IMG/VR virus record: IMGVR_UViG_3300028569_000023
Span: 1 to 64,000 of that record
DNA from: a virus
DNA: 64,000 nucleotides
Reading direction: 5' to 3' (one strand)
The notes below the pieces were generated by a model, which saw nothing but the letters and a program-made list of their open reading frames with translations, was not told the origin of the DNA and ran no database searches. This document shows, one piece after another, positions 1-64,000 of this stretch. The translations under genes and the position numbers were made by a program. The stretch's first letter is position 1. Every line of letters begins with the position of its first letter.

Positions 1-702
1 AACACATACCCCCCCCCTAGCAATAACCATGCCAAGTAATAGAACTCCGAAGCTCATGCAATAACTATACTAACCGTACAACTGTATGGTATAACAAAGC
101 GTATGCAAGGATCGTACCTGGTACAGAAGTTGCAGAGAGATGCAAGATCTATGCCAATGGTCCATCCTATGCAATAGCCATGCTAGCGAAATAATATTTC
201 GTTGTGACGATATGTGACCATATATGTTATATCTAAACAATCCTAACACTCCTATATATACATGATGCGATAACACACCCTGAAGAACTATTAGACACTG
301 ACTAAACTATAACACCACCATAATCCCTAATGATAACAATGCGTTATAGCTAAGTAGTTGATATGTGCTGTCTAATACGTAAACAGGGTATATTCTAATA
401 GTTTCAATTAGTTAAGTCCTGGTATGGTATTAGCAACATACCTAATCAGAACACGCTGAACGTTAGCAGAATGGTCCTAGTCGTGAGACTCGGATATCAA
501 ACGAAAAACTCGACACCTAATAAACACTGTAAGTGTGATTCGAGCTAACTATATACCACGCGCTAACACCGCTTAGACGTATAGTTAGATGAGACCGAAA
601 CTCTCATTATAACCTTGCTTAGAATAGAGCTACCGAGGTCACTGGAACTTCGCGATTGTGCGAATGATTCTACACCTTAGGAGAACACCTCAGGCAAGGC
701 AT
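1..702. other. Hairpin-rich non-coding leader region
   Basis: No credible protein gene is visible on either strand. There is a run of nine C at 9-17, an imperfect repeat GCAATARCCATGC at 20-32 and 171-183, and many short perfect stems. Stems include CGAAAT/ATTTCG (187-201), GGTATG/CATACC (421-442), CTAACTATA/TATAGTTAG (545-588), TGAGA/TCTCA (590-606) and TTCGC/GCGAA (649-664). The only reading frame over 60 codons lies on the minus strand at 70-276, has no ribosome site and looks spurious. The stretch could be a structured RNA, a long leader or a replication or packaging region. I see no clear promoter. Confidence 0.5.
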
Positions 703-703
703 A

Positions 704-769
704 ACACGAAAAGCGGGGCTTAGGTCCCGCTTAGACGCGAATGAGTCTATAACGCGTCCTGATGAGTGT
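704..769 (+). ncRNA. Type II hammerhead ribozyme
   Basis: All elements of a circularly permuted (type II, stem II open) hammerhead are present in order. Stem II 3' strand is ACAC (704-707), followed by GAAA (708-711). Stem III is 7 bp, 711-717 with 726-732. The cleavage triplet is TTA (731-733). Stem I is GACGCG (734-739) with CGCGTC (753-758). The core CTGATGA is at 759-765, and stem II 5' strand GTGT is at 766-769. The canonical A15.1-U16.1 and G10.1-C11.1 pairs are kept. Cleavage is predicted after A733, leaving the first operon's mRNA with a 5'-OH 64 nt before its first ATG. Confidence 0.88.
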
Positions 770-797
770 AAAGACTTAATAACTAAGGAGTTATAAC

Positions 798-947
798 ATG
801 ATCAAACGAGTCGAACAAAGTGACGCAGTTATCTTCGGAAAGACTTTCAAAGTGAAACGTGGCACAAAAATCCTTGTTAAGGGCAAGTTAAGCATTGAAT
901 CTATTGACGCTTTGATTCGCTGCGGCTTTACAATCGTTTATAAATAA
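798..947 (+). CDS. Small basic hypothetical protein
   Basis: A 49-residue Lys/Arg-rich protein with no recognised domain. A strong ribosome site AAGGAG (785-790) sits 7 bases before ATG. It is the first gene after the hammerhead, so its mRNA should begin at or near the cleavage site. The next gene has the same AAGGAG arrangement. Confidence 0.7.
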   Translation: MIKRVEQSDAVIFGKTFKVKRGTKILVKGKLSIESIDALIRCGFTIVYK

Positions 948-958
948 GGAGTTATCTT

Positions 959-1159
959 ATGAGAACTATTGAATCTTCACAGTTTCTTAACAATCGTATT
1001 CAAATTGTATATCACGCTGAAAGCGCGGCATATGCTGCAATGGTGAATAATCGGCCTGTTACGGAATACGGCAAGCTTGTACTTGACTCTTCAAAACTTA
1101 ACTTGATAACCTTTGTACGTGAAGCTATTCTTAACAATAAGTTCCCCAAGGTGAAGTAA
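959..1159 (+). CDS. Hypothetical early protein, 66 aa
   Basis: Preceded by AAGGAG (946-951) at good spacing. The product is small and mixed alpha/beta in composition, without transmembrane segments or a known motif. It lies in the first operon, directly after the 49-aa gene. Function unknown. Confidence 0.7.
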   Translation: MRTIESSQFLNNRIQIVYHAESAAYAAMVNNRPVTEYGKLVLDSSKLNLITFVREAILNNKFPKVK

Positions 1160-1160
1160 C

Positions 1161-1208
1161 ATGGTAACGTTTTTGGTTGTCCTATTGATTCTGCACGATG
1201 TCCTATAA
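1161..1208 (+). CDS. 15-aa hydrophobic micropeptide
   Basis: ATG 1161 follows the previous stop and has AAGGTGAAG (about 1148-1156) as ribosome site. It encodes MVTFLVVLLILHDVL, a single short membrane-spanning stretch. A second micropeptide at 30639-30698 shares a hydrophobic core ending ILH plus an acidic residue. Too short to be certain, but the ribosome site and the look-alike favour translation. Confidence 0.4.
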   Translation: MVTFLVVLLILHDVL

Positions 1209-1223
1209 GATTAAGGAGATACG

Positions 1224-1598
1224 ATGTCCAATCTTGGAACACTCACAACGAAGCTTTATAAAGAACTTGTTAACAATAGTATGGCTGGAGCTTCGATCAT
1301 GTCCGATGGTAAAATTCCCAAGTCTGGCTTTGCTTTGAGTATTGACCCTGATTTTGAGGAAAAAACAGACGTTCTTAACTTTCACGTTCTCGTAACATAC
1401 GCTTCGAAAGTTGAAAAGTTCCTTAATAAATCAGTAGATAAGGGAATTGGTATCTGGTTCAATGAGTCCGAGGGAATGTTTTATCTTGACGTTATCACTG
1501 TTAAGAAGAGTATTAACGAGGCGATAACACTCGCAAAAATGAACAATCAACTTGCAATCTTCCACCTTAACACAAAACAGGAGATTAAGATTGTATGA
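1224..1598 (+). CDS. Hypothetical early protein, 124 aa
   Basis: Ribosome site AAGGAG lies just before ATG 1224. The protein is soluble, with no signal peptide or known motif. It overlaps the next gene by 4 bases (ATGA), so the two are probably translationally coupled. Confidence 0.75.
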   Translation: MSNLGTLTTKLYKELVNNSMAGASIMSDGKIPKSGFALSIDPDFEEKTDVLNFHVLVTYASKVEKFLNKSVDKGIGIWFNESEGMFYLDVITVKKSINEAITLAKMNNQLAIFHLNTKQEIKIV

Positions 1599-1816
1599 AG
1601 AAAAAATTCTGGTTAATTGCGGATACTTATCATAACGATTATACTAGGGTTTTCGTTGAGGCTATTGACGCTTATAATTTTATTAACAATGCCTTTACAT
1701 TTCCTAATCAGACTGATTTTGTGATTCACGCGAGAGAACTTACCTTGAAAGATCTTGATCTTATCCTAGAGGGAGAGAACGTAGAAGAAACTTGGGAGAA
1801 TGCTAAAAATGTATAA
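1595..1816 (+). CDS. Hypothetical early protein, 73 aa
   Basis: Starts inside the stop of the preceding gene (ATGA) and ends 8 bases inside the following one. The acidic product has no recognised domain. Its place in a tightly overlapped chain supports it as a real gene. Confidence 0.7.
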   Translation: MKKKFWLIADTYHNDYTRVFVEAIDAYNFINNAFTFPNQTDFVIHARELTLKDLDLILEGENVEETWENAKNV

Positions 1817-1979
1817 AGTAATTGTTAACGATATTGAACTTCTCTTTAAAGTAGAATCTCCGAAGCTTTTCATTCGTCGCTTTTTAAAGCCGACGCATAT
1901 GGGGCAATGGGTTAAGACTTCGCAAGGTCTTGAATATAACACCACTATTGGCAAGTATTACGTTTTCATTAAGGAGTAG
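1809..1979 (+). CDS. Hypothetical early protein, 56 aa
   Basis: ATG 1809 overlaps the end of the upstream gene by 8 bases and the frame is open for 56 codons. The product is basic and aromatic, with no known motif. Its last codons carry the AAGGAG that serves the next gene at 1984. Confidence 0.62.
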   Translation: MYKVIVNDIELLFKVESPKLFIRRFLKPTHMGQWVKTSQGLEYNTTIGKYYVFIKE

Positions 1980-1983
1980 CATT

Positions 1984-2322
1984 ATGTCGGCAAGAACTTA
2001 CAATCTTTATAAACCTAAGAAATACGGTAACGTGCAAGTCCAATTAAGCGAAGATAAAGAAACGATTAAGGTTTATCTTCATGATCATAACGTTCTAAGT
2101 TTCAATCCTCGCACAAAGGAACTTGTTCTTAACGCTTGTGAGTGGCATACAATGACTACTACGACTGCGATTAATACCGCGTTAAAACAAATTGACTTGC
2201 CCTATTATGTATTCAGAAAAGATGGTATGATTTTTGTATCAGGCTTTGAAAACGTTTTCGAGAAGGTACAATTCTTGAGCGCAAAAATGCGAGTCACAAG
2301 CGTAGGCCTTGAAAAGGTATAA
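1984..2322 (+). CDS. Hypothetical early protein, 112 aa
   Basis: ATG 1984 is chosen over a longer frame because AAGGAG stands just before it, at the end of the preceding gene. The product is soluble with no known motif. A conserved intergenic element begins at its stop codon. Confidence 0.72.
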   Translation: MSARTYNLYKPKKYGNVQVQLSEDKETIKVYLHDHNVLSFNPRTKELVLNACEWHTMTTTTAINTALKQIDLPYYVFRKDGMIFVSGFENVFEKVQFLSAKMRVTSVGLEKV

Positions 2323-2344
2323 CTTTCTAGAGAATCTTAATACC
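2321..2344 (+). promoter_or_regulatory. Early intergenic element, copy A
   Basis: CTAGAGAATCTTAATACC occurs immediately after a stop codon, as in three further copies at 3840, 6910 and 11077. This copy lacks the downstream CGGGCG block seen in the others. It could be a promoter, an RNA processing site or another signal; the sequence alone does not decide. Confidence 0.45.
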
Positions 2345-2386
2345 GCCTTTTCTATAACGTTCTTAACTTAACAATGGGAGAGAATT

Positions 2387-2965
2387 ATGCGAGTTATCAC
2401 ACAACAAACAGAAGTGTTTAAATTCGAGGAACTTGAAGATTCTGTTAAGACAAAGGTTATCGATAAGTTTCGAGACTTTAACTTGGACCATACGTGGTGG
2501 GAATTCTGCGAGGAGAATATTAAGAATGATCTTGAGAAGATCGGCCTTAGACTTGATAAAGCCTACTTTTCAGGCTTTTGTTCCCAAGGTGATGGGGCTT
2601 GTCTAGAAGTAACGCTGATGGATTATGAAAAACTTATCCCTAAACTTAAAGAACGTGGCGTGCCGATGCGTGAAATTGTTCTCGCGAGGAAACTTGGATT
2701 AAGCTTTGATACTAAACACTCGGGACATTATTATCATGAGAATTCATTGCGTTATAACATTGACGCCGATTATTATCCTCATAAACGGCACGAGAAAACT
2801 TGGAATGATCTTGAAGATACTGTTAAGGAACTTGTGCAAGATCTAAGCCGTGATTATTACAGAACACTCGAAAAGGAATACGAGTATTTGACAAGCGATG
2901 AAATGATCAAAGAATCTCTTGAAGCTAATGAATACGAATTTAAGAAAGACGGGAGTATTTTCTAA
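2387..2965 (+). CDS. Conserved phage protein with FSGFCSQGDGA-type motif
   Basis: A 192-residue soluble protein with ribosome site GGGAGAG. The signature is a Trp-Trp pair near residue 38, followed by FSGFCSQGDGAC (about residues 62-73) and a long charged C-terminal helix. Proteins with this SGF-SQGDGA motif recur in phages and bacteria without an assigned function to my knowledge. First gene after intergenic element A and head of a short overlapping chain. Confidence 0.75.
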   Translation: MRVITQQTEVFKFEELEDSVKTKVIDKFRDFNLDHTWWEFCEENIKNDLEKIGLRLDKAYFSGFCSQGDGACLEVTLMDYEKLIPKLKERGVPMREIVLARKLGLSFDTKHSGHYYHENSLRYNIDADYYPHKRHEKTWNDLEDTVKELVQDLSRDYYRTLEKEYEYLTSDEMIKESLEANEYEFKKDGSIF

Positions 2966-3168
2966 TGGAAATCAAAGGATTAACCGTACAAGAATTAAGT
3001 CTTATTAAATCAGGACTTGAGCTTAATTCGAAGAACTTAGAAAGACTGCGCGATGCCTGTCAAGATTCTGAATTGAATGCTATATTTAGCAATAGACGTA
3101 ACCTTAATAGAAAACTTTACAAAGAAATATCAGACGCTATACTGGAATTAACTGAGGAGAATGAATAA
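2965..3168 (+). CDS. Helical hypothetical protein, 67 aa
   Basis: Starts at a TAATG overlap with the previous stop. The whole product looks alpha-helical and charged (leucine- and lysine-rich), so it may be a small coiled-coil partner. No known motif. Confidence 0.7.
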   Translation: MEIKGLTVQELSLIKSGLELNSKNLERLRDACQDSELNAIFSNRRNLNRKLYKEISDAILELTEENE

Positions 3169-3470
3169 TGAAAACGTATAACTTTGAAGTTCGGGACCTT
3201 GGTGATATTGACGTGGGACTTTTGCCTACAATCTCCACGATAACAATTAATTCAGAGAATGAACTAAGCGATGAACAAATACAAATCACTAAACTTTTCC
3301 TGCAAGATCTTTTCGACTCCGCTACGATGGTTGAAGTTCTAGACGACAATGATCTTAGAAAAGAAATCGAGGACCGGCTAGAGCTACAAGAAATGATTGA
3401 CCTAGAGAGACAAGCGGAATTCGAGAATAACGTGCTTAATGAAACGTTGAAAGTCTGGAGAGTAATGTAA
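3168..3470 (+). CDS. Acidic hypothetical protein, 100 aa
   Basis: Coupled to its neighbours by TAATG overlaps at both ends. Strongly acidic with a helical C-terminal half. No known domain. Confidence 0.7.
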   Translation: MKTYNFEVRDLGDIDVGLLPTISTITINSENELSDEQIQITKLFLQDLFDSATMVEVLDDNDLRKEIEDRLELQEMIDLERQAEFENNVLNETLKVWRVM

Positions 3471-3709
3471 TGAAAGTTAAGGAGTTAATTGAATCTTTAC
3501 AGAAACTCCCTCAAGATGATGAAATCTTTGTAGGTGATCATACTTATGGTACGCAATTGCTTTACATTCCCGACCCTAAGCACGTAGATATATTGACTAA
3601 TGCGTACAATGAAGACTATGAAGTAACGATATACGATTTTAAATCAGAGGAAGATACTGAGGACTATTTCACAGACGCTACTAATTTGAGAAAAGGATGG
3701 CTTTTATGA
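3470..3709 (+). CDS. Hypothetical protein with EDTEDYFTD motif
   Basis: Begins MKVKELIESLQKLPQDDEI, a start of a type common in small phage proteins of unknown role. Near its C-terminus it carries EDTEDYFTD, encoded by a 28-base stretch (3650-3677) that recurs with one difference in the gene at 12685. Starts at a TAATG overlap. Confidence 0.72.
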   Translation: MKVKELIESLQKLPQDDEIFVGDHTYGTQLLYIPDPKHVDILTNAYNEDYEVTIYDFKSEEDTEDYFTDATNLRKGWLL

Positions 3710-3840
3710 GAACTTTAAGTGTACAATTTCTTGACAGTGTTGACTCGACTGGATTCTACTATTATCTGATTCGCCGCGCTAATGGCAAACTAATGGCACG
3801 CCCTATTCACAATCAACCAAAGTATCAATACAATAACTAA
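3706..3840 (+). CDS. Small basic hypothetical protein, 44 aa
   Basis: ATG 3706 overlaps the preceding stop (ATGA) and the frame runs 44 codons to a TAA immediately before intergenic element B. Basic, Tyr/Asn-rich C-terminus. Function unknown. Confidence 0.62.
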   Translation: MRTLSVQFLDSVDSTGFYYYLIRRANGKLMARPIHNQPKYQYNN

Positions 3841-3863
3841 ACTTTCTAGAGAATCTTAATACC
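3840..3863 (+). promoter_or_regulatory. Early intergenic element, copy B
   Basis: CTAGAGAATCTTAATACC directly after a stop codon, followed about 30 bases later by ACCGGGCGCGGG and the leader of the rIIA-like gene. The first 24 bases are identical to copy A. CTAGAG can pair with CTCTTG (5 of 6) to form a small hairpin. Confidence 0.5.
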
Positions 3864-3927
3864 CTCTTGACATTGCTTGGTTTTTAAGTACCGGGCGCGG
3901 GACCAATTTTAACATAAGGAGTTTTAC

Positions 3928-6015
3928 ATGAGACTAAATAACGCAGTGAATACACTTGAAACTAATGCTCAAACTGTATCGACAAACTTCGGAATTGGCG
4001 ATGTCGGCATGGTTATTGAAATTCTTAGGTCTAAGCTTTACTCTCATCCTATTAGGACTTTGGTACAAGAGTACGCTTGCAATGGCCGCGATGCAATGCG
4101 TGAAGTTAAGTCGCAAGATCGCTTGATTATAACAGCGCCTACAACTTTTAATCCAGAATTCCGAGTGAGGGACTTCGGACCCGGTATCTCGCCCGAACGT
4201 ATTGAGAACGTATTCGTTCTTTACGGCGCGAGCACTAAGCGTAAAGATAATACGCAAACTGGCGGCTTTGGTATCGGTGCTAAATCGGCTTGGAGTTATA
4301 CCGATAGCTTTACCATTACGACATTCATTGACGGCACTAAGCGCGAATACGTGGCGCATATCGGTACTAGTCAAAACGGTAGCCTTGACTTTGTATCAGA
4401 GTCTAAAACAGACGAAAAGAATGGCACAGAGATTAAGATCGCAGTGAATCTTCAAGATATTGTGAAGTTCCAAAAGGCAATTCAACGCGCAGTATTCTTT
4501 TGGGAAGAGAAAGAAAAACCAGAACTTCGTTGTGTACAAGTGCCTGATCTTTCTAAGCAAAACGGTGATGAACTTCGAATTGAGGAACTCCTTATCACCG
4601 ATAAGAGCTTGGATTTTGTCGAGTCTAATAACGGTTACTACGGATCACGCGGTGGTTTCTTTCTGATTGTTGACGGCGTACCGTATCCGATCGATGATGA
4701 ACTTGTTAATGAAAACGAGAGTCTAAAGAACTTTCGTACTAAAGTATCGCACATAGTTAACGTATTTTGTAGCGTACAAACTGGATTTGTTGAAGTAAGT
4801 GCTAATCGTGAGCAACTCTCTGATTCTAAAGCTACCCGCACTGCGCTTAATCTTATCGCAAAACGGTGGACTAATCTTCTCGACAAGTATCATTCCGATA
4901 AGTTCCAAGATTGTAAAACCGTAATGGATTATCTCAAAGCTCAAGCTACATTCGAAAAGGTATTTGTTCGCTCAAGTTTCTCGAATGAAGTGGACGGTTA
5001 TAAGATTAACGATTGTCGAGTTACGAGTGACTTGTTTGATAAGACTAAGTGTACGGAAGTATTCGGAACTTCAAACGATAACTTGAAATACTCTGATAAG
5101 ACTAAGAGAGTATTTCATATCGACGAACTCCAAACGGTTTATATCGATGATTTGAAAAGCGATACGTCAAAGGTCGAGAGGGCAGCAGTGTTGAGGGGAG
5201 CAGTTAAAACCACTGGTAAAAAGAACACGATACTTGTATTATCTAATGGAATACACGTTACTAAATACGATAATAATCACAAGGCTACTAGTACATTCAA
5301 AGCAATGACCGATGCGGAATGGGATAAGCTTGTATTGGATCTTGAAATTAAGAAACTGTCAAGTGTAACTCCCGATTATCGTGCAAAGAAAACAAGATCG
5401 GTTAACTCTTCGGGACAAAAACAAAAAGGCGAGATCACTGTATGGCGCAATAGCAGTGGCAATAAAAAGAATATCGATCTTGATAATGTCACTTTGAAAT
5501 ACGTATATCTTAAACTTGATGATACGGAAAAGCATCGCGAGTTTCAGGGAGTGGTTCATCTTATGGGATACGAGCTTGTACGAATGGGAGACGGATCGAT
5601 TAAGAAGATTAAAGATGACGCTGATTTCATGGCATTTGATAAGTTCGTAGAAAGTCTTAAAGATAATAAGAAGTTAAAGCAAGCTTGTATTGATCGTCAG
5701 TTTATCAATAGTAACTGTTATATTCAGCAACTAGTTCGAATCAAAAAAGAAATCACTAATCCGGACATTAAAAAGATGCTTGATAAAACTAATGTTACAG
5801 CACAAGGTCATTACGAAAACGGCATAGCGCTATCTCCCTCTGTTATTACCCTTGTATCTTCATGGGATGGAATGAAACAAATGGAAAAAGAAATCGAAGA
5901 ATTTGCTAAACTAGTTAAGACAAAATATGCTATCGTTACTAATGTAAATCAATATGCATCCGGTACTGATCAAGAAAACGAAAACATCATCTGGTATATC
6001 AATAACCGTAAATAA
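3928..6015 (+). CDS. rIIA: rIIA-like GHKL-family ATPase
   Basis: A 695-residue protein with the GHKL (gyrase/Hsp90/MutL) ATP site near its N-terminus: N-box EYACNGRDAM (residues 48-57), DFGPGIS (82-88) and GGFGIGAKS (112-120). This layout, length and the rIIB-like gene 11 bases downstream match T4-type rIIA, a membrane-associated protein tied to lysis timing and exclusion of rival phages. The basic C-terminal half has no motif I recognise. AAGGAG precedes ATG 3928; intergenic element B lies upstream. Confidence 0.85.
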   Translation: MRLNNAVNTLETNAQTVSTNFGIGDVGMVIEILRSKLYSHPIRTLVQEYACNGRDAMREVKSQDRLIITAPTTFNPEFRVRDFGPGISPERIENVFVLYGASTKRKDNTQTGGFGIGAKSAWSYTDSFTITTFIDGTKREYVAHIGTSQNGSLDFVSESKTDEKNGTEIKIAVNLQDIVKFQKAIQRAVFFWEEKEKPELRCVQVPDLSKQNGDELRIEELLITDKSLDFVESNNGYYGSRGGFFLIVDGVPYPIDDELVNENESLKNFRTKVSHIVNVFCSVQTGFVEVSANREQLSDSKATRTALNLIAKRWTNLLDKYHSDKFQDCKTVMDYLKAQATFEKVFVRSSFSNEVDGYKINDCRVTSDLFDKTKCTEVFGTSNDNLKYSDKTKRVFHIDELQTVYIDDLKSDTSKVERAAVLRGAVKTTGKKNTILVLSNGIHVTKYDNNHKATSTFKAMTDAEWDKLVLDLEIKKLSSVTPDYRAKKTRSVNSSGQKQKGEITVWRNSSGNKKNIDLDNVTLKYVYLKLDDTEKHREFQGVVHLMGYELVRMGDGSIKKIKDDADFMAFDKFVESLKDNKKLKQACIDRQFINSNCYIQQLVRIKKEITNPDIKKMLDKTNVTAQGHYENGIALSPSVITLVSSWDGMKQMEKEIEEFAKLVKTKYAIVTNVNQYASGTDQENENIIWYINNRK

Positions 6016-6026
6016 GGAGAAACAAA

Positions 6027-6923
6027 ATGTCACACGTAAAATACCATGTCCTACCTAATAGTATCGTTCTTAATTTTCACGGTAAAACAATGTCAATTCC
6101 CCGAGATGACAAGCGTTATGATAAAGTTCTAGGTCTTATTAGGTCGGGACAATTGGCAGATATTCCCGCAGCTATCGATCTGGAAACAATGTTTAAAGGT
6201 ACTAGGATGTCACTGGTGGACGGCGTTGTACAAATCGACGGCGATGAACTCCCGAATGCCCTATCTAAAAAGATTCTACTCCTCAAAGAACAAGACCTAC
6301 CGCTGGATTCGATTGTTAATTTCTGGGATAGACTTAAACTTAATCCAAGCTTTAACTCTCGTAAACAACTGTATGATTTCCTTGAATTTAATCAACACCC
6401 ATTGACAGAGGATGGCAAGTTCATTGCATATCGCGGAGTGACAGAGGATTTCAAAGATATTCATTCTAAGACTTTCGATAATTCAGTAGGCAGTGTTTGC
6501 GAAATGCCCCGCGATAAGGTGGATGATAACCCTAATAATACTTGTAGCTTCGGACTACACGTAGCATCTCACTCATACGCTAAAGGATTTGGACCTAAGC
6601 TTGTAGAAGTTGAAGTAGACCCGGCAGATGTCATAGCAGTGCCTACCGATTATAACGGTACAAAGATGCGCGTCTGTAAATTTAAGGTTATCGCACTGGG
6701 CGAGAACGAACGTACCGAAGTTCTATACGGTCATATCCCTGAATCAGTTGATGAAGAAACAAGCGATGACAACTCTGAGGAACTCGCGTTAATCGAACAA
6801 GAAATGAATGAAGTCGAAACTAGTATCTTGAACTTTGACCCGCGTCATGACAGTATTGATTATCTAATCGAGATGCGCGATAGACTCGAAAGACTTGAAA
6901 ACGAGAAGAGTTTTCTAGAGTAA
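6027..6923 (+). CDS. rIIB: rIIB-like protein
   Basis: 298 residues with the rIIB signature in the middle: KFIAYRGV, then a segment with CSFGLHVAS and VEVDPADVIAVP. The C-terminal 70 residues are acidic and predicted coiled coil. It follows rIIA with ribosome site AAGGAG; the pair normally act together. The stop codon lies inside intergenic element C. Confidence 0.85.
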   Translation: MSHVKYHVLPNSIVLNFHGKTMSIPRDDKRYDKVLGLIRSGQLADIPAAIDLETMFKGTRMSLVDGVVQIDGDELPNALSKKILLLKEQDLPLDSIVNFWDRLKLNPSFNSRKQLYDFLEFNQHPLTEDGKFIAYRGVTEDFKDIHSKTFDNSVGSVCEMPRDKVDDNPNNTCSFGLHVASHSYAKGFGPKLVEVEVDPADVIAVPTDYNGTKMRVCKFKVIALGENERTEVLYGHIPESVDEETSDDNSEELALIEQEMNEVETSILNFDPRHDSIDYLIEMRDRLERLENEKSFLE

Positions 6924-6932
6924 TTTAATACC
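6910..6932 (+). promoter_or_regulatory. Early intergenic element, copy C
   Basis: TTTCTAGAGTAATTTAATAC with CC following overlaps the rIIB stop. CTAGAG pairs perfectly with CTCTAG just downstream, giving a 6-bp hairpin whose loop holds the conserved AATA. The following CCTCTAGTTTCTAT is nearly identical in copy D. Confidence 0.5.
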
Positions 6933-6958
6933 CTCTAGTTTCTATCCAAACTTTAAGA

Positions 6959-6986
6959 CCGGGCGGGGAACGAAATCTCCGCTCGG
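6959..6986 (+). promoter_or_regulatory. GC-rich hairpin in leader of next gene
   Basis: CCGGGCGGGG (6959-6968) pairs with CTCCGCTCGG (6977-6986): 10 bp including two G-U pairs, loop AACGAAAT. No U-run follows; instead a ribosome site AGGAG comes directly after. It is therefore more likely a 5' stabiliser or translational element than a terminator. Confidence 0.55.
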
Positions 6987-7000
6987 AATAGGAGAATGAA

Positions 7001-7216
7001 ATGGGTTTTCTTAAACAAAAACAATTACCTGAAGACGACGAAAAAGAATTGCGCAGACTCGCGTGGGTTCAACTTCGAAAACATCTTGACTATGAAGCTC
7101 TTGTATTGTCATATGTAGATGCGTATGAAGTAGGGGCGAGATCGGGATTTACAGACGGTTATCTTAAAGGTCTTGAAGTAGGGATCGGTAAAGGATTGGA
7201 GACAAGCGATGAATAA
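7001..7216 (+). CDS. Hypothetical protein, 71 aa
   Basis: ATG 7001 follows AGGAGAATGAA. The N-terminus is charged and helical and the C-terminus glycine-rich. It overlaps the beta-helix gene by 8 bases. Function unknown. Confidence 0.7.
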   Translation: MGFLKQKQLPEDDEKELRRLAWVQLRKHLDYEALVLSYVDAYEVGARSGFTDGYLKGLEVGIGKGLETSDE

Positions 7217-7922
7217 CAAATACGAATTTACAGGACAGACTATCGTATCGTTCGGTATTACTCTAAAACAGATTAGACGTAAATCAGACGGACTAATCGG
7301 TGGATACATTGAGAGCGAGAAGAACTTGAGCTTCGATGGTGACTCTTGGGTTTCCGGTAAAGCTCAGGTTTCAGGTAACGCTCAGGTTTACGGTAACGCT
7401 CAGGTTTCCGGTAACGCTCTGGTTTTCGGTAACGCTCAGGTTTACGGTGACGCTCTGGTTTTCGGTAACGCTCTGGTTTACGGTAACGCTCTGGTTTTCG
7501 GTAACGCTCTGGTTTACGGTGACGCTCTGGTTTTCGGTAACGCTCAGGTTTACGGTGACGCTCAGGTTTCCGGTAACGCTCTGGTTTTCGGTAACGCTCA
7601 GGTTTACGGTAACGCTCTGGTTTTCGGTAACGCTCTGGTTTACGGTGACGCTCTGGTTTTCGGTAACGCTCTGGTTTACGGTGACGCTGTTATTAAGTCC
7701 AAAGCATGTCTAATCGTTCTAGTACTAGGACTTAGCTATAACGTAACAATTACACCGCAGAACGTTTCGATTGGTTGTAAACTGTATGACTATAAGACAC
7801 TGAGGCATATGACGAAAGAACAAGCTATTAACGAAGGTATTTTAGAAAGCGAAGTATCGTTTTATCACGCCATGATAATGGAAAGTCTTAATGAAATGGA
7901 GAGACGCAATGGAACGAAATAA
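7209..7922 (+). CDS. Hexapeptide-repeat left-handed beta-helix protein
   Basis: 237 residues. Residues about 50-158 are a run of hexapeptides of the form [S/Y/F]-G-[N/D]-A-[Q/L]-V, the pattern of a left-handed parallel beta-helix as in hexapeptide acyltransferases. The coils are flanked by unrelated N- and C-terminal domains of about 50 and 80 residues. I see no acyltransferase active-site loop, so a structural or binding role is as likely as catalysis. The coding repeat is exceptionally uniform at DNA level, which suggests recent expansion. Confidence 0.75.
   Translation: MNNKYEFTGQTIVSFGITLKQIRRKSDGLIGGYIESEKNLSFDGDSWVSGKAQVSGNAQVYGNAQVSGNALVFGNAQVYGDALVFGNALVYGNALVFGNALVYGDALVFGNAQVYGDAQVSGNALVFGNAQVYGNALVFGNALVYGDALVFGNALVYGDAVIKSKACLIVLVLGLSYNVTITPQNVSIGCKLYDYKTLRHMTKEQAINEGILESEVSFYHAMIMESLNEMERRNGTK
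7356..7679 (+). repeat. 18 tandem copies of an 18-bp repeat
   Basis: Eighteen direct copies of GGTAACGCTCTGGTTTTC-like units plus one partial copy, varying at few positions (AAC/GAC, CAG/CTG, TTC/TAC/TCC). The phase is kept at 18 bp throughout, so each copy adds exactly one hexapeptide rung. Copy number is likely to vary by slippage or recombination. Confidence 0.95.
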
Positions 7923-8121
7923 GGAAGAAAAGCGTAGAGCAGAATGGGATGCAATGACTCATCTCGCTAAAACTTATCCAAAGAAATACTCTCTCAGTAT
8001 CGGCATTGAAAATGTTTATCTATGGGAACTCAAAGATTTCGGAAAGCAAGTGTTCTACTGGTTCCCAGTGATGGATTTAACAGAACAACAACAAATAAGA
8101 GATACCGAATGGGAGCAATAA
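7909..8121 (+). CDS. Hypothetical protein, 70 aa
   Basis: ATG 7909 is chosen because GGAGAG lies about 8 bases upstream inside the previous gene. The product is charged and has aromatic patches (YLWEL, YWFPV). Overlaps both neighbours. Unknown role. Confidence 0.65.
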   Translation: MERNKEEKRRAEWDAMTHLAKTYPKKYSLSIGIENVYLWELKDFGKQVFYWFPVMDLTEQQQIRDTEWEQ

Positions 8122-8282
8122 TCTTAACGATCTTCATCATTTACCTTATACTTGCCGTACCAGTGACTCGGTTTTTTGTACTAAAACTCACAGAGTTGAT
8201 GTTTAATACTCTCGCTTGGTTTACAAGTACGATTACTGGATGGTTTATCATCGGCATTATATACGCAATATCTAGGAGTTAA
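8109..8282 (+). CDS. Small membrane protein with two TM segments
   Basis: ATG 8109 lies inside the end of the previous gene. The 57-residue product is almost wholly hydrophobic, with two predicted transmembrane helices (about residues 3-22 and 34-54). It could be a holin-like or membrane-modifying protein but nothing distinguishes it. Confidence 0.6.
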   Translation: MGAIILTIFIIYLILAVPVTRFFVLKLTELMFNTLAWFTSTITGWFIIGIIYAISRS

Positions 8283-8284
8283 CA

Positions 8285-8539
8285 ATGAATAAACTGACAG
8301 TGTATCATGAACTAGACTACGTTGAAACGTATATGGAATTTAGTCCACTTATTCGTAACTATACAAAAGATTATCTTGTTTACAAAGACTTTGTGATATG
8401 TTACGATGATCTGATAACGCTCACTGAAAAAGGACAAGCCTTTCTAATGGAATTCAGAGAAGAACAAGAAGTCTATAACATGGCTGACAACTCAGGGATC
8501 GACCATAACAATATCGAAATGGAGACAATGTATGAATGA
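8285..8539 (+). CDS. Acidic hypothetical protein, 84 aa
   Basis: Preceded by AGGAGTTAACA. Acidic and aromatic, no known motif. Overlaps the next gene by 8 bases. Confidence 0.68.
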   Translation: MNKLTVYHELDYVETYMEFSPLIRNYTKDYLVYKDFVICYDDLITLTEKGQAFLMEFREEQEVYNMADNSGIDHNNIEMETMYE

Positions 8540-8765
8540 TAAAGAACAATTAATCGAAGATATCAAACTACTTACTAAATCAGTGGAGGATATTTGCATC
8601 AAAGCAGCGAGTCATATCGAATCGCAAGGTCAAGAACTTCCGAATGCTTATGAGTTGATGCTATATGTTATTGAAGAAGCATATGCTGGAGCTATTAAAC
8701 GAGCGAACGCTGAGTTCAATGATCAACAAACGGCAGTATTGAAGGGGACGGGAGACGTGAACTAA
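8532..8765 (+). CDS. Helical acidic hypothetical protein, 77 aa
   Basis: Predicted all-helical, with no known motif. It overlaps upstream by 8 bases and is joined to the next gene by a TAATG. Confidence 0.68.
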   Translation: MNDKEQLIEDIKLLTKSVEDICIKAASHIESQGQELPNAYELMLYVIEEAYAGAIKRANAEFNDQQTAVLKGTGDVN

Positions 8766-9280
8766 TGGATCTTACTTTACTAGTAGGAGAATACTTTAAT
8801 TCGAAAAAGACATCTAGTGTTTGGAAAGTAACAGCGGTGGATAGTTTACACGATAAGATCGAATGTAAGGAACGTATTGCTCAAGTTCCCTGCGAAGTTG
8901 AATACATTAAGTTTAAAGAACGATTCGAGTCGGGAGCTTGCGAGTTTATTGACGGTCCTAGTTATACTAATTGGGGTAGTATGGTAACAAAAGGTCATAA
9001 CTCTATTTTCCAAAAAGTCGAGAGTTCATTCGGTAATGTAACCTTTAACAACGGATTGACCCCGACATTAGTAGCAAAGCCTACGAATGTTACTGGAGAA
9101 TGGACTGTAGATAATCCTTTATGGAATCACCAGTATATGATAAACGATGTAGCGACACGAATCTACGGAGAGTTTAAAAAAGAATACAAGAAACCGAACT
9201 GCGAATGTGGAGCACATGCTATTGGAGTTAAGGATTATCAAGGTGGACATGCTCATTACTGTCCAGTTCATAAAACATAA
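8765..9280 (+). CDS. Hypothetical protein with C-terminal Cys/His cluster
   Basis: 171 residues. The C-terminus has CECGAH and HAHYCPVH, four to six potential zinc ligands in about 25 residues. The rest has no recognised domain. It precedes the metallophosphoesterase gene by 10 bases with a shared AAGGAGATATAT site. Confidence 0.68.
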   Translation: MDLTLLVGEYFNSKKTSSVWKVTAVDSLHDKIECKERIAQVPCEVEYIKFKERFESGACEFIDGPSYTNWGSMVTKGHNSIFQKVESSFGNVTFNNGLTPTLVAKPTNVTGEWTVDNPLWNHQYMINDVATRIYGEFKKEYKKPNCECGAHAIGVKDYQGGHAHYCPVHKT

Positions 9281-9290
9281 GGAGATATAT

Positions 9291-9941
9291 ATGTTATGGT
9301 TTACAAGCGATTTACACTGGAATCATCGCAACGTTCTTCCGTATTGCAATAGACCATATGGAAGCGTAGAAGAAATGAACGAAGCTATGCTTAAAATCTG
9401 GAACGATACAGTTAAACCCGACGATACCGTTTGGTTCTTAGGAGATCTCGACATTAACGGTAAACGTAGTCATCGTGATCTAGTTAAATCGCTCAACGGT
9501 CATAAGAAACTCATCGTCGGAAACCACGACATTGGATTTAGCCATACTCATTCGGGTAGTAGAGTATTGGATAAAACCCAACGTCAAAGAGATCAGCTAC
9601 TAGAATATGGATGGCAAGAAGTTCACCAAATTCATACCGTCACTCTTAAAAATGGACGCAACGTAATGCTTAGTCATCTTCCTTATCTAGAAGATACTTC
9701 AGAGTTTGATCTTAGATACAAAGAACTTCGACCTATCGATAAGGGAATGACGCTCATTCACGGACATTTGCACGCTCGTTATATTAAAAAGAATAGAATG
9801 ATCGATGTCGCATTCGATGGTAAACTCGGATTCTATTCCGAAGATGAAGTCATTGCACTGATCGATGACCCTAGGGATTATATTTCGAGTAGGCTTACTG
9901 ATTTCTACAACAGTTCCAATCCTAGAGTACTGGAGAAGTAA
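9291..9941 (+). CDS. Calcineurin-like metallophosphoesterase
   Basis: 216 residues starting at ATG 9291 after AAGGAGATATAT. The dinuclear-metal motifs are in order: SDLHWNH (residues 5-11), LGDLD, GNHD and HGHLH. The size and SDLHWNH/HRNV start resemble small phage phosphoesterases of YfcE-like type, which cleave phosphodiesters. The substrate cannot be told from sequence. One of three phosphoesterase genes in this window, all on the plus strand. Confidence 0.85.
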   Translation: MLWFTSDLHWNHRNVLPYCNRPYGSVEEMNEAMLKIWNDTVKPDDTVWFLGDLDINGKRSHRDLVKSLNGHKKLIVGNHDIGFSHTHSGSRVLDKTQRQRDQLLEYGWQEVHQIHTVTLKNGRNVMLSHLPYLEDTSEFDLRYKELRPIDKGMTLIHGHLHARYIKKNRMIDVAFDGKLGFYSEDEVIALIDDPRDYISSRLTDFYNSSNPRVLEK

Positions 9942-10216
9942 TGGACTTTCTACAAACAAAGACTAGGGTTCAATGGACTAAACAGGGAGATCAATACATT
10001 AGTCATAAGTTCCTAGCTGGAGATAAAGTAGTGCGTTGTATCATCGATACCGTAACTAAAACGGTAGGAGTATACACCGTAGATCCTCATGTTGTATTAT
10101 GGGCGGAGATTCAACAAACAGATAATCTAATTCGAATGAAGAACAAAGCGAAGAAAGCATTAGAACTAGTAGGAGTTAAGTTCTTTCAAGAGAAACGAGT
10201 AAAGGATAAGGAGTAA
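9941..10216 (+). CDS. Hypothetical basic protein, 91 aa
   Basis: Starts at a TAATG overlap with the phosphoesterase gene. Beta-rich N-terminal part and lysine-rich helical C-terminus, no known motif. Confidence 0.68.
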   Translation: MDFLQTKTRVQWTKQGDQYISHKFLAGDKVVRCIIDTVTKTVGVYTVDPHVVLWAEIQQTDNLIRMKNKAKKALELVGVKFFQEKRVKDKE

Positions 10217-10218
10217 CA

Positions 10219-10653
10219 ATGAACAAGTATTTGATGGCAGCTATTCTAATGGGACTCGGAGCTTGCGGAGATCGCGATCAGGTTCAACTAATTCCTGGAC
10301 CTAAGGGCGAACAAGGAGAACGCGGCAGCGACGGTGAAGATGGTATTGATGGTAACGACGGTCAGGACGGCGAAGACGGAAGCGATGGTCAAGACGGAGA
10401 ACAAGGTCCTATCGGTCCACAGGGTCCACAAGGAATTCCAGGTTTGAACGGTACTACGTTCGAAATCGTACCTCTTTGTCCATCACTTAGTGGTTCTTAT
10501 CCAGAAGTTCTTTTCAGAATTAACGGTAGTCTTTACGCTATTCTAGACGGAGGTCCTCATTCTGATAGACTGGCTTATCTTCCTAATGGTACATATCAAA
10601 CAACGGACGGTAGATCGTGCGTCTTTACTGTTTCAGGAGGTAACGTACTATGA
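10219..10653 (+). CDS. Collagen-like lipoprotein
   Basis: 144 residues. The N-terminus is a lipoprotein signal peptide with lipobox LGAC (Cys about residue 16). Residues about 29-76 form some 16 consecutive Gly-X-Y triplets rich in Asp, Glu and Pro, such as GPKGEQGERG and GPIGPQGPQG, a collagen-like triple helix. The C-terminal 65 residues contain two Cys and look globular. It should be exported and anchored to a bacterial membrane during infection. The next gene overlaps by 4 bases and is also exported. Confidence 0.85.
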   Translation: MNKYLMAAILMGLGACGDRDQVQLIPGPKGEQGERGSDGEDGIDGNDGQDGEDGSDGQDGEQGPIGPQGPQGIPGLNGTTFEIVPLCPSLSGSYPEVLFRINGSLYAILDGGPHSDRLAYLPNGTYQTTDGRSCVFTVSGGNVL

Positions 10654-11084
10654 AACGTTTAGTATTAACCTTGGGTCTTTTAAGCGGTCTAGCGAGTGCT
10701 CAAGATCTTCCAGGTACTGAGGTTATTCCTAAGTTCATGAAAGACGGTACGATTACCGTTCAACTTAAAGACGGTAAGAAGTATATCTTTTCGACAAATG
10801 AATACAAAGTAGTACGTCGCGGATCTAAACGAGCAGAACCAGTAGAGCAAATCGTTGTTGCTCAACAGCCAGATACTACGAATCGTAATAGAGTACAGTT
10901 ACATGGTGGAGTAGGTTACAAAGGGTTCGATACTTCGGTTAACTCTTCGGATATAGTCGTTAGAGAGAAACGAGTACCAGTCTTCGGAGTGTCGTACTTT
11001 AGACTTCTCGATAACGATGCGAGTATCGGAGCGAGTATCTTTACGAACGGTGTTATTACGCTAGGAGTAGGCAAGGATTTCTAG
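10650..11084 (+). CDS. Exported protein, possible outer-membrane beta protein
   Basis: 144 residues with a Sec signal peptide ending LASAQ (about residues 1-18). The C-terminal 60 residues alternate polar and hydrophobic residues and end in Phe (GVGKDF), as in outer-membrane beta strands. ATGA overlap with the collagen-like gene suggests the two products work together at the cell surface. Last gene of its operon, followed by element D and a terminator. Confidence 0.72.
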   Translation: MKRLVLTLGLLSGLASAQDLPGTEVIPKFMKDGTITVQLKDGKKYIFSTNEYKVVRRGSKRAEPVEQIVVAQQPDTTNRNRVQLHGGVGYKGFDTSVNSSDIVVREKRVPVFGVSYFRLLDNDASIGASIFTNGVITLGVGKDF

Positions 11085-11098
11085 AGAATCTTGATACC
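11077..11098 (+). promoter_or_regulatory. Early intergenic element, copy D
   Basis: CTAGAGAATCTTGATACC overlaps a stop codon; the downstream CCTGTAGTTTCTATCTG matches copy C, and CGGGCGG follows at the same distance as in C. Here the CGGGCGG begins a terminator hairpin. Confidence 0.5.
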
Positions 11099-11126
11099 CT
11101 GTAGTTTCTATCTGTATTTCCAGATC

Positions 11127-11160
11127 GGGCGGCTAACTGAAAAAGTTAGTCGCTCTTTTC
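11127..11160 (+). terminator. Rho-independent terminator
   Basis: GGGCGGCTAACT (11127-11138) pairs with AGTTAGTCGCTC (11144-11155): 12 bp with two G-U pairs, loop GAAAA, followed by TTTT. It ends the operon of the exported proteins. Confidence 0.85.
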
Positions 11161-11411
11161 ATTTCTAAACGAACCAATTGACGTAATTTTGTATAAGAAT
11201 GGTCCTATGACCTCGCAATGATCTTAACGAACGAATTACTATTAACAGTCCTAATGAAATTAAATACACCTATTCATTATCTGAGGGGCTATCTTATTGT
11301 GTCTTTGAATTAATTTTAACGTTTGAAATTAAGAGATCGTTCTCTAAACTATTATACCAGAAGTTCTAAACCCGTCAAGTATTAAATGATACTCAATACA
11401 AGATTAACCCA
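11161..11411. other. Gene-free spacer with a left-facing promoter
   Basis: About 250 bases without a credible gene. It holds a left-facing promoter at 11351-11378 and a hairpin AGAGA/TCTCT (11332-11345). A transcript from that promoter would run left across the spacer toward the terminator hairpin; no protein is encoded in that direction, so a small or antisense RNA is possible. Confidence 0.45.
11351..11378 (-). promoter_or_regulatory. Left-facing sigma70-type promoter
   Basis: On the minus strand: TTGACG (11373-11378), 16-base spacer, TATAAT (11351-11356). It opposes the surrounding transcription and no left-facing gene lies downstream. Confidence 0.6.
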
Positions 11412-11440
11412 TTGACAGAAATAACGAATTACTATATGAT
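11412..11440 (+). promoter_or_regulatory. Sigma70-type promoter
   Basis: TTGACA (11412-11417), 17-base spacer, TATGAT (11435-11440). Unlike the leaderless promoters, the ATG (11462) lies 21 bases after the -10 and has an AAGGTAGG ribosome site. Confidence 0.8.
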
Positions 11441-11461
11441 TAGAAGAAAGGTAGGTAACTA

Positions 11462-11716
11462 ATGGAATATTCAGAACTTGTTACACTTCACGACGGTAGG
11501 CAATTAGATGTTATCGTTGAAGTTACTACTCCAGATCCGAAAGAGTACGACTTCCAAGAATCAACAGTAACTGGATGGTTCATTGATACGCTTGAACCTA
11601 TCGAGGATTCGGAAGTAGAAGCACTAATCGGTTCTAAACGCTTAGATGCTATCGTAGAAAGCGCTATTGAGAGATACTGGTATATGGGAGGAGTTTCGAA
11701 TGAGTACGCAGATTGA
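11462..11716 (+). CDS. Acidic hypothetical protein, 84 aa
   Basis: First gene after the 11412 promoter, with an AAGGTAGG ribosome site. Acidic, beta-rich, no known motif. Overlaps the next gene by 17 bases. Confidence 0.7.
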   Translation: MEYSELVTLHDGRQLDVIVEVTTPDPKEYDFQESTVTGWFIDTLEPIEDSEVEALIGSKRLDAIVESAIERYWYMGGVSNEYAD

Positions 11717-11960
11717 ATACTCGGTCATTATGGACGATCTAATGACGAATAAGGACTATTACAAATCGTGGCTTAATGCTCTTAAAGAAGACAAGTACGC
11801 AGGGGTTGAAGATCTTTTCGACTTCAACGTTAAGGATAAAAAGAAACAGGCAGTAACTTTTAGCCTTGCTTCTATTTTCACGGTTAAGTATAATTACAAT
11901 ATCGAGGAGCTTGTTATTATGTTGGAACAAATCGACTGGCAGAGGTATTTGGAATCATGA
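11700..11960 (+). CDS. Hypothetical protein, 86 aa
   Basis: ATG 11700 is chosen because GGGAGGAG stands just upstream inside the previous gene. Predicted helical and charged. ATGA overlap with the next gene. Unknown function. Confidence 0.68.
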   Translation: MSTQIEYSVIMDDLMTNKDYYKSWLNALKEDKYAGVEDLFDFNVKDKKKQAVTFSLASIFTVKYNYNIEELVIMLEQIDWQRYLES

Positions 11961-12145
11961 ACAGAAATACAGATAAACCTACCGTTCATAGCGCAGTAGC
12001 TATCGACTATGAAGGAAATTTAATTGTGATTAGCTTAGTAGATCAGTCATCTTCTTTGTATTTTTTAGAAACAGAAAAATACGGTAAAGGTCATTACTAC
12101 TGGTTTAATGAAATAGAGGTAGCTGAAGTTTTAGGTGAACTATGA
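11957..12145 (+). CDS. Hypothetical protein, 62 aa
   Basis: Beta-rich, acidic C-terminus (IEVAEVLGEL). It resembles the next gene's product in length, style and acidic ending, so the two may be diverged duplicates. ATGA overlaps on both sides. Confidence 0.66.
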   Translation: MNRNTDKPTVHSAVAIDYEGNLIVISLVDQSSSLYFLETEKYGKGHYYWFNEIEVAEVLGEL

Positions 12146-12378
12146 TAAACAATGTAGAACAAAAGGTAGGAATTACTCCTAATGGATCGTTAGTTATTCT
12201 GACACCTTTATATGCTAAATACTTCCCAAATACAGACATTTACGACTTTAAAACAATGACTATTACAATTATCGATCAAGATCCTGTTCTTTACCTTTTA
12301 GAATATGAAGATTCTGGTATTATTGAAACCCTAAATCCTACTATTCTAGACGAACTTATTATGGTCGGTGATCTATGA
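12142..12378 (+). CDS. Hypothetical protein, 78 aa
   Basis: Similar in size, predicted strands and acidic end to the preceding 62-aa protein. No known motif. ATGA overlap on both sides. Confidence 0.66.
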   Translation: MINNVEQKVGITPNGSLVILTPLYAKYFPNTDIYDFKTMTITIIDQDPVLYLLEYEDSGIIETLNPTILDELIMVGDL

Positions 12379-12476
12379 GCTATTGCTGTCCAAAATGTAA
12401 ATCGACCGTTACGTATACTCATAAGCAACTCGTTAAGTGTTTCGAATGCTTGACGGTTATTGAGGTACTATTCTAA
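12375..12476 (+). CDS. 33-aa zinc-ribbon mini-protein
   Basis: ATG 12375 overlaps the preceding stop and the stop overlaps the next ATG (TAATG). It contains CCPKC near the start and KCFEC about 14 residues later, two CxxC knuckles sufficient for one zinc ion. Probably a small zinc-binding regulator or adaptor. Confidence 0.62.
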   Translation: MSYCCPKCKSTVTYTHKQLVKCFECLTVIEVLF

Positions 12477-12688
12477 TGTACGGATTGTATTTCAGTTTAC
12501 TAGCGTCGTGTTTAACTCCAAATGTTGTTAACGAGAGTAAAGAACAGTTCGGTACTCAGCACGATAAGGAAGCACTAAGACGTGCTAAAATGACGTGTAA
12601 TAGCAGATACTATGGATGCTTAAAGACGTTCACTAAAAAGGAACCTCAGCGGTTCTGGGCTATTTGTTCGAAGGAGTATAAGAAATGA
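12476..12688 (+). CDS. Small putative lipoprotein, 70 aa
   Basis: Short hydrophobic N-terminus with a lipobox-like LLASC (Cys 12), then a charged, basic domain with three more Cys. Probably exported and lipidated, though the signal lacks the usual positive N-terminus. Linked by TAATG and ATGA overlaps. Confidence 0.58.
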   Translation: MYGLYFSLLASCLTPNVVNESKEQFGTQHDKEALRRAKMTCNSRYYGCLKTFTKKEPQRFWAICSKEYKK

Positions 12689-12879
12689 CTATTGATGAAC
12701 CCAACGAATGTCCCTTGGATGAAGATACTGAGGACTATTTTACAGACGTTGATTTTGAAAAGCGAGCATTAGAGCATGGTATACCGTTGAGCGTGATTCG
12801 CGGTGAAACTAAGCTATCTGATCACTTCTCTAAGGAGTATATAAATTGGAAGCGTAACCTAGACGAGGATGAAAAATGA
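12685..12879 (+). CDS. Hypothetical protein with EDTEDYFTD motif
   Basis: 64 residues, very acidic. Residues about 13-21 are EDTEDYFTD, the same as in the protein at 3470. The coding bases 12721-12748 differ from 3650-3677 at one position. Outside this motif the two proteins are unrelated by eye. Confidence 0.66.
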   Translation: MTIDEPNECPLDEDTEDYFTDVDFEKRALEHGIPLSVIRGETKLSDHFSKEYINWKRNLDEDEK

Positions 12880-13160
12880 ATCAAGATATTCTAGAAAAGC
12901 TCGCGGAAGAATTAACAGATAGGCGTTTCGTTCGAGACGATGATCGATACGATGATGAATACTTTTCTTACAAAAAAGGAGTAAAAGCTGGTATTATCGA
13001 GATGTTATCGATGTTCTCTCCGGTTTTAAACGAAGCACGTTCGCAATGTCAAAGACCTCAGAAGCCCGATAAACTTAAACGTGAGATTTACCTAATCGAA
13101 CATAACCTCGGAATGGATTATACTTTTCCAAAAGAATGCTTGAAATCTACAGAAGAATAG
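12876..13160 (+). CDS. Hypothetical protein, 94 aa
   Basis: Charged, helical N-terminal half. The last codons overlap the -35 box of the next promoter. ATGA overlap with the preceding gene. Unknown function. Confidence 0.66.
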   Translation: MNQDILEKLAEELTDRRFVRDDDRYDDEYFSYKKGVKAGIIEMLSMFSPVLNEARSQCQRPQKPDKLKREIYLIEHNLGMDYTFPKECLKSTEE

Positions 13161-13168
13161 GATATAAT
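13140..13168 (+). promoter_or_regulatory. Leaderless-type sigma70 promoter
   Basis: TTGAAA (13140-13145), 17-base spacer, TATAAT (13163-13168), then exactly 6 bases to ATG 13175. Transcription would start at or next to the A of ATG. Confidence 0.82.
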
Positions 13169-13174
13169 AATCGT

Positions 13175-13375
13175 ATGAAAAAAGCACTCGTCATTGAAGT
13201 AGAAGCAAAGAACTCCGAAGTAACGGCTTTAACTCTCCGTTCGATTGGGACCGATAACGTTCTAATCAAACCGGAAGGACCTGGAGCTTCAGTTTCTATC
13301 ACAGAGCTGAAAGCCGCGCTGAATTCTATGGAAGAGTGGCAAGAATCGGAAGACGTTAAAGAAACTGCATACTAA
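13175..13375 (+). CDS. Hypothetical protein, leaderless mRNA
   Basis: 66 residues with an alternating beta-strand N-terminus and an acidic C-terminal helix. ATG 13175 is chosen because the -10 box ends 6 bases before it and no ribosome site is present. TAATG overlap with the next gene. Confidence 0.7.
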   Translation: MKKALVIEVEAKNSEVTALTLRSIGTDNVLIKPEGPGASVSITELKAALNSMEEWQESEDVKETAY

Positions 13376-13584
13376 TGGAAAAAGATATTTTCCTAGTGAA
13401 AAGAGATGGGTTTTTCTTAAACCTTATTGTTCATAGAGCTTGGAAAACATTTGGATTTTCATTTTCAGTTCGCTGGGGTAAAAATGACTTTGTATACAGA
13501 AAGATTCTAGAGTTCCGAAGTCGTATTTTGTTCTGGGAATTTCTATTAATTTATTGTTGGCAACCATTTAGGAGAATCAAATGA
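13375..13584 (+). CDS. Basic aromatic protein, possible membrane association
   Basis: 69 residues, unusually rich in Phe, Trp and Arg, with a hydrophobic stretch near the C-terminus (WEFLLIYCW). No known motif. Confidence 0.62.
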   Translation: MEKDIFLVKRDGFFLNLIVHRAWKTFGFSFSVRWGKNDFVYRKILEFRSRILFWEFLLIYCWQPFRRIK

Positions 13585-13976
13585 CCCCTAGCGTGAAGAG
13601 CATTGAAATCGCTAAAGCCATACTCGCTGACGAGTTCACTTCGAAAAAGCTATATTATAGAATAGCGTTAGCTCTCGATGCGGCCCGAGTTCCTAAGGTG
13701 GACAAGAGCGATGAGGAAAGAGCAATGGAAGTCTTAAAAGAGATGACCGATAAATGTCATACTGTCCCCTATCCTAGATCTGAAACTGATCTGTTTACCG
13801 TTCAAGTGAACGTGTTAGCTCAATCCTTTGCGGAGATCCGCGCCGAGTCCCAGCCCGAACTTCTAAGCGAGAGCGAGCTTCATAAGGCTGCTATAGAGTG
13901 CGACCCTTTCGCAAATGTTAGCTCTTACGACGCATTCAAAGCCGGGTATAGACTGGTAGTAGGAAAGATCAAATGA
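13581..13976 (+). CDS. Hypothetical protein, 131 aa
   Basis: Helical throughout. It shares a motif style (YDAFKAGY) with the protein at 14440, which has VQTFKAGYEQA. ATGA overlaps on both sides. Codon use is more GC-rich in its second half than in its neighbours. Confidence 0.66.
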   Translation: MTPSVKSIEIAKAILADEFTSKKLYYRIALALDAARVPKVDKSDEERAMEVLKEMTDKCHTVPYPRSETDLFTVQVNVLAQSFAEIRAESQPELLSESELHKAAIECDPFANVSSYDAFKAGYRLVVGKIK

Positions 13977-14236
13977 CCATTCAAAAAATCCGCGAGCATA
14001 TCGATTTAATCTGTTCGTTTGAAATAGAAGATTACGTTGAAGATGAGTTGCGAAACATTTTAGACCTTCTATATCAACTGGAAGCAAGACAAAGACGTTC
14101 TGACAAGCTAGTGGAAGCGTTGAAAGAAATAGCGGAAATTACAACAGATAGAGGATTCGAGATGGGTCTAGATCGAATGATTGCTAAAGGTGCGTTAGCC
14201 GAATGGGAAGATGGTAATGGGAAAGACATTGACTAA
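13973..14236 (+). CDS. Helical hypothetical protein, 87 aa
   Basis: Acidic and probably coiled coil in its first 60 residues. Overlaps the next gene by 20 bases. Function unknown. Confidence 0.65.
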   Translation: MTIQKIREHIDLICSFEIEDYVEDELRNILDLLYQLEARQRRSDKLVEALKEIAEITTDRGFEMGLDRMIAKGALAEWEDGNGKDID

Positions 14237-14360
14237 GAAACAGATCAACGCTATCGTAAAAGAAGCTAAAGAACTATCGAAACTACCAGAGAATGAACTA
14301 TTTGAATTACTAGGTAAAGCGGTTGTTAAAGAACGAACTAAGAAAAGGAAACGTAAATGA
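14217..14360 (+). CDS. Small basic protein, 47 aa
   Basis: ATG 14217 lies within the end of the preceding gene. The product is Lys/Arg-rich with tail TKKRKRK, which suggests nucleic-acid binding. Its stop overlaps the next start (ATGA). Confidence 0.55.
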   Translation: MGKTLTKKQINAIVKEAKELSKLPENELFELLGKAVVKERTKKRKRK

Positions 14361-14443
14361 TCGTATTTAAATGCTGGAAAGAAAAGTCAGGCGTTAAGTT
14401 TATAATTACCGTTAAAGAAGAACGGAAGAAGTATCTGGTATGA
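14357..14443 (+). CDS. 28-aa basic mini-protein
   Basis: Frame fits exactly between two 4-base ATGA overlaps, the usual arrangement here, which is the main support. Basic beta-like sequence, function unknown. Confidence 0.48.
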   Translation: MIVFKCWKEKSGVKFIITVKEERKKYLV

Positions 14444-14679
14444 CCCCTAAATCCTTAGACGCTAAAGCTATTCGTTATATCCAAGATCAAGAGTTTGTAC
14501 AACCGGGTAGCAGAATCACGTTGGACTTCGAAGAAGGAGTACAGACGTTTAAAGCAGGATACGAACAGGCTATTGAAGACGTAATTAAACACATCGAAGA
14601 CGAGTGGTACTATAATGGTATTCCGGATAGTGACGATGTTGCAGAATTCGTTAGAGCTAATTTTAAGGTTAGTAAATGA
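14440..14679 (+). CDS. Hypothetical protein, 79 aa
   Basis: Acidic. Contains FKAGYEQAIEDV followed by WYYNG, reminiscent of small phage proteins of unknown role. ATGA overlaps on both sides. Confidence 0.66.
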   Translation: MTPKSLDAKAIRYIQDQEFVQPGSRITLDFEEGVQTFKAGYEQAIEDVIKHIEDEWYYNGIPDSDDVAEFVRANFKVSK

Positions 14680-14972
14680 AATACATTCTGTACGTAGGAT
14701 CTCCCGATAATTTCGGTAGATATTTCGCATCGTTGAAAGTTCAGGAGTTCAAGATTAACGTTTCCGATCATAAGTTTATATCCAAAGACTTCACTGTTTT
14801 CAGGAGAGGAATTCAAGACCCTGAAATGCTTAGAGGATATAACGTGGACGAAGTAGTTATTAATAGCTTCGAATATAACGCATTGTCAATAGAAAAACAG
14901 AAAGAACTAGAGCGAGTTATTAGACCGCTTGTTGCATTTAGTAGTGGAAAAGTTCTTTACTTAGATCCTTAG
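14676..14972 (+). CDS. Hypothetical protein, 98 aa
   Basis: Mixed alpha/beta with an aromatic N-terminus (MKYILYVGSPDNFGRY). The -35 box of the next promoter lies in its last codons. No recognised domain. Confidence 0.66.
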   Translation: MKYILYVGSPDNFGRYFASLKVQEFKINVSDHKFISKDFTVFRRGIQDPEMLRGYNVDEVVINSFEYNALSIEKQKELERVIRPLVAFSSGKVLYLDP

Positions 14973-14984
14973 TTCTGATATAAT
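14956..14984 (+). promoter_or_regulatory. Promoter of structured RNA A
   Basis: TTTACT (14956-14961), 17-base spacer, TATAAT (14979-14984). Transcription should start near 14991. No gene follows within 250 bases; what follows is structured RNA. Confidence 0.75.
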
Positions 14985-14990
14985 AAATTA

Positions 14991-15086
14991 ACAGAGCCCG
15001 ATAACTTCGGGGAAGAAACACCAATATCGGAGATTAGGGTCCTAGGCCTGAAAGTCGGTTGTAAGAACGATTGCTCCCTCTAAGAA
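14991..15086 (+). ncRNA. Structured 5' part of RNA A
   Basis: A 4-bp GAGC/GCTC helix (14994-14997 with 15073-15076) encloses CCGATA/TATCGG (14998-15003 with 15025-15030) with an inner CTTC/GAAG hairpin, then a TCG-TT/AA-CGA hairpin (15055-15070). There is no reading frame. It may be a separate small RNA or the 5' leader removed from the tRNA-like 3' half. Confidence 0.5.
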
Positions 15087-15087
15087 T

Positions 15088-15190
15088 AGACGGTTGACTG
15101 AGTGGTTTAAGGTTGACCCAGATAAACGGGATGTCCGGTTCTGAGGACTGCATGGATGTTCCGCCATACGTTCGAATCGTATACCGTCTA
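15088..15190 (+). tRNA. tRNA-like RNA, atypical, possibly Leu(UAA)
   Basis: A 7-bp acceptor AGACGGT (15088-15094) pairs perfectly with ACCGTCT (15183-15189), with A discriminator at 15190. The D arm is ACT/GGT around GAGTGGTTTAA. The T arm is ATACG/CGTAT with loop TTCGAAT. The anticodon arm is weak (CCC/GGG around AGATAAAC) and the variable region is oversized, with a GTCC/GGAC stem and 17 extra bases. The long variable arm and A73 fit Leu, but U33 is absent, so it may be a degenerate tRNA or a tRNA mimic. CCA is not encoded. Confidence 0.45.
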
Positions 15191-15209
15191 GTTTCTTTTA
15201 AATAATCAC

Positions 15210-15238
15210 TTGCTAAATCTAAAGAAGTGTTGTATAAT
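15210..15238 (+). promoter_or_regulatory. Leaderless-type sigma70 promoter
   Basis: TTGCTA (15210-15215), 17-base spacer, TATAAT (15233-15238), 6 bases to ATG 15245. Confidence 0.82.
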
Positions 15239-15244
15239 AAGATT

Positions 15245-15622
15245 ATGAACATGGATAGAGCTAAAGAACTAGCGAGAAAGACATCGCTACTATCCGATCA
15301 TAAAAGCCATAAAATGGCGGCGGTTATTGTCAAAGGAAAATCAGTACTTGCGGCACGTCCGAATTGGCAGTTCAAGACTCATCCTGAATATCATCGCATC
15401 GACCAACTCAAAACTTTACATGCGGAATCTTCTGCAATTTTGTCATGCCGACATAAGAACGATCTCAGAGGTTCTACCATTGTCGTATTCAGATCTACCA
15501 AGGACGGTAGACTGGCAATGTCGAAGCCTTGCGAAGCTTGCACTAAGCTTATGAAGATATATGGTATTAAGAAAGTCGTTTATACGAATGGGAATGAATG
15601 GCACGAGGAGAAAGTGGTATGA
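15245..15622 (+). CDS. Cytidine/deoxycytidylate deaminase-fold protein
   Basis: 125 residues with the zinc-deaminase signature: HAESSA (His and catalytic Glu, about residues 60-65) and PCEACTKL (two Cys ligands, about residues 93-100). By context (RNR, ThyX, dNMP kinase) it probably converts dCMP to dUMP for thymidylate synthesis, although tRNA or free cytidine substrates cannot be excluded. ATG 15245 is set by the leaderless promoter; ATG 15251 is the alternative. Confidence 0.8.
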   Translation: MNMDRAKELARKTSLLSDHKSHKMAAVIVKGKSVLAARPNWQFKTHPEYHRIDQLKTLHAESSAILSCRHKNDLRGSTIVVFRSTKDGRLAMSKPCEACTKLMKIYGIKKVVYTNGNEWHEEKVV

Positions 15623-15789
15623 GTAATAAATCTATTTTACTAGACATTAGTTCGTTGTTTTCAGGAATGATGATCGGTACTGCAATTGGGAATATGCTAT
15701 TTCATGGAATTTCACATAAAGGTTTAGTAATAATTGTATTAAGTTTTTTCGTATTAATGCTTAATATTAGGATAAGGCGAATACTATGA
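15619..15789 (+). CDS. Small membrane protein with two TM segments
   Basis: 56 residues; GAGGAGAAAG stands before ATG 15619. Two hydrophobic helices (about residues 8-30 and 34-50) with a short loop and a basic C-terminus. Unknown role. Confidence 0.64.
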   Translation: MSNKSILLDISSLFSGMMIGTAIGNMLFHGISHKGLVIIVLSFFVLMLNIRIRRIL

Positions 15790-16025
15790 AGAAAAAGTTT
15801 AAGACTAAATATACTTCTCCGTATTCGACCGAAAAAGAAACTGCTACTTTTTTACTAAACTCATTTACAATGGACGGTATAGAATATCTAGAATTCGATT
15901 CCTTCGATGATCGATTGAGAGGGTACGATGGGATGTTCCCTATTAAAAACGCTAAACAATTAGAAGATATCGGTAACTATTTTCTTAAACTGGCTACGAA
16001 ATACAAGAACTACGAGGTGAAATAA
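15786..16025 (+). CDS. Hypothetical protein, 79 aa
   Basis: Charged and aromatic, no known motif. ATGA overlap upstream and TAATG downstream. Confidence 0.66.
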   Translation: MKKKFKTKYTSPYSTEKETATFLLNSFTMDGIEYLEFDSFDDRLRGYDGMFPIKNAKQLEDIGNYFLKLATKYKNYEVK

Positions 16026-16285
16026 TGCTATATAACGTTTTTAAACATCCAACATACGGACTTGCTAAATTCTACGAGCGCGTGGAAGAACTCAAAAAGA
16101 AGAAGAAACCACGAGGTAGTAAAAAGTCTCGTGAAGAACGTGCTGCTAAGAAACGAGCTACTCGAAAACAGAATCATCTAGAGGCTATTCGTTCCGGAGA
16201 AGCGGAAGCTATTCGAGTATTGAATTCAACTACTGAAGAAACTCAGAAGAAAAACGTACATCCTCGTCATAAAAGAGAGGCATAA
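16025..16285 (+). CDS. Very basic protein, possible nucleic-acid binder
   Basis: 86 residues with a Lys/Arg-rich central region (residues about 22-50, containing KKKKKPRGSKK). Likely binds DNA or RNA. No fold recognised. Confidence 0.66.
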   Translation: MLYNVFKHPTYGLAKFYERVEELKKKKKPRGSKKSREERAAKKRATRKQNHLEAIRSGEAEAIRVLNSTTEETQKKNVHPRHKREA

Positions 16286-16485
16286 TGGGAACCGCTCAAG
16301 AAGTTCTTAAAGTACAAATAGAATCTTTACAAAGACGAATTTCTTATAATGATGCGCAATTAAAAACGCTCACAGCTGAAGTACTAATTGTCAAACAAGG
16401 TTCTATGAAACTTCAGAATGAAATTGATGAACTCCAAAAAGCTATTAAAGTATTAGATAGCAATAAGACTACACGTAAACGATGA
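16285..16485 (+). CDS. Coiled-coil protein, 66 aa
   Basis: Heptad-like pattern over residues 8-58 and a basic tail. TAATG start and ATGA end overlaps. Confidence 0.66.
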   Translation: MGTAQEVLKVQIESLQRRISYNDAQLKTLTAEVLIVKQGSMKLQNEIDELQKAIKVLDSNKTTRKR

Positions 16486-16637
16486 AAACACTGATTCTAT
16501 TATTATCGCTTATTTTTGTATTTCTTTTAATATACAAGTTAGAATGGGAATGCTTCATCCGTAAAGATGTGGTAGTCTGGGGAGAAAATGGCGTTAAAGT
16601 AGTTACGCCTGTAAATGTTTATGATTGTGGAGGTTGA
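16482..16637 (+). CDS. Single-pass membrane protein, 51 aa
   Basis: N-terminal hydrophobic helix (residues 4-19) followed by a 30-residue soluble tail with two Cys. Too short for the usual size cutoffs but framed by an ATGA overlap and the ribosome site of nrdB. Unknown role. Confidence 0.58.
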   Translation: MKTLILLLSLIFVFLLIYKLEWECFIRKDVVVWGENGVKVVTPVNVYDCGG

Positions 16638-16644
16638 ATAAACA

Positions 16645-17619
16645 GTGGGAATTTTTACACCTAGGCTAGTATATAATCCATTCGAATATCAATACGCTTA
16701 CGACATTTGGATGAAACAACAACAAATGCACTGGTTACATACTGAAATAAGTATGGCGTCAGATATTTCCGATTGGAAAACTAAACTGACGGACGCTGAA
16801 AGAGGAGTTATCGGTGGGGTCCTAAAAGGATTTACTGTTGCTGAACTTGTTATCGGTAATAATTACTGGAGCGAAATCATACAGCGTAAAATCAAGAAAC
16901 CTGAAATCCAAATGGCAGCGTGTACTATTGCGTCAATGGAAACAATCCATGCAGCAGCGTATGCTCAATTGGAAATTTCACTAGGCATTGAGAACTTCGA
17001 TGCTTTTTTGTACGAACCTACTGCTAAAGCTAAAGTGGATAGACTTATCGATATTAAGGGTAATAACCGTAACGATCTTTTACGGTCTATTGCTATTTTC
17101 TCGGCATTCAATGAAGGAGTAAATCTTTTCAGTGCCTTTTCTATTTTGATGTCTTTTAGCCGCCGCGACCTGTTAAAAGGAGTAGGCGAAATTGTCGCGT
17201 TCTCTGTACGTGACGAATCGATGCATTCCGAATTTGGATGTTGGTTATTTAGACAGATTATTGAAGAACATCCTGAAATGAAAACCGAAGAACTTCGTAC
17301 TGATATTTACGAAGCGGCGAGATTGACTGTCGAGTTAGAAGATAACTTCACAGATCATTGTTTTAGCTTTGGTAATATCGAAGGAATTAATAAAGAAGAT
17401 ATTAAGCAGTATATCAGACATCGTGCTAATACAAAATTAGGCGATTTAGGCTATGGTATTAACTGGAAAAATATTGACAAGGAAGCGGTTTCTAGGATAA
17501 CATCATGGTTCGACGTTATGACTGCCGGAGATTCAAAACAGGACTTTTTCAGCGGTCGTGAAACTCGATACTCGAAAGGTCGCAACTTCGATGAAATTTG
17601 GACAGGGGAATGGAAATGA
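16645..17619 (+). CDS. nrdB: Ribonucleotide reductase class I small subunit
   Basis: 324 residues with a GTG start after TGGAGG. It carries the diiron carboxylate set: ETIH (E115/H118 equivalents), Tyr four residues after that His (radical Tyr122 equivalent), FNEG (E204) and DESMH (E238/H241). The residue aligned with the first ligand (Asp84 in E. coli) appears to be Glu, in VAELV. It makes the tyrosyl radical needed by NrdA for NDP reduction. ATGA overlap with nrdA; the order B then A is reversed from E. coli. Confidence 0.92.
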   Translation: MGIFTPRLVYNPFEYQYAYDIWMKQQQMHWLHTEISMASDISDWKTKLTDAERGVIGGVLKGFTVAELVIGNNYWSEIIQRKIKKPEIQMAACTIASMETIHAAAYAQLEISLGIENFDAFLYEPTAKAKVDRLIDIKGNNRNDLLRSIAIFSAFNEGVNLFSAFSILMSFSRRDLLKGVGEIVAFSVRDESMHSEFGCWLFRQIIEEHPEMKTEELRTDIYEAARLTVELEDNFTDHCFSFGNIEGINKEDIKQYIRHRANTKLGDLGYGINWKNIDKEAVSRITSWFDVMTAGDSKQDFFSGRETRYSKGRNFDEIWTGEWK

Positions 17620-19331
17620 CATTAGACGATCTTAAGGCCGCCGGAGAAGCCCCGAACTGGATGACGGAGGAATCGTTTTTAACTCTATCTAAGGGTTATT
17701 TACTTCCCGAAGAAACCCCTAATCAGATGTGGATTAGAGTTTCTGAATCTTCAGCGAAACATTTAGGAAGACCCGAATGGGCTGAAAAATTCTATTACCT
17801 AATGTGGAATAACTTCTTGGGATTAGCGAGCCCTGTCGCTGCGAATGGCGGTACAGATCGCGGATTACCGATTAGCTGTTTCAGTGTTTCAGTACCGGAT
17901 AGTATTACTGGTATTTTCGATACGTACTCCGAAATCGCGACGATGACTAAAAACGGCGGCGGCGTCGGAGTTTATTGGGGTAATGTTAGAGGTCGCGGTG
18001 AGAGTATTAAAGGTAACGGTAAGTCCGATGGTATCATCGGGTGGAATAAAGTACAAGACTCGCTAACGATTGCTGTATCACAGGGTCAAACTCGCAGAGG
18101 AGCTACTGCTTCTTATATCTCTATTGAACATCCTGATTTCGAAGAGTTCCTTAAAATGCGCAGACCTATCGGAGATACAAATAGGCAATGTCTTAACATT
18201 CATCATGGTGTATCTATTCCAAATAGCTTCATGGAAAAAGTACGAGATGGTGATTCGGATGCTAAACATAAGTATCAAGAATTACTTCGCTGTCGCTTCG
18301 AAACGGGCGAACCGTATATGCTATTTATCGATAACGTAAATGATCAGAATCCAAAGATGTACAAGGATTTGGATCTTAAAGTTGAAACTAGTAATATCTG
18401 TTCCGAAATTATGCTTCATACCGATAAAGACCATTCTTTCGTTTGCTGTTTGTCGAGCATGAATCTCGCTAGATGGCACGAATGGAAAGATACCGACGCT
18501 GTATTTTGGGCTACAGTCTTTTTGGACGGGGTTATGGAAGAGTTCATTCAGAAAGCTAAGAAGATTCCGTACATGGAGCGATCTGTTCGTTTTGCGGAGA
18601 AATCACGAGCATTAGGACTCGGAGTTCTAGGATGGCACTCGTTTCTTCAACAGGAACGTATTGGATTCGAATGGATCTCCGCGTTTTCGTACAATCACTT
18701 AATCTTTGAACATCTCCAAAGAGAATCAACTCGTGCTTCGGAGTTCCTAGCTAAGGAATTCGGAGAACCGGAATGGTGTAACGGTCACGGGGTTAGAAAT
18801 TCTCACCGTTTAGCGGTAGCTCCCACTGTTTCTAATTCTTTGATCTCTGGAAACGTCAGTGCCGGAATCGAGCCCTGGAGTTCAAACGCTTTCGCTAATA
18901 AAACAGCTAAGGGTGTTTTCATTCATCAAAATAAAGAGCTAAAGAAAGTATTAGAAGAACTAAATAAAGATACTCCCGAGGTGTGGAGTAGTATTTCAAC
19001 CAACGAAGGAAGCGTTCAGCACTTGGATTTTCTATCGTCAGATTTAAAAGAAGTGTTCAAAACGGCTAGGGAACTTGATCAATTACAAGTTGTACGCCAG
19101 AATGCTGATAGACAGAAATATGTAGATCAAGGTATTAGTTTGAATCTGTTCTTTAAAGCTAATGTCGATTTGGCCTATTTCTCGAAAGTCCATTTCAGCG
19201 CATGGGAACGAGGGTTAAAGAGCTTGTACTATTGTAGATGCGAAGAAGCTAGTCGCGGAGATGTTGCTAGTCGAGAGAACGTTGAACCTGCTAAAGCAGA
19301 TGAAACATCATGTGTAAGTTGTGAGTCGTAA
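17616..19331 (+). CDS. nrdA: Ribonucleotide reductase class I large subunit
   Basis: 571 residues from ATG 17616 (ATG 17610 is possible). Catalytic motifs: SCFSVSV (Cys225 equivalent), NICSEI (Asn437, Cys439, Glu441) and a VCCLSSMNL segment (Cys462). The C-terminus ends CVSCES, the swinging redox pair. It is short, with no N-terminal ATP cone, so overall activity control by dATP is probably absent. It reduces ribonucleotides using the NrdB radical. Confidence 0.93.
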   Translation: MTLDDLKAAGEAPNWMTEESFLTLSKGYLLPEETPNQMWIRVSESSAKHLGRPEWAEKFYYLMWNNFLGLASPVAANGGTDRGLPISCFSVSVPDSITGIFDTYSEIATMTKNGGGVGVYWGNVRGRGESIKGNGKSDGIIGWNKVQDSLTIAVSQGQTRRGATASYISIEHPDFEEFLKMRRPIGDTNRQCLNIHHGVSIPNSFMEKVRDGDSDAKHKYQELLRCRFETGEPYMLFIDNVNDQNPKMYKDLDLKVETSNICSEIMLHTDKDHSFVCCLSSMNLARWHEWKDTDAVFWATVFLDGVMEEFIQKAKKIPYMERSVRFAEKSRALGLGVLGWHSFLQQERIGFEWISAFSYNHLIFEHLQRESTRASEFLAKEFGEPEWCNGHGVRNSHRLAVAPTVSNSLISGNVSAGIEPWSSNAFANKTAKGVFIHQNKELKKVLEELNKDTPEVWSSISTNEGSVQHLDFLSSDLKEVFKTARELDQLQVVRQNADRQKYVDQGISLNLFFKANVDLAYFSKVHFSAWERGLKSLYYCRCEEASRGDVASRENVEPAKADETSCVSCES

Positions 19332-19474
19332 TGAAATTCTTCTTTGGAGATACTGAAATTACAGAAAAGGAATTCTTTAGCAAAATAGCAACGCTTAATT
19401 TGCTATACGGATCTGTTAGTTACATGCAAGACGAACAAGGATTACATATTCTAGATCCAGGAGAACAACGATAA
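19331..19474 (+). CDS. Hypothetical protein, 47 aa
   Basis: Joined by TAATG overlaps to nrdA upstream and the next gene downstream. Aromatic N-terminus, acidic C-terminus. Could be an RNR-associated small protein by position only. Confidence 0.6.
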   Translation: MKFFFGDTEITEKEFFSKIATLNLLYGSVSYMQDEQGLHILDPGEQR

Positions 19475-19800
19475 TGTGGTTAATATATCGGAACAGCGGA
19501 GACTACGGAGAATCTTCTCAAGACATCATAGGGTTCTCTCGCGACGAAGAAACTGCGAAACTATCGGTTGAAGTTCTAGAACAAACGGCCAATAGACTCA
19601 GTGACACGTATAGTGATATTTGGCAAGAATGGTATAATAGCGATGAATACGAAAGTAATGATTCTAGCGAAAGATATGGACCTATTTGGGAAAAATGTCA
19701 TGAATTATCGGAAAAGCTATTAAATTCTGAAGAGTATATTCTAGTAGGATCGAAAGATGCGGTTTTTGGATATTTCAAAGTAGAGGAGATCAATGTATGA
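19474..19800 (+). CDS. Acidic hypothetical protein, 108 aa
   Basis: Strongly acidic and rich in Ser, Tyr and Trp, with no known domain. ATGA overlap with the next gene. Confidence 0.68.
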   Translation: MWLIYRNSGDYGESSQDIIGFSRDEETAKLSVEVLEQTANRLSDTYSDIWQEWYNSDEYESNDSSERYGPIWEKCHELSEKLLNSEEYILVGSKDAVFGYFKVEEINV

Positions 19801-20084
19801 ACGAAATGATATCAATAGCTGTTACTGGCATGTTGACTATGATCTTAATTATTTGGTTAATGTATAAAATAGAATGTACCATATATCGAGATCGATTTAA
19901 AAAAGGCGACATTATCGTAGGTAAAGATACCGAAAGTTGGCACGTACAAGAACGTATGGAAATTATAGAATCAGGCATCAACTACTATAGAGCATATGAT
20001 ATTGATTCTAACGGTAAGAAAACTGATAGAGACTTAAATAAAAAAATAGCTCATGCTTTTTATAAAAAATTGGAAAATCTATGA
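19797..20084 (+). CDS. Single-pass membrane protein, 95 aa
   Basis: N-terminal hydrophobic helix (residues 5-25) followed by a charged soluble domain. Unknown role. ATGA overlaps on both sides. Confidence 0.67.
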   Translation: MNEMISIAVTGMLTMILIIWLMYKIECTIYRDRFKKGDIIVGKDTESWHVQERMEIIESGINYYRAYDIDSNGKKTDRDLNKKIAHAFYKKLENL

Positions 20085-20809
20085 TCCTACAATTAAATCC
20101 CAGTATTCCGGTTAATACACCAAAAGGCCCAGGAGAAGCAATTCTGATCATTGACTACGGTAAAGAAGATGATTTACTATTTACTGTATTCCTTGACGAA
20201 ACGGGACAGTGCTGGACGTTCAACAATAAAGACATCCGAGCTATTAAGAATGTTTCGATTGGAAGAACAACCGTTGAAGATCCGAAAGTTATTGCTAAAT
20301 GCGATGAAGAATACATTAGTATATTTAAAGAACGAGACGAATTATTACAAGCTATTCGATTAAATCAAGAAGCTTTTGGTACACCAAATATCACAATACC
20401 TACCGATGAATCCGAAGAAGTTCAAGTCGGTGGTGTTAAGATTATATCAGATCCTAACATGAAGCCTGGAGAATGGGCTATTTACGGAGATCCTGGAGGT
20501 CATACAGCTAAAGTGGTTAAAGGGTTGTATGAAGAAGTAAAAGAACTAAATAAGTGGCTATCTAATTTAGATTTCCATAGGCTATCAGTTGATTCTGAAG
20601 TTAAGCTAGTAGAAGCGATAGATTTAAGACGAGTAGAGTTAACTAACGGTGATCGTATGATGCCGGATAATGTGAATATCGTCACAAAAGAACTAGCAGC
20701 AGCTATCGAAAAGTTAAAACAACACGATTTTAACATGGGATTAGTAGAACCGACGCCCGGAAATCCTAAACGTAATATCTTCAAGAACTTGTTCTGGGGT
20801 TACGAATAG
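20081..20809 (+). CDS. Hypothetical protein, 242 aa
   Basis: Soluble. Beta-rich first 65 residues, a helical linker, then a segment with DPNMKPGEWAIYGDPGGH and a helical C-terminus. No family recognised. It ends 3 bases before the -35 box of the next promoter. Confidence 0.7.
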   Translation: MILQLNPSIPVNTPKGPGEAILIIDYGKEDDLLFTVFLDETGQCWTFNNKDIRAIKNVSIGRTTVEDPKVIAKCDEEYISIFKERDELLQAIRLNQEAFGTPNITIPTDESEEVQVGGVKIISDPNMKPGEWAIYGDPGGHTAKVVKGLYEEVKELNKWLSNLDFHRLSVDSEVKLVEAIDLRRVELTNGDRMMPDNVNIVTKELAAAIEKLKQHDFNMGLVEPTPGNPKRNIFKNLFWGYE

Positions 20810-20812
20810 TAC

Positions 20813-20841
20813 TTGACTTTCTATAACGTTTCGTTTATAAT
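20813..20841 (+). promoter_or_regulatory. Leaderless-type sigma70 promoter
   Basis: TTGACT (20813-20818), 17-base spacer, TATAAT (20836-20841), 6 bases to ATG 20848. Confidence 0.87.
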
Positions 20842-20847
20842 AGAGTC

Positions 20848-21120
20848 ATGATTAAATATTTACTTCTATTAACCGTATTATCTGGATGTATTAATGTTGA
20901 AACACTAAAAGTAGGTGAATGCGTACTTGTTCATCCTACAAACATCGGACTAATTTCTATTAGTTCAGTAACTGAAAAAATAGTGGTAGGACGCCGACTA
21001 GCACTTAATAATGAAGACGGGATGCTTTATGAACAAGAATATCGTGCTCTTACTAAAGAAGAACTAAAAGGTTCGTCATTTACTTGCGATTACTATCCCT
21101 ATGAGGATAATAAAAAATGA
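20848..21120 (+). CDS. Small lipoprotein, leaderless mRNA
   Basis: 90 residues. MIKYLLLLTVLSGC is a compact lipoprotein signal peptide with lipobox LSGC (Cys 14). The mature part is small and acidic, with one further conserved-looking Cys. Probably anchored in a host membrane; a superinfection or envelope role is possible but not shown. Confidence 0.75.
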   Translation: MIKYLLLLTVLSGCINVETLKVGECVLVHPTNIGLISISSVTEKIVVGRRLALNNEDGMLYEQEYRALTKEELKGSSFTCDYYPYEDNKK

Positions 21121-21299
21121 AACCTCGCAAATGTGATTGTTGTGGAAAATTTAGAAAAGAAGAAGATCTTTTCGAATCTCAAGCCGAAGGTGTCGAGTGG
21201 TGGGTAGAATGTCGTTTCTGTTGTTCAGATTTTGATCTCCAAGTCTATTTTTCTAAATTGGAAAATGATACCGGATTGGAAATAGAGGACACGTTCTAA
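21117..21299 (+). CDS. Zinc-ribbon protein, 60 aa
   Basis: CDCC near the start and CRFCC about 25 residues later form a likely zinc site. Acidic C-terminus. ATGA and TAATG overlaps. Confidence 0.66.
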   Translation: MKPRKCDCCGKFRKEEDLFESQAEGVEWWVECRFCCSDFDLQVYFSKLENDTGLEIEDTF

Positions 21300-21454
21300 T
21301 GTTTAGCTTAATAATTAAACCGCAAGGTTCAACTAAATGGGAAGAACATCTAGTAGTCGCTAAGTCGATAGACTCGGCTATTAAAAAGCTCGAAAAACAA
21401 CTAAAGACCACTTTCGAACTAGTTGGATATCAGGATCTTAGACCTAGAGGATGA
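21299..21454 (+). CDS. Hypothetical protein, 51 aa
   Basis: ATG 21299 forms TAATG with the preceding stop. A strand-helix-strand pattern and size like the 46-aa product at 21791. Its last codons carry the AGAGG site used by the next gene. Confidence 0.58.
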   Translation: MFSLIIKPQGSTKWEEHLVVAKSIDSAIKKLEKQLKTTFELVGYQDLRPRG

Positions 21455-21458
21455 AAGA

Positions 21459-21794
21459 ATGAGAACACTTTTAAATCAAATTGTATTTTTTGTACTATGT
21501 TTTACCGCTTTATTTTTCTCGATTAGATCAATTTTAATTGACACTGGTCATTATAAAGAAACCAATGGGCCTCAAAAACAGGTCGGAATGTGTTATTATC
21601 ACGATCGGTCTAATGAATTCGAAAAGAAAATAACAATTCTGAAAGTACTAGAAATAGGAAAAACCTTGTATAAGGTAGATGTTTTTTATCCTGGTATCGG
21701 CTGGGAGAATAAGATTATCGATAGGCCATTTAGCGTAAAATCTATTAGACATGTCGATAGCGATTATGTAAATTCAATAGAATGTCCAAAATGA
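21459..21794 (+). CDS. Membrane-anchored protein, 111 aa
   Basis: ATG 21459 follows an AGAGG site. N-terminal hydrophobic helix (residues 5-25), then a soluble, probably extracytoplasmic domain with two Cys. Unknown role. Confidence 0.67.
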   Translation: MRTLLNQIVFFVLCFTALFFSIRSILIDTGHYKETNGPQKQVGMCYYHDRSNEFEKKITILKVLEIGKTLYKVDVFYPGIGWENKIIDRPFSVKSIRHVDSDYVNSIECPK

Positions 21795-21931
21795 TTACTA
21801 TTCTATACAAAGATCCGTACAGTCAGTTAATGGAACGTAAAGACTTTAAGAATGAATCGGACGCTATTAAATTCCTAGTGGCGTTACGTGATGATTATCC
21901 GGAAGTACAATATGAGGTTATCGAATTATGA
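21791..21931 (+). CDS. Hypothetical protein, 46 aa
   Basis: Frame bounded by ATGA overlaps on both sides. Predicted beta-alpha-beta mini-fold, with no known family. Confidence 0.58.
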   Translation: MITILYKDPYSQLMERKDFKNESDAIKFLVALRDDYPEVQYEVIEL

Positions 21932-22029
21932 AATGGATTTTCGAACCGCCCGGTACTAGAAAACAAGTTATGGCTGGATATATTCTAGGATTAATTCTAA
22001 CACTTATTCTAGGAGCGCTAACTTTATGA
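21928..22029 (+). CDS. 33-aa single-pass membrane peptide
   Basis: Short polar N-terminus and a C-terminal hydrophobic helix (residues 13-33). One of three consecutive small membrane genes linked by ATGA overlaps. Confidence 0.54.
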   Translation: MKWIFEPPGTRKQVMAGYILGLILTLILGALTL

Positions 22030-22184
22030 GTTCAGAAAGCATCGAGCGTACATTCGGTTGGATATTAGGAATCAGCGTTACTAGTATTGTAGTATTTGCT
22101 GCAATATTATTTGCGTCATTCGTAATTGAAGAAGTTACAGGATACAAAGTTAAAAGCTATTTTGTTTCTAAGGAGAACCAATGA
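22026..22184 (+). CDS. 52-aa single-pass membrane protein
   Basis: Central hydrophobic helix (residues 11-34) flanked by polar ends. ATGA overlaps on both sides. Unknown function. Confidence 0.56.
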   Translation: MSSESIERTFGWILGISVTSIVVFAAILFASFVIEEVTGYKVKSYFVSKENQ

Positions 22185-22276
22185 TCGGTTTATTTCTTTG
22201 TATCTTTCTAACTCTTTTCGTGCTAGTGTTAGGAACAATGGGCGGCGGAAATAACAAGGGAGGACCGAACTGGTGA
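22181..22276 (+). CDS. 31-aa membrane peptide with Gly-rich tail
   Basis: Hydrophobic residues 2-18, then GTMGGGNNKGGPNW. AAGGAG precedes ATG 22181. Its tail carries the GGGAGG used by the downstream exonuclease GTG start. Confidence 0.54.
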   Translation: MIGLFLCIFLTLFVLVLGTMGGGNNKGGPNW

Positions 22277-22887
22277 CACCTACTTATTTAGCACTAGACG
22301 TTGAATCCGGAGGATTGGACCATAACGTTACCAGCGTTTTGGAATACTATTTCATTGTTCTAGACGAGAACTTTAATGAATTAGCAAATCTGCATCTTCT
22401 AACAAAACCCGACGATGGTATTTATGCGTTAAACGCTAAAGCTATGGAGGTTAATCGTATTAACCTTATAGAACACGATAAAGTGGCGGTCTTCGAAAGA
22501 GAAGCGAAAACTAAGCTATACCAGTTTCTAGATTCCAATACTAACCACGGCGAGCATAAACTCGTATGGGTTGGACATAACGTTGGATTCGATAGAGATG
22601 CCGTATACGCAAAGCTCTGTTCAAGAACTACTCTTGATAAGTTCTGTAAATACTATACGCTCGATACCGGGACTGTTTCTCAGTTCCTGAGATTCGCTAA
22701 TCTTTTACCATTAGATGTAACAAGTTCGCTAGGAGCATTGATTGAACACTTCGGAGTTCAGGGTGTTAACAGTCACAAAGCTGAAGATGATATTAGGGTA
22801 ACAATTGAAGTGCTAAAAGCTATGTCAGACCGCGTTAAAATGGCAGGACTTTATAGAGCACTACACGATGAGCAAGCTTATGGATGA
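22273..22887 (+). CDS. DEDD-family 3'-5' exonuclease
   Basis: 204 residues with a GTG start after GGGAGG. Exo motifs of the DnaQ/RNase T superfamily: ALDVESGG (Asp and Glu near residues 8-11), a GHNVGFDRDAV segment and HKAEDD near the end (His and final Asp, DEDDh type). Probably removes nucleotides from single-stranded DNA or RNA ends during replication or recycling. The split polymerase keeps its own exonuclease domain, so this is a separate activity. Confidence 0.82.
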   Translation: MTPTYLALDVESGGLDHNVTSVLEYYFIVLDENFNELANLHLLTKPDDGIYALNAKAMEVNRINLIEHDKVAVFEREAKTKLYQFLDSNTNHGEHKLVWVGHNVGFDRDAVYAKLCSRTTLDKFCKYYTLDTGTVSQFLRFANLLPLDVTSSLGALIEHFGVQGVNSHKAEDDIRVTIEVLKAMSDRVKMAGLYRALHDEQAYG

Positions 22888-23668
22888 TAAAATCATAGTA
22901 ATAGCGGATATTCACGGGGACTATAAGAAACTAATGCAGGTAATGCGTCGTCTTTACAAAAAAGGACTTCGCTTTAAAGGAACGAATAACGTACTGATCC
23001 AACTCGGAGATCGCGTCGATAGGGGACCGGATAGTTACCGAGTTAACGGATTCTTTCTAAGACTACAAAAACGATATCCTTCACAAATCCAACTGATTTA
23101 CGGCAATCATGAGGACATGATGAAACAAGCAGCGTCGAGTGGTATTAACGATCATAATCACATCTTCTATTATAACGGCGGAGATAAGACTCTAAAGAGT
23201 TACGCTAGAGCTACTAAAGAGTACGGAAAGAATCGCTTGTATCATTCAATCGTTAAAGCTGGACATTGGGATTTACTGGCAGATCCGGTTTTGTATATCG
23301 AGACGAATGACTATTTCTTTTGCCATGCTCCGATTCCGAAAATGGAATACCGTCAAGGATTAGCAGCATTAGCGCCCGATGCATTCCTTCGCGATAAAGA
23401 TACTCTTATTTGGAGTTATGTTCATAACGATACTTCGGTTTGGGTAGATCCTGATCTTTTCAACGGAAAGATTTGTGTGTACGGACATGTTCACGGTTTA
23501 CATCGTAATCCTATTACGGATGAGTATCAAACATCTGTTCGTAAATACGGAAATGCTATTCTATTAGATACAGGCTGTGGATGCCACTCGGATGCCGTTT
23601 TGACTTCTCTAATTCTTCCCGATTTAACCACGCTCGATAACGAAGGAAAAGAAGAACAATTAGTTTGA
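22868..23668 (+). CDS. PPP-type metallophosphatase (ApaH/PrpE-like)
   Basis: 266 residues from ATG 22868 (22880 is possible). Motifs: IADIHGD, LGDRVDRGPDS, GNHEDM and YGHVHG, the dinuclear-metal site of PPP-family phosphatases. The family includes protein phosphatases and the Ap4A/NpnN hydrolase ApaH; the target here cannot be fixed. It starts inside the exonuclease gene. Confidence 0.85.
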   Translation: MSKLMDDKIIVIADIHGDYKKLMQVMRRLYKKGLRFKGTNNVLIQLGDRVDRGPDSYRVNGFFLRLQKRYPSQIQLIYGNHEDMMKQAASSGINDHNHIFYYNGGDKTLKSYARATKEYGKNRLYHSIVKAGHWDLLADPVLYIETNDYFFCHAPIPKMEYRQGLAALAPDAFLRDKDTLIWSYVHNDTSVWVDPDLFNGKICVYGHVHGLHRNPITDEYQTSVRKYGNAILLDTGCGCHSDAVLTSLILPDLTTLDNEGKEEQLV

Positions 23669-23693
23669 CTTTTTCTATATCCTATTGTATAAT
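23665..23693 (+). promoter_or_regulatory. Leaderless-type sigma70 promoter for thyX
   Basis: TTGACT (23665-23670), 17-base spacer, TATAAT (23688-23693), 6 bases to ATG 23700. Confidence 0.88.
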
Positions 23694-23699
23694 AGCGGT

Positions 23700-24395
23700 A
23701 TGGACCAAATCAAATTAGAACTTCAAGGTGTTTTCGGTAACGATAAGCAGATCGCAGAAGCGGCTTGGACATCAAGTACTACCTACGAAGGTAAAGAACT
23801 GAAAAACGAATCAGACGTTTCGCGAGTAGTGAATATGCTCGCTGATTCGAAACACTCCGTACCATTCGAGAGTGTCGTATTTCGTTTCTGGATGAAAATT
23901 CCAATCACCACCGATAGACAAGTAGTAACGCATAGAATTGCTTCGCATTCCGGAATGAGTGGTCGGTATCGCACAATGCCAGATGAGTTCCTGGAAATGC
24001 CTATGGACGTTTTGGATATTCTATATAAGGGACTAGGAACCGTTCAGTCTCTTTTTTTCGAACAGTCTTATCAGAAACTGGCACAAGAAGCTAATTGGAT
24101 GTACCGTGAACTACTAACGGAACTTAAAGAAGTAGAACAAAAGGGAATTCTTACGAATACTGAGTATAAGCGTGCTCGTGAATTCTATCGTGGTATTCTG
24201 CCACAAAATAACATGACAGAACGAGTAACCGTTATTAATCTTCGAAGCTTTGCTAATTTCGTTAAGCTTCGTGATAAGCCTGAAGCGCAGCCTGAAATCC
24301 GGTACTTAGCTCAGTTAATGCTGGACGCTGTAAAAGCATCTAATACTTGCCCGATTGCGCTCGCCGCGCTCGAACGAAATAACTGGAGCATCTAA
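23700..24395 (+). CDS. thyX: Flavin-dependent thymidylate synthase
   Basis: 231 residues. The ThyX signature is seen as HRIASHSGMSGRY (about residues 79-91), followed by a helical core and a C-terminal ALAALERNNWSI. It methylates dUMP to dTMP using FAD, NADPH and methylene-tetrahydrofolate. ATG 23700 is chosen because the -10 box ends 6 bases earlier; a TTG at 23685 would lie within the promoter. It works with the deaminase, RNR and dNMP kinase encoded nearby. Confidence 0.92.
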   Translation: MDQIKLELQGVFGNDKQIAEAAWTSSTTYEGKELKNESDVSRVVNMLADSKHSVPFESVVFRFWMKIPITTDRQVVTHRIASHSGMSGRYRTMPDEFLEMPMDVLDILYKGLGTVQSLFFEQSYQKLAQEANWMYRELLTELKEVEQKGILTNTEYKRAREFYRGILPQNNMTERVTVINLRSFANFVKLRDKPEAQPEIRYLAQLMLDAVKASNTCPIALAALERNNWSI

Positions 24396-24898
24396 TGTAT
24401 AAAGTTTGGAAAACATCATCAATCGATAATCGTTATGAAGTTTCTAATTACGGAGAAGTTCGTAATATTAAAACTCAACGTAAACTAACCCCTTATGGCG
24501 CGTCGCGTTATAGCAAATACGTATATATTGGAAACAAAGCTCGTAATATCGAATACGTTATTTCTTTGGAATTCAACCTTCACGAAAGACACCAAGATTC
24601 AGCGGTTAACGTTAATAACGAATCTAAACTAGCTAAGAACTTGACTCCTTGTACTCGTTCTGAAAGAACTTCGGTTAACATGAAAAAAGTATGGGCTAAA
24701 CGGAATGCTCGAAAAGGACGTACTTTAGTCGGAGCTTATAAGAACCTAATCAAAGGGTCTAAAAAACCGTACAGGGCGATGATTAAACATCTTAATAAAC
24801 TTACGACTATTGGATATTACAATACAAAAAAAGAAGCACATCTTGCTTTTAAAGCTAAGCACTTAGAACTATTCGGATTCGAACACGGAAGTATCTAA
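24395..24898 (+). CDS. Homing-endonuclease-like protein (NUMOD4/AP2), HNH degenerate
   Basis: 167 residues. N-terminal NUMOD4-like YEVSNYGEVRN and a C-terminal AP2-like DNA-binding segment (IGYYNTKKEAHLAF). Between them, where HNH homing enzymes have a His-Asp/His-Asn pair, the sequence reads AVNVNNESKLAKNL with no catalytic His. It may be a dead endonuclease kept as a DNA-binding protein. It starts at a TAATG with thyX. Confidence 0.72.
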   Translation: MYKVWKTSSIDNRYEVSNYGEVRNIKTQRKLTPYGASRYSKYVYIGNKARNIEYVISLEFNLHERHQDSAVNVNNESKLAKNLTPCTRSERTSVNMKKVWAKRNARKGRTLVGAYKNLIKGSKKPYRAMIKHLNKLTTIGYYNTKKEAHLAFKAKHLELFGFEHGSI

Positions 24899-25914
24899 TG
24901 AGCATCCGTTTATCAAAAACCGCCGTTGAGATGTATCAACAGTGCGGGATGAAATACAAGCTTCACTATATCGACAAGTGGCGCTCAAAGCTTTTAGACA
25001 GTCCGTTGTTCTTCGGATCGGCTATTGACGAAGCGTTGAATTGTTTGCTCATTACAAAGAAAAAGACACTAATCGGAGACGAGGTTAAATTCTTAGGTAA
25101 AGATCCACGTATTCTATTTTACGAATCGTTTAAGTTCGTTAAGGTACTAGACGATAGAGTAGACATTCGGTTTAGTGAGTTAGCTCGTTATTCAGCGGCT
25201 GATATCGATCTGGACATTCTATTAGACGAGGACTTGGATTATATCCTGAAACATAACCCATCTAAAGAAATTGAGCTTGTAAAAGAGAACGTCGTCGGTT
25301 TTATCGAAGAATGTCAAGCTGTTCGTAAAGAGAAGGGAATGCTGGAACTTCCGGAGTTTAAGCTTTACAACCTCTGTGCGTGGACTAGTCTTTACCGAAA
25401 AGGACTTATGCTTATCGAAGCGTATGAAAAGAACATCATGCCTGAAATCGTTGAAGTTCATGACATCCAAAAACTAGTACATCTTCCTAACGAACAAGGC
25501 GATCATATTACCGGATTTATTGACTTTACCGCTACATTTAAAGACGGCGTTAAAAGGGTCATGGATAACAAAACGAGCAGTCAGCGATATACTCAGCAAG
25601 ATATTCTTGACTCGCAGCAGCTTTCTATTTATACTGAATATGAAAGCAACAAACAGTGCGGGTTCGCTGTTCTGGAAAAGAAGATTAGAAAGAAAGAACC
25701 AAGGGTTAGAACTGAGTTAGTTTTTGGAGAAGTATCAGATGCTCAAGTCGAGAAACACTTCGAAGCTATCGATTCGGTTTTGACGAACGTTAAGAATGGC
25801 GTGTTTGAGAAGAACGAGAAGTCATGTTTTCTATATGGAAAACCTTGCCCGTTCTACGATGCGTGCATGAAGAACGATTTTAGTCATTTAGTAAATACTA
25901 AGGAGAAGAAATGA
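24898..25914 (+). CDS. PD-(D/E)XK nuclease, RecB/Cas4-like
   Basis: 338 residues. Core motif GFIDF (Asp209) and DNK (Asp223, Lys225) followed by YTQQDILDSQQLSIY, the RecB-nuclease motif. Cys16 plus Cys310, Cys317 and Cys323 could hold an iron-sulfur cluster as in Cas4/AddB-type enzymes. Likely a DNA exonuclease in recombination or host DNA breakdown, next to the ERF annealing gene. TAATG start. Confidence 0.83.
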   Translation: MSIRLSKTAVEMYQQCGMKYKLHYIDKWRSKLLDSPLFFGSAIDEALNCLLITKKKTLIGDEVKFLGKDPRILFYESFKFVKVLDDRVDIRFSELARYSAADIDLDILLDEDLDYILKHNPSKEIELVKENVVGFIEECQAVRKEKGMLELPEFKLYNLCAWTSLYRKGLMLIEAYEKNIMPEIVEVHDIQKLVHLPNEQGDHITGFIDFTATFKDGVKRVMDNKTSSQRYTQQDILDSQQLSIYTEYESNKQCGFAVLEKKIRKKEPRVRTELVFGEVSDAQVEKHFEAIDSVLTNVKNGVFEKNEKSCFLYGKPCPFYDACMKNDFSHLVNTKEKK

Positions 25915-26048
25915 AACGACTTTTTGTACTAATGAGTCCTAGCGGTGAACTGAGTCTTTGGGTTCAACAAAACGGAGAATATGTCCCTGTCGAAGGAAAC
26001 AGCGAAGAAGACGGTCGTTACGAAATGCTAGGATCTTGGGAGGAATAA
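25911..26048 (+). CDS. Acidic hypothetical protein, 45 aa
   Basis: Site AAGGAGAAG precedes ATG 25911, which overlaps the nuclease stop (ATGA). Acidic with a beta-hairpin look. The stop forms TAATG with the next gene. Confidence 0.6.
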   Translation: MKRLFVLMSPSGELSLWVQQNGEYVPVEGNSEEDGRYEMLGSWEE

Positions 26049-26335
26049 TGATTACAGCTAAAGAAGCAAAAGCTAATTCACAATTGGCGTCACAACCTGC
26101 ACCTATTCCTGTTATTCTAGAAGCAATTGAATACAGAATACGAGATGCTGCTCAAAAAGGTAGAACTGAGGTAGAAGTAACGCCTAGTACTACTCCTGCT
26201 ATCAATAATTATTTTATATTAGAAAATCTTCAATATCTCAATAAACTAGTAGAAGAATTACAATCTTTAGGATATAGCGTAACTTTAAATTCAGTCGCTA
26301 TTATCACATATGGTATTGTGGTGAGTTGGAAATGA
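26048..26335 (+). CDS. Hypothetical protein, 95 aa
   Basis: ATG 26048 is chosen for the TAATG overlap and the preceding GGGAGGAA. Mixed alpha/beta with a middle segment RIRDAAQKGRTEVEV, a pattern seen in many small phage proteins of unknown role. Confidence 0.66.
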   Translation: MITAKEAKANSQLASQPAPIPVILEAIEYRIRDAAQKGRTEVEVTPSTTPAINNYFILENLQYLNKLVEELQSLGYSVTLNSVAIITYGIVVSWK

Positions 26336-26763
26336 AACAATCAGTCGTTATTCTAGTAGGAACTCCGGGATCGGGAAAATCAACGCTCGCTAAAGAGTTC
26401 ACCGATCATGTTCGTATTTCGCAGGATGTTCTAGGATCTCGCCAGAATTGCATTAACGAGTGTCATAAGCATCTATCTTCGGGAAAGTCCGTGATTATCG
26501 ATAGAACTAATATCAATCGTCAGCAGCGAGGATACTGGACAAATATCGCTAATTACTATGGAATTACGAATGTTCATTGTATTGTCTTGGAATTAGATCC
26601 AGAAGAATGCATTCACCGTATTTCGCATAGAGTAGGACATGAAACTATCTCGGAACATTTAAGCATTGACGAGAAGAGAAAGATCGTGTATAATTTTCAT
26701 AAATCGTTCGAGATGCCAAGTCTCAACGAAGGATTTAAAACAATCACGATTACAAAAGGATGA
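26332..26763 (+). CDS. P-loop kinase, polynucleotide-kinase-like (AAA_33 type)
   Basis: 143 residues from ATG 26332. Walker A GTPGSGKS (residues 10-17), then IIDRTN, where T4 polynucleotide kinase and zeta-type kinases have a substrate Asp, and a lid-like LDPEECIHRISHR. It matches the N-terminal kinase half of T4 Pnkp in size; the 3' phosphatase half is absent. It probably phosphorylates 5'-OH ends, though another small substrate is possible. Notable with the hammerhead and RNA ligase in the same genome. Confidence 0.75.
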   Translation: MKQSVVILVGTPGSGKSTLAKEFTDHVRISQDVLGSRQNCINECHKHLSSGKSVIIDRTNINRQQRGYWTNIANYYGITNVHCIVLELDPEECIHRISHRVGHETISEHLSIDEKRKIVYNFHKSFEMPSLNEGFKTITITKG

Positions 26764-26767
26764 ACAA

Positions 26768-27049
26768 ATGAGTAAGAAACAAAAATCAATTGAAGATCTA
26801 ATTTTGGAGGCAGCGACTCCGAAACAGGAGGAAAAAGAGCCACAAGTAGTACTTCCTGTTAATTTAACAGAAACAGCACTAGGAATCGCAAAAGATCCCT
26901 TGACAGGGAAGTGGAATGTGGTTACAATCAAATTCGACCCTGAAACACGGACAGCGGGTCCTGTCGAAATGAAGGAAGAAGAAGATCGTCAGATCGCAGT
27001 TGAACGTTTTAAGATTTACGCAGCTAACGATATTTTAACGCTTAAATAA
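26768..27049 (+). CDS. Hypothetical protein, 93 aa
   Basis: ATG 26768 follows AAAGGATG. Charged, acidic ends and a central region with IAKDPLTGKWNVVTIKFD. No known family. Directly precedes the ERF gene. Confidence 0.68.
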   Translation: MSKKQKSIEDLILEAATPKQEEKEPQVVLPVNLTETALGIAKDPLTGKWNVVTIKFDPETRTAGPVEMKEEEDRQIAVERFKIYAANDILTLK

Positions 27050-27057
27050 GGAGATAC

Positions 27058-27636
27058 ATGAAAAACGTCCTAAAGAAACTACTTAAAGTTAAATCCGAGA
27101 TGGGATCTGTAGCTAAAAGCTCAGATAATCCTTTCTTTAAATCCAAATACGCAGACCTTAATGCGCATTTGCAACTAGTAGAACCTCTCTTGGAAAAGAA
27201 TGGTCTACTTCTTCTTCAACCTGTCGAGTCAGATGAACGAGGTGATAAAGTTGTAACTCGTATTCTCGATTCGGAATCAGGTGAGGAAGTTCGCTCTGAA
27301 ATGCATCTAGTTCTTGTAAAAGAAGATATGCAACAAAAAGGGGCAGCGGTTACATACGCTCGTCGATTCACGCTAGGATCGCTTCTTGCGCTTCAAGCCG
27401 AAGATGACGACGGTGAGACAGCATCCGGTCGCGGTAAATCAGCACCTAGAGCATCGTTTAGTCCTGGGCCGAACGTGGCTAGTACACAGAAGATGGTAGC
27501 GGATAAACCAGTGGAAGCTCCTGCTGCTAAAACATCATTATTCCGTAAAACAGTAAAACCTAGCGCTCCTGTTTCGGTTCAACCTGCTAAAGTATCAGCA
27601 CCTGCCGAATCATCTGAAGAAGAAAGTTGGGAATAA
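27058..27636 (+). CDS. erf: ERF-family single-strand annealing protein
   Basis: 192 residues. N-terminal ERF domain (residues about 1-125) with SSDNPFFKSKYADLNAHL and GAAVTYARRFTLGSLL; the C-terminal third is a disordered Ala/Pro/Lys linker with an acidic tip (EEESWE), as in SSB-interacting tails. It anneals complementary single strands in phage recombination. Its partner nuclease is probably the PD-(D/E)XK protein upstream. AAGGAG precedes ATG. Confidence 0.88.
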   Translation: MKNVLKKLLKVKSEMGSVAKSSDNPFFKSKYADLNAHLQLVEPLLEKNGLLLLQPVESDERGDKVVTRILDSESGEEVRSEMHLVLVKEDMQQKGAAVTYARRFTLGSLLALQAEDDDGETASGRGKSAPRASFSPGPNVASTQKMVADKPVEAPAAKTSLFRKTVKPSAPVSVQPAKVSAPAESSEEESWE

Positions 27637-27638
27637 AT

Positions 27639-28061
27639 ATGACAAGCGTACTACCTCCTGAAGCTCTCGAAGCGTTGCAACAAATGCAAGCTCGCGATGC
27701 TGAAGTTACAGAAACAGTTAACGTAGAAGAAGCTAAACAAGTACTAGATGAAGCAACGAGTGCCGAACAACGAGCTACTCCTGAAGAAATCGCAGCGCAG
27801 CTTCTACATTTCTATACTCCGGTTTATAATAACCTAGTGGCGCAATTAAGCTCTAAAGCGATGCGTAGGCTCTTAAATAAGCTTATCGAGTATCCGCTTA
27901 ATACTAAGAAGTACGATTCAACTAGTCCTGCTGAGGGACAAGCGTTCGCTGTAGGTCTACGACTTCTAGAAGCTAAACACGTTCTAATCATGAGCACATA
28001 CGCTCAAAACATTGACAATCTAACCCAGGAACAGAAAGAACAAGGAGAATCAAATGGCTAA
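27639..28061 (+). CDS. Helical hypothetical protein, 140 aa
   Basis: ATG 27639 is chosen after TTGGGAA. Predicted all alpha with acidic, Gln-rich ends. Its position between ERF and primase-helicase suggests a replication or recombination accessory. Overlaps the next gene by 8 bases. Confidence 0.67.
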   Translation: MTSVLPPEALEALQQMQARDAEVTETVNVEEAKQVLDEATSAEQRATPEEIAAQLLHFYTPVYNNLVAQLSSKAMRRLLNKLIEYPLNTKKYDSTSPAEGQAFAVGLRLLEAKHVLIMSTYAQNIDNLTQEQKEQGESNG

Positions 28062-28320
28062 AAAGAAACGTAACGTTGTCGGAGAAGTACTTAAGAGTAA
28101 AGAACAAGGTAAAGCTCCGTATATTAAAATCAAGAAAGATGTAACTCTTTCAGCAGGACAGAGCATTTCGCTTGAGAGCAAAAAGAAGCAGCTAGAAAGT
28201 CTAGCGCAAGCTGTCGCTGACGGTAAACTTGGCGGAGATATGGCAGCCGAGATCCAGGAACGTCTAGAGAAGATTCCTAATTTCGTTATGTACCAAATGA
28301 TCGTTCTCGAAGACGTCTAA
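28054..28320 (+). CDS. Basic hypothetical protein, 88 aa
   Basis: Basic N-terminus, helical C-terminus, no known motif. Ribosome site AAGGAG lies in the preceding gene. Confidence 0.67.
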   Translation: MAKKKRNVVGEVLKSKEQGKAPYIKIKKDVTLSAGQSISLESKKKQLESLAQAVADGKLGGDMAAEIQERLEKIPNFVMYQMIVLEDV

Positions 28321-28335
28321 ACAATAACCTACTAC

Positions 28336-28369
28336 CCTGTTACATTATGTTAGAGCGTAGTGTAACAGG
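28336..28369 (+). promoter_or_regulatory. Inverted repeat before primase-helicase gene
   Basis: CCTGTTACA (28336-28344) and TGTAACAGG (28361-28369) are a perfect 9-bp inverted repeat with a 16-base spacer. No U-run follows, so an operator or leader hairpin is more likely than a terminator. Confidence 0.6.
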
Positions 28370-28389
28370 TATCTCCTAAAAGGGTTACA

Positions 28390-30330
28390 ATGAGTAAGTA
28401 TGTCCGTTTAACAAAGGGTCTAGCATCCAAGGGTCAACTCGTAAAAGAAGAAGAAGTATACGATGTAATCGGTAGTCAAATCGATTCAGACTGGTATCAA
28501 TCTGCTTTCTATTACAATCAAGAACAATATGAGAAGTTCACAAAGATAGGTTCAGTAAAAGGTCTAAAAGACGTTACCACTAATAAGATCTTCTTTGACT
28601 TAGATTCCAAAAAAAGCGTACACGATTCTAGGAATTCAACGCTTAGAGTTATTGAACGTTTGAAATCACAAAACGGAGTAGATCCTAGTCATTTAGAGAT
28701 CACGTTTAGCGGTAATAAAGGATTCGGAGTCGTACTGACCGTTGATAAAGATCTAAATCCTCCTCAAGTTGCTGAAATTGCAACAAGAATCGCTGGAGAT
28801 CTTGATGGTTTCGACCTTTCGATGTATGATCCTAATCAGATTATACGCGTACCGTTCACTAAGCACCAGAAATCTGGCAAATACAAAATCCCGCTTACTT
28901 ATTCAGATCTAAAAGATCTTTCTATCGATGCTATTTTCGATAAAGCTAAGGATCTATCGAATGTAAACAGCGAGATTACAGTTTCGGAAGTTCATCTTCC
29001 GGATAGTTTCTATACTTCCGATAAAAAGGAAGAAAAAATCAACAACATCCCGAAAGGGGCTAGAGAAATCCTAGCAAGGAAACCTAAACAGTGGCGCGAT
29101 TCCAAATGGCTCATCCATGAAGGATTCTTCGAATCCGGAGAAAGACATCACGCTTTAATGGTTTTAGCGGCGACTCTAAAGGGCATGGGATATGATTCGG
29201 TATCGACCGGACATATGTGTAAAGCCGCCATTGAGAAACAAGCTATCCGTACAAAGAGCGATAAGTTCCCTAAAGAAGAACTTTGGGAAAACGTCATTGC
29301 TTCAGTATTCGATGAAGGATGGGAAGGTGGTCAATATTCTGTCGATAATGACCCTTGGCTTAAAAACTATGCTATCAATATGGGTGTTTTCGAGAACGAC
29401 TCAAAGGAAGACGCTCCTAAACAGATCCGCGATATTGAAGGTGAATTCACCGATTTTGTAATGAATATCGATGAGAACACAATTAAGACAGGTATTGAAT
29501 GGTTAGATAAAGAAATGCCTTTAATTACAGGAGGTAATCTTGGAATTATAGGGGCAGCGAGTTCAGGAAAAACAGCCTTAGCTCTTGAAATCCTTAAGAA
29601 TACATCGCAAGCCGGGGTGGTTTCAGTATTCGCATCACTGGATATGCACCGTAAACGTCTTTATCAAAAGCTATTACATAAAGTATCAGGCGGTATGAGC
29701 AGGGATGAAATTTACGAGCTATATCGAGCAGGTAGAGGTCACGAGGTTTCGGATGCTATCGCTAGAGATTACGGTAACGTATGGTTTTTCGATAGAAGCG
29801 CTCCGACTGTTTCTGATATTAGAGAATATGTTCTAAACGTAGAGAAGAAAACAGGCAAGAAAGTAAAGCTATTGATGGTCGATTACTTCGAACGTGTCAA
29901 TTCCAATAAGTCAGAAGATACAGCGGCTAGTAAAGAAGTAGCTGGTCAATTGCAAGACATCGTTAATGATTTGGACATCTGTTTAATTACGTTGGTTCAA
30001 CCTAACAAGTTCTCACTTAATGGAGGCCCGGATAGTCCTATTCTCTCATATACAGCGATTAAAGGTTCATCGTTCATGTACCAAGCGTTCCGTAGTATCG
30101 TATCGATCTGGCGTCCTTTTTTCAATCCTGAAACAGCAGATCGTGATAACTACATGGAAATGGCAATCTTAAAAAACGACCTAGGTGAGGTAGGGAAGAA
30201 CACGTTTGGTTGGACTGGGAAAACAGGCGATATCTATAACTTAACAGCTTCCGAAAAAGAAACGTTTAAAGCATTACTGAAGGAACGCCAAGATGAGAAA
30301 AAAGAAAACAAGTCCGAAGAATGGTCATGA
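28390..30330 (+). CDS. AEP primase - DnaB-like helicase fusion
   Basis: 646 residues. The N-terminal archaeo-eukaryotic primase-like module has FFDLDSK (Asp70, Asp72) and TFSGNKGFG (residues 105-113). The C-terminal RecA-fold helicase has Walker A GAASSGKT (388-395), a Walker B-like LLMVDYFE and a QPNKFSLNG-containing segment as in DnaB/Gp4 helicases. It would unwind the fork and lay primers, the role T7 gp4 plays with a different (TOPRIM) primase. The inverted repeat upstream may control it. Confidence 0.85.
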   Translation: MSKYVRLTKGLASKGQLVKEEEVYDVIGSQIDSDWYQSAFYYNQEQYEKFTKIGSVKGLKDVTTNKIFFDLDSKKSVHDSRNSTLRVIERLKSQNGVDPSHLEITFSGNKGFGVVLTVDKDLNPPQVAEIATRIAGDLDGFDLSMYDPNQIIRVPFTKHQKSGKYKIPLTYSDLKDLSIDAIFDKAKDLSNVNSEITVSEVHLPDSFYTSDKKEEKINNIPKGAREILARKPKQWRDSKWLIHEGFFESGERHHALMVLAATLKGMGYDSVSTGHMCKAAIEKQAIRTKSDKFPKEELWENVIASVFDEGWEGGQYSVDNDPWLKNYAINMGVFENDSKEDAPKQIRDIEGEFTDFVMNIDENTIKTGIEWLDKEMPLITGGNLGIIGAASSGKTALALEILKNTSQAGVVSVFASLDMHRKRLYQKLLHKVSGGMSRDEIYELYRAGRGHEVSDAIARDYGNVWFFDRSAPTVSDIREYVLNVEKKTGKKVKLLMVDYFERVNSNKSEDTAASKEVAGQLQDIVNDLDICLITLVQPNKFSLNGGPDSPILSYTAIKGSSFMYQAFRSIVSIWRPFFNPETADRDNYMEMAILKNDLGEVGKNTFGWTGKTGDIYNLTASEKETFKALLKERQDEKKENKSEEWS

Positions 30331-30625
30331 TCTATTCTTTGATATATTTATCGGAGAGTTTGTAGATATCATAACTAAAAGACGTTCTTCTAGGATTTCA
30401 GTAAACCCTGATACAGGAGAAACCGATCAAATAGAAATGCCTATGGTTATCTCAGGGTATTTACTAGACGAAGACGAGGTTTACTATTTCATAGGTGTTA
30501 CTCCTAAAGAAGTATCAAATGCTGTTAAAAAAAGTATAGTTGACCATGTAGGATTATCTAGTCCAGACGGGTTAAACATGGAAGAATTAGAATATCCTAA
30601 AACCCCAGTGGGCGAATTAAATTGA
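30293..30625 (+). CDS. Hypothetical protein, 110 aa
   Basis: Starts within the last 38 bases of the helicase gene. Basic N-terminus, then a beta-rich domain with VISGYLLDEDEVYYFIG, which looks like a small barrel. Possibly a replication accessory by position. Confidence 0.66.
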   Translation: MRKKKTSPKNGHDLFFDIFIGEFVDIITKRRSSRISVNPDTGETDQIEMPMVISGYLLDEDEVYYFIGVTPKEVSNAVKKSIVDHVGLSSPDGLNMEELEYPKTPVGELN

Positions 30626-30650
30626 CGTGGAGTTTAACATGTGGTATGCT
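30622..30650 (+). promoter_or_regulatory. Sigma70-type promoter before polymerase operon
   Basis: TTGACG (30622-30627), 17-base spacer, TATGCT (30645-30650). It would start RNA near 30657 and drive the gene at 30699 and the polymerase. Confidence 0.68.
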
Positions 30651-30698
30651 ACCTTTGTAGTCCTAGTTATTGTATTAATTTTACACGAGGGGTCCTAG
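30639..30698 (+). CDS. 19-aa hydrophobic micropeptide
   Basis: ATG 30639 after GGAG (30629-30632); encodes MWYATFVVLVIVLILHEGS. It resembles the 15-aa peptide at 1161 (TF, hydrophobic core, ILH, acidic residue). The stop TAG overlaps the next ATG (TAGATG). Expression would need read-through from upstream because the local promoter starts inside it. Confidence 0.42.
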   Translation: MWYATFVVLVIVLILHEGS

Positions 30699-30941
30699 AT
30701 GACAAACATAATTCCTGTAGAGTACTTTAAATTCCGTTCAGAGTTCAACACTATGAGTTATACCGAGCTTATGGCAGTATGGGCTGAGCAGTTCGAAAGT
30801 GGTTATTCTTGGAAATCTAAGCCTATCCAACAGTATAAGCTTAAAGCGATGTTTGAGACGATCAAAAGTCGCAGCACTAATCCTGCCGTAAAGGATTTCA
30901 TCAATAACCAATCTAAAGCACTGAACTTCGGAGATATTTAA
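30699..30941 (+). CDS. Hypothetical protein, 80 aa
   Basis: Ribosome site GAGGGG precedes ATG 30699. Helical and aromatic. It overlaps the polymerase start by one base (TAATG). Function unknown. Confidence 0.68.
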   Translation: MTNIIPVEYFKFRSEFNTMSYTELMAVWAEQFESGYSWKSKPIQQYKLKAMFETIKSRSTNPAVKDFINNQSKALNFGDI

Positions 30942-32479
30942 TGTCTACTGACATCCAGCGCATTATTCACGGTAAAGCCGGAATTAAGCACGTTGTCGGC
31001 ATGAAAGTCGAAGAAGACGTTGCTAATATCTGGACCGAGAAAGATGGAGTTGTAGAACATTTACAACTGAAGAATAAGTTCTGGCTTTTATCGAATAAAC
31101 GAATCGCTCCGAATTGGACCAAACTAGAGGGTAATTTGTATTACCAGTACGGCGCTCAGTTTTCAAAACGTTTAGATTTCACTAGAGCGAAATACCAGCT
31201 ATCAAAATACGACTGCTATTCGATTATGAACCCGGAAGAGTCTTTCATGGTCAAAGACGGAGTTCGCTATTTTCTAGATTTAAAACCTAAAGAAGTTTCT
31301 ATTCTATCTTTCGATATCGAGACGACGGGACTTTCTGTAAATGAAAACTCCAAGCTTTTACTGATCTCAAACACCTATCGCTGTGGAGATCGTATTGTCA
31401 AGAAGATGTTCGATTATACGGATTATGAATCATGTGGAGCAATGACAGAAGCATGGTGCGATTGGGTTAGAGAAATGAACCCTGCTATTATTTGTGGTCA
31501 TAACATCATTCAGTTCGACTTGAAGTATCTACTCGATTGTGCTAATAGAGACGGTACGCGTTTTGCCATTGGACGTGACGACAGGGAAACGACGCTAGAT
31601 AGTTACACTACTAAGTTCCGCGTAGACGGATCTCGTAGTCAAGAAATCAATAGGTACGTGATCTTCGGACGTGAACTTTGTGATACAATGCTTTTAGCAT
31701 TACGTTACGATATTGCCACTAAGAAATACGATAGCTATGGACTAAAGCAAATCATTAAAACCGAGAAGTTAGAAAAGGTCGATAGGCAATTCTATGACGC
31801 TTCACTTATTCGAGTGAACTATAAGAATCCTACCGAATGGGCTAAAATCAGAGAGTATTGTAAAGATGATGCAGATGATGCTCTGGCTCTTTTCGATCTT
31901 ATGATTCCTTCGGCTTTTTATTGTGCTCAATCTATTCCTAAAACATTTGGTAATACCCTAACATCGGCAACCGGGGGACAGATCAATTCCATGCTTGTCG
32001 GTGCGTATTTACAGGATAAGCATTCAATTCCTAAAACTACTGAAACAAACGGATACGAGGGTGCTTTATCGGGAGGTAATCCTGGAATATACAGTCACGC
32101 AATCAAGGCCGACGTGCAGAGTTTGTATCCGTCCATCATGCGTAACTATAAGATAGGATTAGGAAATAAAGACCCTAAGGGTGTTTTTATACAACTGACC
32201 GAGTATTTTACAGTAGAGAGATTGAAGAATAAAAAACTAGCAAAAGAGACTGGAGATAAGTACTACGATGATCTTCAAAGCTCACAAAAAGTGTTTGCGA
32301 ATTCTTTATACGGGTTCTGTGCCGCGCCTGGGCTTTCGTTTAATGCGCCCCAGTCTGCGTCTTTTATTACTAAAACAGGTAGAGATATTCTACTTAAAGC
32401 TATACAATTTACTTGCGGTCTAACTTCTGAACAGTTACAATCGGATGTAGAGGAAGAAGAACCAGTAGATGCGTGCTAA
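30941..32479 (+). CDS. Family B DNA polymerase, N-terminal part (split gene)
   Basis: 512 residues. Exonuclease motifs FDIETTG (Asp125, Glu127), GHNIIQFDLKYLL and YCKDDADDAL. Polymerase motif A is DVQSLYPSI (about residue 391) and motif B is K...NSLYG (about residue 450). It stops after the helix following motif B, before motif C, which is carried by the product at 33013. An HNH gene sits exactly between. The two fragments probably assemble into one working enzyme. The C-terminal tail ends in an acidic run (VEEEEPVDAC). Confidence 0.9.
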   Translation: MSTDIQRIIHGKAGIKHVVGMKVEEDVANIWTEKDGVVEHLQLKNKFWLLSNKRIAPNWTKLEGNLYYQYGAQFSKRLDFTRAKYQLSKYDCYSIMNPEESFMVKDGVRYFLDLKPKEVSILSFDIETTGLSVNENSKLLLISNTYRCGDRIVKKMFDYTDYESCGAMTEAWCDWVREMNPAIICGHNIIQFDLKYLLDCANRDGTRFAIGRDDRETTLDSYTTKFRVDGSRSQEINRYVIFGRELCDTMLLALRYDIATKKYDSYGLKQIIKTEKLEKVDRQFYDASLIRVNYKNPTEWAKIREYCKDDADDALALFDLMIPSAFYCAQSIPKTFGNTLTSATGGQINSMLVGAYLQDKHSIPKTTETNGYEGALSGGNPGIYSHAIKADVQSLYPSIMRNYKIGLGNKDPKGVFIQLTEYFTVERLKNKKLAKETGDKYYDDLQSSQKVFANSLYGFCAAPGLSFNAPQSASFITKTGRDILLKAIQFTCGLTSEQLQSDVEEEEPVDAC

Positions 32480-33020
32480 AATGAAAGACTGGACAGGGTA
32501 TAGATTCGGGAGATTAGTAGTCACTCGATTCGAAAAACATACAAAAGTTAATAGACGGTCGGTGTATAAATGGGAATGTATATGTGAATGCGGAGTCGTT
32601 AAACTATACGACATTAACGATCTAAAAAAAGGTTCAACTAATTCGTGTGGTTGTTTTAGGAGACAGAACCAGTCGCTAGTTAAAAGGGCACCGGAAGGTA
32701 TAGCTGCTTTAAATTCGTTATACAAATCTTATAAATTTAAATGCGCTAAAGATAGAAATTACGATTTCGAATTGACAATGGATGAATTTAAGATCCTAAC
32801 AAAAAATAATTGTTATTACTGCGGAAAGATCCCTTCTCAAGTTAAAAAGAGTAAATGTTCTCAATATGTGTATAATGGGATAGATAGGGTTGATAACAGT
32901 TTAGGATATACTACCAGCAATACGGTAGCATGTTGTAAAGATTGTAATTCTAAAAAATCAGGAGTTACTCGTGATATAGTATTTAAACTATACGAGTATT
33001 TTATTAAACTAGATGGCTAA
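32469..33020 (+). CDS. HNH homing endonuclease inserted in polymerase gene
   Basis: 183 residues from ATG 32469; ATG 32481 is the likelier start since MKDWTGYRFGRLVV is the typical opening of this family. It has CECG and NSCGC metal-binding Cys pairs in the first 65 residues, then an HNH domain with CYYCG, a GIDRVDN segment (the catalytic-site region, which shows Asp-Arg rather than Asp-His here) and CCKDCN. It overlaps the polymerase N part by up to 11 bases and the C part by 8 bases. Probably cuts polymerase alleles lacking the insert and spreads by repair. Confidence 0.85.
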   Translation: MRAKMKDWTGYRFGRLVVTRFEKHTKVNRRSVYKWECICECGVVKLYDINDLKKGSTNSCGCFRRQNQSLVKRAPEGIAALNSLYKSYKFKCAKDRNYDFELTMDEFKILTKNNCYYCGKIPSQVKKSKCSQYVYNGIDRVDNSLGYTTSNTVACCKDCNSKKSGVTRDIVFKLYEYFIKLDG

Positions 33021-33684
33021 TTTAAAACTCATAAATTGGGACACAGATTCTATCACTGTATGTAAACCGGACGAAACTCCATTTTCTGAAGAAGAAATTT
33101 CTAAATTCTTTAACGATCTAAATTCTCAATTTCCAGATTTGATTTTATGGGACGATGACGGGTATTTCGAAACCGTCATTGTTCTTAAAGCTAAAAACTA
33201 TGTACTATGGGATGGTAAAAAGAAGAAGATCAAAGGTTCTGCGCTTAAATCGTCTACTCGCGAACCTGCCGTTAGAGATTTTCTTAATGAGATCATTGAT
33301 ACAATGCTATATCGTAAATTCGATTACGAGAATATCTACCATAAATACGTCAAAGAAGCTCTTGCTATCAAAGATCCTAAAAGATGGGCATCTAAAAAGA
33401 CTATTGGTGATAAAATTCTTAATCCTCAACGTACTAATGAGCAAAAAATCCTTGACGCACTGCAAGGAACTGAGTATACTGAAGGGGATAAGGTTTACTT
33501 TTTCTACAAGAAAGATGGCAGTCTTTGTACCGTTCAAAACTTCGATGGCGAATACGACGAAGTTCTCCTTGTTAAGAAGTTATATAACGCGGTTAAGGTA
33601 TTTAGTACAGTGTTACCAGTTAAAGATATATTTATTAACTACTCGTTAAAGAAGAACCAGAAGCTATTGGATACATTTAAATGA
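33013..33684 (+). CDS. Family B DNA polymerase, C-terminal part (split gene)
   Basis: 223 residues beginning MANLKLINWDTDSI, with catalytic motif C (Asp10, Asp12), then a VLKAKNYVLWDGKKKKIKG segment of the thumb-side KKRY region. It cannot polymerise alone because motifs A and B lie in the product at 30941. No strong ribosome site is seen; it overlaps the HNH stop by 8 bases, so translation is probably coupled. ATGA overlap with the next gene. Confidence 0.88.
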   Translation: MANLKLINWDTDSITVCKPDETPFSEEEISKFFNDLNSQFPDLILWDDDGYFETVIVLKAKNYVLWDGKKKKIKGSALKSSTREPAVRDFLNEIIDTMLYRKFDYENIYHKYVKEALAIKDPKRWASKKTIGDKILNPQRTNEQKILDALQGTEYTEGDKVYFFYKKDGSLCTVQNFDGEYDEVLLVKKLYNAVKVFSTVLPVKDIFINYSLKKNQKLLDTFK

Positions 33685-33959
33685 AAGCATATTTAATCGA
33701 TACAAAAGGTAATATCTTCAGAACTTTAGATGTTCAATATCCTCCTCTTTCTTCGTTTTATATGGCGGTTTACAACCCTATTTCGGAAGCGAGATTCTGG
33801 GATGAGCAAGAAATACCTGACTCTATTTCCACTATTAAAACGTTAGAGTTCGATTTAGTGACAGACGTAGATGATTTTATCACATGGGACGATTACGAAG
33901 ATTCGCAATTGACAGATTTCGACGAACATGTTATTTATAAACTAAGGAGTACAAAATGA
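33681..33959 (+). CDS. Acidic hypothetical protein, 92 aa
   Basis: Acidic and aromatic, with the look of a small alpha/beta protein. Its last bases carry AAGGAG for the RNA ligase gene. ATGA overlaps on both sides. Confidence 0.67.
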   Translation: MKAYLIDTKGNIFRTLDVQYPPLSSFYMAVYNPISEARFWDEQEIPDSISTIKTLEFDLVTDVDDFITWDDYEDSQLTDFDEHVIYKLRSTK

Positions 33960-35089
33960 GCGAAGAGTCAGGTTCAGTATTTATGGTTCCAGTCGTTGAG
34001 ATCGTAAATGTTAGACCTCATCCTAATGCCGATAGACTAGACATCGTAAAGATCCTCGGCTTTGAAACAGTCGCTACTCGCGATATGTACAAGATCGGCG
34101 ATTCTGTTTTATATATTCCCGTAGACTCAATTCTACCAGCGGATATCGAGAAGGTGCTATTTGCTAATTCCAAGATGAAACTAACAAACTCCCGAGTTCG
34201 CGCTGCGAAGATCAGGGGATTCGTTTCTGAAGGAATGATTACTAAGCCTGAACAATTTGGCATTACGAATTACAAACATAAGCAAGATTTTAAGGTTCGT
34301 TTAGGAATCACAAAGTATCAACCGCCTGAACGGAATATCCAAGGAATGAAAGCTAAAACTAATCGAGTGAAGCTTAAAGATCATCCGTTGTTCCATTCGT
34401 ACAATGGTCTTAATCGCATTCAGTGGCAAGAAGATCTATTTCAAGAAGGTGAACTCGTCGTGGTGCAGTGTAAAATTCACGGAACGAATGCTCGCTATTC
34501 GATTTTACCATACACCGTCGATACTCTTTGGAGAAAAGTTCTTCATTTCTTAAAACTAACTCCTAAGTTTGAAAAGAACTACGGAAGTAATAATGTTCAG
34601 ATCTCTAGGAAGTTTGGATATAAGGGATTTTATGGAAGCGATATATACGGGGACACTGGAAAGAAAGAAAAGATCTTCGAAAAGTTGAAACAGAACGAGA
34701 TTGTATATGGAGAGATCGCTGGACCTGGGATTCAAAAAGGTTATTCATACGGATTGAAAGGTCATGAGTTTTTCCTATTCGATGTTAAGATTTACGATCC
34801 TGTCAAGAACGAAATGAAATGGCTAAATCCTGAAGAAGTCGAAGCGTTCGCTACAGAACGAGGATTCAAGCTAGTTCCTATTGTATTTAAAGGTGCGTTT
34901 AATAGGAAGAAAATGGAAGAACTCGCGACGGGTCCTAGTCTTTTAGATCCAAATGAGAAAGTACGAGAAGGCGTTGTAGTTAAAGCTGTTCTCGATTACA
35001 ATAGTCCGTTAGCTAAAAGTGACAGAAAAGCATTGAAGATTATTAATCCTGAATATCTATTAAACCCGGAGAATACAGATGAGCACTGA
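33956..35089 (+). CDS. RNA ligase, Rnl5/DRB0094-like
   Basis: 377 residues. N-terminal OB-like domain (about 1-120) with RPHPNADRLDIV, then a nucleotidyltransferase domain with motif I CKIHGTNAR (Lys173), EIAGPGIQKGY, motif IV EGVVVKA and motif V LKIINPE. Domain order matches the Deinococcus Rnl5 type, with the OB fold first. It seals 5'-phosphate to 3'-OH RNA ends. With the kinase at 26332 it could repair host tRNA breaks or process hammerhead-cut RNA. Confidence 0.87.
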   Translation: MSEESGSVFMVPVVEIVNVRPHPNADRLDIVKILGFETVATRDMYKIGDSVLYIPVDSILPADIEKVLFANSKMKLTNSRVRAAKIRGFVSEGMITKPEQFGITNYKHKQDFKVRLGITKYQPPERNIQGMKAKTNRVKLKDHPLFHSYNGLNRIQWQEDLFQEGELVVVQCKIHGTNARYSILPYTVDTLWRKVLHFLKLTPKFEKNYGSNNVQISRKFGYKGFYGSDIYGDTGKKEKIFEKLKQNEIVYGEIAGPGIQKGYSYGLKGHEFFLFDVKIYDPVKNEMKWLNPEEVEAFATERGFKLVPIVFKGAFNRKKMEELATGPSLLDPNEKVREGVVVKAVLDYNSPLAKSDRKALKIINPEYLLNPENTDEH

Positions 35090-35321
35090 TGCGTTCACTA
35101 GAGTAATTTATAGAATTATTACAAATGGACAAGAGTCAATTTGCACATACGATTATAGTTCGGTAAAACCATGGAACACGGATGATTTTCTTTCAGATTT
35201 ATGTAGTCTAAGATGGCATAAGCCGTCAGCGAATGTCAGAATTTCCTCTAGCACGGTTTCATCTATTGAACTAATTCTAGTCGAAAGATCTATTCAACAT
35301 TCTATTCAGTTTAAAACCTAA
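35079..35321 (+). CDS. Hypothetical protein, 80 aa
   Basis: Overlaps the ligase gene by 11 bases. Ser/Thr-rich beta-type sequence. Unknown function. Confidence 0.64.
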   Translation: MSTDAFTRVIYRIITNGQESICTYDYSSVKPWNTDDFLSDLCSLRWHKPSANVRISSSTVSSIELILVERSIQHSIQFKT

Positions 35322-35362
35322 CTAATTGTAATTACTAAGAAACTATGAGGAATATTCTATTC

Positions 35363-35737
35363 ATGAAATATACAAAACAAGAAGCAGCTAAAGAACTAGA
35401 CCGTGTTGTTACCGAGGTTCTATCGAAAACCGATCCTGTAGACTGGCTAGAACTTATGGAAGAGATGACCGATTTAGTTAGAACTCACGCTCCGAAGAAA
35501 CACCCACCTATACCTGTTTACGGAACGCCTGTAACTAATCACGCGAAAGAACTTAAAGAGAAACTAGCAGAACTCCAAGCTAAAATGAAGACAGATCCAT
35601 ATGGAACCTTAGGTATTCTAGGCGGTAATACATCTGGTGCAGATATTTATTCCGATGCTATGGCGTATGGAACAGGGGTAAGGTTAATTCCTAGAAAAGG
35701 AACTTCCGGAGTTGGATCAGACGATATTCCTTTTTAA
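35363..35737 (+). CDS. Hypothetical protein, 124 aa
   Basis: ATG 35363 is preferred since GAGGAA lies about 10 bases upstream; ATG 35345 would add six residues. Helical N-terminal half, Gly-rich C-terminal half. Ends just before the next promoter. Confidence 0.67.
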   Translation: MKYTKQEAAKELDRVVTEVLSKTDPVDWLELMEEMTDLVRTHAPKKHPPIPVYGTPVTNHAKELKEKLAELQAKMKTDPYGTLGILGGNTSGADIYSDAMAYGTGVRLIPRKGTSGVGSDDIPF

Positions 35738-35738
35738 C

Positions 35739-35767
35739 TGTACTTTCCATTCATATTGTGGTATACT
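35739..35767 (+). promoter_or_regulatory. Near-leaderless sigma70-type promoter
   Basis: TGTACT (35739-35744), 17-base spacer, TATACT (35762-35767), 9 bases to ATG 35777. The leader would be only about 2-3 bases. Confidence 0.68.
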
Positions 35768-35776
35768 AGAGGTCTA

Positions 35777-36751
35777 ATGGAAAATAATCACTTTAAAGTT
35801 AAGAAAATATGGATGATTGATTCTCTTCAAGAAGGAGACGAACTCGACACTAGCGATTATCTAGTAACTACCGATAAAAAGCTAATTCAATTTGAGTTCA
35901 TTGAAACTGAAAAACCGACACGCACTAAGACTGAAATTAACCCAGGTGTGTACACCGCTAAATACAGTCAAGGGGGTTTGAAACTAATAGAAACTGAACT
36001 ATCTAGCGATAGCTTGCTCGAATCACATGGTCCTACTCAAGAAATCGTCGCAAAGATTGACTGTTTCTTCAGGAACCTCGATAAATACCGTCAATATGGT
36101 ATTGAAACCCCTCGTCGTTCTATGCTATTGTATGGACCTGCCGGAAGCGGGAAGTCTTCCACTATTTCGTCTGCCGTTAAGAAGTACACCGCTAATAATA
36201 GAACTGCTGTTCTCATTTGGAAAACAGACGTGGTTGAACCTGACGACATTAAATTCCTTATTCAGGATTTAGAATATATCAACGTTGATTGTTTATTCTT
36301 TATCGCTGAAGATATCGGCGGAGTGGAAGCAGAAGATGCTCGTATTAATTCCAAAAGCTCACTTCTTAGTCTTTTGGATAATCAAGAGAAAACATTCAAG
36401 ATTCCGACAATGATGATTTCAACTACAAACTTTCCTGAAATGTTCCTTGCGAATATCGCCAATCGTCCTCAACGTTTCGATGATAAGATTAAAGTTGGAT
36501 ATCCAGATTCTGCATTCAGACAAGCACTTTTAAAGCATATGGTAGGAGAGCAAACTACCGAAGATGATCTCCAGGAGATAGGTAATAAACGTTACGATTC
36601 GTTCACCCCGGCGCATATCCGGGAAGCAGTTATTCGTTCTGCTATTTACGAGAAGACGTTTAAAGATGTACTCACTGAGATGCTTAAAGAAATCGAACAT
36701 TACAATAAAGCTTTTAGTGATAAAAAAGATATAGGAATAGGATTCCCATAA
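35777..36751 (+). CDS. AAA+ ATPase
   Basis: 324 residues. Walker A YGPAGSGKSS (about 119-128), Walker B LFFIAED, sensor 1 STTN and an arginine-finger-like NRPQRFD, followed by a helical lid (the classical FtsH/Cdc48/BCS1 arrangement). The N-terminal 110 residues have no known fold. It may remodel a protein or nucleoprotein complex during phage growth. ATG is fixed by the promoter. TAATG with the next gene. Confidence 0.83.
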   Translation: MENNHFKVKKIWMIDSLQEGDELDTSDYLVTTDKKLIQFEFIETEKPTRTKTEINPGVYTAKYSQGGLKLIETELSSDSLLESHGPTQEIVAKIDCFFRNLDKYRQYGIETPRRSMLLYGPAGSGKSSTISSAVKKYTANNRTAVLIWKTDVVEPDDIKFLIQDLEYINVDCLFFIAEDIGGVEAEDARINSKSSLLSLLDNQEKTFKIPTMMISTTNFPEMFLANIANRPQRFDDKIKVGYPDSAFRQALLKHMVGEQTTEDDLQEIGNKRYDSFTPAHIREAVIRSAIYEKTFKDVLTEMLKEIEHYNKAFSDKKDIGIGFP

Positions 36752-36999
36752 TGAGACATCGTAGAATTAAGAACTTATTTTCAGACTTTAAAAAAGGTAA
36801 AGGGTTCAGTATCTCAATTGATGCTAAAGAAGGACTAGCTGATAATTCGTATTATTTCTTTAAGTTACCACAAGATTTACATTCTTCAATAGTAGAGCAT
36901 GATGAATTAACTCCGTTTAGAAATAAGTTATATAGTAAATCCGGAAGGGGATGGTTAAGTGGGGGACTTAAACGATTTAAAATCACTAAAGACAGCTAG
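36751..36999 (+). CDS. Basic hypothetical protein, 82 aa
   Basis: Basic with Gly/Ser-rich C-terminus. Coupled to the AAA+ gene by a one-base TAATG overlap. Unknown. Confidence 0.64.
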   Translation: MRHRRIKNLFSDFKKGKGFSISIDAKEGLADNSYYFFKLPQDLHSSIVEHDELTPFRNKLYSKSGRGWLSGGLKRFKITKDS

Positions 37000-37186
37000 A
37001 GCTATGGCTAAAGATATAGAAGAGTCTTTGGTTATTTTAGAAGTAGCATATACCGGACTTTTACGGTTTAAGAAGTATAAGAATATCTACGCATTAACTC
37101 TTGAGATGAAATCCTATAGAGAAATTCTAAAGAATAATCTTGACAGATGTAACAAGATCATAGATAATAAAGGTAAAGATGTCTAA
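36959..37186 (+). CDS. Helical hypothetical protein, 75 aa
   Basis: GTG 36959 follows AGGGGATGGTTAA; the alternative ATG 37004 has a poorer site. The product is helical and basic. It overlaps the previous gene by 41 bases if the GTG is used. Confidence 0.58.
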   Translation: MGDLNDLKSLKTARAMAKDIEESLVILEVAYTGLLRFKKYKNIYALTLEMKSYREILKNNLDRCNKIIDNKGKDV

Positions 37187-37502
37187 AATAATCGATTGGG
37201 ACGATTTGTTTAACAGAATCCCTTCTGTTGTTCAAATTAAAAAAGCCAAATATCATGTATTATGGGTAGACGCATTCCCTAATGACCCTACTCAATTAGG
37301 TGGAACTGATCCTAATAAGTTCCAGATTACTGTGAAGAACGGCCAGACTTCTAAAGAATCAGTTTGTACTTTTTTACACGAAGTAGCTCATGCTTTTAAT
37401 TTTGAATACGAAATGAAATTAACAGAAGCACAGGTTGTTAAGTTCGAAAAATCGTTACATTGGGTTCTGAAACCAGGAAACATATTTAAGGATAAAAAAT
37501 GA
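37179..37502 (+). CDS. HExxH zinc peptidase-like protein
   Basis: 107 residues with FLHEVAHAF (HEVAH about residues 67-71) and a Glu-rich helix downstream (LTEAQVVKFE) that could supply the third ligand. The size and Leu-His-Glu setting recall ImmA/IrrE-type or SprT-like mini-peptidases. It could cleave a host regulator, but no helix-turn-helix partner is obvious. Confidence 0.7.
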   Translation: MSKIIDWDDLFNRIPSVVQIKKAKYHVLWVDAFPNDPTQLGGTDPNKFQITVKNGQTSKESVCTFLHEVAHAFNFEYEMKLTEAQVVKFEKSLHWVLKPGNIFKDKK

Positions 37503-38761
37503 CAAAAGAACAATTACTAGAGAAATATATTGAACTTGCTCGTAAGATCAACAAGATGCCAAGTGTCGCAGATTGCGTGGCGCTTCTAGACGTTAAAGAA
37601 TCAACCATTCGAACAAACTTCGGTAATCTAGCTAATCTAAAAGAATTAGCACTACAAGTCTATCCCGATCTCGGGGATTCAGTAGTCCCAGCGGTTCTCG
37701 GAGTCCCCGACATTAGGAATCATCGCGAGAAGCTTCTGGATAATAAAACTAAGAAACAAAACCTTGATCTTGTTAAGAGCGTTAATACTCTGGATTTCAT
37801 TGAGAAATTCGCAGAGAATACCTTTAGAGATAAAGTTAAGCCTGTAAATGTTAAGAAGAAGTCTAAGAAACCCATTAAGAGAGTCTTGAATCTCATTCTA
37901 TCCGATCATCACTACGGATCTGATCTCCACCGGGAAGAAACTGGAAATGACACATATACCGCTATCGAGGAATCTCGTCGTTTGGCACACGTTGTCAAAG
38001 AGACAATCGAATATAAGCCTCAATATCGAGAACAAACTAAGCTTTTAATCCATCTTGACGGCGATATGATCGAGAATAAGATGCACGATCCTCAAGATGC
38101 TGCCCCAATGGCCGAACAAGTATGTCGCGCTATTCACGTTTTAACACAAGCTATTGCTCAACTTGCTGAAGCGTTTCCAGAAGTCGAAGTGGTATGTGCC
38201 ACGGGAAACCACGGGAGATCGCTCACACGGCATCCTAAACGTGCAACAACTGGTAAATGGGATAGCTATGAGACGATCATCTATTACTCAATTAAGACTA
38301 GTTTAAGCCTTTATTCGAATCTAAAGATCTCCATTCCGAAAACTCCTTATTGTGTTACAAACGTATTAGGACATAGCATCTTTACGACACATGGCGATAA
38401 CGTCATTAATCCTGGAAATCCTGGTAAATCAATTAACACTAAAGCACTTGAGGGTCAAATTAACGCCATTAACGCAGCACTAAGCGATCATCAAGAGCAT
38501 AAGGTCTTTATCGTCGGACACGTCCATACTGCCAGTATTACGCTTTTAAACAACGGAGCGACGATGATCACTAACGGAGCGTTGTGTCCTGGTAACGGAT
38601 TTACAACAAGTATCGGTATCATGGAGTCTAATAACTCCCAGACGCTATTCGAAACGGTCGAAGCTCATGCGGTTGGTGATATCCGATTTATTAAAGTTGG
38701 ACCTGAACAAGATAAAGATGCTAGTTTGGATAAGATCATTAAGCCGTGGAGGTCACTATGA
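37499..38761 (+). CDS. Large metallophosphoesterase with N-terminal HTH
   Basis: 420 residues. The N-terminal 60 residues look like a helix-turn-helix (EQLLEKYIELARK...KESTIRTNFGN). The phosphoesterase core (from about residue 125) has LSDHHYGS, LDGDMIE, TGNHGR and GHVHTA. Phage proteins of this design sit in replication clusters and may be nucleases or phosphodiesterases; here it follows polymerase, ligase and ATPase genes. Substrate unknown. Confidence 0.8.
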   Translation: MTKEQLLEKYIELARKINKMPSVADCVALLDVKESTIRTNFGNLANLKELALQVYPDLGDSVVPAVLGVPDIRNHREKLLDNKTKKQNLDLVKSVNTLDFIEKFAENTFRDKVKPVNVKKKSKKPIKRVLNLILSDHHYGSDLHREETGNDTYTAIEESRRLAHVVKETIEYKPQYREQTKLLIHLDGDMIENKMHDPQDAAPMAEQVCRAIHVLTQAIAQLAEAFPEVEVVCATGNHGRSLTRHPKRATTGKWDSYETIIYYSIKTSLSLYSNLKISIPKTPYCVTNVLGHSIFTTHGDNVINPGNPGKSINTKALEGQINAINAALSDHQEHKVFIVGHVHTASITLLNNGATMITNGALCPGNGFTTSIGIMESNNSQTLFETVEAHAVGDIRFIKVGPEQDKDASLDKIIKPWRSL

Positions 38762-38868
38762 TCTCTTTCGGTGCGTTCTACATTACCGGATTCGTATTAG
38801 GATACGTAATGGGAAGAAATGACGAAAAGCAACTCGCCGTAAAAGCTTCAAAAAGACCTCGTAAGTAG
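38758..38868 (+). CDS. 36-aa membrane-anchored basic peptide
   Basis: ATG 38758 overlaps the preceding stop (ATGA) with GGAGG upstream. Hydrophobic residues 3-19, then a basic tail ending KASKRPRK. Confidence 0.58.
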   Translation: MISFGAFYITGFVLGYVMGRNDEKQLAVKASKRPRK

Positions 38869-38916
38869 TAAATTCCTGATATTTAGACTCGAATAAAGGT
38901 ATTAACTATTACAAAT

Positions 38917-39297
38917 ATGACATATCATGAATGGTCCGACGATTGGGGATATTGGAAGCTTCTAAACGAAGGTATTTGTTATATCGATAATGAACTTCGA
39001 AAAGCTCGAATTGGAGTCCACTCTAAAGAAAAGTTCGGAAGTGCGCGTTTTTCTTTGTACTTCTTCAACGGTCATCTTCACGATTTAACACATCCTGGTT
39101 ATGTTTATTCTCAATATCCAAAATGGCTATGGAAATTTGACGTAACGAAAAGTCCTTACATTTTTAAGTATTTAGGATTAACATTTATAATTAGACAATT
39201 ACAATACATGTGGTTGAAAAGAGTTTTAACAAACGCGGAAGCTCTGTATCCTGAAATTAAAAAAGAATTACTTAGAGATTTAGTTGACTTTCTGTAA
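38917..39297 (+). CDS. Hypothetical protein, 126 aa
   Basis: Trp/Tyr/Phe-rich, with HEWSDDWGYW at its start and a helical C-terminus. No family recognised. Its end overlaps the -35 box of RNA B. The ribosome site is weak (AAAGG). Confidence 0.66.
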   Translation: MTYHEWSDDWGYWKLLNEGICYIDNELRKARIGVHSKEKFGSARFSLYFFNGHLHDLTHPGYVYSQYPKWLWKFDVTKSPYIFKYLGLTFIIRQLQYMWLKRVLTNAEALYPEIKKELLRDLVDFL

Positions 39298-39311
39298 ATT
39301 TCTGATATAAT
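39284..39311 (+). promoter_or_regulatory. Promoter of structured RNA B
   Basis: TTGACT (39284-39289), 16-base spacer, TATAAT (39306-39311). RNA should begin about 39318, exactly where the closing helix of RNA B begins. Confidence 0.82.
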
Positions 39312-39317
39312 AATGTA

Positions 39318-39485
39318 AGTACAGCGGCGTGAAAAGCTGAGAGCCCGGACATAGCTAAAAAACAGCGCTGGTCGTTGATGCTAATCTTGAGAGGGCTTTC
39401 TGGAGACACGCACCCTGATCGGGTGAGGAATTAGATCAGTGAAGCCTCATAGTCTCGGTAGCGCGGGACCTGTACTACTTTTTTT
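39318..39485 (+). ncRNA. Pseudoknotted RNA B, group-I-intron-like topology
   Basis: About 160 nt. AGTACAG (39318-39324) pairs with CTGTACT (39470-39476), followed by a T-run. Inside: GCGTG/CACGC (39327-39331 with 39407-39411, P3-like), an A-rich joint, AGAGCCC/GGGCTTT (39340-39346 with 39393-39399, P4/P6-like), GAGAC/GTCTC (39403-39407 with 39452-39456, P7-like) and CACCC/GGGTG (39411-39425, P8-like). The P8 loop TGATC can also pair with GATCA (39434-39438). The order P3-P4/6-P7-P3'-P8-P7' is that of group I introns, but it is not inside a gene. Confidence 0.72.
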
Positions 39486-39486
39486 A
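39470..39486 (+). terminator. 3' end of RNA B
   Basis: CTGTACT, the 3' strand of the RNA B closing helix, is followed by AC and seven T. The terminal helix plus T-run would serve as an intrinsic terminator, though the partner strand lies 150 nt upstream. Confidence 0.5.
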
Positions 39487-39494
39487 GGAGTTAT

Positions 39495-40187
39495 ATGACA
39501 ATCTTGCTACTTTCTGGATATAAACAATCAGGCAAAGATACAGCGGCTAACTATTTAGTTCAAGACCGTGGGTTTAAACGAGCAGCATTTGCTGATTCGT
39601 TAAAGAATGATGTTTCTACGTTTTTCAATTTATCACGTAAAGACATGGACGATCAATCGACAAAAGAAAGTCCGATTCTAGATCGCCCGGTTCAATCTTA
39701 CGATCCGTTCTCAAAGCTAGTTAACGAGTTTTTGTTTAAGGAATTCAGAACACGAGACGGTAAACAGCCGTTGCATTTTAACTGGTTCGACGGTGAAATG
39801 GTTTCTGTCGAAACAGACGGTCAGAGTATTGAAATTAAAGAGCTTTTCTGGACGCCGCGTGCTGCTTGTATTTTCGTAGGCTCAGTAGGTCGTAGCTTTA
39901 ACGCAGACCATTGGGTCGATAGGGCATTAACCAACGTTGGGGATATCAATAAACCAATCGGATTACAAAACGTTGTTGTATCTGATTTCCGCTACAAATC
40001 CGAATACAATCGAGTCATTGAATTGTTCGGTAAAGACATTGTTAAGACGGTTCGTATTGATCGTTTTGATACTGTCAATTCCACAGATCCATCTGAACGT
40101 AATCTAGATGATTTCGAGTTCGATGTTCGAATTGAAAACAAAGGTACTCTACAAGAATTCATCGCTAAAATTAACGAGGTTGTATGA
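39495..40187 (+). CDS. Deoxynucleoside monophosphate kinase
   Basis: 230 residues with AGGAG before ATG. The N-terminal P-loop GYKQSGKDTAANYLV and AAFADSLK match the phage T4 gp1-type dNMP kinase family. It phosphorylates dNMPs to dNDPs, feeding the dNTP pool made by RNR, ThyX and the deaminase. ATGA overlap downstream. Confidence 0.85.
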   Translation: MTILLLSGYKQSGKDTAANYLVQDRGFKRAAFADSLKNDVSTFFNLSRKDMDDQSTKESPILDRPVQSYDPFSKLVNEFLFKEFRTRDGKQPLHFNWFDGEMVSVETDGQSIEIKELFWTPRAACIFVGSVGRSFNADHWVDRALTNVGDINKPIGLQNVVVSDFRYKSEYNRVIELFGKDIVKTVRIDRFDTVNSTDPSERNLDDFEFDVRIENKGTLQEFIAKINEVV

Positions 40188-40330
40188 CAAAAGCCGAAAT
40201 GAGATTCAGGGCAGCGTTGGAGATTCTTGTGCATACAATTAGTTCTTCTATGCGAGATGACGCTAAAGTTGAAGAAGCTGTTAAGCTTGCAGATAAACTT
40301 CTGGCTGAATTAGAAAAGGTGAAAGAATGA
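40184..40330 (+). CDS. Helical hypothetical protein, 48 aa
   Basis: Frame bounded by ATGA overlaps on both sides. Amphipathic, Lys/Glu/Leu-rich helix. Unknown role. Confidence 0.58.
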   Translation: MTKAEMRFRAALEILVHTISSSMRDDAKVEEAVKLADKLLAELEKVKE

Positions 40331-40422
40331 ACGTTGTTCATATAGGAGTTCGGTATAAAACCGTTTGGTTGAAATACCTTGCTTATTTTCTGTTAGGATT
40401 ATTAGTAGGAGTTGTATTATGA
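40327..40422 (+). CDS. 31-aa single-pass membrane peptide
   Basis: N-terminal polar part with basic residues, then a hydrophobic helix (residues 15-31). ATGA overlaps on both sides. Confidence 0.54.
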   Translation: MNVVHIGVRYKTVWLKYLAYFLLGLLVGVVL

Positions 40423-40793
40423 AAAGTAGTCACGTATTTGCACTAAACGAACTGTCCAAAGAAATCCACGAGGATAACGTTAAAGCGGGATGGTGGACAG
40501 ATCTCGCGACAGGGCAGAAGAAAGATCGTAACGTCGGAGAGCTATTATGTTTGGTTCATTCTGAAATTAGTGAAGCAATGGAAGGATTCCGAAAGAATCT
40601 GAAAGACGATAAGCTTCCGAATCGTTCGATGTTTGAAGTCGAACTAGCCGATACTCTTATTCGTATTTTCGATATCGCAGGTGCTCATAATTTAGATCTA
40701 GGCGGTGCTGTATTCGAGAAACGAGCGTTCAACAAGAAACGTGAAGATCACCAACTAGAGAACCGTAAACAAGAGAACGGGAAGAAGTTCTAA
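40419..40793 (+). CDS. MazG-like nucleotide pyrophosphohydrolase
   Basis: 124 residues. The metal-binding motif HSEISEAMEG followed by VELADTLIRIFDI is the ExxE...ExxD signature of the all-alpha MazG fold. It removes pyrophosphate from (d)NTPs and may lower ppGpp-type signals or sanitise the pool. ATG 40419 is chosen by the ATGA overlap. Confidence 0.84.
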   Translation: MKSSHVFALNELSKEIHEDNVKAGWWTDLATGQKKDRNVGELLCLVHSEISEAMEGFRKNLKDDKLPNRSMFEVELADTLIRIFDIAGAHNLDLGGAVFEKRAFNKKREDHQLENRKQENGKKF

Positions 40794-40963
40794 TGGACTG
40801 GTTGGGAGTTTTTAAAGTTTACTTCGAAGTTAAAGGTCATCATTGTCAATTTATCGTTTTAGCTAGAAGTGTTAATGAAGCTTTAGCAAAAGCACAGACA
40901 CAAAATGACAATTGGGCCGATACTATTAGAATCGAATTCATGGGAGCAGTTGATATTAAATAA
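40793..40963 (+). CDS. Hypothetical protein, 56 aa
   Basis: Joined by a one-base TAATG to mazG. Small alpha/beta pattern, no known motif. Confidence 0.6.
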   Translation: MDWLGVFKVYFEVKGHHCQFIVLARSVNEALAKAQTQNDNWADTIRIEFMGAVDIK

Positions 40964-40970
40964 GGAAGTA

Positions 40971-41264
40971 ATGGCAAGAAATAAAGATTCTGAGCTAGAA
41001 AGACTTGAACAAGAAGTACGTGAGTTAAAGAAACTGAACCGTCAGTTGATGAAGCAAGTTAAGAAAGCTTCAAAAGGTCGTAAAGATCGAATTAAAGATA
41101 CAGAAGACGAACAAGAAGAGTTCGTAGAAGAACCCCAAGAAAGGGAAACCTGTCCGGTTTGTTATGAAAAGTCCATTTCCGAATTAAAGCTAAACCTTAT
41201 AAACGGGAAAGAAAAGATCATCAAAACGTGTACAAGTTGTGGACATAGAATTGGCAAAACCTAA
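40971..41264 (+). CDS. Coiled-coil zinc-ribbon protein
   Basis: 97 residues from ATG 40971 after AAGGAAG. The N-terminal 55 residues form a highly charged coiled coil; the C-terminus has CPVC and CTSCGH, a four-Cys zinc ribbon. It overlaps the HNH gene and may be its DNA-binding partner. Confidence 0.7.
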   Translation: MARNKDSELERLEQEVRELKKLNRQLMKQVKKASKGRKDRIKDTEDEQEEFVEEPQERETCPVCYEKSISELKLNLINGKEKIIKTCTSCGHRIGKT

Positions 41265-41676
41265 GAACCTGAAAACGTTTATTATCCAGATACTACGTAG
41301 AGCGTCGTTAAAATGGCCCGCTCGTCAAGAGATTCTTGCGGCAAGTCGCGTAGAGCGCGGAGTTTACAAATGCGCAATGTGTAATAGCTTGTTCAAGAAA
41401 GAACAAGTACACGTTGATCATATTCATCCTGTAATTCCTATTAATGGAACGTTCACTACGTTCGATGATTATATCGAAAGACTGTTCTGTGAATCCAGTG
41501 AACTCCAAGTGATATGTGGTACATGCCACAACTTGAAGAGTAAAATCGAAATAGAGATGCGTAAAACAGTTCGTAATACCAAAAAAGAAGAAGATAAAGC
41601 TAATGAAGTTGTTGAAGAATTCCAAGACTTTAGAAGTGCTAAAAGAAAAAAGATTGACAAAGAGAAGAAAGGCTAG
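41239..41676 (+). CDS. HNH endonuclease
   Basis: 145 residues from GTG 41239; TTG 41251 is an alternative. YKCAMC, then VDHIHPV (catalytic His), then CGTCHN give a zinc-bound HNH fold. The C-terminal 45 residues are basic coiled coil. Such free-standing HNH proteins often sit beside packaging or lysis genes and may assist terminase; a homing role is also possible. Confidence 0.78.
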   Translation: MDIELAKPKNLKTFIIQILRRASLKWPARQEILAASRVERGVYKCAMCNSLFKKEQVHVDHIHPVIPINGTFTTFDDYIERLFCESSELQVICGTCHNLKSKIEIEMRKTVRNTKKEEDKANEVVEEFQDFRSAKRKKIDKEKKG

Positions 41677-41682
41677 TATAAT
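41654..41682 (+). promoter_or_regulatory. Leaderless-type sigma70 promoter of lysis cassette
   Basis: Consensus TTGACA (41654-41659), 17-base spacer, TATAAT (41677-41682), 6 bases to ATG 41689. The strongest-looking promoter in the window. Confidence 0.9.
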
Positions 41683-41688
41683 AACCAC

Positions 41689-41916
41689 ATGAGATACTTG
41701 AGAGACCCTAAAACTAAACAACCGTCCGTAACGCTAACAGCGTTTGTTACAGGATTCGGAGTGGCAGCTTTGAAACTACTATTCTCCGGAGTTCAATTGA
41801 CTGCTACTTATAAACTTCCAGAGTTTAACGGCGTAGACTTTGCTGCGGTCGTCGGAGCTTTGGGTGCAATCTACGCTATGAGACGTACACCTGGCGATAC
41901 CGAGGAGAAACTATGA
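41689..41916 (+). CDS. Holin-like membrane protein, leaderless mRNA
   Basis: 75 residues with two hydrophobic helices (about 15-38 and 48-64) and a charged C-terminus, as in small class II holins. It heads a cassette with a spanin-like gene and a signal-peptide protein. No endolysin is recognised in the cassette. Confidence 0.66.
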   Translation: MRYLRDPKTKQPSVTLTAFVTGFGVAALKLLFSGVQLTATYKLPEFNGVDFAAVVGALGAIYAMRRTPGDTEEKL

Positions 41917-42188
41917 AAAAGCTTTGGGGTTATATCGCTGGAGCATTCGCTCTAATTGTCGGATTGTTCTTTATGGAAAGAACTAAGCGTAAAAGCGCAG
42001 AAGCGTTAAACGAGAATAACGAAGCACTTAAGAAAGTAGACGAACTTGAAGCGAAGGTGAAAGTTAATCACGAACGTCTTCAAGTCGAAGAAATTAATCG
42101 TAAAGAACAAGTGGCAGCACTTGAGAAAGCTAAAGATGAAGAACTGTCTGCTAAAGCTCTTGTCGATTTCTTTAATCGCAGGAAGTAA
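41913..42188 (+). CDS. i-spanin-like coiled-coil membrane protein
   Basis: 91 residues: one N-terminal transmembrane helix (residues 4-20) and a long periplasmic-type coiled coil (24-85). This is the design of an inner-membrane spanin (Rz) or a related lysis accessory. ATGA overlap with the holin-like gene; the next gene starts within its 3' end. Confidence 0.66.
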   Translation: MKKLWGYIAGAFALIVGLFFMERTKRKSAEALNENNEALKKVDELEAKVKVNHERLQVEEINRKEQVAALEKAKDEELSAKALVDFFNRRK

Positions 42189-42534
42189 CGCATCTTTTGC
42201 GTATGACTCTGTGCTCCTTCAAAAGGGAACTCCTTCCCCTTTTGAGGGTGTTTTGTTTTCTACGGAAGACGCCGGAAAACTCCGCGTTGAACTTCTTGAA
42301 AAAGAAACATACCAGTTACTAAATGAATCATACCAGAAAAGCTTTAATCTTGTAGAAGCTAGTAATAAGCTTAAAGACGAACAGTTCGATCTTGTGATGA
42401 AGCGTAATCTCGAACTCACGAAGTCTCTAAACTCCCAGAAAGATATGAACGATTGGGAGAAATTCATGTGGTTTGGACTAGGAATTCTAACCTCAACATT
42501 AACCGTATATGGCATTAAAAACGCAACTAAGTGA
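42136..42534 (+). CDS. Exported lysis-associated protein with C-terminal TM
   Basis: 132 residues from ATG 42136, which begins 53 bases inside the spanin-like gene in another frame. Signal peptide ending NASFAYD, then GTPSPFEGVLFS, a coiled coil and a C-terminal hydrophobic helix (WFGLGILTSTLTVYG). Proteins with a PxPFxGVL start occur near phage holins. The overlap recalls embedded Rz/Rz1 pairs, although it lacks a lipobox. Confidence 0.66.
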   Translation: MKNCLLKLLSISLIAGSNASFAYDSVLLQKGTPSPFEGVLFSTEDAGKLRVELLEKETYQLLNESYQKSFNLVEASNKLKDEQFDLVMKRNLELTKSLNSQKDMNDWEKFMWFGLGILTSTLTVYGIKNATK

Positions 42535-43162
42535 TCAGGACCTTTTAAAGCTTTTACAAGACACTTCACATTTAGAAGCAGCTCGTCCTGTTTCAAAAGA
42601 TCACTACGCTGATTTTGTAGAGTTTTACGGACTTATTCCCGGAGATAACAATGTCTCTAAAAAACTCGTATATCAGATCTTCAAGAATTACACACTATCC
42701 GAAGATTCCTATAGAACATTCGGTTCTCAAATCTCTCTTTATATTCCAGAAGTTGACGATAAATTCATTAAGATTAACCTTGAAACTTCAAAACTCGGTC
42801 AAATCCTTAAACAGCTAAAAGCATTACACGAATCGTCTAATATCTCGTATTCCCAGAATATCGCCCCTATTTTCGACTTTTTAACCGAAAACGAGGTAGA
42901 GGCAGGGAATGATGTTAAAGTCTCGCTAAAGGCGTTTTATTCGCTTTTAAAGAAGAGATCTAAAGGTATTAAAATGTCAGTTCTAAAGACGGAACTAGAC
43001 AAGTTATTAACTCCAAAAGTCACATCTAAAGGGGTTATGTACTCGGTATCTAACAGTATTTTAAATAATATATCATTGGATGATATAAAGAAAGCAACGG
43101 ATGGCAAAAAAACAAACAAAAAGAAGTCGCGAAAAGTACCCAAATCTAAAACCAGAACTTAA
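42509..43162 (+). CDS. Hypothetical protein, 217 aa
   Basis: Mostly helical with a very basic C-terminus (KKTNKKKSRKVPKSK). Possibly DNA binding; its place after lysis genes would allow a small terminase-like role, but no signature is seen. Overlaps both neighbours. Confidence 0.62.
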   Translation: MALKTQLSDQDLLKLLQDTSHLEAARPVSKDHYADFVEFYGLIPGDNNVSKKLVYQIFKNYTLSEDSYRTFGSQISLYIPEVDDKFIKINLETSKLGQILKQLKALHESSNISYSQNIAPIFDFLTENEVEAGNDVKVSLKAFYSLLKKRSKGIKMSVLKTELDKLLTPKVTSKGVMYSVSNSILNNISLDDIKKATDGKKTNKKKSRKVPKSKTRT

Positions 43163-43517
43163 TCTTAAAACAAGGTTCGAGCAGTTATCGATTGATTACT
43201 TGGATAAGTTAAACGATTCTGAGAAAGAATGGCTTAACAAGTTTAACGGTGAATACGTCGGGGCTTCTTTTAATAAAGACAATAGGAAGAATATCCAAAA
43301 GTCTAAAGCTCATCGAAAAGATAGTTACGATAGGAATAATGCAAGAAATCGTTGCGTTTTAACTAGAGCTAAAGCTACAGGAATTGTTGACTATATCGAA
43401 GAAATTAAACCTGAACGGTTCATTACTGAACAAGAAGATGAGCTAATCTACAATATCGATACTCAAAGGTTCTTAGATGAGCTTGGAGACAGTGAAGATG
43501 GCAGTAGCGACGAGTGA
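43101..43517 (+). CDS. Hypothetical protein, 138 aa, possible packaging-adjacent
   Basis: Contains LNDSEKEWLNKFNGEYVGASF, a run of basic residues, and an acidic tail (ELGDSEDGSSDE). I recall similar short proteins near terminase genes in podoviruses but cannot confirm this. Last right-going gene; its end overlaps the left-going holin-like gene by 45 bases. Confidence 0.64.
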   Translation: MAKKQTKRSREKYPNLKPELNLKTRFEQLSIDYLDKLNDSEKEWLNKFNGEYVGASFNKDNRKNIQKSKAHRKDSYDRNNARNRCVLTRAKATGIVDYIEEIKPERFITEQEDELIYNIDTQRFLDELGDSEDGSSDE

Positions 43518-43751
43518 TATTACTCCAATTACCTGAAGACCTACTTTAACGAAAGTAGTGATATTTCTGGCAGGAGCTAATTCTTTACGAAGACCTTCTA
43601 GGGATTCTTCTAAAAGATTAGTACGTTTAATATGAGTTTCGATATCTTTAGCTTGAACACCGAGTGTAACTTTAATGTCGTTAGTATCGCGTTCAATACG
43701 ATCTAACTTCTGGTATACCTGTTCAAAAAATACATCATCCTTGATTTCCAT
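43473..43751 (-). CDS. XhlA-like coiled-coil protein with C-terminal TM
   Basis: 92 residues: N-terminal coiled coil (about 7-52) and a C-terminal hydrophobic helix (68-88), as in XhlA-type holin accessories. Ribosome site AAGGGTG overlaps the end of the upstream gene. Last gene of the left-going block. Confidence 0.66.
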   Translation of the reverse strand: MEIKDDVFFEQVYQKLDRIERDTNDIKVTLGVQAKDIETHIKRTNLLEESLEGLRKELAPARNITTFVKVGLQVIGVISLVATAIFTVSKLI

Positions 43752-43760
43752 ATTACACCC

Positions 43761-45674
43761 TTATTCGTTATCTTCGTCGTTTTCGTCAAGTCCGAAATCG
43801 AAATCACGCATAGCGTTTCTCGTTTCAGGATTTTGCATCATTGAGAACAGAACGGCATTACGACCGACTGATCCTTTGTTTTCCATTGCGTTAATTAAGT
43901 TATCACCAAAACGTTTAAGTCTTGGATCTTGTTGCATTCTAATAGCAGCAGATTTAAGCTGATCGTCAGACATAGAAAATACCTTTTGGGTGAATTTAGG
44001 AATGTCTTTAATTACAGCCGGAGTTGCTTCGGAAATGGCTTTAGTAGCGCGACCCGCAACGTTACCGAATGCATTTAAACGACCTCTCCATGTAGGAGCT
44101 GCTCCTTTTGTTATAGCAGAAGTAGCAAGTCCTGATACTGAAGTAGGAACACCTGTCCCTGCCGATTCGTTTACTGCTCCAACTATCGATTTTCTAATTG
44201 CCATTTTATCAGCATCGTTTCTGATCGAATTAGTTAAATCTGATATATCTTTGTATCCTAGTTTTTTAATAAAACCAGGTTCAAGTTGTTCCATTTTTTG
44301 AACATTTTCTATCAATCCTGAGAAAGTAGTAGCGCCTTCAAAGCGGTGTCCTCCGGGACCTCCGATTTGCTCCATAGTACCTTTTACGTATTTATAAAGA
44401 TCACTATATTTATTATTTAAGTCCTTAAATTGAGGTTTATCTGTTATAAATTCAGCAGGAACATCACCTACTGACTTATTAATCGCAACAGGATCGAATA
44501 CTGTTTTACGTAATTCCCTAAAACTATCATTAGCTTGTTTAAATCCTGGAACTTGATCTTCCAATGCGCCGCGTAATGATTTACTGAATTCTTTAGCTAC
44601 AGTGCGAAGATCTGGATTCTGTAAACGATTAGATAGAGCTATAACTTCTTCTCTAAATTGATCAGCAGCTAATGGTGACATATTAGAACTAGACAAATCT
44701 AAAATCTGCTTATTAAGTTTTTCTAATTCCATTTTACCGAGTAAATTAGGATTTAGTTCAATGATAGCACTTACTCTTTTAACAACATCATCGAGTTGGG
44801 GATCGATATTGATTTTTAAATTAGATGCCGATGTCTTCTCTAAAATCTCGCCCAGCGCCGCGCCGCGAGACATATCTATTTCTTGCAATCGACCAGCTAA
44901 TGCTGTAGCAGGAGCGTTAACTTCTCCAGCCATACGAGTAACTGCTGTATCTCCAGCATTTAATACGACACCTTCAGTTCCTTCTTTAAACGATCCTATG
45001 AATTGTCTAAGAGCAACGTTATCTAATCGTTGGTTATCGGCAGCTTTAGCTGCGACATTACTGCCTTTAGTGAAGAACTCGCCAGCTAATCCTAGAGGAG
45101 CACCGTATGCAACGGACGATTTAGCAGTTTCGTATGCTTGTTCTGGAGCATCGGCTAGCGTTTCGGATTGTCCTACGCCTTGAACCGCGCCTTGAAGCGC
45201 TAATTCTCCGAGTTTAGCCCCGCCGACTTTTGCTAATTGTTTAACTCCGCCTTGTTTAACTGCTTCTCTGAGTCCAGTTTGAGCCAGTTTACGAGCACCG
45301 CCCGTTAAAAGACTACCGCCGCCAGAAAGCAAGGAAGGAGCAATAGCTCCGCCAAATTCGGCGACAGATGATAATACAGGACTACGTTCTTGTGCTTGTT
45401 CATAGCGTTTACGTTCGATGTCACGATATTGAGCGTATAAATCAGAAAGATCTTTTTCGCTTCCGGCGACTTTTGCTGCAACTCCACGACCTGCTCCTGC
45501 TAGTTCATCTGAGAATCCCATAGTTAGACCTTGAGCCCCGGCGGAAGCTACGTCTTCTAGGGTATCGGAAACTGCGGAACTTTCTTGCGTAGCAGGTAGA
45601 TCTTTTCCGTATTGCTTTTCTAGAGCATCCAATTCTTCTAATTCTTGGAGTTCTTTTAGTTCTTCAGGAGTCAT
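43761..45674 (-). CDS. Internal virion/ejection-type structural protein
   Basis: 637 residues. Acidic helical N-terminus, then an Ala/Gly-rich segment containing LTMGFSDELAGAG and a long Ala-rich region, typical of podovirus internal proteins that leave the capsid during DNA ejection. No lytic transglycosylase motif is visible. First of four such genes linked by one-base overlaps. Confidence 0.68.
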   Translation of the reverse strand: MTPEELKELQELEELDALEKQYGKDLPATQESSAVSDTLEDVASAGAQGLTMGFSDELAGAGRGVAAKVAGSEKDLSDLYAQYRDIERKRYEQAQERSPVLSSVAEFGGAIAPSLLSGGGSLLTGGARKLAQTGLREAVKQGGVKQLAKVGGAKLGELALQGAVQGVGQSETLADAPEQAYETAKSSVAYGAPLGLAGEFFTKGSNVAAKAADNQRLDNVALRQFIGSFKEGTEGVVLNAGDTAVTRMAGEVNAPATALAGRLQEIDMSRGAALGEILEKTSASNLKINIDPQLDDVVKRVSAIIELNPNLLGKMELEKLNKQILDLSSSNMSPLAADQFREEVIALSNRLQNPDLRTVAKEFSKSLRGALEDQVPGFKQANDSFRELRKTVFDPVAINKSVGDVPAEFITDKPQFKDLNNKYSDLYKYVKGTMEQIGGPGGHRFEGATTFSGLIENVQKMEQLEPGFIKKLGYKDISDLTNSIRNDADKMAIRKSIVGAVNESAGTGVPTSVSGLATSAITKGAAPTWRGRLNAFGNVAGRATKAISEATPAVIKDIPKFTQKVFSMSDDQLKSAAIRMQQDPRLKRFGDNLINAMENKGSVGRNAVLFSMMQNPETRNAMRDFDFGLDENDEDNE

Positions 45675-47233
45675 TATTGTTTCCTCGGTTTAGCTCTAAG
45701 TTCTAGCAGTCGCTTTTTATTATCTTCATCGGAACGAGATTGAATTAATTCATTCACTTGTGTAGATACTGAACTATTAGATGTTTTAGGAGTTAATTCA
45801 TTTTGCATCGATTCTTCAAGTAGTAAAGGATCGAATTCTCCAAAACGTTCTTCTGGAATACCTCTTTGTTTCGCTATTGCTTTTAAAGGAGTAGTTCTTG
45901 TTTTATACTGCTGTTTAGCACTAGATTCTGTCTGTTTTGCTATATCTAGCACTCCTTGACGGAACGATGGGCTTAATAGAGCACTCGATCCAATTTTCTT
46001 CAATCTAATACCTGCTGATTCCAAAATAGACATTCCTTTTTGTGTCAATTCGATTTCGCTGTCCCGGACAGCAGATTCAGGATCTAATAGCTTAATGAAT
46101 TCATAGAGAATACTGACATCACGAGGTCCAGGATTGGCACCATTTCGAATAGCATCGAAGTTTTGTTCTATCGATTGTTTAGCTCTATTAACTTTTTGGT
46201 AAGGAGCGAATTCTTCAGCGGATCGTTTCTCTGCTACCGTAACAAATTTATCATGTCTATCTTTTACTTTTTGTTCAGCTTTATCTTCTCTAGCATCTCG
46301 ACGATCTTCGCGATTACCTATCATTTGTTCTAGTTGAAGTTGACGATTAAGTTCAGCATTTCGCTGTGCTTCGAATTGAGGTAAAAGTTCTTTTAAAACT
46401 TTACCGGAAACATCGCCTTTGATGTTATATCCTTTAGAGATAGCTATTTGTTTATACAATCTAGAAGCAGGACTTGTAGGATCATTGTCTTGCATTTCGA
46501 TATCAGCTTTAGCTCGTTGTTCTAAACGAACAGCATTTTCATCCATTAGTTTAGCAGCGGAGTCATCGATTTCGTATGTTCCACCAGCAATAGCTTTACC
46601 TAATTGACTACCCATACGAGTTAGAAGCGCATAATTACGTTGTTTATCTGCCTCGGATCGAGCAGTATCGGTTAGTTCTTGTTCGCTAGGACCTTCGCGA
46701 GTTCCGATGTCGATATCGATTGGATCGAATTTAAGTTCAGGCATTTCGAAATTACGTTCTAATGCTTTTTCTTCTACTTTTTGAGAAGAAGGAACTAGTG
46801 AGGTATCGTCAATTGTTTCAGGTTGTTTCTGTTCCGGAGCTTTATTCTCATCTGAACCCGCAGGTTTAGAAGCTTCACTGACATTTGGTTTATCGTCACG
46901 GAGCGCCGCGTATAGAGCTGCACCCGCTCCCGCTGCTAAACCTAATTTACCGCCGTGTTTGCCGAGAAAAGACATAAGTCCTGACTTAGGAATAGATTTA
47001 CCGCCGACGATCATAGCGTCGTCAATGACGCCGGGTGCACGTTTAGCAACAGGGACATCAGGTTTTGGATCGGGAACACGTTTAGAAGCGAGTACTTCTT
47101 CTAGAAGATTAGGATCTTCAGTTAAAAACGCACCAGCAGATTGACGAGCGGATTTAGGATCGAGCCCCAATCCTGTATTCTCGCTAATAGCTTGCACATA
47201 TGGGAATTTAGAGGGTTTTTTCGGTTTAGCCAT
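45674..47233 (-). CDS. Internal virion-type structural protein
   Basis: 519 residues. Basic N-terminus, a short Gly/Ala hydrophobic stretch (LGLAAGAGAALYAAL, about residues 93-107), an acidic Pro/Glu linker and a long charged helical region. Likely a virion ejection protein by composition and position. Confidence 0.66.
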   Translation of the reverse strand: MAKPKKPSKFPYVQAISENTGLGLDPKSARQSAGAFLTEDPNLLEEVLASKRVPDPKPDVPVAKRAPGVIDDAMIVGGKSIPKSGLMSFLGKHGGKLGLAAGAGAALYAALRDDKPNVSEASKPAGSDENKAPEQKQPETIDDTSLVPSSQKVEEKALERNFEMPELKFDPIDIDIGTREGPSEQELTDTARSEADKQRNYALLTRMGSQLGKAIAGGTYEIDDSAAKLMDENAVRLEQRAKADIEMQDNDPTSPASRLYKQIAISKGYNIKGDVSGKVLKELLPQFEAQRNAELNRQLQLEQMIGNREDRRDAREDKAEQKVKDRHDKFVTVAEKRSAEEFAPYQKVNRAKQSIEQNFDAIRNGANPGPRDVSILYEFIKLLDPESAVRDSEIELTQKGMSILESAGIRLKKIGSSALLSPSFRQGVLDIAKQTESSAKQQYKTRTTPLKAIAKQRGIPEERFGEFDPLLLEESMQNELTPKTSNSSVSTQVNELIQSRSDEDNKKRLLELRAKPRKQ

Positions 47234-48369
47234 TACGCTTGTCCTAATCCTGCAATCGCTTTCTTGCGTTGTTCATCAGCGTCTTTAACTTCGAGATCTG
47301 CTGCTTTATTTACGAAATCTTCAGTTTTACGAGCGTCGGATTTAAAAAGACCAGCGTCGGACGCGAGACCTAATCCTTTACCCGCAATATCTCCTAACAT
47401 TCCCCACTTATTAGCGGAAGATTGTCCGGAAGCAGTAGCACGAGCAGCTGCGCCTGTTTTAAGATCAGCGAGGCGGCCTAATTGACCTGCTTTATTTTCG
47501 TACATAGTTTGTTCGGCTTGACGTTGACGTTCTTTTTCAGCATTAGACTGAACAACGTTACGATTAGAAGTTTGTTGAGCGTTCACTAAATTAGCACGCT
47601 CTGCTGCGTTTTTAGCATCGATGTTACGAGTTTGCATAGTTACGCTGTTTTGATATAACATTTGATTTCTAAGATCTTCTGCGTCAGCTTTCGCTTTATT
47701 AATATCGAATTCCTGACCCCTGATATTACCAGAAAGACTACCCATTTGTCCAGCGGCTTCTAGAGCACGTCTAGAAGCCTGTGCTGCGATATCCAGACCT
47801 GCGCTTCTTGAACGATTAGCTGATTGTTGACCAGCGTTTAAACGAGCAATAAGTTCTGCACCAGATCCGCCTTGGCCGCGTTGTTGCATATCCTGGATGA
47901 TCGATTGTTCTTGACCGCGAGTTTGTGCAGCTTGTTCATCTTGTAATTGAGCAAGTTCAGCGCGTTCTTCGGGACCTAAACCGCTCTGCGCTGCGCCTGA
48001 AAGGATTTCAAGAGCTTTACGTTGAGAAGAACCAAGGGAAGGGTCTTCTTGGATCTGAGCAGCTTTAGACATTTCAAGGTCTAGTTTTTGTTCTAGCTCT
48101 GGGGTATAAATACCTTCGACTTTAAATTGATCCAGCATAATCTCGCGGGCCAGATCTGGCCCTGCGCCTACTTCTTTAATAAGACGTTCGGCTTCCGCGT
48201 ATGCTGCTTCTGCTTTCTTTTTAGCGGAATTACCGCTAAATAGACCTACTATACCACCTAATAGGCCGCCTGCTACTGAACCTATAGCAGTCCCTACTCC
48301 AGGAACGATAGATCCTATTGCCGCACCTGCTTGTGCTCCGGTTGTACCGCCGCTGATTGCATCTGCCAT
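47233..48369 (-). CDS. Glycine-zipper internal virion/DNA-transfer protein
   Basis: 378 residues. Residues about 10-48 form a glycine-zipper segment (AGAAIGSIVPGVGTAIGSV), able to insert in membranes; the rest is Ala/Gln-rich helix. This is the design of podovirus DNA-transfer proteins that form a trans-envelope channel. Confidence 0.72.
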   Translation of the reverse strand: MADAISGGTTGAQAGAAIGSIVPGVGTAIGSVAGGLLGGIVGLFSGNSAKKKAEAAYAEAERLIKEVGAGPDLAREIMLDQFKVEGIYTPELEQKLDLEMSKAAQIQEDPSLGSSQRKALEILSGAAQSGLGPEERAELAQLQDEQAAQTRGQEQSIIQDMQQRGQGGSGAELIARLNAGQQSANRSRSAGLDIAAQASRRALEAAGQMGSLSGNIRGQEFDINKAKADAEDLRNQMLYQNSVTMQTRNIDAKNAAERANLVNAQQTSNRNVVQSNAEKERQRQAEQTMYENKAGQLGRLADLKTGAAARATASGQSSANKWGMLGDIAGKGLGLASDAGLFKSDARKTEDFVNKAADLEVKDADEQRKKAIAGLGQA

Positions 48370-49859
48370 TAGAATGTACCTACTTTTCCTAGATTATTTA
48401 AATACTGTTTATACGCATCGACTGAATTGAGATTACCGTAGTTTGATGCTTTCTGACGCGTTTCATTGACTTTAGATCCAGCTAGGTCTAATGCTTCCTT
48501 TTGTAGCTTATTAGCCTGTACTATTAGACGGTCACGTTCCTTTTTATCACCGGGATATCTCTTATCTAATTTAGCGTAGATATCTCTGAGTTCAGGTTTT
48601 TGACTAGCAAAGAACTCTCGGTCTCCTGGGTTTTTATTATGTATTGCACTATTTTGTGCGGCTTTAGAATTGGTAATATAATGTTGTAAACGTTCTGCTT
48701 CTTTATTCAAGTTATTTTGTTCATTACGAGTACGGGATAAACCTTCGATACTTGATTTATCTTTTAGATCGGCAGTACTTTCTTTATATTGTCCAGCTTT
48801 ATCATAAGCACCGACTTCTTTACCGGATAGTTTCTGAAGCGCTTTAAGTTGAGCGGCTTTTTCTGGACTCATGAAAGACGAAACGTCAGAAAGAACGTCT
48901 TGTCCTTGTTGTTGTAAGTTCATAATCTTAGCAATTTGAGCACCTGCTTCAGGACCTGAAAGACCCGAATTCACTAGAGCGTCATACTGAGATGACATAT
49001 AGTCAGTATCTTCTTTACTAAGACCTAATTGTGATCCTATTTGTGAAATCTGTTCTTTACGACGATTATTATTGTTCAATCCTTTTTCATCAGGAGCAGA
49101 AAGAGCGCTTGCTGCTCCGGTCATTGCATTAGATTTAGCTAATTCGCGTTCTTGTGCTATTTTTTGAACACCTTCAGCTTCGGAGCTAATTCCAGTAATC
49201 CCTGTGTCTAAAGTATTCTTAGTTTGAGTACCGAATGTTTGATTTTCTGCGGCAGCTTGTTTAGCGGCACCTTCAGCTTGACCGATTTGTTGTTCAACTC
49301 CGCGAGATAGACCGCGTAATGCTCCAGATGCGGCTTGGATACGTTTAGCGTCTTGACCAAGAAGGAGAGCATCGGTGCGTTGAGTACCTTGTGTGTATTT
49401 AGAAGTAGGATTGAATTGCTGAAGAAGACCATATCGGCCTTGTTCAGTATTAGAACCACGAGCTAGTGTGTTAGCACGTTCTGCTTCATTTTTAAGTTCA
49501 TCTTGATTTCGTAGGGTCTTAGGACCTTGATATGTGCCCGAACTAAAGCGGCTGATAGCAGCTACGTCCTGATCATCGACATTACCAGTCGCTGCCTTAC
49601 CGATGATAGCATCACGTTGAGCGGCTTGTTCTTGTCCGAAAGCGTTTTGTTTTAAGTCTTGATTGAAACGATCAGCAGCATTAGCTGTTGCTTGTTGGAT
49701 ATTTTGTCCAGTTTGTTGAAGACTACCAGCGACAGCGGAACCTAATTGATTACCTTTATTGGCATCAATTACTTTATTTAAATTAGTAAACCCTGAACCT
49801 TTTTGCTTTTGTTTACGAGGATCTGAAGAACCTGGGTTTTGAGGAGGCATAATAGGCAT
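48369..49859 (-). CDS. Internal virion-type structural protein, Gln/Ala-rich
   Basis: 496 residues, Gln/Ala/Asn-rich, low complexity, helical. Similar in style to its three neighbours and likely part of the ejection complex. Ribosome site AAGGATAT before ATG; a recurrent late motif lies about 22 bases upstream. Confidence 0.66.
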   Translation of the reverse strand: MPIMPPQNPGSSDPRKQKQKGSGFTNLNKVIDANKGNQLGSAVAGSLQQTGQNIQQATANAADRFNQDLKQNAFGQEQAAQRDAIIGKAATGNVDDQDVAAISRFSSGTYQGPKTLRNQDELKNEAERANTLARGSNTEQGRYGLLQQFNPTSKYTQGTQRTDALLLGQDAKRIQAASGALRGLSRGVEQQIGQAEGAAKQAAAENQTFGTQTKNTLDTGITGISSEAEGVQKIAQERELAKSNAMTGAASALSAPDEKGLNNNNRRKEQISQIGSQLGLSKEDTDYMSSQYDALVNSGLSGPEAGAQIAKIMNLQQQGQDVLSDVSSFMSPEKAAQLKALQKLSGKEVGAYDKAGQYKESTADLKDKSSIEGLSRTRNEQNNLNKEAERLQHYITNSKAAQNSAIHNKNPGDREFFASQKPELRDIYAKLDKRYPGDKKERDRLIVQANKLQKEALDLAGSKVNETRQKASNYGNLNSVDAYKQYLNNLGKVGTF

Positions 49860-49881
49860 TGTTCAATAATATCCTTATCTT

Positions 49882-49893
49882 ATAGTTGTTAAC
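49882..49893 (-). promoter_or_regulatory. Late junction motif, copy 1
   Basis: GTTAACAACTAT on the minus strand, 22 bases before the ATG at 49859. The same core TAACAACTAT occurs at other late gene junctions. Confidence 0.4.
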
Positions 49894-49898
49894 TCGCG

Positions 49899-50324
49899 TT
49901 AGTTCCAAATCACTAGTTTTAAACGGTATTTTTGATTTGCTTGTAAACCGCTGATATTATTAAGCTGGAATTTACCTTGACTGTTTAGAGTCCAGGTTAC
50001 AAACGGTTGGGCCGTAGGATAAATGCTTGAATTATCAAGGTTTGTGGCATTTATTACCGAACAACCGATAATAGGAAGCTGAGTATCAGGCGTTACTGTA
50101 ATAGTCGTGGTAGGCTTACCGTTCGAATCCACAATAACATCCACGTCTTTAACAGTTGATGCCAGATTATCGGCAAGAGTGATCTTTTTCTTTAGAGCTT
50201 CATATAGAATCTCAAAGTTGATGTTTACAGTACTAGCAAGAGCATCAGCGAAATCCTGATACTCTTTTTGAAAGTCTGTTTTGTAGAGGCGACGAAATCC
50301 AGGGATTAAAATTTGACTACCCAT
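49899..50324 (-). CDS. Structural protein, 141 aa
   Basis: AAGG precedes ATG 50324. Helical N-terminal third, then a beta-rich C-terminal domain with TPDTQLPIIGCSVINAT. It sits between nozzle and ejection proteins; probably a minor tail component. No family recognised. Confidence 0.62.
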   Translation of the reverse strand: MGSQILIPGFRRLYKTDFQKEYQDFADALASTVNINFEILYEALKKKITLADNLASTVKDVDVIVDSNGKPTTTITVTPDTQLPIIGCSVINATNLDNSSIYPTAQPFVTWTLNSQGKFQLNNISGLQANQKYRLKLVIWN

Positions 50325-50343
50325 CCTTTACTGATAAACACAA

Positions 50344-53300
50344 TTAGCTCCTATAAGCTCTTTCAGATTGACCAATTGAACCAGTTAGCGTGATCCCGTT
50401 AATCTTATAAACTTCACGAGCAACTGAGTGTTCATAACGTAATCTCATGAAACGACAACGTTGACATTGACGAGGTACATAAGTTCTAAATGGAGCAGCA
50501 TGTGAATTACCGCCGAAGAAACCGGAACCGAAATCTCCGTATCCAAATGCTCCGTTACCATCGCTATCGAATTGTACAGGGATAAACTCTGGAAGTAGAT
50601 CTGTGGCAAACGATAGAGTAGCACGAGTAAAAGCTCTATTCTCAAACATTACAGTTGACTCTCTAAGGTGCTTCCATCCAAGTGGATCTTGCATAGTGAT
50701 TGGAGAGTACTCAACAGTCGTATCGATAGATTCAAAAATAGTAATAGGTCCTTCGATAAAATCTAAGGCATAATTCAAGGTCAAGGTTTTAGTGACGCGA
50801 TTAACGTTTAATATCACTGCCTCTAGAGTCGTAACATTGTTTAGATATTGATAATTACTAAACGAAACCCCTGAATCGGAATTAAGTTTATTAATAATAG
50901 CATTGTAACATGTAGAGATATCGTTAAAGTTATTATCTAGAGTGATCCATGATAACGACCCGCTGATACCTACTGTCAAAACCTCTACGGGAATAGTGAA
51001 CGTATTAGCATCCAGTACTGTTACAGTGTGGATACCGTTTAGGCTAGGTGATGAATTACTACCTGAAATATCAATAACGCGTCCTGTTAATAGACCGTGA
51101 GAAGGAGCGGTAATAACAACGGGACTTGATTCTGTTATACCTGTAGTATTAGAAACTGTTCCTGATTTTGTAGAAATAACACTTTCGTAATCAGTAGCCA
51201 CCACGTTAGAATCTAGGTCTAGTTTTTGAGCAAGAGCTAATAGTTTAATACGCATATTGTTGTTAGCGATAGCCTTTAAACTTGAGAAATAATCATTTCC
51301 GCTAGGTCCTGTATCTAGATCTAACTTTTTCAAAAGCTGATTATATGAATATACAGTAACAATAGGTGTCTGAACTACTACGTCGCCTTCGTTGAAATCA
51401 GTAACTGAATTTAGGCGTAAGGTTTTATTAGCTTTAGTGTAACTAGCCGTTGCAATAGTTGCTGAATATTCACGATCCGCGTAATCAGTTCTATCGTAAT
51501 CTTTACGTTCTTGACGTATATAGTTCTCCACGGCTGAACCTAGATACATCAAATCGTCAACAGGGTTTATAATACCGCAAGTACTAGCTAGGTCAAGAGT
51601 GGTCCATGTTTGAGTTAATGTATGATAACGGTACGCTATAGCGGCGTAGGTATCTGATTTATTCTTAACTGTCCAAACTGTATAACTTTGATCAGAATCG
51701 TAAGCAACGCCAAATGTCGATGTCTTAAATCCAGGATATACGTTAGACGCAGTAGGAAGGATGAGATTATCGATAGCTCGACTAATAGGAGATACACCTG
51801 ATTCGGTAATTTGAACAATACCGCCGCGTTCCCATCCGAAAATAGAGTTCTCTAGAATAGCTAAAGAGTCAGGAGCGAGCAGTGTTGCAGACCCGTCGAA
51901 TAGAGTGACGTTAAACGGCGATACTTCTCCGGATAAACGGTAAATACCATCCCCTTTGAAGACGAATAGACTATCACGGAGTGCGAAGATTCGACTAATA
52001 GCTTGGTCTTTTGCTCCGATATCGATATAGTTAGCAATCGGCACCGCTTCAGGTTGCTGATACTTGGAATAGTAAAGGCGATTGCCACGATTTTCGTTAT
52101 CTGAGAATTCACTGTTTGTAGCAAGAGTTAGATATCCAACGGTTCCCGCTTCTGAAACTTGAGTATCGATAGTAAAAGTATTAGTTGTTGTGTTCTTTAC
52201 AACCCAAGGACCATCAATAGATGGAACAGAATTAGATCCAGTAATAAGAACAGTTTGACCGTTCTTAAATCCATGAGAAGTTGCTGTAATTTGAGCACTA
52301 GATGCAGTAGAGATAGCAGTAATTCCTAATTCTGCTGAAATATCAGGGCTAAATGTCGAACCAGTCGAAGCATCTCCGGCATTGACATAGAATGGAGTTT
52401 CATTGATATTCAAAGTACGAGACTCGAATAACATTTTACCTGCAACATCCTCCGCGCCTGATAGATAGTATCCATAAACAGTTTCGAGTTTGTTATTGTT
52501 TATAGCGTTAATTAAATTACGAGCCGTTTCATCGGTGGAGATAGAAGGAGATATTTCTGCTGATTTTTCAACAGTTAGAACTCCTAGTTGATCGACAACG
52601 TAGCTGAATGCAGGAGAAGATCCTGTTAAATTTGCACAAAATTTAGCATTCCCGATGCCGATATTCGTAATAGTAACATCATCTCCAGAATTAACGGCGA
52701 TGAATTCTTCGGAGATCTCAGAGTTCACTGCATTTTTAACGGCAGTCGCGATAGTAGCAGCGGTATCGTTTGTTAGGATATCGACTTGAATGCCAGTTAG
52801 ACCTGCGGGTGTTGGATTTGAACCAATTCCGCTTACTTTAAACCAAAGATAGTACGCTTTGCGATTAAAAGGAGAGTATAGAGTGAAAGCTTTACCTGCT
52901 AGACTTCCGGCAACATCTGCGACACATGTGATAGTCTGGATTTGTTCTGAGAGTTCTTGACCGATCCCGCGAGTTAGCACTGTGGCTGATAGAATATTGA
53001 CAGTTTGTACAATAGTTACAGGATCTGAATAACCGGATTCCGAGTTAGTAATAGTAACAGATCCAGAATAGTCCACACAGTTAAAATCGTTGATATACGG
53101 AGCTAGCCCTTGTGCGATTTTGGCACTAATTTCAGCAGTAGTGGTTACTGTGGAGATGTCAATACGAACACCGATATAACCAGCGGGAGTAGGATCTGTA
53201 GTACTTCCGGTATCATCGAACCATACTGCATATCTACGTAAGTTACCAGTTGAACTTAGTACGAAATAAGACGCATCTTCAATAAACATACTTAAACCAA

Positions 53301-55464
53301 TTGTCGTTGAACGAGCTTCGGCAAGGATAAAAGGATATAGATTGAATCCGCCATCCGTATTAGTTATACTAAATACAGACTTAGACCATGTTCCTAAAGT
53401 ACTACTGACTGCTCCTGTAGCTTCAATTGTGAAAGCATTAGCATTTAAAACCGTAACTTCATGATACCCATTTGCTGTATCATTTACGATACATCCTTGA
53501 ATGTAAACAACATCTCCGGTAGCAAGACCGTGATTTGTAGTAGCGACAGTGATCGTATCGAAACCTGACATCGCGCAACCTCTTCCGGATAAACGGACGG
53601 TTCCTAATAGATCTAGAAGTTTACGATGACGTGTTTTAGTATTTGAGAAAAAGGTGTACCCCTTGAATAGTGAAAGATCAGTAGCGAGAGGCGGTTGATC
53701 GTTTGCTTGTAAAATACCCTCTCCGCTATTAGCGTTAGTGTAAAGATTAGCGCCTCTAAATTCAGAAGGAGTGATGTCTTCAAATGCAACAACGCCTGCG
53801 TCGATTTCTGATTGCGCAACGAATCCTTCAAAAACAAGCTGAAGTTCATCCGATGGAACGAGATCCGTAAGAACATCCGTTCCGATAGCAGTTACTGTTT
53901 CAGAACGATAAACTTGATAGAAATAGCTAGTATTTACTTCTTCAGGAACTGTAATATACAAGATAACGTTAGCTGAAGTAGTAAGTGTAATAGGGTCAAT
54001 ATGTTCGGCACGTAATGTCGAATTAATAATAGCGCCGGGTTCTAGTTTTAGTAGGTTTAGGATTTCATCAACATATATTTGAATAGATTCTAGTTCTTGA
54101 TGATTAGGGATAACTCCTAATGCGATAGGTTGAGTAATGCCACGATAGTTAGCACTATCGATAGTTCCGAATGTGCTGGTAGAACTTGTTCCAGTTCCAG
54201 TCACGATAAAGGAAATAGTGGTAGAAGTGACGCCTGTTAAAGTACGAACTCCGTTGATTGATACAGAGTTTACAGTTCCGAACCCTTCTAGATTGATTTT
54301 ATTACCAGATACAAAATAATCAGAGAGAGTATAGTCATTGTTAAGCGTGATTGTCACTAGATCTGAACTCGAAGCTACAGAGGAAACATTAAAACGGACA
54401 ATGCTAGTATTACGTGTTGTGTTTTGGATATAACCAAAATCCGTAGTACTTCCGTTTGTTCCAACGTTTGCGAATGTGATACTATTAGCACCTACTCCGG
54501 TTAAAACAACACTTCCGTTGATAGAAGTTCCGGCGATTGTTCCGAATCCTGTTAGTACAACAGTTTCACCGATGGATGCAAAGTTTGTAGCAATACCATT
54601 AGCGAAAGTAATAGTAACATCGTTTGTTGTACGAGTAGCGGCTGAAACGTTTAAATTTACGTATTGAAGATCTTCATCGATCTTTGTAGCAAGAGCGATA
54701 GAAGCGGTTCTTAAAGTATCGGCGCTAGTATTAGAAAGAACACCTAAAGTGTTGTAGTAGTTACTGTCGTTTAATAAATATGTGTTACTATTGCCAGCTT
54801 TATCCAGCGCCACTAAAAGTCTGTTAAAATCTGTTAGAATAAGAGATAGAATAGGATTATAGATTTCATCACGTTCAGATGGCGATCCGAGAAGAAGATT
54901 CTCGTTTAAATCCTTATACCCCCAAACGACACGATATGCTACTGCGCTGTCTTGTGGGAGAAATCCTGATGAACTCCCGAGTTCGATATCAAGAGTCGGT
55001 TCGATGTCTAGGGCTTTAACTGCTCCGGAATTTACGATATAACCGGAATCAGAAGTTAGATCACTAGCTGTTTTTGCTGAGATCTTTTTGATACCATCGG
55101 CAGTTGTAAAATAGAAATTAGAGTTAGCCTCAATTCCTTTAATACGAAGACCATCTTCGACTTCGGAATATGAACCATTGAAAGCTGTGAAATTAGCAGC
55201 GCCGCTATTTGTTGTACCATCTTGGAATTCAAGAGTATTATTGAAATGTCTAAGAATTCTCTCTTTATAGACGAATAATTGCGTAGCCCTATCCGAAGAT
55301 GTACCAATTGGTGTTCCAAATAGTTTATGACCGCGCCGAGGTTCAATGACGTTATCACGACGGATAATGACGTTATTAGCCTGTTTTAGTGAACCATCTT
55401 GTTGGTTAATCTCGTTTGGTGATGTCTGAAGCCCTAATGCTGTAAGATAAACGGAACTTGACAT
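50344..55464 (-). CDS. Tail nozzle-like protein (gp12/TTPB type), enlarged
   Basis: 1706 residues. The start has LGLQTSPNEINQQDGSLKQA followed by NNVIIRRDNVIEPRRGHKL, an opening typical of podovirus tail-tube nozzle proteins, and the C-terminus (FENRAFTRATLSF, then CQRCRFMRL) fits the same family. T7 gp12 has 794 residues; the extra length comes from repeated beta modules, including three of the form HG-TG-V-I-GSNS-PS-NG (about 45 residues). The modules probably decorate the tail and may bind the host surface. Confidence 0.78.
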   Translation of the reverse strand: MSSSVYLTALGLQTSPNEINQQDGSLKQANNVIIRRDNVIEPRRGHKLFGTPIGTSSDRATQLFVYKERILRHFNNTLEFQDGTTNSGAANFTAFNGSYSEVEDGLRIKGIEANSNFYFTTADGIKKISAKTASDLTSDSGYIVNSGAVKALDIEPTLDIELGSSSGFLPQDSAVAYRVVWGYKDLNENLLLGSPSERDEIYNPILSLILTDFNRLLVALDKAGNSNTYLLNDSNYYNTLGVLSNTSADTLRTASIALATKIDEDLQYVNLNVSAATRTTNDVTITFANGIATNFASIGETVVLTGFGTIAGTSINGSVVLTGVGANSITFANVGTNGSTTDFGYIQNTTRNTSIVRFNVSSVASSSDLVTITLNNDYTLSDYFVSGNKINLEGFGTVNSVSINGVRTLTGVTSTTISFIVTGTGTSSTSTFGTIDSANYRGITQPIALGVIPNHQELESIQIYVDEILNLLKLEPGAIINSTLRAEHIDPITLTTSANVILYITVPEEVNTSYFYQVYRSETVTAIGTDVLTDLVPSDELQLVFEGFVAQSEIDAGVVAFEDITPSEFRGANLYTNANSGEGILQANDQPPLATDLSLFKGYTFFSNTKTRHRKLLDLLGTVRLSGRGCAMSGFDTITVATTNHGLATGDVVYIQGCIVNDTANGYHEVTVLNANAFTIEATGAVSSTLGTWSKSVFSITNTDGGFNLYPFILAEARSTTIGLSMFIEDASYFVLSSTGNLRRYAVWFDDTGSTTDPTPAGYIGVRIDISTVTTTAEISAKIAQGLAPYINDFNCVDYSGSVTITNSESGYSDPVTIVQTVNILSATVLTRGIGQELSEQIQTITCVADVAGSLAGKAFTLYSPFNRKAYYLWFKVSGIGSNPTPAGLTGIQVDILTNDTAATIATAVKNAVNSEISEEFIAVNSGDDVTITNIGIGNAKFCANLTGSSPAFSYVVDQLGVLTVEKSAEISPSISTDETARNLINAINNNKLETVYGYYLSGAEDVAGKMLFESRTLNINETPFYVNAGDASTGSTFSPDISAELGITAISTASSAQITATSHGFKNGQTVLITGSNSVPSIDGPWVVKNTTTNTFTIDTQVSEAGTVGYLTLATNSEFSDNENRGNRLYYSKYQQPEAVPIANYIDIGAKDQAISRIFALRDSLFVFKGDGIYRLSGEVSPFNVTLFDGSATLLAPDSLAILENSIFGWERGGIVQITESGVSPISRAIDNLILPTASNVYPGFKTSTFGVAYDSDQSYTVWTVKNKSDTYAAIAYRYHTLTQTWTTLDLASTCGIINPVDDLMYLGSAVENYIRQERKDYDRTDYADREYSATIATASYTKANKTLRLNSVTDFNEGDVVVQTPIVTVYSYNQLLKKLDLDTGPSGNDYFSSLKAIANNNMRIKLLALAQKLDLDSNVVATDYESVISTKSGTVSNTTGITESSPVVITAPSHGLLTGRVIDISGSNSSPSLNGIHTVTVLDANTFTIPVEVLTVGISGSLSWITLDNNFNDISTCYNAIINKLNSDSGVSFSNYQYLNNVTTLEAVILNVNRVTKTLTLNYALDFIEGPITIFESIDTTVEYSPITMQDPLGWKHLRESTVMFENRAFTRATLSFATDLLPEFIPVQFDSDGNGAFGYGDFGSGFFGGNSHAAPFRTYVPRQCQRCRFMRLRYEHSVAREVYKINGITLTGSIGQSERAYRS

Positions 55465-55474
55465 TTAACACTCC

Positions 55475-56737
55475 TTAAAAACGACGACTACGTGTGTATC
55501 TTAACATTGAATGACGGCCTGATAATTTCTTAGGAGAACCTTCGCTTCGATTATCCAATAATGAGATTTGCGATTGTTCATTCGCTCCGATTTTAGCTTT
55601 AAGTTCAGCAGCACCTTCGCGGTCCCCGATAGAAGCGAGCATTCGTTCAGCGGTTCTTTCGCAAAGAGTACTGTGTAGATCAGATGGTAATTGAGGAATG
55701 ATACACTCGTATGCATTACAAACGTAATCTCCTTTAACTACCGTATAAGGGATATGTTCCCAATTGAAAGTCATTTCGGTACCTTGAATATTAAGACACT
55801 CATTATCGTAACTTTTAGTTTTATGTCCACCTGACGTTTCAAGAATATCCATTAGTGAATTATTAGAAAATACTTCAGTATCGACACCTGCTGTGAAATT
55901 AAAGATAATATTATCCGAAACAGCAAATCCTGCTGTATTAGCGGAGCTTATGTTTTTCATTGTCATATCTGCGAAGTTCGAGGATTTAGGGACGATGAAA
56001 TTACCAATAAGCGTTGATGTTAATGTAATAACAGCGGAAGTACTCGCAGCAGTTAGTCCCGTAATCGAAGCCGCTGAAATAGCAGTGGATAGATTTGAAG
56101 CAGTTTGAGTATCTGATACTCCAATTGCGAAATCTACACCAGCCGTAAAGGTATTAGACCCAATATTGAATCTATCACCAGAAGCAATAGCAGAATCGTC
56201 AATCGAAACGGTTTGTTTAAAATTAGAAATAATAGCAGCACGAGAATCAGGAACTAATCCGTTAGGACGGAGATAAAAGCTCATTTGTAGATATCCAGTA
56301 GTCGTAAATTGACCTCCGGAATAAAGAACTACGTTGTTATTCTCGAAATAGAAAGACTTAGCCGAACTTGCAGTGTTACTATCGTAACTTTGGAAGAACA
56401 TTTTATCGTCAGGTGAAATACGAGTCATCTCATAGATATTACCTTGTTCATCTACATAGCTAATATCGCGAAGTTTAACGCCGATTGCTCGTTCAGGGAT
56501 GGGATACTTTGTTACATTGTTAACAAGAGGAATTAGTTTAGTATATACAAAGTATTCTTCATTGAACATCATGACACTAGGGACTTGTGCCACTTGCATT
56601 TCTTCGTCAGCGAATGCGAGAACGTCTGCTTCTGTGAACGTTGATTGATACAACGGCATTGATATCTTCCGCTTAACGGATTCAATAATTCCGTTCGTAC
56701 CGCTGGATGTTTTCCAGGGTGTTTTATTTTGGGCCAT
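55475..56737 (-). CDS. Head-tail connector/adaptor-like protein
   Basis: 420 residues next to the nozzle gene, as in podovirus head-tail modules. An N-terminal helical region (FTEADVLAFADEEM), a beta domain, an inserted FTAGVDFAIG-type module (about residues 170-280) like modules in the nozzle, and a helical C-terminus. Assignment rests on order and general features. Confidence 0.6.
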   Translation of the reverse strand: MAQNKTPWKTSSGTNGIIESVKRKISMPLYQSTFTEADVLAFADEEMQVAQVPSVMMFNEEYFVYTKLIPLVNNVTKYPIPERAIGVKLRDISYVDEQGNIYEMTRISPDDKMFFQSYDSNTASSAKSFYFENNNVVLYSGGQFTTTGYLQMSFYLRPNGLVPDSRAAIISNFKQTVSIDDSAIASGDRFNIGSNTFTAGVDFAIGVSDTQTASNLSTAISAASITGLTAASTSAVITLTSTLIGNFIVPKSSNFADMTMKNISSANTAGFAVSDNIIFNFTAGVDTEVFSNNSLMDILETSGGHKTKSYDNECLNIQGTEMTFNWEHIPYTVVKGDYVCNAYECIIPQLPSDLHSTLCERTAERMLASIGDREGAAELKAKIGANEQSQISLLDNRSEGSPKKLSGRHSMLRYTRSRRF

Positions 56738-57153
56738 TACTCACCCTTGAGTTTTTGTTTTTTAAGAAGTAATTCTTGAATCTTAGCGTCGATTTCGTCT
56801 TCGGACATGCGATCTGATTCTTCGGACATCTCATCAGGCATCGCCATAGCATCTGATTCGGATGCTTCTTCGAGCATTTCGTCTTCAGCACCGTCAGAGT
56901 ATTCTTCGGACTGATCTTGAAGACCATCCATACCTTCAACGATATCTTCAGCTTTTTCTAAGCCTTTTTTCAGACTTTCAGCATCGGGAGCGGCGACTGA
57001 AACTTTCTTCAGACCGCCGAGTTTAGAACCCATTTTATCGGCCATATCAGCGCGAAGTTCTTGAAGAACGGACTTTTTAGCGCCCATTTCTTCAGGTTTG
57101 ACTTTCTTGCCTTCTTTTAGTTTTTTAGCAAGAAGTGACTTAATCTTATCCAT
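56737..57153 (-). CDS. Acidic charged structural or scaffold-like protein
   Basis: 138 residues: basic N-terminal 30 residues, then an extremely acidic Met/Glu/Asp/Ser middle and a basic tail. The composition fits a scaffold or assembly chaperone. One-base overlap with the connector gene. Confidence 0.58.
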   Translation of the reverse strand: MDKIKSLLAKKLKEGKKVKPEEMGAKKSVLQELRADMADKMGSKLGGLKKVSVAAPDAESLKKGLEKAEDIVEGMDGLQDQSEEYSDGAEDEMLEEASESDAMAMPDEMSEESDRMSEDEIDAKIQELLLKKQKLKGE

Positions 57154-57188
57154 TTATTATTCCCCTTGAATTATAATTATTTACGTAT

Positions 57189-57200
57189 ATAGTTGTTAAA
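57189..57200 (-). promoter_or_regulatory. Late junction motif, copy 2
   Basis: TTTAACAACTAT on the minus strand, overlapping the stop of the gene at 57196 and 35 bases before the ATG at 57153. Confidence 0.38.
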
Positions 57201-57855
57201 ACAGTGTTTTTGAGCCGTTTAAAGCCCATAACGCTTGATATATCCAAAGAGTTGGACTATTGTAATCAGATAGGTATCTACCCTTATATTTGTCGCCTAG
57301 TTCTTTAACGATACGAGGGAGTGCTGAGAATTTCACACCTGCTGCATGTAAAAACAATAACTTAACTCGTTTTGTATTAAATACCTTGTTAAAATCAAGA
57401 CTTAGAACGAGCATTAGCTTTTCTAGAACGTTAATTTTACGACCCGCTGCGATCTTAACGAGTGAACGATATTCAGGACGGAGAAGAGAAAACCATTCAG
57501 AATCAATAAGATGACCGTGTTCGTTTTTACCAGTAATCCAAAGACCGTATTCCGTATTTGCAAGGATTTCTCTAGCGATTTCGCCATTATCAAATAGATA
57601 AGATAATACAGCTAGACCTATTAGATTGTCGTGTGAATTGGCTATAGGGTCATTGGGAGATCTTCTGAAATGACCCGGCTTAGTTCTAGTAGAATTAATC
57701 AGAAGCTCGTAGTAAGGCTTAATAGGGCTAATATCGAGCCCTGCAAATTTAGCTTCTAGACATAAGGACGCGAGTTCTAATTGGGAGTTTTGGTGATCCC
57801 ATCCACCCCAATCGTTTAGACTATTGATTATCGCTTGGATTATTGGATGAGTCAT
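57196..57855 (-). CDS. Hypothetical protein, 219 aa
   Basis: Helical, with a Trp-rich start (NDWGGWDHQN) and several Tyr/Trp segments. No family recognised. It starts inside the upstream Cys-rich gene (35-base overlap). Confidence 0.65.
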   Translation of the reverse strand: MTHPIIQAIINSLNDWGGWDHQNSQLELASLCLEAKFAGLDISPIKPYYELLINSTRTKPGHFRRSPNDPIANSHDNLIGLAVLSYLFDNGEIAREILANTEYGLWITGKNEHGHLIDSEWFSLLRPEYRSLVKIAAGRKINVLEKLMLVLSLDFNKVFNTKRVKLLFLHAAGVKFSALPRIVKELGDKYKGRYLSDYNSPTLWIYQALWALNGSKTLF

Positions 57856-58114
57856 TACTGATAGTTGTTACAGTATCGTCCCATTTGCTCATTGGACATT
57901 TCATTCCATTTAGTCGAGCTTTCGCGTTGAGAAAACAGCCACATTCTCCACAAACTGACATATCTGGCTGGAATTTAGGACAACCTTTACAAATTGACAT
58001 GCGACGTTCAAACTCGTCATTACTAACCGTTATATCCGCTCCAGTTACTGCGTTTTTTGCAACGTTTCTGGCCGATTCAACCGCGAGCTTGAGTTTTGTC
58101 TTAAAATCAGACAC
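57821..58114 (-). CDS. Cysteine-rich zinc-binding protein
   Basis: 97 residues. Middle segment CKGCPKF ... CGECGCFLNAKA ... CPMSKW gives up to six Cys ligands. Short proteins with this Cys pattern recur in phage structural clusters without a known role. It abuts the thioredoxin-like gene. Confidence 0.72.
   Translation of the reverse strand: MSDFKTKLKLAVESARNVAKNAVTGADITVSNDEFERRMSICKGCPKFQPDMSVCGECGCFLNAKARLNGMKCPMSKWDDTVTTISNDSSNNPSDNQ
57861..57870 (-). promoter_or_regulatory. Late junction motif, copy 3
   Basis: TAACAACTAT on the minus strand, 5 bases before the ATG at 57855 and inside the upstream coding region. Could be coincidence. Confidence 0.3.
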
Positions 58115-58579
58115 TTAACCGCCTAGTGCTTTTAGTTGGAGGGATTCTAGAACGACTTGAAGTTCTCCGGGTGCTGCCCCGTCGAAGCCGCCGACAAATC
58201 CGAACTCGTCATCGTCGGAGATTGCTTCTTTCGCAAAGACGTAGAAGTTAGGAATGACGTATTTAGGGACCATTTGCGGAGTACCATCTGGATTTAAGAG
58301 TTTAGTACCGATGAAATTACCACTAGCGTCCTGTTTCGGAGTGCCGTCATCATTTGTTTCATATCCAAATGCTTCCTGAGTTTCGGCGAATTGCTCGTAT
58401 AGCGATTTAACTGTGTTGATTTCGGCGCTAAAGAACTGAATTTCTTCGCCGTAATCCTGTTCTAACTGTTCAAAAACGGGTTTAATCGTTTGGCAATGAT
58501 GACAGTTATTAGCGTAAATAAGAAGAATAGAGAATTCGTGCTGTTTTAATTCGGAAGGATCTAAGAGGATTTTAACCAT
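58115..58579 (-). CDS. Thioredoxin-fold protein with CHHC motif
   Basis: 154 residues. CHHC active-site motif (about residues 22-25) followed by a helix and, later, IPNFYVF with the cis-Pro. A loop of about 25 residues (TNDDGTPKQDASGNF) is inserted. CxxC with His-His is closer to DsbA-like oxidants (CPHC) than to thioredoxin (CGPC). It may handle disulfides of virion proteins or reduce RNR. Its mRNA is predicted leaderless. Confidence 0.82.
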   Translation of the reverse strand: MVKILLDPSELKQHEFSILLIYANNCHHCQTIKPVFEQLEQDYGEEIQFFSAEINTVKSLYEQFAETQEAFGYETNDDGTPKQDASGNFIGTKLLNPDGTPQMVPKYVIPNFYVFAKEAISDDDEFGFVGGFDGAAPGELQVVLESLQLKALGG

Positions 58580-58585
58580 AGACGT

Positions 58586-58614
58586 AGTATATACGGTCTG
58601 AATGGTATTGTCAA
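58586..58614 (-). promoter_or_regulatory. Leaderless-type sigma70 promoter, minus strand
   Basis: TTGACA (58609-58614), 17-base spacer, TATACT (58586-58591), 6 bases to ATG 58579. Same geometry as the plus-strand cases. Confidence 0.87.
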
Positions 58615-58615
58615 G

Positions 58616-58654
58616 AATAAAAGCGAAGGTCCGAACGTTTTACCGTCCGGACCT
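58616..58654 (-). terminator. Rho-independent terminator after tail fibre gene
   Basis: On the minus strand an 11-bp hairpin (58627-58637 with 58644-58654, one G-U pair) with a 6-base loop, then TTCGCTTTTATT. It separates the tail-fibre transcript from the thioredoxin-like gene. Confidence 0.8.
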
Positions 58655-58717
58655 GTATTTAACTCAGCGAGACGAACGAAGTGTCGCAGCTAGCTAGGAA
58701 TGCGGAGAGGAGGGAGA

Positions 58718-60451
58718 TCATCTGGGGCCCATGCAGATGAGGTTAAAGTTGCCAGTACTGTCAGCCACGGTTGATGCGCCTGAGTTATAGATTCCCGTGA
58801 TCTTGACCGACGTGCTTGATAGCACTTGGGCTTGGGCTCCATATGTGATTCCGGTATTTGTATTATTGAGAGACGCAACACATGATGGGTTGTCAGAGAA
58901 GGTTCCTGTCGCAAGCGTTAGCGTACAAGAACTTGACGAGATATTCCCAATAGAAGAGATCCAAGATCCGCTTTGACGGGTGATAGACGCCGAAGTCGAG
59001 CAAACTACAGTCGCTCGCTCAACTCTCTCCACCCCTGGACTGCTCGAATACACACTCCCAGGAATGAGCACTTGGGGAGACTTGGGACAGGGGGAGGAGG
59101 CGGTGACGTCTATAATAGCATCAAAAGCAATTGCAGGGTTTGATCCAAAAAGCGAATCTGCGTTTTGAGCAGCAAACGGATTGGCGGTTGATGTCTTGTC
59201 GTTATACCGAATGGCAACACTTGTCCCACCCGATAGCTGCCATATGGTGCCAGTCTTTACCGCCGTGTTTGAAGTCGAGCTTAAGTCCCAATCTCCAGCC
59301 TTAGTGTCACCTTGTGTGAATGTCGGGATTGTAAAGCCCGCCGGAAGCGGAATGATTGCAGGTGTTGCTGTTGGAGTGCCGCCTTGGAATCTGCCCCGCA
59401 TCATAATCTTTTGAGGCGCAATACACTGATAGCGAATATCGACGTTCGTTACCGTTCCAAGCCCCGCAATGGCCGGAGTGTAACTCGTAGGTAACACCCC
59501 CGGAGCATCAAGACGAGCTACGGTCTCGGAGGACGTGGGGAAGCGGGTCACAGACATTGCTGGCCCTGCCTGTATTGTGTAGGAAGAATCAGTTACTCCG
59601 CTGACAAAAAACTCAAAGTAATCATTTGCTGCTGCCTGAATAACGCACGGCTGAGTCGTTAAGGTGGTGAACCCTCCCGCGACGAGACTTGCGGTGCAAG
59701 CTGTAACCTCAGAGCCATTTTTGCGAATGGTAGAGAAAAAATCCCCTGCTCCAGTATTGTCGAGATAAGCGTTGGCGCTTACTAAAAAGTTACCCGAAGA
59801 ACGAACGACGTAACGATTGTTAGTTGTGTCAAAAGAACCCAAGACATCAAGTGTTTTTGAGTTAAGTTGAACCTTTTGAAAACCTGTAGAGCCAATGGCT
59901 TGTGTGGTTGATCTTGTTGCAATAGCTAGAGTCTGAGCCTGAGCCACGGTGCCGATGCTTTTAGCTGCGCCGAGATAAACGTTTGCTACGTTAATAGTGC
60001 TTGTTGTAGCAGCAACGGTTTGAGCGAAACGTACAGTAGTTGCTGTAGAAAGATCACCACATGGGTAAACGAGTGATACTTTATTCACAGTAGTCGTTGC
60101 TGTAAGAGGTGTCGAATTCGCAATAACGCCGTTGATGAGAACCTGAGCTTGCACTGTCGCGCCAGATCCAAGTGTAAGTTTGTAATCAGCGGTCATTTCG
60201 CACGCTTGACCGGACAGCGAGCGGTCTAATGAGTTCGTTGTGAATTCGGCATAATCCGTAGCGGCATCGAGAACGATCTGAACATCGGAGATAGCAGTTA
60301 AAGGAGTAGTTGTGTTGCGAGTAATGACTGCACCAGATGCCGTAATACCACGCGTAGAGTTCTTTAAACCGCTAGGATTCTTGATGAAGTTTCTACCGAA
60401 AGTACCTTGACCTTCGAGGTAATCGATTAATTGTAAACGGTTGGATGACAT
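58718..60451 (-). CDS. Tail fibre or receptor-binding protein, GC-rich
   Basis: 577 residues, Ser/Thr/Ala-rich and beta-type. The N-terminus (LIDYLEGQGTFGRNFIKNPS) probably attaches to the tail; Cys pairs occur in the C-terminal half. Bases 58670-60000 are visibly richer in G and C than all neighbours, so the tip was probably acquired recently. It most likely binds the host receptor. Confidence 0.75.
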   Translation of the reverse strand: MSSNRLQLIDYLEGQGTFGRNFIKNPSGLKNSTRGITASGAVITRNTTTPLTAISDVQIVLDAATDYAEFTTNSLDRSLSGQACEMTADYKLTLGSGATVQAQVLINGVIANSTPLTATTTVNKVSLVYPCGDLSTATTVRFAQTVAATTSTINVANVYLGAAKSIGTVAQAQTLAIATRSTTQAIGSTGFQKVQLNSKTLDVLGSFDTTNNRYVVRSSGNFLVSANAYLDNTGAGDFFSTIRKNGSEVTACTASLVAGGFTTLTTQPCVIQAAANDYFEFFVSGVTDSSYTIQAGPAMSVTRFPTSSETVARLDAPGVLPTSYTPAIAGLGTVTNVDIRYQCIAPQKIMMRGRFQGGTPTATPAIIPLPAGFTIPTFTQGDTKAGDWDLSSTSNTAVKTGTIWQLSGGTSVAIRYNDKTSTANPFAAQNADSLFGSNPAIAFDAIIDVTASSPCPKSPQVLIPGSVYSSSPGVERVERATVVCSTSASITRQSGSWISSIGNISSSSCTLTLATGTFSDNPSCVASLNNTNTGITYGAQAQVLSSTSVKITGIYNSGASTVADSTGNFNLICMGPR

Positions 60452-60469
60452 GTTTTATAATTCCTTTTC

Positions 60470-62122
60470 TTATAGTTCAGAACGAGATACTTCGCGCCAT
60501 AAGGACGATCCGTTATCCCAGCGGAGGGTTAGAATTGATTCAGAATAGGATAACCATTCTCCGTTTAGAGAAAGACCTGTTCCGTTTTCTAAAATGATGT
60601 AATTGGTATTAGAAGTACCGATAAGACGTAAAGTTTGTCCGTCGATAACCCCTAGTGAAATCTGAGGATTAGAAGTAATGTTTACTTCTCCGGAATTACT
60701 AACAATGTAAATATCTTGATCAGTACCTGCGGTAGTTGGAATACCACCAGCGGCTGTGATAATAAACGGCGAAGCGAATGATCCGGACACTATACGGCCT
60801 GAACCGCCTGATCCTCCGATAACCCTATATTTATTTGTATCATTATCGTAGTATAGATAAAGAGATGCGTTATTAGATAAGATTAGATCGAATCCTGTTC
60901 CTGTTAAAATACTCTCAGTTACTGTTCCTGAATCATTTTTTATAGTAATAGAATTACCAGTACCGTTAGTTAAAATCAGATATTCAGGAACACCCGTTGC
61001 CGTAATACCTCTAACTGAAATAAGACCTGAATTTGTAACTTTTAGTACTGTTGAATTAGGAAAAGTTAAAGTTTTAAGACTTCCAGTTGTAGTGGAATCA
61101 ATTACAATACCCGCGCCGTAAATAGCATCTAGATGTTCGAGAACTCCGCTAACTTTTAAACCGCTTGACGATTTGACAAGGGTAGAACCGTCGAGTTCGA
61201 GAGATAACTGATTTCCAGAAATCTCAATTCCTTGACCGTCAGTAGTGATTGTTCCGACTCCAGAGAATTGAACAAACGTTACAGCGGTACTACCAAGAGT
61301 TCCACCTGAATTGATGGTACAGACCCATCCGGTATCAGATCCGGTAGTTCCTTCTTCAACGAATACGAACGCTGAAGTTAGTTTATACCAGGAGTTAGCA
61401 TCGGATGAACGAACTGGAGCACCTGAAGCTTGTACGATATAAATACCGTTATCTGCTTGTGTCGTTTGGTTCTTGATGAGAATACGATCATTGGTAACAA
61501 GAACGATACCGTCGATTGTTGCGCCGTTTTGAAATGCAGTAGCAAGCGTACCGTTTGCGGTAGTCGCGACACGTACTGAATCTTTAACGTCTAGACCTTG
61601 AGCTACTGAATCTACGTATGCTTTATTTGCGAGATCGTTAGCGCCGAGAGGAGCGAAACTGGAAGTGATAGCATTAGCGCCCATATCCAGAACACCGGAC
61701 ATTGTATCCCCGGCTTTATTTACTTTATCGTTAAGTTGAGTCTGAATGCTCGATGTAACACCAGCAACGTGACCTAATTCTGTACTAGTTACGGCACTAG
61801 GAGAAAGAACTCCCGAACCGTCCGATTGGACAGCCCGGTTAGCGGTTAGAGTAGCGAGCTTCGAAACTGCGATATTTGCGCCAGATTTGATATTCCCGTC
61901 GTCAATATTGGAAATGACGTTACCTGTACCATCGGCATCGATGGTCTTATTGGTAAGAGTATCGGTACTAGCGTCGGTTACAACTTTTTCTAAGTTAGAA
62001 CCATCGTGGAATTTCAACCGTCCAGTTGAATCATCTACTTCCATTTCGCCTTTTTCGTCGGCGGTGGAAGTAGACTTAGGAACGATTCGAAGTCCTAGAA
62101 AGAACTTTTTGAATAAATTCAT
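60470..62122 (-). CDS. Tail fibre protein
   Basis: 550 residues. Contains DTLTNKTIDADGTGNVISNI, SIQTQLNDKVNKAGD and GDTMSGVLDMGANAI segments, typical of phage fibre shafts. A related module is present in the next fibre upstream (62155). The N-terminus has FFLGLRIVPKS. Ribosome site AAGG is before its ATG. Confidence 0.78.
   Translation of the reverse strand: MNLFKKFFLGLRIVPKSTSTADEKGEMEVDDSTGRLKFHDGSNLEKVVTDASTDTLTNKTIDADGTGNVISNIDDGNIKSGANIAVSKLATLTANRAVQSDGSGVLSPSAVTSTELGHVAGVTSSIQTQLNDKVNKAGDTMSGVLDMGANAITSSFAPLGANDLANKAYVDSVAQGLDVKDSVRVATTANGTLATAFQNGATIDGIVLVTNDRILIKNQTTQADNGIYIVQASGAPVRSSDANSWYKLTSAFVFVEEGTTGSDTGWVCTINSGGTLGSTAVTFVQFSGVGTITTDGQGIEISGNQLSLELDGSTLVKSSSGLKVSGVLEHLDAIYGAGIVIDSTTTGSLKTLTFPNSTVLKVTNSGLISVRGITATGVPEYLILTNGTGNSITIKNDSGTVTESILTGTGFDLILSNNASLYLYYDNDTNKYRVIGGSGGSGRIVSGSFASPFIITAAGGIPTTAGTDQDIYIVSNSGEVNITSNPQISLGVIDGQTLRLIGTSNTNYIILENGTGLSLNGEWLSYSESILTLRWDNGSSLWREVSRSEL
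60472..60483 (-). promoter_or_regulatory. Late junction motif, diverged copy
   Basis: GTTCTGAACTAT on the minus strand, 20 bases before ATG 60451. Only the AACTAT end matches the other copies. Confidence 0.28.
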
Positions 62123-62141
62123 TTACTTGATTCCTTACTTA

Positions 62142-62153
62142 ATAGTTGTTAAC
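62142..62153 (-). promoter_or_regulatory. Late junction motif, copy 4
   Basis: GTTAACAACTAT on the minus strand, 19 bases before ATG 62122; identical over 12 bases to the copy at 49882. Confidence 0.4.
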
Positions 62154-62154
62154 G

Positions 62155-64000
62155 TTATACGCTTGTCGTCACTGCCCTAAATTTGATCTCTAAACTAGCG
62201 AATCCTGCGTAGTTTCCGCTTGTATATTGAACTTGTCCACCGGAGGTGATTTCGAAGTTAACAAGACTAGCGTCGCCTGTCGATTCGATAGACATAACGA
62301 AGTCAGATCCGCGTTGAATACCTAAAAGCTTAAAGGATTCAAATAGATCGGCTGCCGCATCGACTTTAACGCTGATAAGGGCGTCAAATGAACGGACTAC
62401 AGCAGGGTTGAACGATAGACCAGTGACGTTCGCGGGTGAAGCTTGGTTATTAGAACCAGCGAATGAGGTTTCAGAGATGTCGCCAGGAGAACCGCCAGAA
62501 CTCGCGAGATCTACGATAGTTTGAACTGTTACTTTCTTTAGAGCACCCGAATCGCTAGCATCTGCTACAAGGATTTCATCGCCTAAAGCAGCGGTAACTA
62601 GAGTAGCGTCTGAAGGATCTACTGTGAAAGTACGGTTAGCTGAAATATCGCCACCGCCAGAAAGACCGCCTCCTGCTGTTAAAGTAACAGAGGTATGGTC
62701 GATATGCTGATCCGCTACGTAATTTAATAACGAATCGTGGTCGACTCCTGCTGGAAGTACTGTTGCCGAAATGCTATCAGCGGCATCATTATAAACTAAA
62801 CTGACAGAAGTAGTATTGGTTAAAGTCGCACCTACTGCATCATGTACCGCTTCGTCAAAATCGGAAATTTGACCACTAGCGATGACAATTGGAGTAGCGG
62901 AAACAGCGCTCACTCGTCCTTGAGCATCAGTAGTAATACTCAACGTTTCACTGGCGCTACCCTCACTTCCGGGAGTACCAACGTTAGGCATGGAGATACT
63001 AACGTTACCGTCGATAGTTCCGCCGCCGCTTAATCCTGCTCCAGCACTGACTGAAATAGCAGAGTGGTCGATATGTTCGTTAGCTACATAGTTTTGTAAT
63101 GCATCGTGATCGACGCCAGCAGGAAGAACCGTCGCTTCTATAGTTCCAGCGCCGTCGTTATATACGAGATCAACGGAAGAGGTATCGGTTAGAATAGCAC
63201 CGACTGCATCCTGGGCACGTTCGTCGGTGAAATAAAGAGCAGTACCTTCTGCGATATCATCTGTATCTAGAACGACAACACCTTGCTGTCCGTTTACTGA
63301 AACAACAGAGTTAGAGTTTACTGATTTTTCCCAAATAGCTCCGCTATAAAGAACCCAGTCACCGACTGCAAATGTAATGTTACCTGCTCCAAAGTCTTGA
63401 GTACCAGCTACACTTACTAGATATACGTCTCCAGAATTACCTGTACCATTTACAAGAGTAGGAGTGTTGGTACTAGCATCGTATGTGCCTTTGAACTCCA
63501 TAACAGTGTTCGGAAGTTGTGATGCAGGGATTTTACCGCCAGCATCAAGAGTCGCGACACCGTTGTTTGCTCCCTTTTCGGAGTCATCGATTTTATCGTT
63601 TAATTGAGTTTGAATATCACTTGTAACACCGCCTAGATATTGGAATTCAGCATTACTGACTGATCCATCTGCTAGTTTAGAAGCATCGATAGCTGCTCCT
63701 GATTTGATATCAGCGTTTTCGATGTTAGTGATAGTGTTAGCATCAGCATCGATTGTTTTGTTAGTAAGGGTTACAGATGCTGAGTTCTTAGTGGCATCGC
63801 TTGTATTATCTACGTTACCTAATCCCACATCTGCTTTAACTAATCCTGTCGGAGAGTTAATCACAGGGGCAGTTAATGTTTTGTTAGTAAGAGTAGCAAC
63901 CGCTGCATCTTTCGTAGCATCGCTTGTGTTATCTACGTTACTTAACCCGACATCAGCTTTGACCAGTCCAGTAGGCGAACTGATAGCAGGTGCAGTTAGC
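62155..64000 (-). CDS. Tail fibre protein, 5' end beyond window
   Basis: At least 615 residues; the frame is open through base 64000, so its start lies outside. The GTG at 63864 is internal, not the start. It holds tandem units of about 41 residues (SPTGLVKADVGL ... NVDNTSDATK ... TLTNKT), then SDIQTQLNDKIDD, and two paired repeats with VLPAGVDHD and EHIDHSA. A long trimeric fibre shaft is likely. Confidence 0.8.
   Translation of the reverse strand, partial: LTAPAISSPTGLVKADVGLSNVDNTSDATKDAAVATLTNKTLTAPVINSPTGLVKADVGLGNVDNTSDATKNSASVTLTNKTIDADANTITNIENADIKSGAAIDASKLADGSVSNAEFQYLGGVTSDIQTQLNDKIDDSEKGANNGVATLDAGGKIPASQLPNTVMEFKGTYDASTNTPTLVNGTGNSGDVYLVSVAGTQDFGAGNITFAVGDWVLYSGAIWEKSVNSNSVVSVNGQQGVVVLDTDDIAEGTALYFTDERAQDAVGAILTDTSSVDLVYNDGAGTIEATVLPAGVDHDALQNYVANEHIDHSAISVSAGAGLSGGGTIDGNVSISMPNVGTPGSEGSASETLSITTDAQGRVSAVSATPIVIASGQISDFDEAVHDAVGATLTNTTSVSLVYNDAADSISATVLPAGVDHDSLLNYVADQHIDHTSVTLTAGGGLSGGGDISANRTFTVDPSDATLVTAALGDEILVADASDSGALKKVTVQTIVDLASSGGSPGDISETSFAGSNNQASPANVTGLSFNPAVVRSFDALISVKVDAAADLFESFKLLGIQRGSDFVMSIESTGDASLVNFEITSGGQVQYTSGNYAGFASLEIKFRAVTTSV
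63754..64000 (-). repeat. 123-bp tandem repeat in tail fibre gene
   Basis: Two consecutive 41-codon units (63754-63876 and 63877-63999), each reading LTAP-I-SPTGLVKADVGL-NVDNTSDATK and onward. The array probably continues past the window edge. Confidence 0.82.

What the first reader, a model, noticed from the sequence alone, without database searches (positions are those of the whole stretch)
704..769. Type II hammerhead ribozyme in the leader of the first early operon
Seen: every core nucleotide (GAAA, TTA cleavage triplet, CTGATGA) and three helices with 4, 7 and 6 perfect pairs in the circularly permuted order. Known: hammerheads occur in some phages, and the open-stem-II form is found mainly in prokaryotic and phage sequences. 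Inference: it trims the early mRNA, leaving a 5'-OH end and releasing the upstream structured RNA.
Basis: partly seen in the sequence, partly recalled or inferred. Interest (0 to 1): 0.85.

Follow-up and report, generated by a model that had tools for sequence, protein, structure and literature searches.

The report
Hammerhead ribozyme in phage early leader
Just before the first gene of this bacterial virus's early gene cluster lies what looks like a genuine self-cutting RNA (a type II hammerhead ribozyme), and relatives of the virus carry one to three such ribozymes in the same place, so the virus probably uses them to trim its early messages; this kind of ribozyme in this kind of place was already known.

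Summary
Window 704-769 (+) holds an intact hammerhead core (CGAAA, UH cleavage site A733^G734, CUGAUGA) with open stem II, stem III (9 bp) and stem I (6 bp): type II architecture. Shuffled genomes of this size give 0.07 loose hits and none this strong. Rfam's models do not detect the site; comparative evidence does. I found 65 relatives through the capsid protein. Nine of 21 long records (window included) carry hammerheads in the corresponding divergent early region, in arrays of one to three (types II and III). Stems are re-paired with different bases (14 of 16 pairs change on both sides; 0/500 shuffles). A covariance model built without the window sequence finds it (E=1e-5); a model with it also finds the published HF2 virus hammerhead. 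Most likely it cleaves the leader just upstream of the first gene's ribosome-binding site, separating a structured leader RNA from an early mRNA that starts with 5'-OH and stem I. Cleavage and function are untested. New member of a known kind: Perreault et al. 2011 describe hammerheads flanking phage genes, and HF1/HF2 carry one before an early operon.

The parts
704..769 (+). type II hammerhead ribozyme (stem II strand to stem II strand)
   Evidence: core and three helices read directly; held-out model R2 hits 700-777 at 30.3 bits, E=1e-5
704..707 (+). stem II 5' strand, pairs with 766-769 (open helix)
   Evidence: covarying helix in relatives
708..711 (+). GAAA core (A711 pairs with U732)
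   Evidence: invariant in the 9 type II ribozymes aligned
711..732 (+). stem III hairpin, 9 bp, loop UUAG
   Evidence: fold
733..734 (+). predicted cleavage site A733^G734 (3' of H17)
   Evidence: position follows from hammerhead numbering; cleavage not tested
734..758 (+). stem I hairpin, 6 bp, 13-nt loop; would be the 5' end of the cleaved mRNA
   Evidence: covarying helix
742..748 (+). loop I segment UGAGUCU, putative pseudoknot partner of 772-778
   Evidence: complementarity; 2.9% of loop shuffles as good
759..765 (+). CUGAUGA catalytic core
766..769 (+). stem II 3' strand
772..778 (+). tail segment AGACUUA, putative pseudoknot partner of loop I
   Evidence: position as described for type II in PMC3088659
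785..790 (+). Shine-Dalgarno AAGGAG
   Evidence: sequence
798..947 (+). first small ORF downstream (49 aa), no family match
380..703 (+). structured leader without a credible ORF, predicted to be severed as the 5' product
   Evidence: 380-733 folds at -97.5 kcal/mol, z=-3.3; no ORF of 30 aa or more with a Shine-Dalgarno in the sense strand

Best explanation
Window 704-769 is a hammerhead ribozyme of type II architecture that acts in cis on the early rightward transcript. Once transcribed, it cleaves between A733 and G734. The upstream product is a structured leader RNA ending in the stem III hairpin plus A733 with a 2',3'-cyclic phosphate. The downstream product is the early mRNA, which begins with a 5'-OH on the first base of stem I, followed by the core remnant, a Shine-Dalgarno sequence and a 49-aa ORF. 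The effect is probably to detach the leader and give the early mRNA a defined, hairpin-protected 5' end. In relatives with two or three ribozymes the same device would cut the early transcript into one-gene or short pieces. Shown: sequence, structure, comparative conservation and position. Inferred: that it is transcribed, that it cleaves, and what cleavage does for the phage.
For: Complete core and stems with a chance rate near zero. The sequence folds better than shuffles (z=-3.84). Relatives found by capsid protein carry hammerheads in the corresponding divergent early region; control 3 hits in 5.84 Mb of Markov sequence. In 9 aligned type II ribozymes, 98.6% of cells pair, 14 of 16 pairs change on both sides, and no shuffle or slid register matches this. 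A model built without the window finds it at E=1e-5, next best 13.7 bits. R1 detects the published HF2 type II hammerhead (E=1.8e-4), which Rfam RF02276 also calls. Rfam's type III model independently detects partner ribozymes in G022 (E=1.5e-7) and G007/G009 (E=1.5e-4) (L110 and L103). HF1/HF2 precedent: hammerhead 13 nt before the first ORF of an early polycistron, with the transcript's 5' end mapped within 3 nt of the cleavage site (PMC3088659).
Against: No Rfam hammerhead model detects the window copy, even at E=10. Without pseudoknot energies the predicted ensemble disfavours stem II: pair probability 0.01-0.09, hammerhead fold 1.2-3 kcal/mol above the MFE. Twelve of 21 long records show no hammerhead, scattered over the capsid tree (7 changes, no clustering), so the element is dispensable or often replaced. 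In Perreault et al., 4 of 18 consensus-conforming hammerheads were inactive in vitro (PMC3088659). No transcription data exist here.
Confidence: 0.85

Rival explanations
1. A hammerhead that cleaves, but whose main purpose is the upstream product: it gives a precise, protected 3' end to a functional structured leader RNA, and the effect on the mRNA is secondary.
For: The leader 380-733 is highly structured (z=-3.3) with no credible ORF. In G021/G022 about 290 nt of noncoding RNA upstream of a ribozyme is conserved (within a 757-nt alignment at 71%). In G007 and G033 two ribozymes bracket roughly 200-340 nt that looks largely noncoding.
Against: In G021, G022 and G023 the ribozymes bracket a protein-coding gene. 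No leader RNA is shared across the group; G000's leader aligns with no relative.
Confidence: 0.2
2. A hammerhead fold that is slow or inactive in vivo, a relic without a processing role.
For: No tool here tests activity. Stem II competes with other folds. Many relatives lack the element.
Against: Core invariance with stem turnover across relatives and the fixed place are hard to explain without selection for the fold.
Confidence: 0.08
3. Not a ribozyme: a chance match in a structured leader, for example two hairpins acting as a stabiliser or attenuator.
For: Stems III and I would fold as two stacked hairpins in any case; no Rfam match.
Against: Chance rate, held-out model and covariation.
Confidence: 0.02

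Closest known systems
HHphage of haloviruses HF1/HF2 (type II hammerhead, HF2 10292-10359; Perreault et al. 2011, PMC3088659)
   Same: Type II architecture; directly upstream of the first ORF of an early polycistronic transcript of a tailed double-stranded DNA virus; our model R1 detects it.
   Different: Archaeal host; HF copies carry a core insertion near C3 linked by the authors to high salt, whereas the window core is consensus. HF has a mapped 5' end; the window does not.
Clustered hammerheads flanking genes in prophages (Perreault et al. 2011, PMC3088659)
   Same: Several hammerheads close together around single small genes, as in G021, G022 and G023 here.
   Different: Here they recur at one place across a group of long phage records; the window itself has only one.
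Rfam RF02276 Hammerhead_II
   Same: Same permutation and core.
   Different: The model does not detect the window copy.
glmS ribozyme of Bacillus subtilis
   Same: Self-cleaving RNA in an mRNA leader leaving a 5'-OH on the coding product.
   Different: Unrelated fold (own knowledge), ligand-controlled, and its 5'-OH product is destroyed by RNase J1 (PMC3997798); no ligand domain is recognised here.

Membership tests
hammerhead ribozyme | catalytic core G12-A13-A14-A15.1 / U16.1-H17 / C3-U4-G5-A6-N7-G8-A9 | tested here: met
   read at 708-711, 732-733, 759-765; all non-variable core positions conserved in the 9 aligned type II ribozymes
hammerhead ribozyme | three helices enclosing the core | tested here: met
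   4, 9 and 6 pairs; covariation in all three helices
hammerhead ribozyme | self-cleavage 3' of H17 giving 2',3'-cyclic phosphate and 5'-OH | not testable with these tools
   needs in vitro transcription
type II hammerhead | stems I and III closed by loops, stem II open | tested here: met
   order 704-707, GAAA, stem III hairpin, UA, stem I hairpin, CUGAUGA, 766-769
type II hammerhead | loop I / 3' tail pseudoknot (present in a majority, not universal) | tested here: inconclusive
   7-bp complement 742-748/772-778; 2.9% of loop shuffles as good; relatives mostly lack it
Rfam RF02276 Hammerhead_II (curated model) | score at or above gathering threshold (37 bits) | tested here: not met
   no match at gathering or E<=10. 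The model works on HF2 (41.1 bits). The threshold is a curation criterion rather than a defining property of the ribozyme class; a type III partner with consensus core in G022 also falls below its own threshold (46.7 against 48.5). So the window is filed as a hammerhead of type II architecture, not as a member of the Rfam family as now modelled
clustered hammerheads of prophages | two or more hammerheads around one gene | tested here: not met
   only one in the window genome; met in G021, G022, G023

The most novel reading that the evidence does not exclude
In this phage group, hammerhead arrays are a dedicated early-transcript dicing system. They excise defined RNAs (single-gene mRNAs and, in G007/G033, largely noncoding RNAs of roughly 200-340 nt) whose 5'-OH and cyclic-phosphate ends are then healed and sealed, possibly into circles, by phage end-repair enzymes. 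The window genome itself encodes an Rnl5-like RNA ligase (33956-35089) and a polynucleotide-kinase-like protein (26326-26763).
Probability: 0.06. Interest if true: 0.8.

Novelty: new member of a known kind. Interest (0 to 1): 0.45.

Why it matters
It adds a phage group in which hammerheads recur at one defined regulatory place, in one, two or three copies, with near-complete stem turnover. That is strong evidence of selection for the fold in phage early transcripts, whose purpose is still unproven. It also shows that Rfam's hammerhead models miss members of such groups, so phage ribozymes are probably under-counted. A laboratory-tractable relative would let the role of self-cleavage in phage gene expression be tested directly.

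Tried and rejected
Rfam scans of the window at gathering and permissive thresholds: no hammerhead, which would have weighed against the finding had relatives not been found. Relatives through leader DNA, rIIA, RNR, helicase and TerL: no near relatives in IMG/VR or GenBank phages; the capsid alignment worked. A second hammerhead in the window leader, with one core mismatch or an extra base: no credible one. Weak model hits inside coding regions (window 56816-56888, 48857-48909) rejected as chance. Link between hammerheads and phage RNA repair enzymes: not correlated across 21 records (ligase in 4 of 9 with hammerheads and 4 of 12 without). A shared leader RNA between G000 and G021/G022 was suspected from a short motif (541-586) but no alignment supports it. 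Host: capsid hits in MAGs of different phyla do not agree, so no host is assigned. Other Rfam families in stretches of seven records without hammerheads: none.

Full report
What is there. At 704-769 on the + strand the window reads ACAC GAAA AGCGGG... CCCGCU UA GACGCG ... CGCGUC CUGAUGA GUGU. These are the core elements of a hammerhead in the order of the type II permutation: open stem II (704-707/766-769), stem III hairpin (711-719/724-732), cleavage step U732-A733^G734, and stem I hairpin (734-739/753-758). The segment 700-782 folds better than its shuffles (z=-3.84). A structural scan of the whole 86,035-base record (window plus L002, L003) finds this site only. Markov genomes of the same size give 0.067 hits at looser limits and none in 60 at this strength.

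An extra detail. Loop I (742-748, UGAGUCU) can pair with 772-778 (AGACUUA), just 3' of stem II. Perreault et al. 2011 (PMC3088659) describe this contact, loop I to the tail beyond stem II, for a majority of type II hammerheads and show that it is needed for fast cleavage in their test case. With 2.9% of shuffled loops doing as well it is suggestive, not proven. Relatives mostly have short loops of about 5 nt and lack it.

Why databases are silent. Rfam finds no hammerhead here at gathering score or at E<=10, and RF02276 alone finds none in the whole record. The same model does find the HF2 ribozyme (41.1 bits). So the window ribozyme lies outside that model's reach, and comparative evidence was needed.

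Relatives. Searches with leader DNA, rIIA, terminase, helicase and the reductase found no near relatives. A capsid alignment seeded with a Silvanigrella phage brought in 65 IMG/VR loci at 45-77% capsid identity. A search of 45 of these records for the bare core pattern, with no stem requirement, returned 14 matches. Eleven of these have full type II stems on rescoring. The reversed-pattern control has a similar raw count, so the stems, not the pattern, carry the evidence. On 17 long and 3 partial fetched sequences (window genome included), a scan that also allows one extra base after A9 gives hits at one place per genome, in arrays: G021 and G022 three each (III with extra U, III, II), G007 two (II, III), G023 two (II, II), G033 two (II, II, both with extra U), and G013, G031, G010 and the window one each. 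Two isolated hits lie elsewhere (G021 74186, G004 10958) and are taken as chance; the control gave 3 hits in 5.84 Mb. From the capsid coordinates, the arrays with strict cores lie about 13-27 kb upstream of the capsid gene on the opposite strand, like the window's (about 19 kb, across the joined contig ends).

Structure under selection. In an alignment of nine type II ribozymes (stem III interiors and long loop I trimmed to equal length, A4), 98.6% of cells pair, 14 of 16 pairs change on both sides, and neither 500 shuffles nor slid registers come near. The nine were rescored by a scanner that requires pairing, so the pairing percentage is partly by construction; the pattern search that found them did not require stems. 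A model built without the window (R2) finds window 700-777 at 30.3 bits, E=1e-5, with the next hit at 13.7 bits (E-values from a shortened calibration are rough). The full model R1 finds three more relatives, G030, G033 and G027, E about 1e-6, whose core carries an extra U after A9. An extra base in a natural hammerhead is known from the viroid CChMVd (PMC3705267; its exact place is from memory). R1 also finds the published HF2 type II hammerhead (E=1.8e-4). Rfam's type III model independently finds the type III partners in G022 and G007/G009.

Context. In the window the ribozyme ends 15 nt before the Shine-Dalgarno (785-790) of a 49-aa ORF (798-947). In several relatives the ribozymes likewise sit directly before small early ORFs. 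In G021, G022 and G023 two of them bracket one gene; the G021 and G022 products are clearly the same protein. In G007 and G033 they bracket stretches that look largely noncoding. Upstream of the window ribozyme lies a structured leader (z=-3.3). Presence is scattered on the capsid tree, which means frequent gain, loss or undetected divergence.

Mechanism. Cleavage would leave a leader RNA ending in the stem III hairpin with a cyclic phosphate, and an mRNA starting with 5'-OH at the first base of stem I. From general knowledge, RNase E prefers 5'-monophosphate and unpaired 5' ends, so such an mRNA may be stabilised in an RNase E host. In an RNase J host a 5'-OH can be an entry point for decay, as for glmS (PMC3997798). 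Since the host is unknown, the direction of the effect is not settled. Secondary-structure energy alone disfavours the complete fold by 1.2-3 kcal/mol because of stem II; tertiary contact would have to supply it, as in other natural hammerheads.

Novelty. Hammerheads clustered around phage genes, and one before the early operon of HF1/HF2 with a 5' end mapped near the cut, are published (PMC3088659). This is a new, well supported member of that kind. What is added is the recurrence in arrays at one place across a phage group that Rfam's thresholds miss.

Speculation kept apart. The window genome encodes an Rnl5-like RNA ligase and a polynucleotide-kinase-like protein. Their distribution does not follow the ribozymes, so tRNA repair (general knowledge of such phage enzymes) is the simpler reading.

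Noticed in passing
window 1-136 and L003 1902-2035 (genome 85902-86035): The contig ends repeat each other apart from about one base in a C run, so the record, classed linear, is probably a complete, circularly permuted or terminally redundant genome of about 85.9 kb. The leader thus lies between divergent gene blocks.
   Followed up: partly
window 33956-35089 (+): RNA ligase of the Rnl5 / Naegleria NgrRnl type (OB-fold plus ligase domain; PF09414, PF21189).
   Followed up: yes
window 26326-26763 (+): 145-aa P-loop kinase resembling the 5'-kinase domain of phage polynucleotide kinase; relatives G002, G021 and G022 have about 300-aa versions.
   Followed up: partly
window 30843-30923 (-): A single tRNA-Arg (ACG) on the minus strand inside the rightward gene block.
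   Followed up: no
L072 5001-6681, L073 5001-6681, L077 5001-6410: Capsid matches of some relatives (G024, G025, G027) span about 180-450 extra bases, with stop codons in G027, possibly an intron or insertion.
   Followed up: no
G021 60375-60668 (-) and G022 3840-4133 (-) in relatives: A conserved, highly structured noncoding stretch of about 290 nt between ribozyme-flanked genes.
   Followed up: partly
G030 2722-2792, G033 83227 and 83494, G027 1812-1884, G021 61016, G022 4482: Hammerheads with an extra U between A9 and stem II, recurrent in two lineages and in both type II and type III.
   Followed up: partly
G035 82576-83706 (+): A relative without a detected hammerhead encodes an RtcB-type RNA ligase (E=1.8e-122).
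   Followed up: no
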